Of a stretch of DNA of 36,263 nt, positions 1 through 36,263 are shown in pieces. The position numbers and the translations under genes are program-made. Below the pieces are notes generated by a model. The model worked only from the letters and a program-made list of their open reading frames with translations, did not search any database and was not told where the DNA came from. How positions within the stretch are numbered: position 1 is the stretch's first letter; the number at the start of each line of letters is the position of its first letter. Source of the stretch: an uncultured Caryophanales bacterium (GTDB taxonomy: Bacteria; Bacillota_I; Bacilli_A; RF39; UBA660); assembly GCA_949948745.1 (NCBI GenBank), contig CATLHA010000012.1:1-36263 (forward strand). The letters run 5' to 3'.

Positions 1-59
1 CCTAAAGTTTTTGCTCTATTAAATTATACTATAAATGCAAAATAATTCATATACTCCCA

Positions 60-88
60 TTGAAATTTAATAACAATTCATATATAAT
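60..88 (+). promoter_or_regulatory. Sigma-A type promoter at left end
   Basis: A -35 box TTGAAA (60-65) and a -10 box TATAAT (83-88) are separated by exactly 17 bases. Transcription would start near 95 and run rightward into a structured leader and a terminator hairpin before the first gene. Confidence 0.6.
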
Positions 89-94
89 ATTTAT

Positions 95-203
95 AGAAAG
101 AGAACAAAGTTCGTAACTTGTATGTGATTCGCTCCAAAAGGTAAAATCGTCGCACCAAGTGACGTTAATGATTAAATCAATCTGAAATATGATTGATTTT
201 TTT
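95..203 (+). ncRNA. Putative leader or small RNA ending in an intrinsic terminator
   Basis: From the predicted start near 95 the transcript contains a 6-bp hairpin (CGTCGC 148-153 with GTGACG 159-164, loop ACCAA) and then a 9-bp hairpin (AAATCAATC 174-182 with GATTGATTT 191-199) running into a T tract at 197-203. It would be a ~110-nt RNA, or an attenuator for the 90-residue protein gene that begins at 244. No convincing peptide-coding ORF lies within it. I do not recognise it as a known riboswitch class. Confidence 0.4.
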
Positions 204-243
204 GTCGACTAAATTAGTCTAGTCAAGAAAGGTGTGATGTGTT

Positions 244-516
244 ATGATTAAAATCGAAAAAAAGAAAATCAATATGAGTGATGAACTCAAAGACAAAATT
301 AAATGGTCTTGCAAATTTAATAACCTATCCTATGAAATCATAGAAGGTTACTTACGAATTGTGGAACACACAAATTTAGCATACGTGGAGCCACACAAAG
401 TTATTATTGATAATAAGTTATACTTATTCTTCAATGAACAGAAACATTTTTACATAGGGAATCTAAAAAAGAAAATCCCATTGTCTGAATTATCAGAGTA
501 CATAGCAAGGCATTAA
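244..516 (+). CDS. Small hypothetical protein (90 aa)
   Basis: Encodes a 90-residue, lysine-rich protein with no signal peptide, membrane segment or motif that I recognise. It is preceded by an AAGAAAGG ribosome binding site about 11 bases before the ATG and by the promoter, leader and terminator unit at 60-203. It is followed by inverted repeats (538-573) and a terminator (578-606) before the recombinase gene. Its position just inside the left end, upstream of the recombinase, suggests an element-borne accessory or control protein, but the sequence shows no helix-turn-helix, so this is inference only. Confidence 0.6.
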   Translation: MIKIEKKKINMSDELKDKIKWSCKFNNLSYEIIEGYLRIVEHTNLAYVEPHKVIIDNKLYLFFNEQKHFYIGNLKKKIPLSELSEYIARH

Positions 517-526
517 TTGGTGAGTT

Positions 527-2734
<2,208 letters not shown>

Positions 2735-2737
2735 AAA

Positions 2738-3091
2738 ATGGAATTAAATTATATAAAAGTTGGATATTATTTATTACCAAATCTAACTATTAAAAATCAA
2801 AATTATGAAAAAATTAACAAGTATGGATATTTGAGATTAAAGTATTTAAAAGAACACAATAAAGGTTTATACACGACTCTTCTTATGCAAGATGAACTAA
2901 CTAATCATCTTGTTTCAGTCAGTAATGAATGCGAAGAAAGATTAAAAACTTTGATGGATAATTATAGAAAAAGTGATGATAAAATATCTGAAAAAAATAA
3001 AGAAATCAATCAAATTGAATGGGTTAAATTAATGAATAATTATAAAGATTGTGCAGAAGAAATTATCTTGAAAGAAATGATATATGTATGA
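2738..3091 (+). CDS. tnpV: TnpV transposon protein
   Basis: A 117-residue protein with the features of the TnpV family of Tn4451-like elements: an N-terminal segment MELNYIKVGYYLLPNL, a central GYLRLKYLKEH block, a helical region and the characteristic end EWVKLMN...AEEIILKEMIYV. The role of TnpV is not well established; in Tn4451 it is not the recombinase. It sits directly behind the frameshifted small gene and ahead of the relaxase, with a purine-rich GAAAGAGAGAG ribosome binding site. It ends with TGA, which shows that TGA is a stop here. Length is normal for the family. Confidence 0.85.
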   Translation: MELNYIKVGYYLLPNLTIKNQNYEKINKYGYLRLKYLKEHNKGLYTTLLMQDELTNHLVSVSNECEERLKTLMDNYRKSDDKISEKNKEINQIEWVKLMNNYKDCAEEIILKEMIYV

Positions 3092-3150
3092 TGTTGTTTA
3101 TAAGCGAGCAACGTGGCTTTACTCCCACCACTAAAAAAGAAAGGCTAAAT
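3092..3150 (+). promoter_or_regulatory. Candidate origin of transfer / relaxase leader
   Basis: The stretch between tnpV and the relaxase contains AACGTGGCTTTACTCCCACC (3110-3129), then the relaxase ribosome binding site. A conserved block of this sort commonly precedes relaxase genes in Firmicutes mobilizable elements, and relaxases often nick just upstream of their own gene. The TTTACTCCCA part resembles the TATACTCCCA repeats elsewhere in the element. No nick site can be fixed from sequence alone. Confidence 0.35.
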
Positions 3151-3151
3151 C

Positions 3152-4462
3152 TTGACTATGGCTACAACATCAATTTGGTCTATTAAGAATAATTTAAAGC
3201 AATCTATTAATTATATTATTAATCCAGAAAAGACTACCAATAAAGATTATGGTAAAGTTGATTATGACTTTTTAGAAGGTAAAAAAGATTATGATTTCAA
3301 AAAAGAAAAATTATGTTATGTAAGTTGTTTAAATTGCTCCGAAGATAATCCCTTTGATGATATAAAAGATACCAAAGACTATTATCGTAAAAATGATGGT
3401 GTTCTTGCTTATCATGGATATCAGTCATTTAAGGAGGGAGAAGTCACTCCAGATATTGCTCACGAGATAGGAGTTAAGTTTGTTAGTGAAATGTTTAAAG
3501 ATTATGAAGTGGTTGTTGCTACTCATCAAAATACTAATCATATACACAATCACTTTATAATCAACTCTGTTTCGTTTAAGACTGGTAAAAAGTATAATAA
3601 CAATCGTACTAATCTAGCCAAGTTAAGAAATATATCTGATTCACTATGCGATGAATATGGGCTTTCTGTTTTAGATGAAGATGTTGGTTACAAAAGTACC
3701 TATAATCATAAAGTAATAAACAATGATTATTATAAAACTCTTAAAGATGATTTAGATAATGTTATTAGTTATTCAGTCACTCTAAAACAAGTTATGGATA
3801 GAATGAAATTACTAGGTTATAAAATTTATTATCGTAATGAGATTATAACGATTTATAGAGATGATTGTGATAAAGTTAGAATTGAAAAAGTATTTGGTAG
3901 TGATTATTCAAAAAATAGTATATTTGAACGATTATATCACTCAAGACAAACTGTTTTTAAACCTATGACTCATAAATCTATATTTCAAGAATATTTATCG
4001 ACAACTAATAATCAGCATAAAGGTATTTATGGATTATATGTGTACTATTGTTATCTCTTAGGAGTATTCCCAAAGAAACATCCCAAACAATATCTGTCTT
4101 ACTCTATAAGGCAAGAGATAAAAAAACTAGATTCATATTCAAAACAAACAGAATTTATGGTAGATAATAAAATTGAAACTATAGAAGATTTAGAAGCATT
4201 TTCTAAAAATAACTATGAAAAATATCAAAATCTTATGGGAAAAAGAGAAAATCTTTGGAAACGATATCATAGAGCAAAAACTGAAGATAAAAAATCAGAA
4301 ATACTTGCTGAAATAAATGATATTCAACCTAAAATTAAAGAACTTCGCAAATTAGATAATTACTGCAAAGAAATTAAAAAGCGTTCTGAATCCATACAAG
4401 ACAATCTTAATAATTTTGATAAAGATATACCAAAAGAAAAATGCAACTCTAGATATTTATAA
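3152..4462 (+). CDS. Relaxase / mobilization protein (MOBP-like)
   Basis: Relaxase expected to nick the element at its origin of transfer and pilot the strand during mobilization. The N-terminal third carries the relaxase fold, with an INYIINPEKT segment, LAYHGYQSF followed by the helix EVTPDIAHEIG, and the metal-binding triad in THQNTNHIHNHFIINSVSF (residues ~128-146). The rest is helical and charged. At 436 residues it is typical for small Firmicutes mobilization proteins. Start is either TTG 3152 (7 bases after AAGG) or ATG 3158 (13 bases); the TTG has the better spacing. It is the last gene of the recombinase-tnpV-relaxase series and ends in a strong bidirectional hairpin. It plays the role of TnpZ in Tn4451. 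Confidence 0.88.
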   Translation: MTMATTSIWSIKNNLKQSINYIINPEKTTNKDYGKVDYDFLEGKKDYDFKKEKLCYVSCLNCSEDNPFDDIKDTKDYYRKNDGVLAYHGYQSFKEGEVTPDIAHEIGVKFVSEMFKDYEVVVATHQNTNHIHNHFIINSVSFKTGKKYNNNRTNLAKLRNISDSLCDEYGLSVLDEDVGYKSTYNHKVINNDYYKTLKDDLDNVISYSVTLKQVMDRMKLLGYKIYYRNEIITIYRDDCDKVRIEKVFGSDYSKNSIFERLYHSRQTVFKPMTHKSIFQEYLSTTNNQHKGIYGLYVYYCYLLGVFPKKHPKQYLSYSIRQEIKKLDSYSKQTEFMVDNKIETIEDLEAFSKNNYEKYQNLMGKRENLWKRYHRAKTEDKKSEILAEINDIQPKIKELRKLDNYCKEIKKRSESIQDNLNNFDKDIPKEKCNSRYL

Positions 4463-4478
4463 CCTAGAGTTGCATTTC
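4441..4478. terminator. Bidirectional terminator between relaxase and specificity subunit
   Basis: ATGCAACTCTAG (4441-4452) pairs perfectly with CTAGAGTTGCAT (4464-4475), with A/T-rich sequence on both sides. The relaxase stop lies in the loop and the convergent specificity gene ends at 4477, so one hairpin serves both transcripts. Confidence 0.8.
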
Positions 4479-5448
4479 ATATTTTATCAGAATATGGAAT
4501 ACTTTTTATGTAACACTCCATATAATCCCAATCTGGTTCACCATTTTTAATTGGTAATTTTATCAATGTATTACGTATATTTTTGGTATTAAATGCTCTT
4601 CCGTAAGAGTATTTAAATGTTTCCTTATTTAATATTGTAGTAATAAATAAGGCATTATATTTATTCAATTTATTAGATTTTAAAATTGTAATATTATTCC
4701 CAGTCACAAAAGCTTTTGATTGATAAAATGCTTTGGCACTCTCTCCTCCAATTATAATTACATTCCCTTGATTTAGAGTATATTCTGATGCATCAACTTT
4801 TTTTTCAACTCCATTATTTAATTTAGTTCTAGTAATATATGGTATGTCTCCAAAATCATTTAAATCATTGCAATTTATGTTTTCTGATCTATTAATTTCA
4901 AAAAAATCTGAAAGTTTTATCCAATCCCAATTAAAAGTATTTACAGAGGGAACCATTGCTTTGGTTTTTGTTTTTATATGATTAATATTTAACTCTCTTA
5001 TATATTTATCCATATATTCATAATCTGGTCTCCCATTTTTTGAAGGCAACAAAATAAAAGTTTCCTTCATTTTTTCTAATGTCCATTTTCTACCATAACT
5101 AAATTTAAATTTATTTTTCTTTATCACAGTACAAAGAAATAATCCGATATTTTCATTCAATTCATAGTCTTTTAGTTCAAGAATATTTATATCATCAGTT
5201 GCCCAAAATGGTTTTGATTGATAAAATGCTTCTCCAACACTACCATTATAATTAACTGTAATACAATTTCCTAAATGTTGAGCAGGAGCATCAATAAACT
5301 CCCTTACTGCATTATTTTCTGATATAGCACCAAGATAATTCAATTTACCAGGTACCATATCATTTTTTGTTAATCTTTTTCCTTTAGTAAATGAAAATAT
5401 ATCATCCATTTTATATGGCTTCCAAGAATTTATTTTTAAATTATTCAT
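4477..5448 (-). CDS. Restriction-modification specificity subunit (HsdS/BcgIB-like)
   Basis: DNA-recognition subunit of the neighbouring fused nuclease-methylase. The ~323-residue protein is an internal duplication. Each half begins with a short WKPYKMDDIF / WIKLSDFFEI segment, has an AFYQSKPF / AFYQSKAF block and an FSYGR / YSYGR turn, and ends with PDYEYM / PDWDYM before a helix. This is the two-target-recognition-domain layout of type I S subunits and of BcgI B (about 340 aa), so a bipartite target is expected; the target cannot be read from sequence. ATG 5448 is preferred over 5460 because GGTGA precedes it at proper spacing. The start overlaps the end of the methylase gene by 8 bases, so the two are translationally coupled. 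Confidence 0.85.
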   Translation of the reverse strand: MNNLKINSWKPYKMDDIFSFTKGKRLTKNDMVPGKLNYLGAISENNAVREFIDAPAQHLGNCITVNYNGSVGEAFYQSKPFWATDDINILELKDYELNENIGLFLCTVIKKNKFKFSYGRKWTLEKMKETFILLPSKNGRPDYEYMDKYIRELNINHIKTKTKAMVPSVNTFNWDWIKLSDFFEINRSENINCNDLNDFGDIPYITRTKLNNGVEKKVDASEYTLNQGNVIIIGGESAKAFYQSKAFVTGNNITILKSNKLNKYNALFITTILNKETFKYSYGRAFNTKNIRNTLIKLPIKNGEPDWDYMECYIKSIPYSDKI

Positions 5449-7303
5449 TAATATCACCATTTTTTACTAAATATGCAACATAATCTCTAACAGTTTGCTC
5501 AAAGTCTTCTGGAGTTAATGTAGAATAATCCGTTTCCATATATGCTTCACAAAGCCATTCATCATCTTTTGATACACAATGTCTACTTGATAATCCGGGT
5601 TTTATATCTTTATTTTTATATAATGTAATCCATTCTTTTAAAATGTCATTCCATTTATTATTTGCATCAATTCTTCCCAATTTTTTTCTTTTTACGAAAC
5701 CATCATCTTTGTAATATCCAAAATATGTTTCTTCCGAAGAATCATGGGGAGTATGTGCTTCCCAAACCATAACGCAAGTATTTGTTCCTGTAGGATAAAA
5801 AATATCATCAGGCATGCTAAACACAGCTTTTAATTTATTATTTTTCATTAGTCTTTCTCTAACATCTTTAAACTTTGTACCGATAGCACAACTCATTGGC
5901 ACAACTGCTACTCCTGTACCTCCAGGGACTAAAATGTCTAACATATTTTCAACAAACTCTAATTCACATTTATCATTTTGAGAATATGGAGGATTAATTA
6001 AACCTATATTAATATTTTTCTCTCTAAGCTCATCTTTAATTTTTTTATTAAAACAATCCCCATGATAAATATTAGATTTCCCATCTCTTCTTATAATCAT
6101 ATTTGCTATAGCTAATGTAAATAGTTCTACATCAAGTTCAACACCATAAAGTCCCTCTTTTTTAATTTTCAAAATTTCTTCTTGATTAGCACCTTTGAAC
6201 ATTTTTGTCATTGCACTTACTAAAAACGAACCACTTCCACAACATATATCAACAACTTTACTATTCTTATTTACTCCAGATAATTCACACATAAACTCAG
6301 TTAAATGTTGTGGTGTAAGAACTATACCTAAACCTTTTCCATCGCCACCACTATATTTAACAAATTCATGATAAAAAACTCCTAATGCATCTAAGCTGGC
6401 ATCTGCATAATTCATCATAGGTTTTATTTTCATTTCTAACTGCTCAATATACCAAGTAATAGAATTTCTATGTCCTAATGGGATTGACTTTAATTTTTCA
6501 TTGCTTCCCATAATCTTGAAGGCACTTTTAATATTATCAATTTTATCTTTTTTGATATCGCTATTATCAAGTGTAGTCTCTATTGCATGTTCTAAATTTC
6601 TCATAACGCTATCAAAAGTTGTATATCGTGAATACTCTTCACTAAATGTTTTATCTTCTAATGCTATTAAAATACCTGCAATAAAAATAGGTTTATGCTT
6701 TTCTGAAACTTTTATTTCTCTTAAAGTGTCGTGCATTTCCAAAGCAGTGTTTCTAATATCTTCCAAAGAATATTCTTTTTGCAATTTTTCACCATTGACT
6801 AACTTCAAATAATTTTCTGGTTCTAGAATAATATCTCTTGCTTTTTTTAACTCAAAATAATCATCTTGATTTTCTGGCCAATAAAAAGTTGATACTTTCA
6901 TAGTTTCTTTTTTTGTTCCACTAACCGCTATTGCAATTACATTATATTCGGTTTTTAAATATTTGGCATAATATAAAACTCCATCAACTGCAAACTTTAA
7001 TGGCTTACAAAGATTTTCAGAAGAATGCTGATTTACATTTTTCTTGCATTCTACAACAATGATTGTGCTTAAATCCTTATTAAAGGTAATAACAAATTCA
7101 GGTTTTGCCTTACCTTTTGCATCATCAAATAATTCATGAACATTACTTTCATTAGGTTTTCCACCAGCATATTTTAATAGTCTTTCTATTTTATCAATAT
7201 CTGATACATCACCTTGAGGATATACATATCCAAAGGAATTTTTGCCTATATCACATTTCATCTCTTTTAAAGTTAAATTTTCGGTAAACTGTTCAATAGC
7301 CAT
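5441..7303 (-). CDS. Fused restriction endonuclease / N6-adenine methyltransferase (BcgI A-like)
   Basis: A single polypeptide that should both cleave and methylate DNA. The N-terminal ~150 residues contain a PD-(D/E)xK type nuclease site, KPEFVITF followed by VVECKKN. The middle is helical. The methyltransferase domain begins near residue 310 (HEFVKYSGG, LGIVLTPQHLTEFM) with the AdoMet motif VDICCGSGSFL and the catalytic motif INPPYSQ. At 620 residues with a separate specificity subunit it resembles BcgI A (type IIB), not HsdM of a type I system, and there is no separate HsdR helicase nearby. The start has a consensus AGGAGGT. It is divergent from the DUF4297-like gene across about 160 bases that contain TATAAT boxes for both directions. 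Confidence 0.82.
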   Translation of the reverse strand: MAIEQFTENLTLKEMKCDIGKNSFGYVYPQGDVSDIDKIERLLKYAGGKPNESNVHELFDDAKGKAKPEFVITFNKDLSTIIVVECKKNVNQHSSENLCKPLKFAVDGVLYYAKYLKTEYNVIAIAVSGTKKETMKVSTFYWPENQDDYFELKKARDIILEPENYLKLVNGEKLQKEYSLEDIRNTALEMHDTLREIKVSEKHKPIFIAGILIALEDKTFSEEYSRYTTFDSVMRNLEHAIETTLDNSDIKKDKIDNIKSAFKIMGSNEKLKSIPLGHRNSITWYIEQLEMKIKPMMNYADASLDALGVFYHEFVKYSGGDGKGLGIVLTPQHLTEFMCELSGVNKNSKVVDICCGSGSFLVSAMTKMFKGANQEEILKIKKEGLYGVELDVELFTLAIANMIIRRDGKSNIYHGDCFNKKIKDELREKNINIGLINPPYSQNDKCELEFVENMLDILVPGGTGVAVVPMSCAIGTKFKDVRERLMKNNKLKAVFSMPDDIFYPTGTNTCVMVWEAHTPHDSSEETYFGYYKDDGFVKRKKLGRIDANNKWNDILKEWITLYKNKDIKPGLSSRHCVSKDDEWLCEAYMETDYSTLTPEDFEQTVRDYVAYLVKNGDINE

Positions 7304-7428
7304 TTCAACACCTCCTACATTATATATATAAATTATATCATTTAATTACTATTTTTTAAATACATTTTACTATATATTTTCTAAATTTTACCGATTGTAA
7401 ATGACCTAAAGAAAGCTAAATTTTATGA

Positions 7429-7434
7429 TATAAT
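7429..7434 (+). promoter_or_regulatory. Extended -10 box for nuclease-HerA operon
   Basis: TGATATAAT (7426-7434) is a TGn-extended -10 element; no strong -35 is visible. Transcription from about 7441 would leave no leader for an ATG at 7446, but about 25 bases for the ATG at 7467 with its GGAG, supporting the latter start. Confidence 0.5.
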
Positions 7435-7466
7435 ATTTTCAAGAAATGATGTGGAGTGATATTTTT

Positions 7467-8654
7467 ATGAAAACTAGACAAGCAAATGACATTATAAAGG
7501 GTTATTTTTACCAGTTTAATAAAACAATTTATGAAATCCTATTACAAGATAATAACACAACAAAAATAAAAATAGAAAGTATTGAAGATTTTGATATTGA
7601 AACTGATGATACATATACTGCAATTCAATGTAAATATTATTCTACGCAAACATATAATCACTCGGTTATAAAAAAAGCAATAATATGTATGTTTAAACAT
7701 TTTTCAAATAACAAATCTAGTAATTTAAATTATAAAATATATGCAAATTTTAAAGACGGTCAATCAAAACTGCATAATCCTATAGAATTAGATTTTTTTA
7801 AAGATAATTTTCTAACTTACAAAGAAGAAGGCATAATTCACAAAGTTTATGAGGAACTCAACTTAAATGACACCGAAATAAAAATGTTTATGGAAAAAAT
7901 AGACATCGATATAAATGCCACCGATTATGATTCTTTAGAACTTGACATAAAAGAATTATTAAAAAAAGAATTAAATATTGCAGATGATTTAATTGACTTG
8001 TATTTTATGAAAGCTGGAAGTATTATAAAGAATATTGCTATTAAAGAAAACGAAGATGAAAGGATGATTACTAAACAACGATTCATTGACTTGCTAATGG
8101 ATATTAATGTTATATTGGACAAATGGTATATAACAAAAATTGGAAAGGAAAAATATTATAGTTTAATTAGAAAAAAATATTTTTCAAAACACAATATATC
8201 ACCATATGAAAGATTTTTTATCATTGAATGTCCTGAAAATATTCAGATATCAACACTAAAGAAAATAACAAATGCAATTTCTGATAAATGGTCAAAACTA
8301 TCCAAGAGAACACCACAACCATTCTGTCCATATATTGTTTTTGTTAATTTAAGCGAAAATAATTTATTACTATTAAAACAGAGTTTATATAATGATGATT
8401 TTAAATTTATTGATGGTTATGATTTTAAAGGTGCTAAATTTTCTGCTAAAAGCATAATTCAAGAAGCCAATTATAAAAATAATATTAAAATAAAAATATT
8501 CAATTTGGAAGAAATAGAAAATGTATTAGATATTTTACAGAACACAAAAGAAATTTACCAATTTTATATAAATAACAAAGTTTATAAAAATAAAAAGAAC
8601 TATCAAATAGATATTAAAATAGATGATTTGGAAGACGTTCTAAACATTATTTAA
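7467..8654 (+). CDS. DUF4297/Cap4-like nuclease, HerA partner
   Basis: The first ~100 residues fit the N-terminal nuclease of the DUF4297/Cap4 family: GYFYQFNKTIYEILL, then SIEDFDIETDDTYTAIQCKY, in which an acidic pair and a QxK take the place of the PD-(D/E)xK active site. The remaining ~290 residues are helical, then mixed, with no family that I recognise, and may bind HerA or sense the trigger. About 395 residues. The stop codon is part of the ribosome binding site of the HerA gene (TAAGGAGG), so the pair is tightly coupled. DUF4297-HerA pairs are established anti-phage systems in which the nuclease and a HerA hexamer form a complex. The family call rests on motif reading only; function by context is stronger than by sequence. 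Start at 7467 is favoured by GGAG at 7453-7456. Confidence 0.6.
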   Translation: MKTRQANDIIKGYFYQFNKTIYEILLQDNNTTKIKIESIEDFDIETDDTYTAIQCKYYSTQTYNHSVIKKAIICMFKHFSNNKSSNLNYKIYANFKDGQSKLHNPIELDFFKDNFLTYKEEGIIHKVYEELNLNDTEIKMFMEKIDIDINATDYDSLELDIKELLKKELNIADDLIDLYFMKAGSIIKNIAIKENEDERMITKQRFIDLLMDINVILDKWYITKIGKEKYYSLIRKKYFSKHNISPYERFFIIECPENIQISTLKKITNAISDKWSKLSKRTPQPFCPYIVFVNLSENNLLLLKQSLYNDDFKFIDGYDFKGAKFSAKSIIQEANYKNNIKIKIFNLEEIENVLDILQNTKEIYQFYINNKVYKNKKNYQIDIKIDDLEDVLNII

Positions 8655-8668
8655 GGAGGAAAACTTAC

Positions 8669-10312
8669 ATGGAAGAAAATAAAATAATCGCTGAAGTTAT
8701 TTCAGTATTACCTAACAAAATTAAAATATCTGTAGATGATATAAATGATTTTAAAATAGCAGAGGAAAAACTAAAAATTGGTTCATATATTGAAGTTAGT
8801 GACAATGATAATTGTAAATTGATGGCTATCATAGAAAATTTTTCTATAGAAATTAAAGGAAATGAATCAAGTGAAAGAAGATATATTTTAGAAGCAAGTC
8901 CACTGGGAATAATAAGTAATGGTAGTTTTGAACGAGGTGGTGATAATATTTCTATTCCACCTAAAGATGTAAAACCTGCCAAAAAAGAGGATATAATAAG
9001 CATATTTTCTTCATCAACAAATAGCGATGATAAAATGTTTACATTTTCAACACTTTCTTCTGACCATTCAATTCCTATACCAGTAGATGGAAACAAATTT
9101 TTTAATAGACATATTGCAATTGTTGGATCGACTGGATCTGGTAAATCAAATTCTGTCGCTAAAATATTGCAAAATGCAATATCATCTAAAAATAGCACTT
9201 ACGACGGATTAAATAATTCCCATATAGTTATATTCGATATACATTCAGAATATAAGGCTGCTTTCCCCAATGCAAATTATATTGATATAGATAATTTAGT
9301 TTTACCATACTGGTTATTAAATAGCGATGAATTACAAGAATTATTTATTGATACAGAAGCCAATGATCACAATCAAAGGAATGTATTTAAAGAATCTGTT
9401 GTCAATAGCAAAAAATTGCATTTTGAGGGAAATGAAGAACAAAAAAATAGGATTCATTTTGATTCACCACTATTTTTTGAAATCAATGAAATTTTAAAAG
9501 ATGTTAAAGAAAAAAATGAGGAAATGGTACAAGGCGCTAGAGATATGAAAGCAGGTCCTTTAAATGGTAAATTAACAAATTTTGTTAGTAGATTAGAAAA
9601 TAAAATAAACGATAAAAGATTAGACTTTTTACTAGGAGAAAAATCTAAAAATATAACTTTCGAAGACACATTAAAAAACTTAATTGGATATAATAAAGAA
9701 AATTCCAATGTTACCATAATTGATTTAAGTGGTGTTCCTTTTGATGTTTTGAATATTACAGTATCACTTATTTCAAGAATATTATTCGAGTATGGATATT
9801 ATTATAAAAAAATAAGATTTTCTCAAAATCCTAATGAATTTGTAAATAATGATATCCCTCTATTACTTGTTTATGAAGAAGCACACAAATATGTACCAAA
9901 TAGTGATTTATCTAAATATCGTGCATCAAAGGAATCGATTGAACGAATTGCTAAAGAAGGTCGTAAGTATGGAATTACACTCCTTCTTGCTAGTCAAAGA
10001 CCTTCTGAAATCTCCGAAACAATATTCTCACAATGTAATAACTTTATAGCAATGAGATTAACAAATCCTAATGATCAAAACTATGTAAAAAGATTGCTAC
10101 CAGATACTTTTGGAGAACTTATAAATAAAATGCCATCTCTTAAAGTTGGAGAAGCATTACTGATAGGAGATGCGGCCGTTATTCCTTCAATTGTACAAAT
10201 AGATGAATGTGAAGATAAACCATCCTCAAATGACATCCCATATTATGATTTATGGAAAGAAGAATGGAAACAACTAAACATAGAGGCAATAATATCTGAA
10301 TGGATAAAATAA
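8669..10312 (+). CDS. herA: HerA-family ATPase/DNA translocase (defence)
   Basis: A hexameric FtsK/HerA-type ATPase. The N-terminal ~100 residues form a beta-rich barrel (HAS-like). Walker A is VGSTGSGKS (residues ~152-160), followed by IVIFDIHSEYKAAF. Walker B is LLLVYEEAHKYVP (~394-406). The arginine-finger/sensor region is LLLASQRPSEISETIFSQC, then NFIAMRLTNPNDQNYVK. The 547-residue length is normal for bacterial HerA found in defence pairs. It lies 14 bases behind the DUF4297-like gene with a full AGGAGG site. In known DUF4297-HerA systems the ATPase assembles with the nuclease and controls DNA degradation during infection; whether that holds here is inference. NurA, the archaeal partner, is absent. 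Confidence 0.88.
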   Translation: MEENKIIAEVISVLPNKIKISVDDINDFKIAEEKLKIGSYIEVSDNDNCKLMAIIENFSIEIKGNESSERRYILEASPLGIISNGSFERGGDNISIPPKDVKPAKKEDIISIFSSSTNSDDKMFTFSTLSSDHSIPIPVDGNKFFNRHIAIVGSTGSGKSNSVAKILQNAISSKNSTYDGLNNSHIVIFDIHSEYKAAFPNANYIDIDNLVLPYWLLNSDELQELFIDTEANDHNQRNVFKESVVNSKKLHFEGNEEQKNRIHFDSPLFFEINEILKDVKEKNEEMVQGARDMKAGPLNGKLTNFVSRLENKINDKRLDFLLGEKSKNITFEDTLKNLIGYNKENSNVTIIDLSGVPFDVLNITVSLISRILFEYGYYYKKIRFSQNPNEFVNNDIPLLLVYEEAHKYVPNSDLSKYRASKESIERIAKEGRKYGITLLLASQRPSEISETIFSQCNNFIAMRLTNPNDQNYVKRLLPDTFGELINKMPSLKVGEALLIGDAAVIPSIVQIDECEDKPSSNDIPYYDLWKEEWKQLNIEAIISEWIK

Positions 10313-10324
10313 ATTTAAAGTGTA

Positions 10325-10352
10325 TTGAAAAAATCATAATATCTGCTATAAT
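10325..10352 (+). promoter_or_regulatory. Outward-facing promoter near right end of element
   Basis: TTGAAA (10325-10330) and TATAAT (10347-10352) are separated by 16 bases, with a TG extension (TGCTATAAT). It lies 13 bases after the HerA stop and points out of the element, but only a ~100-base leader ending in a terminator follows. Confidence 0.5.
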
Positions 10353-10358
10353 TTATTT

Positions 10359-10461
10359 ATCAGTTGATTTAATCAATCTTGGGAGTATAATTTTTCGCAT
10401 ACGTGTATCGTTATCGCTCCATATTGATATTAAGAACTGTTGAGAAATGGTTCTTTTTTTT
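10359..10461 (+). ncRNA. Putative short terminated RNA at right end
   Basis: Transcription from the promoter at 10325-10352 would begin near 10359 and stop at a hairpin, AAGAAC (10432-10437) with GTTCTT (10450-10455) and eight Ts (10454-10461). The RNA contains the TTGATTTAATCAA dyad (10365-10377), TGGGAGTATA and a TTCG...GTAT...TCGCTCCA segment (10394-10421) resembling one in the left-end leader (110-136). It may instead be an attachment-site region with incidental promoter-like boxes. Confidence 0.3.
10432..10461 (+). terminator. Intrinsic terminator after HerA / right junction
   Basis: A 6-bp stem AAGAAC/GTTCTT with a 12-base loop is followed by an eight-T tract. It would end both the short right-end transcript and any read-through from the HerA operon. 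Confidence 0.5.
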
Positions 10462-10505
10462 ACATTCCCGTATTCAACTTGTTGGGGGTCCTAATTTCTA
10501 TTATG

Positions 10506-10546
10506 AAAAAAAGATGGTATTTAGATTATTTCTATTGCCATCTTTT
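10506..10546 (-). terminator. Terminator of MiaB-like pseudogene
   Basis: On the minus strand AAAAGATGG pairs with CCATCTTTT (plus-strand 10538-10546 and 10509-10517) and runs into seven Ts (10506-10512). It overlaps the stop of the pseudogene. Confidence 0.7.
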
Positions 10547-11667
10547 AATTATATATATACCCATGTCCTACAATTCTAGTGTTTACATTTCTCTTTTGCA
10601 ACACTTTAGAATAGATTCTTGTGTGTTCTTGTATTTTCTCAGGACTTAACTGTTCATAACAGCTAGAATCTACATATTCTGAATTTATATATCGACAAAT
10701 AGAAACTTCATAAGCCTCTAGTTGTTTTAGTACTTCTAATGTTCTTTTTACATCTTCTATTGTTTCTGTTGGAAAACCAGAAATAATATTCAAGAATAAA
10801 TCTTTATCATTTATTTTTCTGATTCCTTGAACAAATTCTATGATTTCTTGGCTAGTAAAACCTTTTCTAATTAACTCTAATAACCTATCACTGCCAGACT
10901 CTAAAGAGCCACATAGTTCTACTACTTTGGTACTGTTCGCTATGACATTTTGGAAGTCATTTTTTATTGCATCTTTAAATGAAAAACCAACCAATATTAC
11001 TCTTTTAATATTTTCTTTTTGTTCTAGATAAGTGATGATTTCTGGTAGCATATATTTTTTATAAATGTCTAATCCATATTGGCAGATATTTGTCCCTTTT
11101 AATAGAAGCTCTGAACAATTTTCTTCGTCTAAAGAATCAATTGCTTCTTTTACTTCATTTAGTTCAACACTTTTTAAGGGATATTCTTGAAAAGTAAGCT
11201 TACAAAAAGAACAGTTATTTAGACATCCATTTGAAATATAGATAGAAGATGACTTCTTTGAATCTCTAGTTATCATTCAAAAACTATTGATGTTTACATC
11301 ATGAAACATCTCTTCTGAAAGTAATTTTAATAGTAAGTTCGGTTGATTTTGTGGAATAATAAAATCCACTTTTTTCGTCAACCATTCTTCTACTTTCGCT
11401 AAAAAAGGATCACTTTTTAAATGTTCTAGTAATGCACCCTGTTAAATATACTTTAGCTTCTTTCTTCTTTTCTTTTAAAATATTAGAAATCTTTTCTAAA
11501 GTATAGTTTATATTATAATTCGTACAACAGCAGGTTTCCGCAATGACAATCGCATCAGCTTCTGAAACGTTCGGTGTTATTTCAAAAGAATTTAGTAATT
11601 TATCATAAATAATATACTGTTGATAATTTAATCCACATGTATTTCTTGGTCCTATAAAAACTTTCAT
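10545..11667 (-). pseudogene. MiaB/MtaB-like radical SAM methylthiotransferase, broken
   Basis: Remnant of a tRNA or protein methylthiotransferase. The N-terminal domain has its three cluster cysteines (NTCGLN, ETCCCTN, TGCITR). The radical SAM domain retains CLNNCSFCK (CxxxCxxC). Two lesions separate them. A one-base insertion in the A-run near 11415-11419 stops the first frame at 11410, while the shifted frame continues as SDPFLAKVEEWLTKK. That frame then meets an in-frame TGA at 11277-11279, right before ITRDSKKSSSIYISNGC. If repaired it would be about 375 residues. No C-terminal TRAM domain follows, so it is also short compared with MiaB. TGA as Trp is unlikely because TGA ends other genes here. 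It lies immediately right of the mobile element. Confidence 0.8.
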
Positions 11668-11682
11668 TTTTTTCTCCTTTTA

Positions 11683-12546
11683 TTACCAGTATTCAGCTCT
11701 AAATATTACTTCATTTGTTTGTTCATTATATGCAGATAATAAGAATTTTCCATGATTACAGTATCCTGAATCGTCACATTTTCCATCTACCAAATAGATA
11801 ATAAAATCATCTTCATTCTTATAATTTGCTGGTGTTAAAGAAAATGCTCCAACTAATAATCCTTCTTTTTCCTTATACTCTTTTTTATGTCCAATCCAAA
11901 TTGCCTTTGATTTATACTTTTTGTCAAATTTCTCCATTGTCATATTCCGATCAACATAATATAACATATAGTTTGTTCCTGCTTGTAATATTCCTGGTGC
12001 ATAGTAAAACTTAATATTTTCTACATTTTCAGGAATCTTTTTTGGAAATACTTTTGTAAGCTCTGTTCCATGAATTTGGTGTTTATAATACTTTAAATCA
12101 GTTACTGGATTTTCTGCCTCTAAAAATCCAATAATAAAGATTACTCCTATATAATAATAGAATAATAGAAGGACAAGTATTCCTGTAATAGCCTTACAAA
12201 TAAATCGTATTTGTTTTTTCTTTCCTAAGTAATAGCACAATAATGTAAGAATTAAGAAAACAATAAATGGAATATAACTAGCTAATAGTACTATGAAGAA
12301 ATCTTTCCCAAATGGCATACCGATTGAGGTATATGCTAGAAGACAACCAAGAATAAATGTGATTATACACATTATAAAAGGAAATCTTATTCTTCTAAAT
12401 CTGTTGATATTCTGTTCATCGTATATAATGCTTTGGTTTTCTAAACGACTTTTATTTTTTTCTTTTACTTGATCTATGATTATTATCAAAACAACAAAAA
12501 TTGTTAATATGGCAACTATAAACAATTCAATCACTTCTTTCACCAC
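11683..12546 (-). CDS. Membrane protein of unknown function
   Basis: 287 residues with four predicted membrane helices in the first half (around 5-25, 54-78, 82-107 and 117-141), then an extracytoplasmic or cytoplasmic domain of ~145 residues with mixed beta-type sequence ending EVIFRAEYW. No catalytic motif is recognised. A charged linker rich in Lys, Asn and Gln separates helix 1 from helix 2. The gene starts 15 bases... before the MiaB-like remnant on the same strand (its stop at 11683, remnant start at 11667), so the two may once have shared a transcript. It is divergent from the 12658 gene. Confidence 0.7.
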   Translation of the reverse strand: MVKEVIELFIVAILTIFVVLIIIIDQVKEKNKSRLENQSIIYDEQNINRFRRIRFPFIMCIITFILGCLLAYTSIGMPFGKDFFIVLLASYIPFIVFLILTLLCYYLGKKKQIRFICKAITGILVLLLFYYYIGVIFIIGFLEAENPVTDLKYYKHQIHGTELTKVFPKKIPENVENIKFYYAPGILQAGTNYMLYYVDRNMTMEKFDKKYKSKAIWIGHKKEYKEKEGLLVGAFSLTPANYKNEDDFIIYLVDGKCDDSGYCNHGKFLLSAYNEQTNEVIFRAEYW

Positions 12547-12626
12547 AAATTGATTTGCCTGTATTATAACATAAGTGTCTTTTATCTTATTTAAAATTTT
12601 TATCGATGTACAGTTTATTTACATGT

Positions 12627-12638
12627 ATGTTATAATTA
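12627..12638 (+). promoter_or_regulatory. Extended -10 box upstream of 12658 gene
   Basis: TGTTATAAT lies about 25 bases before the ATG at 12658, fitting a TGn-extended -10; the -35 region is weak. An AGGTGA ribosome binding site follows. Confidence 0.4.
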
Positions 12639-12657
12639 ACGGTACAGGTGACTTTCT

Positions 12658-13776
12658 ATGGAAAAAATAGTATTTAAAGAGTTAATTGAACTATTTTTAC
12701 ACACTTCCATTTATGAAATTAAAAAGGAGTGTGAAGTACCAAATATAAATTTTAAATTTGGAGAAGATGGTTTTCTACTTTTTCAAAATATCATGGAAAA
12801 TCCTTTTGTATTAAAAGATGCTTGGACTCCAAATATAGGACAAAAAGATATTGACTTTCTGATTTTTCATAGTAATGATGATACATTGACTGTTCAGATA
12901 GAAGATAGTATTCAATTTTTTCAATATTTAACAGATATTACAAATTCCTTGATTAAATTAAGAAATGAATATCATGACCATTCTTCTTCTAGAAATTTAG
13001 CGATGCAAATTCTAAGACGTATTTGGTTACGTATGGGAATTGAAGATTTTCAAAATGTAAATTATTTTTTAGGAAAGCAATTATCATTTTTAATAAATAG
13101 AACATTAGATACTTTAGATATAGAATTAGTTCATGAACTCCAAGAGTATAAGATTTTAAAAAGAACAGAAGTAAATCCAACTTGGGATGAATCTACTCGA
13201 AGTATGATTTTTACAATCAAGAATAATGAGTCTTATTATGAGCTTCCCCATATTTTATATGATATAGATGATAATGATATTTGCTATATTTATGCGGTTC
13301 AAAGTTCCAAGCATGAAAAAGATAAAAAGATAGAAAGAGAACTATATAAAATAAATAAAGGTATTGAAGATACTAATGTACATCCAAGTAAGGTTTTATC
13401 CCTTTTCTTCTTTATTCGAGAATTAGAAAAGAAAAATATTACTAAAATTAGAATTCCTAGTATACAAATCTTATCTTATCATTATCATGAATTGCTAAGT
13501 AAACAAGCTGAATTAGATTTTCAAAAAGCAAAAATCAATATTACTCGATTTCCGAATAGTAGTTATGAAAAAAGGAAATATGATATACAGAAATCTTGGC
13601 ATGATAGAGTATATAACAAAGAAGATAAAATTAGTAGTTTAAAAACTGAAGAACTTATTCATCTAGCTTATCGAATATTAGAACACTATCCAGATATGCA
13701 AATAGTAAATGATATCAATTTGCAAGGCGATTATTTAGATATTCGAATCAAATCTTTTTCATCTAAAAAGCACTAA
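12658..13776 (+). CDS. Hypothetical protein (372 aa)
   Basis: Not recognised. A soluble, mixed alpha/beta protein without signal peptide or membrane helices. Visible features are a His-rich patch (EYHDHSSSRN, ~105), a beta-rich middle (residues ~170-220, with NNESYYELPHILYDIDDND), a Lys/Glu-rich helical stretch (~225-250) and a second helical half with SYHYHELLSKQ. The start is supported by AGGTGA 9 bases upstream and by an extended -10 box. It stands alone, divergent from the membrane protein at 11683 and convergent with the histidine phosphatase, sharing the terminator at 13776. Intact length and good expression signals argue for a real gene. Confidence 0.75.
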   Translation: MEKIVFKELIELFLHTSIYEIKKECEVPNINFKFGEDGFLLFQNIMENPFVLKDAWTPNIGQKDIDFLIFHSNDDTLTVQIEDSIQFFQYLTDITNSLIKLRNEYHDHSSSRNLAMQILRRIWLRMGIEDFQNVNYFLGKQLSFLINRTLDTLDIELVHELQEYKILKRTEVNPTWDESTRSMIFTIKNNESYYELPHILYDIDDNDICYIYAVQSSKHEKDKKIERELYKINKGIEDTNVHPSKVLSLFFFIRELEKKNITKIRIPSIQILSYHYHELLSKQAELDFQKAKINITRFPNSSYEKRKYDIQKSWHDRVYNKEDKISSLKTEELIHLAYRILEHYPDMQIVNDINLQGDYLDIRIKSFSSKKH

Positions 13777-13805
13777 AAAAGCTATAGGTTCATCCATAGC
13801 TTTTT
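13776..13805. terminator. Bidirectional terminator
   Basis: AAAAAGCTAT (13776-13785) pairs with ATAGCTTTTT (13796-13805) across a 10-base loop, with A/T tracts on both strands. It serves the 12658 gene and the convergent phosphatase cluster. Confidence 0.8.
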
Positions 13806-13819
13806 AAAATGTCTATTTA

Positions 13820-14359
13820 TTATTTTACTATATATTCCCAACCAGACTGCCAAGATTTTGTTTTACGCCAATCTTTATCAATTGCCTCTTCCCAAGTTTT
13901 TCCTTCTGTTAGAACTTGAAATGCAAGTTGAGGTGCTTTGTGAGCGACAATTGCGATATGTTTTCCATCATAATTTTCTAGAAGATAGCAACAAAAGTCT
14001 TTGATTCTTTTTTCAACGTCTAACATACATTCTCCATTAGGAAATTTTTCAGTAATATGCTCTTCATATTTTGTTAAACTGCTATCTTTTCCATTGAAAT
14101 CTCCATAATTACATTCTCTTAGTCTTTCATCTTGAATAATTTCTTTGACACCCTCAAAAGTATATTTTGCTGAATCAACTGCTCTTGTTAAATCAGAACA
14201 AAATACTACATCAAATTGATTGATGTCTACTTGCTCTTTTAAAATTATACTCTGATTTATTCCTTTTTGTGATAACTCTCCTGGTAACCATCCTGTAGAT
14301 TTATGTTCCAAATTATCTGTAGTTGTTCCATGAACAAAATAAGTTATTTTAACTGACAT
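13820..14359 (-). CDS. Histidine phosphatase family protein (phosphoglycerate mutase-like)
   Basis: A 179-residue phosphatase of the phosphoglycerate mutase fold. The catalytic His lies in YFVHGTTTDN near the N-terminus, the second motif is VVFCSDLTRAVDSA, the acidic block is LRECNYGDFNG, and the second His is in IAIVAHKAPQLAF. The usual RHG has Val instead of Arg (VHG), and the C-terminal HG is HK; the whole FVHGTTTDN pattern looks like a subfamily feature and not damage. The substrate is unknown, probably a small phosphorylated metabolite. It is the last gene of the minus-strand cluster (30 bases after the IMPase-type gene) and ends at the bidirectional terminator. Confidence 0.85.
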   Translation of the reverse strand: MSVKITYFVHGTTTDNLEHKSTGWLPGELSQKGINQSIILKEQVDINQFDVVFCSDLTRAVDSAKYTFEGVKEIIQDERLRECNYGDFNGKDSSLTKYEEHITEKFPNGECMLDVEKRIKDFCCYLLENYDGKHIAIVAHKAPQLAFQVLTEGKTWEEAIDKDWRKTKSWQSGWEYIVK

Positions 14360-14389
14360 AATTAATCTCCCTTCACTAGTGCTATTGTA

Positions 14390-15172
14390 TCATGAATTTA
14401 AGTTTTTAGCTATTACAGATAATACTTCTTCATGCACCAATTCATTACTTATAATAGCTCCTTGGATATCTTGATCGTATCTTTGTTCTTTTCCAAACAA
14501 ATCTGTTACTTTTCCACCTGCTTCTTCTACAATGACTTTAGCTGCAGCGATATCACAATTCTTATGTTTTGTTCCAGGAAAGATTGCTAGATTAAAATCT
14601 CCATTTGCGACACACATGCAAGCTCTTATCACACTTCCAATTCCTATGAAATAAGTTTTCTTTCCAAGTTCCTTTATAGAATCATATAAATTATATTCTG
14701 CTTCTGGCCACATATCAAAATTAGAAACACTTCTCATATCATCAAGCTCTATATTGTTTACTTTAATTAGTTCTTCATTTCTGTAGGCACCGTTTCCCTT
14801 TATAGCAGAATATAAATTATCAGTAAATGGATCATAGACTACACCTACTATTGGAACTCCATCTACTACTAATGCTAGTGAAAAAACAGCAACTGGAATT
14901 CTTCTTGCATACATTGCTGTTCCGTCTACTGGATCTGATACCCATACATAATTACTTTTTCCAAATTGTTCCTCTTCTCCATCGACAGAATGTGTAGGAA
15001 AAGTTTCTTTTACTCTTTTGATTAGATAACTATTAATTTCAGTATCTGCTTTTGTAACAATTGTTTGATCATATTTATAACTAGCTCCATTTTCACCTTT
15101 GAAGTATTTCAACATGATTTTTCCTGCCTGATATGCTATTTCTTTTGCAAATTCTAAATATTCTTTTTCCAT
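14390..15172 (-). CDS. Inositol monophosphatase family phosphatase
   Basis: Mg2+-dependent, Li+-sensitive-type sugar or nucleotide phosphatase of the IMPase/FBPase superfamily. Metal ligands lie in VDGEEEQFG (~67-75), in SDPVDGTAMYARRIP (~86-100) and in NCDIAAAKVIVEEAGG (~203-218). At 260 residues it has normal length. The substrate could be inositol phosphate, histidinol phosphate or 3'-phosphoadenosine 5'-phosphate; the sequence does not decide. It is 17 bases downstream of an HD hydrolase and 30 bases upstream of a histidine phosphatase, so three or four phosphoester hydrolases appear co-transcribed. Confidence 0.88.
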   Translation of the reverse strand: MEKEYLEFAKEIAYQAGKIMLKYFKGENGASYKYDQTIVTKADTEINSYLIKRVKETFPTHSVDGEEEQFGKSNYVWVSDPVDGTAMYARRIPVAVFSLALVVDGVPIVGVVYDPFTDNLYSAIKGNGAYRNEELIKVNNIELDDMRSVSNFDMWPEAEYNLYDSIKELGKKTYFIGIGSVIRACMCVANGDFNLAIFPGTKHKNCDIAAAKVIVEEAGGKVTDLFGKEQRYDQDIQGAIISNELVHEEVLSVIAKNLNS

Positions 15173-15189
15173 TTTATAATCATTCCATT

Positions 15190-15801
15190 CTATTTTTTTA
15201 TTGTTCCATCCATTATTTCATTAGCACTCTTTGCTAGCATGATTTCTCTATATTTATCATCTATTAAGTACTTCAATTCTGGACTAATTTCTCCATAATC
15301 TTTGGTTAATTTGTCTTGTACAAATTTTAAACTTTCTAGTTCATTAAATCCCATAACATTGTAAGCTAAAGAAAATAGATTGCTTATAGAATCAAAGTGA
15401 GACAAGCCATCAGCATTTACTAAAATATTTTCTTCTTCAGTTGTTCTGTAAGATGCTTTTTTGCTACTATGGTTTAATATACATTTTTTTACAGATTCAA
15501 TTTTTTCTTCAGGATATCCCTCTTGTCTTAATAGTTCTTTCGCAATGACTGAACTGTATTCATTGTGTTTTGACCTATCAAGAGTACTGTCAGTCATTGA
15601 AATATCATGAAGTAAGGCACTTAACTCTACTATTTCCTTATCAACCATTTTATTTTGTGAAAGAAGCACTGCATATTTATATACATATTGAATATGTTCT
15701 CTGTAGATGTTGTATTCTTCTTTTGTTCCCTTTGTTTTTTCTTCAAATTCATTACTTCTTCTAATTATTTCTTGTCTCATTTTATTTACAATTTCACTCA
15801 T
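15190..15801 (-). CDS. HD-domain phosphohydrolase
   Basis: 203 residues with a metal-dependent HD fold: first His in YREHIQYVYKYA (~36), the HD pair in LSALLHDISM (~66-67), a third His in CILNHSSKK and the last Asp in LVNADGLSHF. This arrangement (H...HD...H...D) matches small HD hydrolases acting on nucleotides or other phosphomonoesters. The gene lies 32 bases downstream of a second, different HD protein and 17 bases upstream of the IMPase-type gene. The start is supported by position after AAAGGAAAATAGACT. No membrane segment. The substrate is unknown. Confidence 0.8.
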   Translation of the reverse strand: MSEIVNKMRQEIIRRSNEFEEKTKGTKEEYNIYREHIQYVYKYAVLLSQNKMVDKEIVELSALLHDISMTDSTLDRSKHNEYSSVIAKELLRQEGYPEEKIESVKKCILNHSSKKASYRTTEEENILVNADGLSHFDSISNLFSLAYNVMGFNELESLKFVQDKLTKDYGEISPELKYLIDDKYREIMLAKSANEIMDGTIKK

Positions 15802-15833
15802 AGTCTATTTTCCTTTACAAATTTTATTTTTAT

Positions 15834-16466
15834 CTACTTGATAGATATATTATTTACTTCTATATATTTTTCAGTGAATTTATCCTTACTCTTTAATAAA
15901 TCTTGAAGTTCTTTTAGATACTTTTCATATTCTTCATCTGTACAATAATTTTTTGCATAGCCATCTTCACCAAATTTCTCAGTTAAATGATTATATCCCC
16001 GATTTAAGATTTCTTCCAAAGAAATTTTTGGATAGTTTTTTATGGTATAAGCATGAGTTCTCTTTAAAGCAGTTTGAACATCTACATTTTTGTCTGCAGA
16101 AGATATGATTTTTCCATAGTTACTTCTAGGTTCATATTCTAAACTTGCCCTATGATCTATGATTGCCTCTTTTATTATTTTTCTTTCCTCATCTGTAAAA
16201 AATTCTTTCATTTTTTCATCTTCATAAAATAAGTTTGCGGATAGTTTTTCATGCTGTAGTCTATCTATATGGTGTGCCACATCGTGAAAAGAAGCAATTG
16301 TATATACCATATTTGGATTTATATTATCAAATTGATTCATTAGTTTTAAACTTCTATTTATTACATAATATATATGTTCTATTCTGTGTCCCACATCATT
16401 TTTCTCATAAATTGGAAATATTGACTGTTCTATATATTCTTTTAATTTTCTATCTATTTCTTCCAT
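15834..16466 (-). CDS. HD-domain phosphohydrolase
   Basis: About 210 residues. HD metal ligands: HRIEHIYYVINRS (first His), IASFHDVAHHIDRL (HD pair), IIDHRASL (His) and SSADKNVD (Asp). The motif ASFHDVAHHIDRLQHEK is typical of the YpgQ/YedJ-like branch of HD hydrolases. The start is placed at 16466 because GGAGGT precedes that ATG by five bases; the longer frame from 16478 would use the ribosome binding site itself as coding sequence. It lies immediately after the ABC remnant and ahead of the other HD gene. It is not a duplicate of its neighbour: the spacing of ligands and the C-terminal halves differ. Confidence 0.8.
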   Translation of the reverse strand: MEEIDRKLKEYIEQSIFPIYEKNDVGHRIEHIYYVINRSLKLMNQFDNINPNMVYTIASFHDVAHHIDRLQHEKLSANLFYEDEKMKEFFTDEERKIIKEAIIDHRASLEYEPRSNYGKIISSADKNVDVQTALKRTHAYTIKNYPKISLEEILNRGYNHLTEKFGEDGYAKNYCTDEEYEKYLKELQDLLKSKDKFTEKYIEVNNISIK

Positions 16467-16480
16467 AGCTACCTCCAATT

Positions 16481-17482
16481 TTACTTATTTTCTACGATTT
16501 CACTTTCATATAGTTTCTTATAAGTACTACTTTTTTTCAATAATTCTTGATGTTTTCCTTCTGCTTGAACTTGTCCATTTTCTATCAGTAAAATTCTATC
16601 TGCATTTTTTATGGTAGATAATCTATGTGCGATAATTAATATCGTATACTTTCCTTTTAAATTATCAATTGCTGTTTGTATATCACGCTGAGTTTCATTA
16701 TCTAGAGCACTCGTTGCTTCATCAAATAGAATGATTTTTGTTTCTTGTACAAGTGCTCTTGCAATCGCAAGTCTTTGTCTTTGTCCACCAGATAGATTGG
16801 TACCACCTTCTCCTATGATGGTATCTAATCCTTCAGGAAGGCTTTTCACAAAGTCATATAGGCAAGATAATTTTAGAGATTCTATTATTTCTTCTTCTGT
16901 TATATTTTCCTTTACTAATCTGAAATTGTCTTTTATGCTCATATTAAAAATATATGGATTTTGAGAAATAATTGTAATATTTCCTCTAATGGAGTCTTCA
17001 TCTAAGGTATTAATATCGACCCCCTCTATTAAAATTTTTCCTTTATTAACATCATATATCTTCCCAAGCAAGTTAAATATTGTACTTTTCCCTGCTCCAC
17101 TTTTCCCTACAAATGCAACTGTCTCACCACTATTTATTTGAAAAGACATATTATCTATTACTTTGTAATTGTCATAGGCAAAAGAGACATTTTTGAATTC
17201 AAAGTTTCCATTTACTTTTTTTAAATGTCCATGGCTAAACTTTTCTTCTACAAATTCTTTCTTTTCTATGATTGCGAATACCCTATCTGTAGACACATTA
17301 AAATTCTTAACTTCATCTAATAATAAAGAAATATTATCCATAAAATTGGTCATGATATTTGTTTTATAGGTAAATAGAGCTACTGCTACAGATATAGATA
17401 AGATATTATTTTTAATTAAATATATTAATAATAAAACTAATCCAAAAATAAAGATATCTGATAATAATCTTACCATTAACAA
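16481..17482 (-). pseudogene. ABC exporter, N-terminally truncated
   Basis: A 333-residue remnant of a ~580-residue half-type ABC exporter. Only the last one or two membrane helices remain (IFGLVLLLIYLI and following), then a full ATPase domain: Walker A GKSGAGKST, Q-loop SQNPYI, signature LSGGQRQR, Walker B IILFDEATSALD, H-loop IIAHRLST. The open frame continues upstream to a TAG at 17561-17563 and still reads like exporter sequence (EYVYKKTKKK ... KRFVDILYL), but there is no room for the other four helices before the divergent gene at 17687. A 5' deletion is the simplest reading. It may be transcribed from the TATAAT-like box near 17578-17585 and so still drive the downstream HD and phosphatase genes. 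Confidence 0.8.
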
Positions 17483-17686
17483 ATATAGAATGTCTACAAA
17501 TCTTTTGTCGTAGTCTTTTTTGTTTTTTTCTTTTTTCTTTGTTTTCTTATAGACATATTCCTACAACCTTCTAATACAATTATACTATATTTTATCTATC
17601 CTTCCTAGAAATTTCCATAGAAAATCATATCTATAATGTTATTTTTGTGTTATTATAGTAATTACTTTTTAAAGGGGGAAAATTTT

Positions 17687-18529
17687 ATGGAGAAAGAAAT
17701 TTTAGAAATTGTAAATCAAGTAAAGCCAGATTGGTCTAAAGACTTAATCATTCGTTTTCTTTATATTAAATTAGCTCCTTGCTTCAGACGTGATTTACAA
17801 TATTTTCTAGCTACAGAAGAAGAAAAGTATAATCAGTTTAGTCAAGGTTTTATTAATAGATTTCCTAATATTACCTGTAGTACCTTAGCTGATTTTTATG
17901 TAGACTTATTTAAGGATTTTGGAATTTATGCTAAAAAGATTATTGCGAACAGTGCTAAAATTCCCCTTTTTGCTTTAATTGTTGAAGGAGATTATGGTTT
18001 TTATTTTTTAGATCCTATTAATGATTTGTTTTCTAATCAGTATGGTCTAAAGCCTTACTTTTTTGGAATAATTCCAAGATATAATACAGTAAAATCTAAT
18101 TATCCAAACTTAGCTCATTTAAGTTCAGAATATATATGTGAATTAGATCAAGAATTAGATATTCCAGAATTTCTTAATCAGAAATTTATTCTTCTCCATG
18201 AAAATCTTGCTCATAGACATAAAGCTTGCCAATATTTTAATTTACCAATAAGTAATAAAACTGATTTAAGAGAAAGAAAAATTGAACTTTATAATGATGA
18301 ATTTATTAATCTTGGTAATGTAAATGGAACCTATGAGCGTACACAATTATATCAATATTTAAATGATCGAATATTTAATCATGGGGAAAGGCACTATACT
18401 CTTATCGAAATTAGAGGAGGCTTTGAAAATCCTTACGTTCATTTTGAATTAAAGAGAAGAAATGCTGATAGTATTATTTATAAAGAAGAACAAAAAGATG
18501 GAAAATATATATTAACCAAAACACTATAA
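17687..18529 (+). CDS. Hypothetical protein, possibly transglutaminase-like fold
   Basis: Not firmly recognised. About 280 residues, soluble. The segment NITCSTLADFYVDLFKDFGI followed by IPLFALIVEGDYGFYFLDP has the spacing of a transglutaminase/papain-like core (Cys at the head of a helix, then two strands ending in Asp-Pro), but the usual His position is Phe or Leu, so activity is doubtful. The C-terminal quarter includes YLNDRIFNHGERHYTLIEIR. ATG 17687 is chosen because AAAGGGGG lies 8 bases upstream; the longer frame from 17636 has no such site. It is monocistronic, divergent from the ABC remnant and convergent with the serine hydrolase remnant. Confidence 0.65.
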   Translation: MEKEILEIVNQVKPDWSKDLIIRFLYIKLAPCFRRDLQYFLATEEEKYNQFSQGFINRFPNITCSTLADFYVDLFKDFGIYAKKIIANSAKIPLFALIVEGDYGFYFLDPINDLFSNQYGLKPYFFGIIPRYNTVKSNYPNLAHLSSEYICELDQELDIPEFLNQKFILLHENLAHRHKACQYFNLPISNKTDLRERKIELYNDEFINLGNVNGTYERTQLYQYLNDRIFNHGERHYTLIEIRGGFENPYVHFELKRRNADSIIYKEEQKDGKYILTKTL

Positions 18530-18552
18530 TTATTTTTAAATTGGATTCCAAA

Positions 18553-18584
18553 AAAAGAACTATTCTTAATAAAATAGCTCTTTT
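18553..18584. terminator. Terminator between convergent genes
   Basis: AAAAGAACTATT (18553-18564) pairs with AATAGCTCTTTT (18573-18584) with one mismatch across an 8-base loop, giving A/T tracts on both sides. Confidence 0.65.
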
Positions 18585-18588
18585 CATT

Positions 18589-19506
18589 TTAAATGATTCC
18601 TCTTAAAATTTCTGTTATATTTTTCATATCTTTCTCTGTAGACATTATTGTGATTAAAATATTTTTTTCCTTATTTAAAATGATGTATTGCCCTGATGCT
18701 CCATCTCGAAAAATATAACCATCTCTTGAAATAAATGTATAGTATCCTACTCCAATTTTTGGCAATACTCTTTCTTCTTTATACATACTAGGAGTTTCTA
18801 ACTGCATCTTGCACATTTCTTTTATCCAGTTTCTTGGGATAATTTGCTTTTCCTGATATCTTCCATCATTTAATAATAATTTTCCTATTTTATGAAAATC
18901 CTCATGACTTAGGAATAATCCAGTTGCGCCAGGACAATATTTTCCATAATTATCCCACTTAAATTCAAGAATATTCATTGGAAGAAATATATTTTAGTAA
19001 ACAAAATCAATCAAATCAATATTTAATTTTTCTTTTAAAAATACTGATAAGATAAATGGTTCTACATTATTATAAGCGTATCTTTTTCCTACTTCATATG
19101 AAATATCATAATTTAATGCATATTCTAATAATTTTTCTTTATCAATATTTTCAATATACTTTTCAGACATCATTTGACCTTCATAACCAGTTTGATGAAG
19201 AAGTAAATCTTTAATTGTCCATTTTTCTTGTTTTTCAATATTATTTTTGTTTTTAATTTCTACAAGATTTTTAATTACTGGATAAACTTTTTCTTCTAAC
19301 GATATCATTCTTTTTTCTATTAAAATTCCTATTGCTAAAGCTGTAATTAATTTTGAACAACTTCTTAGTTCGTGAAGAGAATTTTCTTTATAAAATATTT
19401 TTTGTAATTTCCCATTTTCTTCTATAAAAATGCTATCAATATTTAGGCTATCCAATTTTTTAGATAATTCTATTATATTATTTTTCAATTGATTGATGTC
19501 TATCAT
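18589..19506 (-). pseudogene. Beta-lactamase-type serine hydrolase with in-frame stop
   Basis: A class C beta-lactamase/penicillin-binding-protein-like serine hydrolase read as two pieces. The first piece has the nucleophile motif SCSKLITA (SxxK), LLLHQTGYEG and AYNNVEPFIL, containing the YxN motif. It ends at TAA 18994-18996 after IDLIDFVY. The second piece, in exactly the same frame, continues NIFLPMNILEFKWDNYGK and contains GATGLFLS and RDGASGQY. Since the frame is unchanged, a single nonsense substitution (not an indel) splits the gene; repaired it would have about 305 residues. It follows the SDR gene by 29 bases in the cupin-GNAT-SDR cluster. Reinitiation at the ATG at 18978 could give a separate C-terminal piece but that would lack the nucleophile. 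Confidence 0.82.
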
Positions 19507-19535
19507 AAATTATCCTCCTAGTATTAATCTATTTA

Positions 19536-20261
19536 TTAAAATCTTCCACCATTTAGCCAGATATTTTCTCCAGTAATGAAACTTGCTTCCTCTGATAATA
19601 AAAATATACAAAGTTTTGCAGTATCCATAGGTTCACAAAATCTTCCTAGTGGAGTCTCTCTTAATTTTTCTTCAATTTCTTCTTTTTTCCATCCTCTTAA
19701 GGATAAAGGTGTCGGTGTAAAAGCAGGCGAAATAGCATTTACTCTAATCTTTTTATCGGCATATTCTAAGGCTGTTGCTTTAGTAAAGTTTATAATACCT
19801 GCAGCTGCAGCGCAATATGCTGGAGATTCTTCACAAGGGACTACCCCTAAATGAGAAGCAATATTTACGATACTTCCACCTTCTTTTAAAATAGGATATG
19901 CATGTTTTGTACAAATTACTTTTCCAAGTAAATTAATATCTAACACTTTTTTAAAATCCTCGATATCAAAATCTTTAATAAAATTATCAATAAAGGTCCC
20001 AGCATTATTCACTAAATAATCTATATGCCCATACTTTTCTTTTATAGTTTGAAACATGTGAATTACTTCTTGTTCCTTACTTACATCACACTTTAATACA
20101 AATAATTTATCATTTTGTATCTCTTCTTGTAGTTTTTTTGCATTCTCCTCTGTTTTACTATAACAAGTAATTACAGTGCATCCTTTTTCTAATAGTTCTT
20201 CTACGATTTTCCTTCCAATCCCAGAAGTCCCTCCTGTTACAAGTGCTATTTTTTCTCTCAT
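19536..20261 (-). CDS. SDR-family oxidoreductase lacking the catalytic lysine
   Basis: A 241-residue short-chain dehydrogenase/reductase similar to FabG-type 3-oxoacyl reductases. NAD(P)-binding GGTSGIG (10-16), CDV (58-60), NNAG (85-88), Asn110, Ser136 (VNIAS) and Tyr149 are present. The active-site YxxxK reads Y149-C-A-A-A153, so the lysine is replaced by Ala (codon GCT at 19803-19805). Otherwise the sequence is full length and well conserved, ending ITGENIWLNGGRF. It may be inactive, use a different mechanism, or have a non-enzymatic role. It is placed 12 bases after the GNAT gene and before the broken serine hydrolase. Confidence 0.88.
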   Translation of the reverse strand: MREKIALVTGGTSGIGRKIVEELLEKGCTVITCYSKTEENAKKLQEEIQNDKLFVLKCDVSKEQEVIHMFQTIKEKYGHIDYLVNNAGTFIDNFIKDFDIEDFKKVLDINLLGKVICTKHAYPILKEGGSIVNIASHLGVVPCEESPAYCAAAAGIINFTKATALEYADKKIRVNAISPAFTPTPLSLRGWKKEEIEEKLRETPLGRFCEPMDTAKLCIFLLSEEASFITGENIWLNGGRF

Positions 20262-20272
20262 TTTAAACTCTC

Positions 20273-20755
20273 CTATATTTTTTTCATCATTTCAATATTT
20301 CTATCAAAATACCCTATTTTTTCATATAACTTTTTGGCAGATTCATTGTATGCAAAAACATCTAATAAAATCCCTTTACAACCAACCTCTTTAAAATATT
20401 CTTCCATTCTATCTAAAAGTTTTGTTCCAATTCCAGAAGATTGGTTTTCTTTTGATACCACAACATCTACAATTTTTCCTCTTTTGGGTGCCTTAAATTC
20501 GAAAGTTGATTCTTCTTCGTTATAGATGATTCCAACGATTACTCCTAAGGCTTTATTTTCTTTTGTTGCTAGAAACATTTTTCCATCATATTTTTTTATT
20601 TGTTCTAATGTTCTTTCGAAATACTTTTCCCTAAAATCATCCGTTACAATATTATATTTTTCCCTATCAATCTTTTCTATATATTCCTGTAGTTCTATAA
20701 ATAAATCTTTTACTTGTTCCTCATACGAACTGTCGTACTCTATGATTTCTATCAT
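20273..20755 (-). CDS. GNAT-family N-acetyltransferase
   Basis: A 160-residue acetyltransferase. The central strand and acetyl-CoA loop read VVDVVVSKENQSSGIGTKLL (Q/RxxGxG/A variant NQSSGIG, ~97-103), followed by the helix DRMEEYFKE and the C-terminal FAYNESAKKLYEKIGYF typical of GNAT motif B. The acceptor substrate is unknown. It lies 11 bases downstream of the cupin gene and 11 bases upstream of the SDR gene, so all appear in one transcript. Length is usual for the family. Confidence 0.88.
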   Translation of the reverse strand: MIEIIEYDSSYEEQVKDLFIELQEYIEKIDREKYNIVTDDFREKYFERTLEQIKKYDGKMFLATKENKALGVIVGIIYNEEESTFEFKAPKRGKIVDVVVSKENQSSGIGTKLLDRMEEYFKEVGCKGILLDVFAYNESAKKLYEKIGYFDRNIEMMKKI

Positions 20756-20766
20756 AATCTCGCTAC

Positions 20767-21111
20767 CTAGTCTATATATTTGTGTTGTTCGCTAGTCCAA
20801 GCAGGGGTACAAGGAACAGCTGCTTCAAAGCATCCTTCAAATGCATAATATTCATTCTTATCGATTACGATGACATCCCCTTTTTTAAAATCAAAAATAA
20901 TATCGCTATCTTTTTTATAAATAGTCCCACTACCATTCATAATATAAAGCATTTCCTTACACTCTGTATTTACTTGATACCCAGATTTTGGACTTCTCCC
21001 ATTCATATTAATTACTGCAAAATTGATATCTTTATCATCCGATGGATAATCCATTCCACTATATCCATCTCCACTATAAGAAACAGCTTTTTCTAATTTT
21101 ATAAATTCCAT
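20767..21111 (-). CDS. Cupin-domain protein
   Basis: A ~114-residue single-domain cupin: beta-rich with EMLYIMNGSGTIYKKDSD, then FDFKKGDVIVIDKNEYYAFEG, matching the two cupin motifs with partial loss of the metal-binding histidines, so metal binding is uncertain. The start at 21111 is chosen because GAGGAAGAAAA precedes it; the longer frame to 21198 reads through the terminator of the upstream gene. First gene of the cupin-GNAT-SDR-hydrolase cluster. Confidence 0.8.
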   Translation of the reverse strand: MEFIKLEKAVSYSGDGYSGMDYPSDDKDINFAVINMNGRSPKSGYQVNTECKEMLYIMNGSGTIYKKDSDIIFDFKKGDVIVIDKNEYYAFEGCFEAAVPCTPAWTSEQHKYID

Positions 21112-21162
21112 TTTTCTTCCTCTTTTCTTGTTTGTCTTCTTCCTTATTATAGCATGAGAAAA

Positions 21163-21197
21163 AGCAAACCTTCCACTAAAAGATTTGCTTCTACTCA
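21163..21197 (-). terminator. Terminator of ABC transporter operon
   Basis: On the minus strand AAGCAAATC pairs with GGTTTGCTT (with one G-T pair) across TTTTAGTGGAA and runs into TTT. It lies about 35 bases after the permease stop and before the cupin gene. Confidence 0.65.
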
Positions 21198-21228
21198 AAT
21201 ATTTTCTCTTTTGCTTTCGCTAGTTGTT

Positions 21229-22992
21229 TTATTCAGAACGTAATGCGATTACAGGATCTTTCTTACTTGCCATTTTTGATGGAATATGTCCTGCTGCTAC
21301 ATTTAACAATACACTTAATAGAATTAAGAATATTGCACTTCCAATCGGAAGTTTTGCAATGCCTGATACTTTGGCAATAGCTTCTACAATTAGATTTACT
21401 GGTAGAGAGATTAGCAAAGCAATTAAAATTCCAAGGATTCCTGCTAAAAATCCTTCGATAATAGTTTCTGCTTTAAATACCCTAGATATGTCCTTTTTAC
21501 TAGCACCAATCGCACGTAAAATTCCGATTTCTTTTGTTCTTTCTAATACACTAATATAAGTAATAATCGCAATCATTATACTAGATACGATTAAACTAAT
21601 TGCGACAAAACCAATTAATACAAAGGAAATCACATTAATAATAGAAGTTACACCACTGACTACTGTTTTAATTAAGTCAGTATAGGAAACTACAAGTTCA
21701 CTCTTCCCATTTTCTTTTTGGGTTTCATTATATTTCTCTACAAATTCTATAATTTTTTCTTTAGAACTAAAGTCTTTTGGATAGATGCTAATCGTTGATG
21801 GATCTTCTAAATCAGCAATTCCTAGTAATTGGGCATTTTTTTCATAAGTTGTAACAATCCCATCAAATTTTTCTCCTGTTAAAACATTAATTTCTTTGTT
21901 TTCTGTTTGTGCTTTGTAGATTTCTGTTTTCTCAATTTGATTGATGACATATTCTGTTAAGGAATGCTTATATAGGATAACACCAGAGGTCTCTGATGAT
22001 TCTTTTACTTTGGCGATACCAACTACCTTGATATCTAATCCTTGATTTACAACATTTTTTAAGTAATCGGAATCTAAGGAATAATCTTTAAACTTTCCAT
22101 TTTCTTGCCTATAATAGTCTGTATTTAGGATTAATTTATAAGATAAATTTAAAATATCTTCATAAGAATAAGTAGTACTCTTTACTTTTTTCTCTTTATT
22201 TGAGTTATTTAATAAATCGGCAACTTCTTTCCTATCTTTGATATCTAACGCATAAAGAATAGAGTCTGGAATTGTATTATTACTTCCAACAACTAAAATT
22301 AATTCATTATAATCTGTTGGCATTTTTCCTGCTAAAAGTTCATATTTACTATTTAATACTTCTTCGTTATCTAACATTTCTTCAAATACTTTAGGACTCT
22401 CAGTATTTAAAGTCATACTAATAGCGTTTTCTTCTTCTTTTACATCAGAACTATTTAATATATTAAAATTATTTGGATTAATTCTCATGTAACTACTATT
22501 TTTATTAGAATAGATTTGTAAATCTAAATCATATCCATATTTTACTTCTGATATATATTCTTTGATTTCTTGATTATTTTCTAAAGATTGTTTCAATTCT
22601 TTTAAATAATTTTTCTTAATTAACCCATTCGTTAATAATTTTACTTGTGGGGTGATATCATCTTCTGAACAAAGTTTTCCTTGGTTACATTCTACTTTTT
22701 CTGTTTCTGTTGCTTCTAATAGTTTACTAAAATCATAGGTGTTTTTTTCAAATACAATTGGAAAATTAGATAAGGAATCTCTTTCCATGTTAGAGACAAA
22801 TTCACTAACTCCATTGGATAAGGATAGAATTAAAGCAATTCCAATAATTCCAATGGAACCTGCAAATGCTGTTAGAAAAGTTCTTCCCTTTTTTGTAAGC
22901 AAGTTATTGAAAGATAACCCTAAAGAAGTAAAAAGTGACATTGATGTTCTATGAATTTTTTTTCTTTTGTTCATATTTTGTATTTTCTTCAT
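21229..22992 (-). CDS. FtsX/MacB-type ABC transporter permease
   Basis: A 587-residue permease. One membrane helix near the N-terminus (TFLTAFAGSIGIIGIALILS, ~37-56), a large extracytoplasmic domain (~60-430), then three helices forming the FtsX domain (INVISFVLIGFVAISLIVSS, a second near 510-535, a third near 555-580). The cytoplasmic signature ERTKEIGILRAIGASKKDI is diagnostic for MacB/LolC/FtsX permeases. The partner ATPase is encoded just upstream with 44 bases of overlap, and a TetR regulator is divergent. Likely an exporter of peptides, lipids or antimicrobial compounds. The start at 22992 has no clear ribosome binding site; ATG 22974 is an alternative, consistent with coupled translation. 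Confidence 0.9.
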   Translation of the reverse strand: MKKIQNMNKRKKIHRTSMSLFTSLGLSFNNLLTKKGRTFLTAFAGSIGIIGIALILSLSNGVSEFVSNMERDSLSNFPIVFEKNTYDFSKLLEATETEKVECNQGKLCSEDDITPQVKLLTNGLIKKNYLKELKQSLENNQEIKEYISEVKYGYDLDLQIYSNKNSSYMRINPNNFNILNSSDVKEEENAISMTLNTESPKVFEEMLDNEEVLNSKYELLAGKMPTDYNELILVVGSNNTIPDSILYALDIKDRKEVADLLNNSNKEKKVKSTTYSYEDILNLSYKLILNTDYYRQENGKFKDYSLDSDYLKNVVNQGLDIKVVGIAKVKESSETSGVILYKHSLTEYVINQIEKTEIYKAQTENKEINVLTGEKFDGIVTTYEKNAQLLGIADLEDPSTISIYPKDFSSKEKIIEFVEKYNETQKENGKSELVVSYTDLIKTVVSGVTSIINVISFVLIGFVAISLIVSSIMIAIITYISVLERTKEIGILRAIGASKKDISRVFKAETIIEGFLAGILGILIALLISLPVNLIVEAIAKVSGIAKLPIGSAIFLILLSVLLNVAAGHIPSKMASKKDPVIALRSE

Positions 22993-23665
22993 ATGGGTTG
23001 CTGTCTTTGATAATTACACCATCTTTTAATTCAATAATTCTAGTAGAGTAAATATTCGCTAGTTCTGGATTATGGGTAACCATGATGACTAGTTTTTCTT
23101 TGGCGATTTCTTTTAATAAGTCCATAATTTGAATACTAGTTTCAGAATCTAGGGCTCCTGTTGGTTCATCTGCCAAGATAATTTCTGGATCATTTACAAG
23201 AGCTCTAGCGATTGCCACTCTCTGCATTTGTCCTCCAGATAATTGATTTGGCCTTTTATTCATATGATTTTTTAGACCAACTTTCGTTAACGCTTCTTTT
23301 GCTTTTTTTCTTCTTTCCATTTTAGAAATTCCAGATAGTGTAAGTGCAATTTCTACATTGGATAAAACTGTTTGATGTGGTATTAGATTATAACTTTGAA
23401 AAATAAATCCAACTCTATAATTTCTATAACTATCCCAATCTTTATCTTGATATTTTTTGGTGGATACTCCCTCAATGATCAAATCTCCACTATCATACTT
23501 ATCTAGTCCACCAATGATATTTAATAAGGTTGTCTTTCCACTTCCACTGGCTCCTAGGATGGATGTGAATTCATTTTTTCTAAGTTCAATACTAATTCCC
23601 TTTAATACTTGTTGGGAAACATCCCCAATCACATACTTTTTTGTTATATTTTTTAATTCTAACAT
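22949..23665 (-). CDS. ABC transporter ATP-binding protein (MacB/LolD type)
   Basis: ATPase subunit for the FtsX-type permease that overlaps its 3' end. Motifs in order: Walker A GASGSGKT (~40), Q-loop [13 protein letters not shown], signature LSGGQMQR, Walker [13 protein letters not shown] and H-loop MVTHNPELA. The C-terminal tail is charged and lysine-rich. The start at 23665 follows GAGGTAGGAAA; the longer frame from 23689 is not needed. It is transcribed from a TGATATAAT promoter whose upstream part overlaps a putative TetR operator, and so is probably repressed by the divergent regulator. Confidence 0.92.
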
Positions 23666-23701
23666 AAAGTTTCCTACCTCTCTTGACATATGGTTTTATA
23701 A

Positions 23702-23730
23702 ATTATATCATTTATGCAACAAGTGTAGCA
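23702..23730 (-). promoter_or_regulatory. ABC operon promoter with TetR operator dyad
   Basis: Minus-strand TGATATAAT (TATAAT at 23702-23707) is an extended -10. Eight bases upstream, 23715-23730 is an imperfect 16-bp dyad, TGCaACA..TGTaGCA (12 of 16 positions symmetric). It covers the spacer and -35 region, where a repressor would block polymerase. A similar half-site, CAAAATGCAACA (23773-23784), lies before the TetR gene and mirrors TGTAGCATTTTG (23724-23735). Confidence 0.5.
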
Positions 23731-23802
23731 TTTTGTTTTGTTTTTTTCAATATTCTGGAATTTTTTTTAGTCAAAATGCAACAAAAAAAAGGAGATTGTA
23801 GC

Positions 23803-24312
23803 ATGAATAAAAAGTATGCAAAAGATTATATTATAGAAGCTCTATTAATACTTATGAAAAAACAAGAATTTGATACGATTACCATAACTGATATTACAAA
23901 AAAAGCAGGAGTAAATCGTGTTACATTCTATCGGAATTTTTCTAGTAAAGAGGAAATCATTAAAGTTTATTTGGATGATATTACGATAAAGTTTATTGAG
24001 GACACTAAAATTGTATTTGATCCTAATCACTTAGAACAATATATCACTACTTTGTTTCATCATTTATTACTCACTAAAAATATCGGAACTACTTTATATA
24101 AAGCAAATTTAATTCATTATATTAAGGAAGAATTTGATAAAATTCTTTCTAATAAAGCTGTAACGAACGAGGAGAAATATAGTTATTACTTTTTATCTGG
24201 CGGTCTTTTTAATGTTTATTATTACTGGATTATTCATGGATGTGTAGAAACTCCTGAAGAACTAGCCTCTTTATTTATTAAATTTTCGTATATTAAAGGA
24301 AGTAGTGAATAA
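23803..24312 (+). CDS. TetR/AcrR-family transcriptional regulator
   Basis: About 169 residues. The N-terminal helix-turn-helix reads ITITDITKKAGVNRVTFYRN followed by FSSKEEIIKVYL, the standard TetR DNA-binding domain. The C-terminal ligand domain includes LLTKNIGTTLYKANLIHYI and a final GLFNVYYYWIIHGCVETPEE, as in the TetR_C family of AcrR-type regulators. The start at 23803 is set by GGAG at 23791-23794; the longer frame would extend through the operator region. It is divergent from the MacB-type ABC operon, which it probably represses until an exported or toxic compound binds. Its own leader carries an operator-like half-site. Confidence 0.9.
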   Translation: MNKKYAKDYIIEALLILMKKQEFDTITITDITKKAGVNRVTFYRNFSSKEEIIKVYLDDITIKFIEDTKIVFDPNHLEQYITTLFHHLLLTKNIGTTLYKANLIHYIKEEFDKILSNKAVTNEEKYSYYFLSGGLFNVYYYWIIHGCVETPEELASLFIKFSYIKGSSE

Positions 24313-24331
24313 TTTTTCTACTTCCCTTTTT
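24298..24331 (+). terminator. Terminator of TetR gene
   Basis: GGAAGTAG (24298-24305) pairs with CTACTTCC (24318-24325), followed by a T tract; the TetR stop codon lies in the loop. Confidence 0.75.
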
Positions 24332-24358
24332 CATTTATTTTTATTTTAAATTTTCTAG

Positions 24359-24904
24359 TTATTCTTTTTCCTTATAAAAAGAACATTCCTTATCATGAGA
24401 ATATATAAAACCTATTGCCTGCAAGTAGGAATAAATGATGGTAGAACCAACAAATTTCATTCCTCTTTTCATTAAATCTTTTGAAATATTATCCGATAAT
24501 TCATTCGTTGTTTTATCAACTTCATAGAGTATCTTACCCTTTGTAAAGGTAATTAAATAATTATAAAAACTACCATATTCTTTTTGAATACATTGAAATA
24601 TTTTAGCATTATTGACACTTGCTTTTATTTTTAATTTGTTTCTTATAATCTTCTTATTCAGTAATAGTTCATTTACTTTTTCTTCTTCATAATGGATAAT
24701 TTTTTCTATATCAAAGTTATCATAAGCAATTTTAAAATCTTTTCTTTTATTTAGAACGCACTCCCAAGATAGTCCTGCTTGAAATGATTCTAATATTAAC
24801 ATTTCAAATAAATACTGATCATCAAAATTGGGCACTCCCCACTCTTTGTCATGATATTCAACATAAAGAGGATTTTCTAAATTACACCACTTACATCTTC
24901 TCAT
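24359..24904 (-). CDS. tag: DNA-3-methyladenine glycosylase I
   Basis: Base-excision enzyme removing 3-methyladenine from alkylated DNA. Family hallmarks: the zinc-binding N-terminus RCKWC, EYHDKEWGVP, FEMLILESFQAGLSW with its catalytic-pocket Glu, and the C-terminal GMKFVGSTIIYSYLQAIGFI. The zinc site is completed by SHDKEC near the C-terminus. About 181 residues, normal length. The start is placed at 24904 (GGAG six bases upstream), inside the 3' end of ogt, so the two repair genes are translationally coupled. Together they handle alkylated bases by excision and by direct reversal. Confidence 0.95.
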   Translation of the reverse strand: MRRCKWCNLENPLYVEYHDKEWGVPNFDDQYLFEMLILESFQAGLSWECVLNKRKDFKIAYDNFDIEKIIHYEEEKVNELLLNKKIIRNKLKIKASVNNAKIFQCIQKEYGSFYNYLITFTKGKILYEVDKTTNELSDNISKDLMKRGMKFVGSTIIYSYLQAIGFIYSHDKECSFYKEKE

Positions 24905-25439
24905 CATTTTCTCCTTTTCTTGGAAGAGAATATTTATTCATATCATTCTTTTCATGAGCTAGCAGTGCTATTTTATTTTTTATTCCACCACCATACCCTG
25001 TTAGATTTCCATTAGAGCCAACGACCCTGTGGCATGGAATAATAATACAAATAGGATTCCATCCAACAGCTCCTCCTACTGCCTGTGCAGACATTCTTTT
25101 TATTTTCCTTTTTTCTGCGATTTTCTTTGAAATATCATGATAGGTTAATGTTTTCCCAAAAGGAATCGAATTCATGATATCTGAAACTTCTTGCCTAAAA
25201 GGTGTTATTTCATCTAACTTATATTTTGGAGTAAAATCAGGATTTTTTCCACTAAAATAAATATCTAACCACTTCCTAGTTTCTTTGAAAATCGGTAGTT
25301 CCTTTTTTATAGCATTCAAAGTATGTTTGGATGAATCTTTCGAATCATTAAACCATAATCCTGTTAAATACTCGCCATCACTATTCATTATCATATCATC
25401 AAATTGATCCGGTGTTTTATATGTCCATTTATAAATCAT
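24891..25439 (-). CDS. ogt: Methylated-DNA-protein cysteine methyltransferase
   Basis: Suicide repair protein that transfers the methyl group from O6-methylguanine to its own Cys. The C-terminal domain contains the active site IIPCHRVVGSNG with the acceptor Cys, preceded by the DNA-binding helix RMSAQAVGGAVGWN and followed by LTGYGGGI. The N-terminal ~85 residues form the usual RNase H-like domain. About 182 residues, normal. The 3' end overlaps tag, giving an alkylation-repair pair. No adaptive AraC/Ada domain is fused, so regulation by self-methylation is not indicated. Confidence 0.95.
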   Translation of the reverse strand: MIYKWTYKTPDQFDDMIMNSDGEYLTGLWFNDSKDSSKHTLNAIKKELPIFKETRKWLDIYFSGKNPDFTPKYKLDEITPFRQEVSDIMNSIPFGKTLTYHDISKKIAEKRKIKRMSAQAVGGAVGWNPICIIIPCHRVVGSNGNLTGYGGGIKNKIALLAHEKNDMNKYSLPRKGENDEKM

Positions 25440-25482
25440 GGAAAATCCCCCTATCTTTTTTCTATTTGTATAAATATAAATT

Positions 25483-25698
25483 TTATGGTAGCCAAAATAA
25501 CAAATCTATCACATGAATCATAATATTTTTTAGCTTTTTATTTGTGTTACATAACTTAATAATTGACCCAAAAAACAAATAAATACTAATAACTAAAAAA
25601 ATAGGTGCCACAAATTTAGTATTATTTAAAAAGATAATAGTTCCTATGAATAGGATTAAAGATAATACTAACAGAATATAATATAATTTTTTATTCAT
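25483..25698 (-). CDS. Small membrane protein (71 aa)
   Basis: Two hydrophobic helices (YYILLVLSLILFIGTIIFL and APIFLVISIYLFFGSII) followed by a short polar segment and a final hydrophobic IDLLFWLP. No family recognised. It lies 24 bases after the lipoprotein gene on the same strand with a GGAG-like site upstream (AAGGAGCTGAAATCTG), suggesting co-transcription with it. Confidence 0.6.
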   Translation of the reverse strand: MNKKLYYILLVLSLILFIGTIIFLNNTKFVAPIFLVISIYLFFGSIIKLCNTNKKLKNIMIHVIDLLFWLP

Positions 25699-25722
25699 CA
25701 GATTTCAGCTCCTTATAAATTA

Positions 25723-26301
25723 TTATTTATATAATCTAATCACTTGATAAATATAACGGTCAGCGTATTCCAAAAAACCAACAGAAATACCTTTTCCATT
25801 ATTTGATGTTTCTTTTTTAGAGGACTTTTCTTTAGCCTCTTTAATCAAATTATCAATCTCCTCCTCTGTTAAATCATAGTTGTTTGCTTTTATTAAGCAT
25901 TTCACATATTTATAAGCTTCCTCTTCATTATAATTCTCTTTATGAAAATAAAGTGCACTCATATCTACAATGTCTTTATCCTTATCACCTGTAAATTCAA
26001 CCGGTTGTAATAGATAGGAGATATTTTCAGTTATACCAAACCAATAGGAACCATCTTCTACAGTTAAATAATCATCATAAGCAGGAGTATTTATTCCACC
26101 ATCCATTATTTCTGTATTAAATTTAGCAATCATTGTACTTATATTTTCTTTTTCTACCCATCCATATTTTTCATAAGTTTTTTCTAAATCTTCTTTCGCT
26201 TCATCCAATTCTCTTTTAGATTTTTCTAATTTACTTTCACATCCAGTCATTCCTAATAATAGAACTCCACAAAATAAAATAGTTAGCATTGTCTTTTTCA
26301 T
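25723..26301 (-). CDS. Lipoprotein
   Basis: About 192 residues starting MKKTMLTILFCGVLLLGMTGC, a typical signal peptide with the lipobox LGMTGC (Cys21 lipidated). The mature protein begins with a charged helical stretch (ESKLEKSKRELDEAKEDLEK), then a mixed domain with YWFGITENISYLLQPVEF and a lysine/serine-rich loop before SVGFLEYADRYIYQVIRLY. Function unknown. The start at 26301 has a perfect GGAGGAAG site; the longer frame to 26358 is not needed. The signal peptide closely resembles that of the lipoprotein at 31906-32538, though the mature parts differ. Confidence 0.8.
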   Translation of the reverse strand: MKKTMLTILFCGVLLLGMTGCESKLEKSKRELDEAKEDLEKTYEKYGWVEKENISTMIAKFNTEIMDGGINTPAYDDYLTVEDGSYWFGITENISYLLQPVEFTGDKDKDIVDMSALYFHKENYNEEEAYKYVKCLIKANNYDLTEEEIDNLIKEAKEKSSKKETSNNGKGISVGFLEYADRYIYQVIRLYK

Positions 26302-26412
26302 AAGTCTTCCTCCATTTAAATATATTTCTATTTTTACTACATTTATACTACATATCATATCAAAAAAATAAATCTTCTACAATCAGTTAATTTATTTTAT
26401 AACCATATAAAA

Positions 26413-26438
26413 GGATTATCAAAATTCATTGATAACCC
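26413..26438 (-). terminator. Terminator of 26438-27367 gene
   Basis: On the minus strand GGTTATCAA pairs with TTGATAATCC (one bulge) across TGAATT and is followed by TTTT. It overlaps the stop codon. Confidence 0.55.
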
Positions 26439-27367
26439 TAATTATTTAACAACTCTAGGAATTCTTCATCACTTATTTTTGTAAGAGAAAAATCATTCAT
26501 ATTTAATTTATAATTATAATATTCATTTCCATATTCTCTGTCTACTATTCTTATGATTTCTTCTGTATCATTTAAAGATTTAGATTTAAAAAGTTTATAA
26601 CCATATTCTTTATTTGTATATTCATTTAACCAACGTACATAATTATCTTTTATAAATTTATCACAATTTTGGTTATTATCATTTATGCATCTTTCATTAA
26701 ACACCCTTTTAACTTCATAATAGGTTTCTTGTAAATATTCGTCCACTTTTTTACCCTTGATTTCTTTTCTTTTTTGATTAAATGAAATGTTATGGTAAGC
26801 AGTAAAATTATTATATATTTCTTCTTTTCCAAGTAATGCAACTGGTACATTTATAGCTTGCCCAAATAAAAAACATACAATTATTATCAAGATTGTTAAT
26901 CCTATTGCCCCAAAAGAGCATTTTATTCTCGTAATAATCTTTTGTTTTTCCGTATACTTTTCATTATAGAAAAATGGATATAGCAAATTAATAATTACTG
27001 TTGGTATAAAAGTCAAAGCTATTCCTGAACATATATGATTGTACTCATAGTTATATATGATTGAATGATATTTTATCGTTAAACCAAATATAAATGATAT
27101 TATAATAGCAATTATAGATATAACAACAAAATTTTTGTTTAATTCTTTTTCTTTTAAAGCATCTTTCATTTTTTTCAACGTAATCAAAAGTAATATAATA
27201 AAAGCAAGTAAATTAAATACCATAGCTGCTTGATCAATTACTGATGGTTTAATAATAGCAAGTAATAACCAACCAATGATACCAACTCCCATTATACCAA
27301 CGCCAATAAAACCTCCACCAGTATCATCTAAAAGGCTTTCTAAACCTAGATATTCTAAAAAATTCAT
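26438..27367 (-). CDS. Membrane protein of unknown function
   Basis: About 309 residues with a glycine-rich first hydrophobic segment (GGGFIGVGIMGVGIIGWLLL) and about four further membrane helices (~48-68, 80-100, 112-132, 160-185). A soluble C-terminal domain of ~130 residues follows, containing a conserved-looking NERCINDNNQNCDKF with two Cys and the ending DEEFLELLNN. Not recognised. The start at 27367 follows GGAGTGGGAG; the upstream ATG at 27391 lies before that ribosome binding site. The TATAAT-like box at 27398-27405 may be its promoter. Confidence 0.7.
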   Translation of the reverse strand: MNFLEYLGLESLLDDTGGGFIGVGIMGVGIIGWLLLAIIKPSVIDQAAMVFNLLAFIILLLITLKKMKDALKEKELNKNFVVISIIAIIISFIFGLTIKYHSIIYNYEYNHICSGIALTFIPTVIINLLYPFFYNEKYTEKQKIITRIKCSFGAIGLTILIIIVCFLFGQAINVPVALLGKEEIYNNFTAYHNISFNQKRKEIKGKKVDEYLQETYYEVKRVFNERCINDNNQNCDKFIKDNYVRWLNEYTNKEYGYKLFKSKSLNDTEEIIRIVDREYGNEYYNYKLNMNDFSLTKISDEEFLELLNN

Positions 27368-27414
27368 AAAATCTCCCACTCCTTTTTTCATTATAAATTA
27401 TATCATATTAGTTG

Positions 27415-27510
27415 TCATTCAGTATGAATACTTACTCCTAATTTTTCTGTTATTTGTTCTTGTGTTAATTTCTTTTGTTTTCTTGTATTTGCAATAAATT
27501 TTTCATTTTT
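27415..27510 (-). pseudogene. XRE-family HTH regulator fragment
   Basis: A minus-strand open stretch reads NEKFIANTRKQKKLTQEQ followed by ITEKLGVSIHTE and a TGA (27415-27417). This is the start of a Xre/Cro-type helix-turn-helix domain, which normally goes on with a WERG-type recognition segment. There is a TGA three codons upstream, no start codon and no remainder of the protein, so only about 32 codons of a lost regulator survive between two intact genes. Confidence 0.6.
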
Positions 27511-27608
27511 TCACAATTGATAATTTTCTTCTTTTGATGACATTTTATCAAAAGTATTTTATAAGTTACACATACCTGTAGCTTAATTATTGTATAATTT
27601 TTATTTTT

Positions 27609-27998
27609 CTAGTGAACTACTTTTTTTAATTCTTCTAATAATTCTTTATCCTTATCTCTATTAAGAAATTTTTTCAAATGATAACAATCTGTTAGTGATG
27701 CAACTTTAAAACCTCCAATTATTTCATACTCATTTGGCATAAAACTCATTCCGAAATTAATTATACTATCTATCATGTAGGCATCTTTTCCAAATTCATT
27801 TGTTCTTTCAAATGTACAATCAAATTCCTTTAGCAAATAATTATAATACTCTTCAGTAACACATATATCTATATCTTTAGTTTTTTTACTAAAACCTAAT
27901 AATACTAGTGCAGCTCCTGAAATAATAAAAAATTTATCTTTCTCTAAATTATATTTATTAAGAATATTAATAATTTCACTTTTATTCATATATTTCAT
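27609..27998 (-). CDS. Nucleotidyltransferase-like protein
   Basis: 129 residues. The segment IISGAALVLLGFSKKTKDID followed by ICV resembles the core of small nucleotidyltransferases of the MNT/AbiEii type (a glycine/alanine-rich helix then a DxD in a strand). The remainder, including FGMSFMPNEYEIIGGFKVAS and a lysine-rich end, matches the short DUF-type stand-alone members. The metal-binding pair would be Asp in KDIDICV. Nucleotide and target are unknown; no toxin partner with a HEPN motif is adjacent. It starts 7 bases after the small membrane protein gene, implying coupling. Confidence 0.6.
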   Translation of the reverse strand: MKYMNKSEIINILNKYNLEKDKFFIISGAALVLLGFSKKTKDIDICVTEEYYNYLLKEFDCTFERTNEFGKDAYMIDSIINFGMSFMPNEYEIIGGFKVASLTDCYHLKKFLNRDKDKELLEELKKVVH

Positions 27999-28004
27999 CT
28001 CACT

Positions 28005-28326
28005 TTATCGAGTATTTACTTTATCAATAATATATCCCATAAACATTCCAACTATAATGATTGTTATAGTCGTCCAAATCCCACCAAATATATTGCTAGA
28101 AAATATGTATGTCAAAGATGAAAGAGATAATAATAATGATATTACAATTCCTTTTAAAATACTATTTAACTTAAAATCTACTGCACTTATTAACAATCCA
28201 ATTACCACCCAGTTAATAAAAATTGATATAAAAACAGTAATTTTCAAATCGTTAGCAAAAAGTAAAAATAAACAATTTATCACTCCTGCTATAATTCCAG
28301 ATATAATTTCACTTATATATTTTCTT
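28005..28326 (-). CDS. Small membrane protein, N-terminus shifted by one base
   Basis: The open frame from GTG 28283 gives 92 residues with three to four hydrophobic helices (KITVFISIFINWVVIGLLIS, ILKGIVISLLLSLSSLTYIF, WTTITIIIVGMFMGYIID). Upstream, the same frame reads RKYISEIISGIIAG, clearly the missing first helix, but is closed by TGA. One extra A in AAGAAAATAT (about 28318-28324) separates it from a TTG at 28326 that has AGGAG ten bases upstream (TTG AAG AAA would give MKKYISEIISG). The gene therefore either starts at an internal codon or is frameshifted. A TGGTATAAT promoter (TATAAT at 28388-28393) lies upstream. Function unknown. Confidence 0.55.
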
Positions 28327-28406
28327 CAATATCTTCGCACTCCTAAATTGACTATCTAAGTTTTGTCAATACTAAATTTATAAAAATATTATACCATGAC
28401 TAAAAT

Positions 28407-28439
28407 CACGAAAATAGGCATTTTTTTTAAATTTTCGTG
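28407..28439. repeat. 9-bp inverted repeat downstream of IS110 transposase
   Basis: CACGAAAAT (28407-28415) pairs perfectly with ATTTTCGTG (28431-28439) across a 15-base spacer containing an eight-T run. It lies beyond the transposase 3' end, where the IS end is expected. It may be a target-site hairpin or a terminator. Confidence 0.5.
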
Positions 28440-28522
28440 TATTATAGTTATATATATGATAAAATGAATTTGTTAATTTATTTTCAATGTTGTATTATTT
28501 TTGCACATTGTATATAACATTC

Positions 28523-29674
28523 TTAATATTTTTGTTGAACACGCGTTAGGCTTTCATAGTAATGTTTGCCTTCTGCTTTTTTTGTTAAATAATAATTATA
28601 TACTGGGTGATTAGGACATTGATGACCTAACTTAACTACCATTTGACTAATATTAAATAATATCCATCTTGCATATTTGTTTCCTCGTTTAGAAATTGTT
28701 CCATGAACATTAATACTTTTTCCAGATTGTATAATGGTTGGATCTAAACCACAAAAAGCAATTAATTGTTTATGATTATCAAATCTTGTAATATCTCCAA
28801 GTTCTCCAAGTAATTCAGTCGTTAATACTTCTCCAATACCATAAAATGAATTAATAATATCAAAATATGGTGACTCTTTTGCTGTCTCAATCATCTTGTT
28901 TTTTAACTCATTTATTGTCTTAATGTTTTCTTGTAAAATACTTGCCATATCTGATAAGTTTTTAACATCTGAATGATCTTTGTCTACACCTGGATAAGAA
29001 TTTAAGGAAATCTCTTTAATCCTATTTGCTAGTCTTTTGTAATAATAATCATGTCTAGAATTTGTTTTGTATAAGTTGTTATATAAAGCATCAATTCTTT
29101 TTTCTTTAACAATATAAGCATGAGGAAATGTTTTTATAAAGTTTAATGCTGTTTCTTCATAAATTCTACTGCCTTTGAATATTTCTTCAAACTCTGGAAA
29201 ACAAATATTAATTAGTCTTTTATATCTATTTTTACAACTAACATTTAATTGTGTTAGATAAATATATTGCCTTGTCATTGCTTTTAAATTGGCATATAAA
29301 TCTTTCTTTGATAAATCGTGATATTCTACTTCATTAACAAAAAAAAACTTGGCTAATCTCATACAATCTTTTGTATCTGTTTTCGTTTTTCTTAAAGTAT
29401 CATAATTGTTTTTAGTAGTTAAACTATTGATTACCAAAGTATTAAAATTATTCTCTTTAAAATATCTTTCTACTGGCAAATGATAGATTCCTGTTGATTC
29501 CATGAATATTGTTAAATCTTCTAATTTAAAACTATTAATTTGATTTTTCAATTCATCAAAATCTTTTAAATTATGTTTTATTTCTTTTGGTTCAATTAAA
29601 ACTTCTCCATACTCTGTAGATAACATTACCATACTTTTTCCTTTAGCAACATCTACACTTAATACTGCTTTCAT
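28523..29674 (-). CDS. IS110-family transposase (DEDD), C-terminal frameshift
   Basis: RNA-guided DEDD recombinase of the IS110 family. Catalytic acidic residues are visible as Asp8 (SVDVAKG), Glu59 (FMESTG), Asp100 and Asp103 (KTKTDTKDCMRLA). The C-terminal Tnp20 domain contains INSFYGIGEVLTTELLGELG, AFCGLDPTIIQSGKS and GTISKRGNKYARWILFN. The frame ends abruptly with ESLTRVQQKY. In another frame the DNA continues CSTKILRMLYTMCKNN... to a TAA at 28473-28475, a proper IS110-type end. Restoring one G at the ACGCGT (28541-28546) would give LTACSTKIL. The last ~22 codons are thus out of frame, and activity is uncertain though the active site is intact. The start follows AAAGGAGTAAG. Confidence 0.88.
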   Translation of the reverse strand: MKAVLSVDVAKGKSMVMLSTEYGEVLIEPKEIKHNLKDFDELKNQINSFKLEDLTIFMESTGIYHLPVERYFKENNFNTLVINSLTTKNNYDTLRKTKTDTKDCMRLAKFFFVNEVEYHDLSKKDLYANLKAMTRQYIYLTQLNVSCKNRYKRLINICFPEFEEIFKGSRIYEETALNFIKTFPHAYIVKEKRIDALYNNLYKTNSRHDYYYKRLANRIKEISLNSYPGVDKDHSDVKNLSDMASILQENIKTINELKNKMIETAKESPYFDIINSFYGIGEVLTTELLGELGDITRFDNHKQLIAFCGLDPTIIQSGKSINVHGTISKRGNKYARWILFNISQMVVKLGHQCPNHPVYNYYLTKKAEGKHYYESLTRVQQKY

Positions 29675-29849
29675 TACTTACTCCTTTCTGAATTTAAGTC
29701 TTCTGTTTCCACCATTATTTCATCAAGCTTGTTATATAGATTCTCTGACCTCACTATCTTAAACTAAATTAATAATAGAAATAAAAGCTGAACTGTCAAT
29801 TTGTTAGATTCTAGACCTCTGTAATTTGCCGTTCTCACTTAAACTCTTG
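29675..29849 (-). ncRNA. Candidate IS110 bridge-RNA region
   Basis: The ~175 bases upstream of the transposase start hold no ORF. In the IS110 group this non-coding end encodes the bridge RNA whose two loops pair with target and donor. The minus-strand sequence contains GTGAGAACGGCAAATTACAG and GGTCTAGAATC and short self-complementary parts such as TTAATTTAGTTTAA. I cannot assign guide loops by eye. Assignment rests on family knowledge and position. Confidence 0.35.
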
Positions 29850-29898
29850 GTAAATAATTTAACATAAAAAAATAAGATATAAATATTAAATTATTTAC
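29850..29898. repeat. 13-bp perfect inverted repeat between IS110 and acyltransferase
   Basis: GTAAATAATTTAA (29850-29862) and TTAAATTATTTAC (29886-29898) are perfect complements across 23 bases. It lies just downstream of the acyltransferase stop on the minus strand. With no T tract immediately after the stem it is a weak terminator, and it could instead be the hairpin next to which the IS inserted. Confidence 0.55.
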
Positions 29899-29919
29899 AT
29901 CTTAAAGTATACTTGTAAT

Positions 29920-30969
29920 TTATCTAACTCCTATAATCTTTTTTAGAATAGGAATATTTTTAATAATCTCATAAATTAATATAGTTACTATAAAACTTCC
30001 AAAAATAATCGTACAAATTTGCAAAGCAATATTATTTACTAAGATTAAAGAATAATACCCAATTATTACTAAAATAGGAAGATGTAAAATATAAATTGGA
30101 AATGATGCTTTTTTTAAATAGTTAGTAATGTTATTTTCTTTATTTAAGTACAATCTGCCTATAATTAAACAAGACAATGTTCCTAACCATCCAACAAAGT
30201 TTACAAGTATATCTCCATAATAAGAAAAATTGTAATATAATATTACCAACATTAATTGAAATAAACAAAACAAGCCTAAAACTAATTTCTTATTCTTCAT
30301 AATATTATATATAATTTTTTCATTAGTAAACATATAATAACCAAGTAAGTACAATGTAAAATATCTACCAAAACTATATACTCCAAAAGCACCAATATAA
30401 GACATTAACCATATAGGTACAAATAAAAAAATTATTCCAATTATATTTACTTTTTCTAATTTAGCTGAAACTTTTTTATAAGGTATATACTTTATTATTA
30501 ATAAAGTTAAAAGAGAAATTATAAATAAAAATAATATAAACCATAAATGCCCTGGTGTGAAACATCCATCATTTCCACTTAAATCTGTAAAATGTGTAAA
30601 AAAATATTGGTAATTATTTAAAATGCTTCCATTATATCCAAAAAAGAATTTTCTTGCATATAAAGTTTGTATTGGAACAAGTAATGATACTCCAAAAATA
30701 AATGGAATAAGTAATTTAGAAAATCGTTCTTTTACAAATTCTTTCACGCCTCGTTTTTCTAGTGAGTAGCTTGCACACATTCCTGCTATAACAAATAATA
30801 ATGCCATAATCCAAGGATTAACTATAATAATTAATGAACTTAATAACTTATTTTCTCCTGCCCAAACATAGAATTTTGTTCCATAGTTATTCCAAATCAT
30901 GAAGGTATGAAGAGGAAATAGAAGTAGAATCATAATTGTTCTTAAATTATCTAAATAGTGTTTTCTCAT
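29920..30969 (-). CDS. Acyltransferase family 3 membrane protein
   Basis: A 349-residue integral membrane acyltransferase (OafA/YrhL family) that would transfer acyl groups, often acetyl, to a surface or secreted carbohydrate. It begins RKHYLDNLRTIMILLLFPLH with the conserved His in the first helix, followed by about nine more membrane helices, with FTPGHLWFILFLF and LHLPILVIIGYY as further family segments. There is no C-terminal SGNH esterase domain. Neighbours give no pathway. The start follows TGAGGTAGAAAT. Confidence 0.88.
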   Translation of the reverse strand: MRKHYLDNLRTIMILLLFPLHTFMIWNNYGTKFYVWAGENKLLSSLIIIVNPWIMALLFVIAGMCASYSLEKRGVKEFVKERFSKLLIPFIFGVSLLVPIQTLYARKFFFGYNGSILNNYQYFFTHFTDLSGNDGCFTPGHLWFILFLFIISLLTLLIIKYIPYKKVSAKLEKVNIIGIIFLFVPIWLMSYIGAFGVYSFGRYFTLYLLGYYMFTNEKIIYNIMKNKKLVLGLFCLFQLMLVILYYNFSYYGDILVNFVGWLGTLSCLIIGRLYLNKENNITNYLKKASFPIYILHLPILVIIGYYSLILVNNIALQICTIIFGSFIVTILIYEIIKNIPILKKIIGVR

Positions 30970-31004
30970 ATTTCTACCTCACTTTCAAAGTGTAATTTAT
31001 TTTT

Positions 31005-31808
31005 TTATTTGATACTATTGTAAGCATCTTTTAAAGTGATTTTTTCTAATTCGTCTATTCTCTCTAAATCTTGATATTTTAATTCTTTTTGAGTAAATCC
31101 ATAATCTTCACAAATCTTGTATCTATATATTCTACCATATAAATCTTCATCTATTTTTTTTACTTCTTGAATCTTACATTGATTCCCAATTTCTTTATAT
31201 AACCCAATAAAACTATAATCTTTTATACCTTCGTTATTTCTAGCAAATCCTAAAAGGTAAATATTATTTTTATCTGTTTCTATATATTTTAAAAATACTT
31301 TATCTAAATTATGAAATGTTGTAATAATTGGCTTTAAAGTTTTTAGATCATATTTAGTAATCTGCGTTCTTGTTGAAGACTTAGGAGCTTCAATATTATA
31401 TAAATATCTTCCATCATAGGTAATATCAAAGTTTTCATCCTGACTACCAATATTTGAAAATTTGATTTTATTGATTAATTGTAATTTATCTAAATCATAG
31501 AAAAGAAGAAATCCAGAAGTAGATTTGACTACTAAAATATTAGTATTTGGTATAAACTTACCACGATACATATATGTAGCATCTTGAAATCTTGCCAATT
31601 CTTTTTCTTCATTATCAAAAATATAAATAGTTTTTCCATTTAATCCTATTTTAAAATTTTCGTTTTGAGTATAACCTTGATATTTTTTCATAAGGTTATT
31701 ATATTTACCTTGCATAACTCCAAACTTATAGTTATTATCCAATCTTTTATTAGTTCGTAAGGCAAGTTTTGATAATGAACTAATCGTATGTCCTACATCA
31801 AATCCCAT
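31005..31808 (-). CDS. Hypothetical protein with propeller-like repeats
   Basis: 267 residues, cytosolic by sequence (no signal peptide). The region ~60-220 shows repeated strand patterns (KTIYIFDNEEKELARF, GFLLFYDLDKLQLINKI, TQITKYDLKTLKPIIT, NNIYLLGFARNNEG) reminiscent of WD40-type beta-propeller blades (YDLxxLK motifs recur), but the blade number is too small for a closed ring. The C-terminal ~40 residues are charged and helical. Family not identified. It follows the lipoprotein gene on the same strand after ~100 bases and precedes the acyltransferase gene by 35 bases, so it may be co-transcribed with the latter. Confidence 0.65.
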   Translation of the reverse strand: MGFDVGHTISSLSKLALRTNKRLDNNYKFGVMQGKYNNLMKKYQGYTQNENFKIGLNGKTIYIFDNEEKELARFQDATYMYRGKFIPNTNILVVKSTSGFLLFYDLDKLQLINKIKFSNIGSQDENFDITYDGRYLYNIEAPKSSTRTQITKYDLKTLKPIITTFHNLDKVFLKYIETDKNNIYLLGFARNNEGIKDYSFIGLYKEIGNQCKIQEVKKIDEDLYGRIYRYKICEDYGFTQKELKYQDLERIDELEKITLKDAYNSIK

Positions 31809-31905
31809 ATTCTCATCCCACTTTCAAATTACTATTTGTACATCACTTTTATAAGTGACTTATATGATAACAAATCATCCTTTTCACTTTATAATTTTTA
31901 ATACG

Positions 31906-32538
31906 TTATATCAAACTCTCAATGTTGTCAACCAAATTATCATAATTAAAATTATTGTCAATAATTTTGTAGGTATCTGGCATCCCATTTAGCTTTAAAT
32001 AATTTTCATAAATAGCAAACATACTAATCATATTGTCATCTTGATCATAAAAATATATTAAAATTGCATTTTCCAGGGATTGATCTTCAGATGCTTCATA
32101 TTTTAAATTCGACAATTGTTGATATATATCTTTAATCTTTTCTTGCTTTTTTACTTCAAAATTTTTATTATCAAGCAATACTTTCATTTTTACTGGTTTG
32201 ACATTCTCATTACTATTTTCTTCAGATTTAATTTCAATTTTTGTGGTTCCAATTTGTGCCGGATAACTTTCGTTAATCATACCTTCATAAGTTATTTTCA
32301 CTTTCTCTCCTATATTACAAGAACTAAAACTATTTACATATTGAATTCTAAATTTGTCGCTAGATTTGAACTCTTTTTCGCTTTCATTTGGGCGAACAAT
32401 CATCGATTTTTGGTCGCATTCTATTATGGTTCCCTCGAAAGTATGGATGTCATTAAAATCTTTTTTCGAAGAATCATCACACCCTGTTAATCCGATAAGT
32501 ATAATTCCACATAATATAGTTAAAATTGTTTTCTTCAT
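31906..32538 (-). CDS. Lipoprotein
   Basis: About 210 residues beginning MKKTILTILCGIILIGLTGC, a signal peptide with lipobox IGLTGC (Cys20). The first part of the mature protein (residues ~30-100) is beta-rich and reads like an OB-type domain: TFEGTIIECDQKSMIVRPNE, then VKITYEGMINESYPAQIGTT, a pattern common to small Firmicutes lipoproteins of unknown function. A Lys/Asn linker leads to a second domain with YFYDQDDNMISMFAIYENY. The start at 32538 follows GAGAGG. The signal peptide resembles that of the other lipoprotein in this window. Confidence 0.8.
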   Translation of the reverse strand: MKKTILTILCGIILIGLTGCDDSSKKDFNDIHTFEGTIIECDQKSMIVRPNESEKEFKSSDKFRIQYVNSFSSCNIGEKVKITYEGMINESYPAQIGTTKIEIKSEENSNENVKPVKMKVLLDNKNFEVKKQEKIKDIYQQLSNLKYEASEDQSLENAILIYFYDQDDNMISMFAIYENYLKLNGMPDTYKIIDNNFNYDNLVDNIESLI

Positions 32539-32596
32539 AAATACCATCCTCTCAACAAATTATTATTCTTTACCTTATAAAAATAGTATACCATGG

Positions 32597-32633
32597 AAAA
32601 AGACAAATCTTCTATTATTTGTAGATTTGTCTT
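32597..32633 (-). terminator. Terminator of deacylase-DUF5131-GyrI-flavin reductase cluster
   Basis: On the minus strand AAGACAAATCT pairs perfectly with AGATTTGTCTT (plus-strand 32623-32633 and 32600-32610), 11 bp, and runs into T residues. It lies about 60 bases after the flavin reductase stop. Confidence 0.8.
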
Positions 32634-32693
32634 ATGAACTCGAATCTATTACTACTAATCTATTTTTTCATTACAATCTAAATCTCTTATTTT

Positions 32694-33329
32694 TTATAAC
32701 TCATCATAGGTAGCCATTTTGTTTATTGAACCAACATAAGTATCAGATATTTCTCCAGTTAGTGGATTCCTTGGAGAATGAATATTATAAAGATAACCAT
32801 TTTCTCCATATCTGCCTTCCTTTTCATCAAAAAGTTTTTCTTCCATCCAAATATTCACTACTTTGAGACATAGGACAGCCCTACAACCATTTTCTATTAA
32901 ATCATGTTCCCAAGCAAACTCACATTCTAAATTAACCATACATTCTTCTATCATGGGAGCATCTACTCTATTTGCCTTTATACTAGTCAATCCTGACAAT
33001 GCAATTTCATCATTGTCAAAGCCATTATTTTTTATTGTATCGATACATTTCAAGAATACATCTTTAGAGGGGATATTAACTACACAACATTTCTTTTCCT
33101 TTATTGATTGATACATATGACTATTTTTATTCACACTTCCAAAAATAACATGGTATCCATCTTCTCCTACAAATGTACACCAAGATTGCATCGAAGCATT
33201 CGGAAGTCCATTTGATTTATAGGTAGTTACATTAACAAGTGGGGATGGAATAGCTAACACATGTTCCATCCAAGAAAAGCCATATCTTTCCTCTATCGTT
33301 TTTGGGTGATTTGTTATTTCTATTTTCAT
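32694..33329 (-). CDS. Flavin reductase-like FMN-binding protein
   Basis: A 211-residue split-barrel flavoprotein of the flavin reductase/flavoredoxin family. SPLVNVTTYKSNGLPNASMQ and HVIFGSVNKNSHMYQSIKE are the FMN-binding strands and loop, followed by CVVNIPSKDVFLKC and GLTSIKANRVDAPMIEE, characteristic of the family. It probably binds FMN and reduces flavin or a small substrate. Last gene of the minus-strand cluster, 17 bases after the GyrI-like gene, and followed by a strong terminator. Confidence 0.82.
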   Translation of the reverse strand: MKIEITNHPKTIEERYGFSWMEHVLAIPSPLVNVTTYKSNGLPNASMQSWCTFVGEDGYHVIFGSVNKNSHMYQSIKEKKCCVVNIPSKDVFLKCIDTIKNNGFDNDEIALSGLTSIKANRVDAPMIEECMVNLECEFAWEHDLIENGCRAVLCLKVVNIWMEEKLFDEKEGRYGENGYLYNIHSPRNPLTGEISDTYVGSINKMATYDEL

Positions 33330-33346
33330 ACTTTTTTCCTCACCTA

Positions 33347-33982
33347 TTATTTTATCTTTTTTATTGGATGTCTTATCACTGTTTTTAATTTACTTACATC
33401 GCATCTTCTTGGATCACTCAAATATATTTCATGGTGATATCTTGTATTAGTAATATCTAATTCGTACCCAAGTTCTTTTATATATTTATGCATACATTCT
33501 ACTGTTTGTGGTTCTTCATCGTAACTCCCAATATGCATGCATTGAACACATAATCCTTCCTCATAAGTTAAAAATTCAACCTTAGAGAAATCTTGTTTTT
33601 TCTTTTTTGTTGCTTCTTCTATTGCCCAATTAAAATCTTCTTTTGTTACGAAATCTGGCAATCTAATTATAGAAATAAACTTCATATCTTCTTTTCTATT
33701 ATAGTCCAACTCTTTTGTATTTTCTTGCCACCAAAATCCTTCTAATGGTGGAACTACATATTCAAAGAAACCATCTATTTTGTGATTTCCTTTATAACTC
33801 ATTTTGATTGTAAACGCAATCGCATATAAAAAACCTATTGATGCTTTATATTCACTGTTTTCTTCATTAGGATTACCTTTTCCTCTTACTGCTATATAAT
33901 TCATTTTAGGAATTTCTATAATGCTTGGTTTGTTCTTTGGCATATAAAATTCCTTATATTCTTTTTTATAATCAAATGCCAT
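33347..33982 (-). CDS. GyrI-like domain protein
   Basis: A 211-residue protein of the stand-alone GyrI-like small-molecule-binding class. It has the typical start FYMPKNKPSIIEIPKMNYIA followed by VRGKGNPNE, a central GFFEYVVPPLEGFWW, and the C-terminal HIGSYDEEPQTVECMHKYIK then RYHHEIYLSDPRR. Members bind or hydrolyse diverse small compounds; substrate unknown. There is no HTH, so it is not a regulator by itself. It lies 21 bases after the DUF5131 gene and 17 before the flavin reductase gene. Confidence 0.82.
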   Translation of the reverse strand: MAFDYKKEYKEFYMPKNKPSIIEIPKMNYIAVRGKGNPNEENSEYKASIGFLYAIAFTIKMSYKGNHKIDGFFEYVVPPLEGFWWQENTKELDYNRKEDMKFISIIRLPDFVTKEDFNWAIEEATKKKKQDFSKVEFLTYEEGLCVQCMHIGSYDEEPQTVECMHKYIKELGYELDITNTRYHHEIYLSDPRRCDVSKLKTVIRHPIKKIK

Positions 33983-34003
33983 ATTACTTTTCCTCTTTTC
34001 TTT

Positions 34004-34720
34004 TTATTTTTGACTTTTATAATCAATATTTGCGAGTTTTGCTTGTCTTGTTAAATCCTTTGTTTGAATCTTGTACTTTTTCCCATCTTTGATTGTATAA
34101 GTACCACATTGTCGGAACTCAAAATTTACATTTTTTTCTATACATTGTCTTCTAATATTTAGAACCCAATCATAATTTAACTCTCTAGCATTTGGATCAG
34201 ATTCTCCACCAACTACTACTAGTTCGATTCCTTCAAGATATTTTTCTATATGAATATCTTCAATTAATGGTTGCGCTGTGATGCATTTATGTTTTATAGG
34301 TAAATCTTTAAATATAGATAATTTATAATCTGCATTTTTCCCGTTTTCAATCGTACAACAAACAACTACATTGTCATACCCATCTTCCCAATCTTCAGGA
34401 ATACACTTCATAAATCGATCAATTCTCTTTGTTAGAAATAGAAAGGTACAATCTTGCCTTGTTTTTATCATTTCCCAACATTCATTTCTCCATGCATCTG
34501 CTTCTTCGATTAAAAAATCTGTAGAAAAACATAAATATACAAGACCAGATTTCATTTTAAACTCTCCATTTTTTAACTTTTCAATAGGTTTATTGAAATC
34601 TTTTGTTTTTACAATTTCACTCGTATCTATATTTTTCTTTGCATCTCCTTTATGAATATAACAATACTTACATCCATCACTACATTTTTTACATCCACGA
34701 AAGGGATTCCACATTGCCAT
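34004..34720 (-). CDS. DUF5131 family (Gp37/Gp68-like) protein
   Basis: 238 residues starting MAMWNPFRGCKKCSDGCKYC, the cysteine-rich start of the DUF5131 family (phage Gp37/Gp68-like), which resembles a radical-SAM-type cluster-binding segment (C...C...CxxCY). Further family segments are LVYLCFSTDFLIEEADAWRN, TFLFLTKRIDRF, VVVCCTIENGKNADYKL and ELVVVGGESDPNARELNYDW. Biochemical activity is not established to my knowledge. The start follows AAAAGGAGTAGGATATT. It lies 30 bases after the deacylase remnant in an apparent four-gene cluster. Confidence 0.85.
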   Translation of the reverse strand: MAMWNPFRGCKKCSDGCKYCYIHKGDAKKNIDTSEIVKTKDFNKPIEKLKNGEFKMKSGLVYLCFSTDFLIEEADAWRNECWEMIKTRQDCTFLFLTKRIDRFMKCIPEDWEDGYDNVVVCCTIENGKNADYKLSIFKDLPIKHKCITAQPLIEDIHIEKYLEGIELVVVGGESDPNARELNYDWVLNIRRQCIEKNVNFEFRQCGTYTIKDGKKYKIQTKDLTRQAKLANIDYKSQK

Positions 34721-34750
34721 AATATCCTACTCCTTTTAAAGAAACTAAGT

Positions 34751-35238
34751 TCATATTTCTACAATCGTCACTTGATTTCCATGACTTTTAATAATATCGA
34801 TTAAATCTTCTACTTTTAACCATACAGTAGCTGTATTTTCATTTGGGTGTACCCCTATAATATGAGAGTCTTCCATAAAACTTTTATCTATAAAGAAATG
34901 CACATTAAGATTTTTATCATTTAATATTCCAAAAGGAGTAACAGATCCAGGCATTAAACCCATCATATTCATTAAATCGGATTCAGATACAAAACTTAAG
35001 CGACGTGTATGATTTTTTTTCCAAATTCTTTTAAATCAATTTTTTTATCTCCTTTCATAGTGATTAAATAATAGTTTTTCTTTTTATCATCTCTAACAAA
35101 AAGATTTTTTCCATCGGATTCTTTATATGGTAAATCAATATTTTCTAATTCTTTCATATTAAAAACTGCTTGATGTTCTGTTATTTCATACCAGATATTT
35201 TTTCTTCTTAAAAGATTGTATATTTCTTCTTTATTCAT
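34751..35238 (-). pseudogene. Prolyl-tRNA deacylase (YbaK/ProX family), one-base frameshift
   Basis: A trans-editing enzyme that would remove mis-attached amino acids from tRNA-Pro. The first frame (MNKEEIYNLLRRKNIWYEIT to DLKEFGKKIIHVA) is closed at 34996. Restoring one A in the eight-A run (plus-strand T run 35014-35021) gives KKNHTRRLSFVSESDLMNMM, which joins directly to the second frame GLMPGSVTPFGILNDKNLNV ... VTIVEI. Joined length ~162 residues, normal for the family, with the conserved RRLSFVSESDL and GSVTPFGILND motifs present. A single deletion in a homopolymer could be sequencing error or recent mutation. The original start has good context (GAGGAGAAGATAATA). Confidence 0.85.
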
Positions 35239-35311
35239 TATTATCTTCTCCTCTTCTAAGTTAATTACATCAAGAGTTTCTTAATGAAAAATTAATATTT
35301 TTCATTTCTAT

Positions 35312-36250
35312 TTAATTTAGAAAATTCATAACTAAATCAATTATAACTTCTTTTTCTCTTGGATTAGATTCCGCAATAAATAATGTTAATGCAGCCAAAG
35401 TATTATTATCAATAACTTGTTTATTATCTTTATACAAAATATTATAAAAATTTAAAAAATAGATAAATAAGGTTGCTGCAATTCTTTTATTTCCATCTAT
35501 AAAAACATGATTTTTAACAATCATATATAGAAAGTTAGAAGCTTTTTCTTCTATACTTTGATATACATCATTGTTATCAAAAGTTTGATAAACATCTCCT
35601 ATTATCGCTTCTAATCCTTTATTTCTTTCAACAGCAAATATATCACTTTCTTCATTAAATCTTAATTTATTAATTATATCTAGGCATTCCTCATACTTAA
35701 TTTTCTCATCACTATTCTTCCCTTTAGGTTTGCACAAAGACTTATGGTCATAGTCATCTAACAAATCCAAAGCTTTAGAATAACTTCCAATTACTTTTAA
35801 TATTTCTTTAGCATCCGTATCTGTTAATTCATCATCCATTCTATTAGCAATATCTATTAGGCTAACCGTTTTTTCTAGATATTCTAGTCTTTTTTGATTA
35901 ACAACATAACCTTTAATCATATAATCTTTTAAAATTTTATTTGCCCACTTACGGAATATAATACCATTTTGTGATTTGACCCTATAGCCAACACTAATTA
36001 TCATATCCAGATTGTAAAATTGAGTATTATATTTTTTACCATCATTTGCAGTATGCTCAAAAAACGAGCATACTTGTTTTTCTTCCAATTCAACATCTTT
36101 ATATATGTTCTGAATATGCCTAGTTATAGTTTTTCTATCTTTTCCAAATAACTGAGCCATTTGTGCTTGTGTAAGCCAAACAGTCTCTTCTTTCATATTT
36201 ACTTCTAATTTTACTTTTTGATTTTCAAAAATAATTATTTCATTTTTCAT
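35312..36250 (-). CDS. RhuM-like protein fused to a Fic/Doc domain
   Basis: A 312-residue fusion. Residues 1-~110 are the RhuM/virulence-protein domain (VWLTQAQMAQLFGKDRKTIT, FFEHTANDGKKYNTQFYNLD followed by MIISVGYRVKSQNG), a DNA-binding-like module. The C-terminal part (~190-312) is a Doc/Fic-type domain with the catalytic HVFIDGNKRIAA, i.e. H-x-F-x-D-G-N-K-R. This matches Doc-type kinases or AMP/phosphotransferases more than classic Fic, which has GNGR. Likely targets are translation factors or similar, by analogy. No antitoxin gene is visible on its 3' side; the 5' side is beyond the window edge. The start follows AGGGGGTTAAT. The gene is complete. Confidence 0.88.
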   Translation of the reverse strand: MKNEIIIFENQKVKLEVNMKEETVWLTQAQMAQLFGKDRKTITRHIQNIYKDVELEEKQVCSFFEHTANDGKKYNTQFYNLDMIISVGYRVKSQNGIIFRKWANKILKDYMIKGYVVNQKRLEYLEKTVSLIDIANRMDDELTDTDAKEILKVIGSYSKALDLLDDYDHKSLCKPKGKNSDEKIKYEECLDIINKLRFNEESDIFAVERNKGLEAIIGDVYQTFDNNDVYQSIEEKASNFLYMIVKNHVFIDGNKRIAATLFIYFLNFYNILYKDNKQVIDNNTLAALTLFIAESNPREKEVIIDLVMNFLN

Positions 36251-36263
36251 ATTAACCCCCTAT

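What the first reader, a model, noticed from the sequence alone, without database searches (positions are those of the whole stretch)
7467..8654. Divergent nuclease partner of HerA with a large unassigned C-terminal part
Only the first ~100 residues match the DUF4297/Cap4 pattern (IEDFDI, then AIQCKY). The other ~290 residues resemble nothing I know, so this may be a new subtype of the nuclease-HerA defence family with its own sensor or effector.
Basis: partly seen in the sequence, partly recalled or inferred. Interest (0 to 1): 0.55.

Follow-up and report, generated by a model that had tools for sequence, protein, structure and literature searches.

The report
Known DUF4297-HerA anti-phage nuclease pair
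The gene is an ordinary member of an already solved bacterial anti-phage system in which a DNA-cutting enzyme sits on a ring-shaped DNA motor, and its supposedly unknown back half is the known part that builds the complex.

Summary
The 395-residue protein matches the curated equivalog NF042945 (DUF4297 family anti-phage-associated protein; 413.9 bits, cut-off 300; profile 1-400 of 400) and PADLOC's DUF4297 model (1-404 of 404). It aligns along its length with the E. coli DUF4297 of PDB 8xav (query 4-394, E 8.6e-73; 141 of 389 identical). The predicted model matches the E. coli crystal structure 8zgi (Z 34.9, 385 residues, rmsd 5.5 A), and its C-terminal domain matches 8xaw (Z 23.7, 167 residues, rmsd 1.7 A). 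Catalytic D40/Q53/K55 are conserved as D41/Q54/K56. The next gene is the matching HerA motor (877.3 bits, cut-off 850), ATPase residues intact. The C-terminal domain is the one that stacks the nuclease in two layers and docks it on HerA (PMC11291478). One difference: an insertion in HerA about 29 residues shorter than in E. coli. The pair sits in a probable mobilizable element beside an exchangeable restriction-modification module.

The parts
7467..8654 (+). DUF4297 family nuclease gene (395 aa plus stop)
   Evidence: NF042945 413.9 bits over cut-off 300, 1-400/400; PADLOC DUF4297 1-404/404; 8xav_G 4-394 E 8.6e-73
7453..7456 (+). GGAG, likely ribosome-binding site for the start at 7467
   Evidence: sequence
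7467..8141 (+). N-terminal DUF4297/Cap4-like PD-(D/E)xK nuclease domain (residues 1-225)
   Evidence: 82 of 221 identical to E. coli DUF4297; structural matches to 8dgc Avs3 Z 10.0 and Cap4 Z 7.0-7.5
7587..7589 (+). catalytic D41 (E. coli D40)
   Evidence: invariant in 12 of 12 aligned sequences, the window's included
7626..7628 (+). catalytic Q54 (E. coli Q53)
   Evidence: invariant in 12 of 12
7632..7634 (+). catalytic K56 (E. coli K55)
   Evidence: invariant in 12 of 12
8142..8651 (+). C-terminal assembly and HerA-docking domain (residues 226-395), starting at G226 = E. coli boundary G224
   Evidence: 59 of 168 identical; Z 23.7, rmsd 1.7 A, 167 aligned to 8xaw_Q; role taken from PMC11291478
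8655..8659 (+). GGAGG, likely ribosome-binding site of herA, in the 14-nt spacer
8669..10312 (+). HerA hexameric ATPase / DNA motor gene (547 aa)
   Evidence: NF042944 877.3 bits over cut-off 850; 8xau_A E 2.4e-220; 339 of 532 identical
9143..9148 (+). K159-S160 (E. coli K157-S158), nucleotide-binding motif
9518..9556 (+). shortened insertion subdomain of HerA (residues 284-296; 13 residues against 42 in E. coli HerA)
9875..9880 (+). E403-E404 (E. coli E426-E427), Mg/ATP site
9962..9967 (+). trans-acting R432-K433 (E. coli R455-K456, arginine finger)

Best explanation
This is a two-gene DUF4297-HerA abortive-infection anti-phage system of the E. coli 8XAV type. HerA would form a hexameric double-stranded-DNA motor. 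Twelve DUF4297 molecules would stack on it in two layers of six through their C-terminal domains (inter-layer tail-to-tail dimers, lower layer docked on the HerA HAS barrels). Assembly would pair the N-terminal PD-(D/E)xK domains of the upper layer and so switch on unspecific dsDNA cleavage, while HerA hydrolyses ATP and pumps DNA towards the nucleases; host and phage DNA are destroyed and the infected cell dies before phage spreads. Shown here: family membership of both proteins, conserved catalytic residues, domain architecture, gene order, purifying selection. Inferred from the solved homologue: assembly, stoichiometry, activation and death. The phage cue that triggers it was unknown in PMC11291478 and is not addressed here.
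For: NF042945 and NF042944, both equivalog models, above curated cut-offs. PADLOC DUF4297 full length and HerA. Best PDB match of both proteins is the same solved complex: 8xav for the nuclease (248.6 bits, against 68.5 for 9c1m and 63.6 for 8ziq), 8xau/8xav for HerA (736 bits). D41/Q54/K56 = D40/Q53/K55, and HerA K159, S160, E403, E404, R432, K433 all conserved; An et al. report that nuclease-site (D40A/Q53A/K55A) or ATPase-site (HerA K157A) mutation abolishes defence (PMC11291478, Results). Predicted model (pLDDT 82) matches crystal structure 8zgi_A over 385 residues, Z 34.9, rmsd 5.5 A. HerA directly follows DUF4297 in all three near relatives, and a gene annotated HerA, DUF87 or ATP-binding directly follows in 14 of the 15 plasmid hits opened, of 19 found.
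Against: No assay of these proteins was available; activity is inferred. The active-site loop (residues 41-53) of the model has pLDDT under 50, so the active site rests on sequence. The whole-chain rmsd of 5.5 A reflects a different hinge between domains or an imperfect model. HerA lacks most of the insertion subdomain that closes the hexamer base in E. coli and carries DNA contacts R284/K287, so the gating detail cannot be transferred. The HerA model was too poor to use (pLDDT 60.9). In one relative (L023) a 438-aa gene stands between DUF4297 and HerA, and in one plasmid no HerA is listed next to it.
Confidence: 0.95

Rival explanations
1. A new subtype of nuclease-HerA defence whose C-terminal part is an unrelated sensor or effector.
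For: Pfam has no significant match to the C-terminal part, and identity of the C-terminal part to the eight more distant relatives is low (20-42%).
Against: The C-terminal part is covered by NF042945 and PADLOC models to the last residue and superposes on the solved E. coli C-terminal domain at rmsd 1.7 A over 167 residues, Z 23.7.
Confidence: 0.02
2. The system is a variant in which HerA, having a minimal insertion subdomain, is not self-blocked in the same way, so that the off-state is held by another means.
For: 13 residues between anchor columns in window, L004 and L005 HerA against 24-62 in the other 8 of 11 aligned HerA and 42 in E. coli HerA. PMC11291478 assigns the insertion to closing the pore base, to DNA contacts and to the clash that keeps HerA alone inactive.
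Against: Insertion length is variable in the family (13-62), the pair is otherwise typical, the E. coli residues there lie at the edge of a local alignment, and no structure or assay of a short-insert HerA was available.
Confidence: 0.12
3. A degraded or inactive remnant on a mobile element.
For: The neighbouring MtaB-like radical SAM gene (10545-11667) appears as two separate ORFs.
Against: Both frames intact, catalytic residues kept, dN/dS 0.16 for DUF4297 and 0.06 for HerA.
Confidence: 0.03

Closest known systems
E. coli DUF4297-HerA (WP_016239654.1 / WP_016239655.1; PDB 8XAU-8XAY, 8ZGI)
   Same: Full-length homology of both proteins, same gene order, same catalytic and ATPase residues, same two-domain nuclease with glycine boundary.
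   Different: 36% (DUF4297) and 64% (HerA) identity; HerA insertion about 29 residues shorter, without aligned R284/K287 equivalents.
DUF4297-HerA of PDB 9C1M/9C5X and 8ZIQ/8ZIR/8ZIT
   Same: Same two proteins and fold (Z 19.0 for 9c1m_A and 22.6 for 8ziq_A).
   Different: More distant by sequence (68.5 and 63.6 bits against 248.6 for the 8XAV type).
Avs3 and CBASS Cap4 nuclease domains (8DGC, 7YIB)
   Same: N-terminal nuclease domain fold only (Z 10.0 and 7.0; likeness also stated in PMC11291478).
   Different: The second domain is a different sensor (STAND in Avs, recalled; SAVED in Cap4), and they act without HerA (recalled).
SIR2-HerA (8SUW, 8WOC)
   Same: HerA partner; the C-terminal domain of DUF4297 gives a middling match to the SIR2 chains (Z 7.7 and 7.5).
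   Different: A SIR2 protein instead of a PD-(D/E)xK nuclease; the Z is in the range that a common arrangement alone can give (note).

Membership tests
DUF4297-HerA anti-phage system | Nuclease gene matches the curated DUF4297 anti-phage equivalog over its whole length above cut-off | tested here: met
   NF042945 413.9 bits, cut-off 300, 1-400/400; the family is found in 0 of 14 control genomes
DUF4297-HerA anti-phage system | Adjacent HerA of the matching anti-phage type | tested here: met
   NF042944 877.3 bits, cut-off 850; HerA-like matches occur in 6 of 14 control genomes but above the cut-off in 0; 14-nt spacer with GGAGG
DUF4297-HerA anti-phage system | PD-(D/E)xK catalytic D, Q, K of the nuclease domain | tested here: met
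   D41, Q54, K56 align with D40, Q53, K55; invariant in 12 of 12 aligned sequences, the window's included
DUF4297-HerA anti-phage system | C-terminal assembly domain fold | tested here: met
   Z 23.7 to 8xaw_Q, rmsd 1.7 A, 167 aligned
DUF4297-HerA anti-phage system | HerA ATP-site lysine, paired glutamates and trans-acting Arg-Lys | tested here: met
   K159, S160, E403, E404, R432, K433
E. coli 8XAV form in detail (not a defining feature of the family) | HerA insertion subdomain as in 8XAU, with R284 and K287 | tested here: not met
   13 residues against 42; R284 aligns with M286, K287 has no aligned counterpart. Its length varies from 13 to 62 in 11 aligned HerA, so it does not define the family.
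DUF4297-HerA anti-phage system | 12:6 complex, dsDNA cleavage, abortive infection | not testable with these tools
   Needs protein and phage assays
CBASS Cap4 / Avs | SAVED or STAND sensor domain in the same protein | tested here: inconclusive
   No such family listed for this protein in Pfam, PADLOC or NCBIfam at E up to 10; the C-terminal part instead matches DUF4297

The most novel reading that the evidence does not exclude
A lineage of DUF4297-HerA (window and uncultured Bacilli MAGs) whose HerA has nearly lost the insertion subdomain that, in E. coli, closes the motor's base and helps keep HerA alone inactive, so that these systems hold their off-state and load DNA in a different way.
Probability: 0.12. 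Interest if true: 0.35.

Novelty: new member of a known kind. Interest (0 to 1): 0.1.

Why it matters
As a finding it mostly removes a false lead: the "unassigned" region is the known assembly domain, and Pfam alone gives the wrong impression because it has no matching model. As a natural variant it offers a HerA with a minimal insertion, useful for testing what that insertion does in the off-state of this defence complex.

Tried and rejected
A new-subtype reading was tested with Pfam, PADLOC, NCBIfam, PDB sequences, a structure prediction and two fold comparisons and rejected. A prediction of HerA with 7 sequences was too poor to interpret (pLDDT 60.9), so the consequence of the short insertion was not modelled. 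An attachment-site search between the left end of the contig (1-600) and the right end of the conserved block (10361-10460) gave only 8-9-base shared words (TCGCTCCA at 129 and 10414, among six listed), suggestive at most. The direct repeats in 1-12700 (at least 60 families, 20 shown) looked like A+T-rich chance matches. Promoter-like sites near the pair were not clearly more frequent than in shuffles (33 against a mean of 27.9, sd 6.3), and no terminator-like site was found. tblastn of the protein against phage records found nothing, although four IMG/VR contigs carry relatives. In the PDB sequence search with DUF4297 a weak hit to YpmB (2gu3, E 0.57) was ignored as chance, and so were the sub-threshold Pfam matches DUF1376 and Mrr_cat_2. 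SIR2-fold matches of the C-terminal domain (Z 7.2-7.7) were not taken as evidence of SIR2 descent. Four of the 19 plasmid hits (H14, H15, H16, H18) were not opened.

Full report
Observation. The ORF ending at 8654 on the + strand is real. The start at 7467 is preferred over 7446: a GGAG lies 10 nt upstream and the three close homologues begin M-K-x-R like it. The protein has 395 residues. HerA follows on the same strand at 8669-10312, after a 14-nt spacer with GGAGG. Against three related MAG loci the DUF4297 protein is 74-77% identical with dN/dS about 0.16, the C-terminal part included (0.18-0.22); HerA has dN/dS about 0.06 against the two loci tested. So the gene is under purifying selection along its length.

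What it is. The specialised libraries are unambiguous: NF042945 DUF4297_antiphage, an equivalog model, 413.9 bits against a cut-off of 300, covering profile positions 1-400 of 400 and residues 4-395; PADLOC DUF4297, positions 1-404 of 404. Among solved structures the best sequence match is the DUF4297 of PDB 8xav (248.6 bits, residues 4-394, E 8.6e-73), followed at distance by 9c1m (68.5 bits) and 8ziq (63.6 bits). Residue mapping gives 141 of 389 identical, 82 of 221 in the N-terminal domain and 59 of 168 in the C-terminal domain. The partner matches NF042944 HerA_antiphage_2 at 877.3 bits (cut-off 850) and 8xau_A at E 2.4e-220, 339 of 532 identical. As controls, NF042945 was found in 0 of 14 well-known genomes; NF042944 rang in 6 of 14 but above its cut-off in none.

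Structure. A ColabFold model from 9 sequences has mean pLDDT 82.0 and pTM 0.77; residues 41-53, in the active site, are poorly predicted. Foldseek's first hit is the crystal structure of E. coli DUF4297 (8zgi_A, E 1.2e-32), and ranks 2-19 are all chains of DUF4297-HerA entries. VIA-align gives Z 34.9, rmsd 5.5 A over 385 residues to 8zgi_A, and for the C-terminal domain Z 23.7, rmsd 1.7 A over 167 residues to 8xaw_Q. The N-terminal domain also matches Avs3 (Z 10.0), Lamassu LmuA (6.6-9.8), Hachiman (7.8) and Cap4 (7.0-7.5), as expected for a Cap4-type nuclease. The C-terminal domain is therefore the known one, not a new sensor.

Catalytic and interface features. An et al. 2024 (PMC11291478; I read abstract, introduction, results, discussion, the protein-expression methods and data availability) report that nuclease-site (D40A/Q53A/K55A) and ATPase-site (HerA K157A) mutants lose defence. 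The counterparts D41, Q54, K56 and K159 are present, as are S160, E403, E404, R432 and K433. D41, Q54 and K56 are invariant in 12 of 12 aligned sequences, the window's included; all 12 match NF042945 at E up to 0.001. The boundary glycine G224 corresponds to G226. A review (PMC12198126, first of two parts read) summarises this and further studies of the same system.

Difference from the solved complex. Between two anchor positions (E284 and G296 of the window's HerA) there are 13 residues in the window, L004 and L005, and 24, 24, 26, 43, 49, 50, 62 and 62 in the other 8 of 11 aligned HerA; E. coli HerA has 42 (282-323). The E. coli insertion closes the pore base, carries DNA contacts R284 and K287, and contributes to the clash that keeps HerA alone inactive. 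R284 aligns with M286 and K287 has no aligned counterpart, though this is at the edge of a local alignment. It is a real but modest difference within a variable region. L006 and a HerA in a genome of the same class (L023) are also short there, by eye. The HerA model was too poor to use.

Distribution. NF042945 is rare in relatives: 2 of 195 genomes searched, the window's own included. In 392 genomes drawn from the phylum, 3 matched at E up to 0.001, of which 1, the window's own, was above the cut-off; the other two are weak partial matches. In genome contigs a single-protein scan, which finds close relatives only, gave 4 loci. Plasmids: 19 records with relatives, of which I opened 15; a gene annotated HerA, DUF87 or ATP-binding follows directly in 14, and in the other (Rhizobium rhizogenes pColt5.8a) the next listed genes are of an IS66 element, with the caution that this gene table is incomplete. 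Seven of these HerA were aligned; the rest are named from annotation, size and position. Phage records: none. IMG/VR: 4 contigs, with HerA downstream aligned in 3 and an unaligned HerA-like ORF, judged by eye, in the fourth.

Context. Upstream lie a large serine recombinase (593-2506), TnpV (2738-3091) and a MobA/VirD2-type relaxase (3152-4462), then on the minus strand a type II specificity subunit and a type IIG-like restriction-methyltransferase (4477-7303). In L005 and L006 a like relaxase (81-82% identical DNA) and the same DUF4297-HerA (84%) flank a different pair of methyltransferase-like genes, so the module between them has been exchanged. Homology to L005 and L006 ends at about 10421, which may be the right end of the element.

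Verdict. Function is inferred from a homologue that was characterised by experiment and is not shown here; the trigger was unknown in the cited paper. Literature searches were limited to the open-access library.

Noticed in passing
window 4477-7303 (minus strand): Compact restriction-modification pair: 620-aa type IIG restriction enzyme-methyltransferase plus 327-aa specificity subunit, overlapping by 20 nt; the layout recalls BcgI-type systems (recalled, not tested).
   Followed up: partly
L005 1226-5831 and L006 1226-5843, against window 4477-7303: Between a like relaxase and the same DUF4297-HerA, two MAG loci (isolates named Lapin) carry a different module of two methyltransferase-like genes (545 aa with 987 or 991 aa), so the slot looks like an exchangeable defence cassette. 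L004 carries a similar module.
   Followed up: partly
window about 129-10421: Probable integrative mobilizable element: serine recombinase, TnpV, relaxase, two defence modules; the right end is suggested by the end of homology at about 10421 and a shared TCGCTCCA (129 and 10414), which is only 8 bases.
   Followed up: partly
window 10545-11667 (minus strand): An MtaB-like radical SAM methylthiotransferase appears as two separate ORFs, the UPF0004 end and the radical SAM end.
   Followed up: no
L023 146-4796 (minus strand): In a genome of the same class, DUF4297 and HerA are separated by a 438-aa gene without a significant Pfam match, and a 126-aa SieB-like protein (PF14163, E 1.1e-10) lies upstream: a possible extended version of the system.
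   Followed up: partly
window 35312-36250 (minus strand): RhuM/Fic fusion protein matching PADLOC candidate defence family PDC-S23 (E 5.6e-122).
   Followed up: no
own genome G000: C6 8585-12084 and C37 6405-8012: Further HerA-like sequences below the anti-phage cut-off, the C37 one with two in-frame stops; their partners were not examined.
   Followed up: no
window 12658-13776: 372-aa protein with no match in Pfam, PADLOC or NCBIfam at E up to 10.
   Followed up: no
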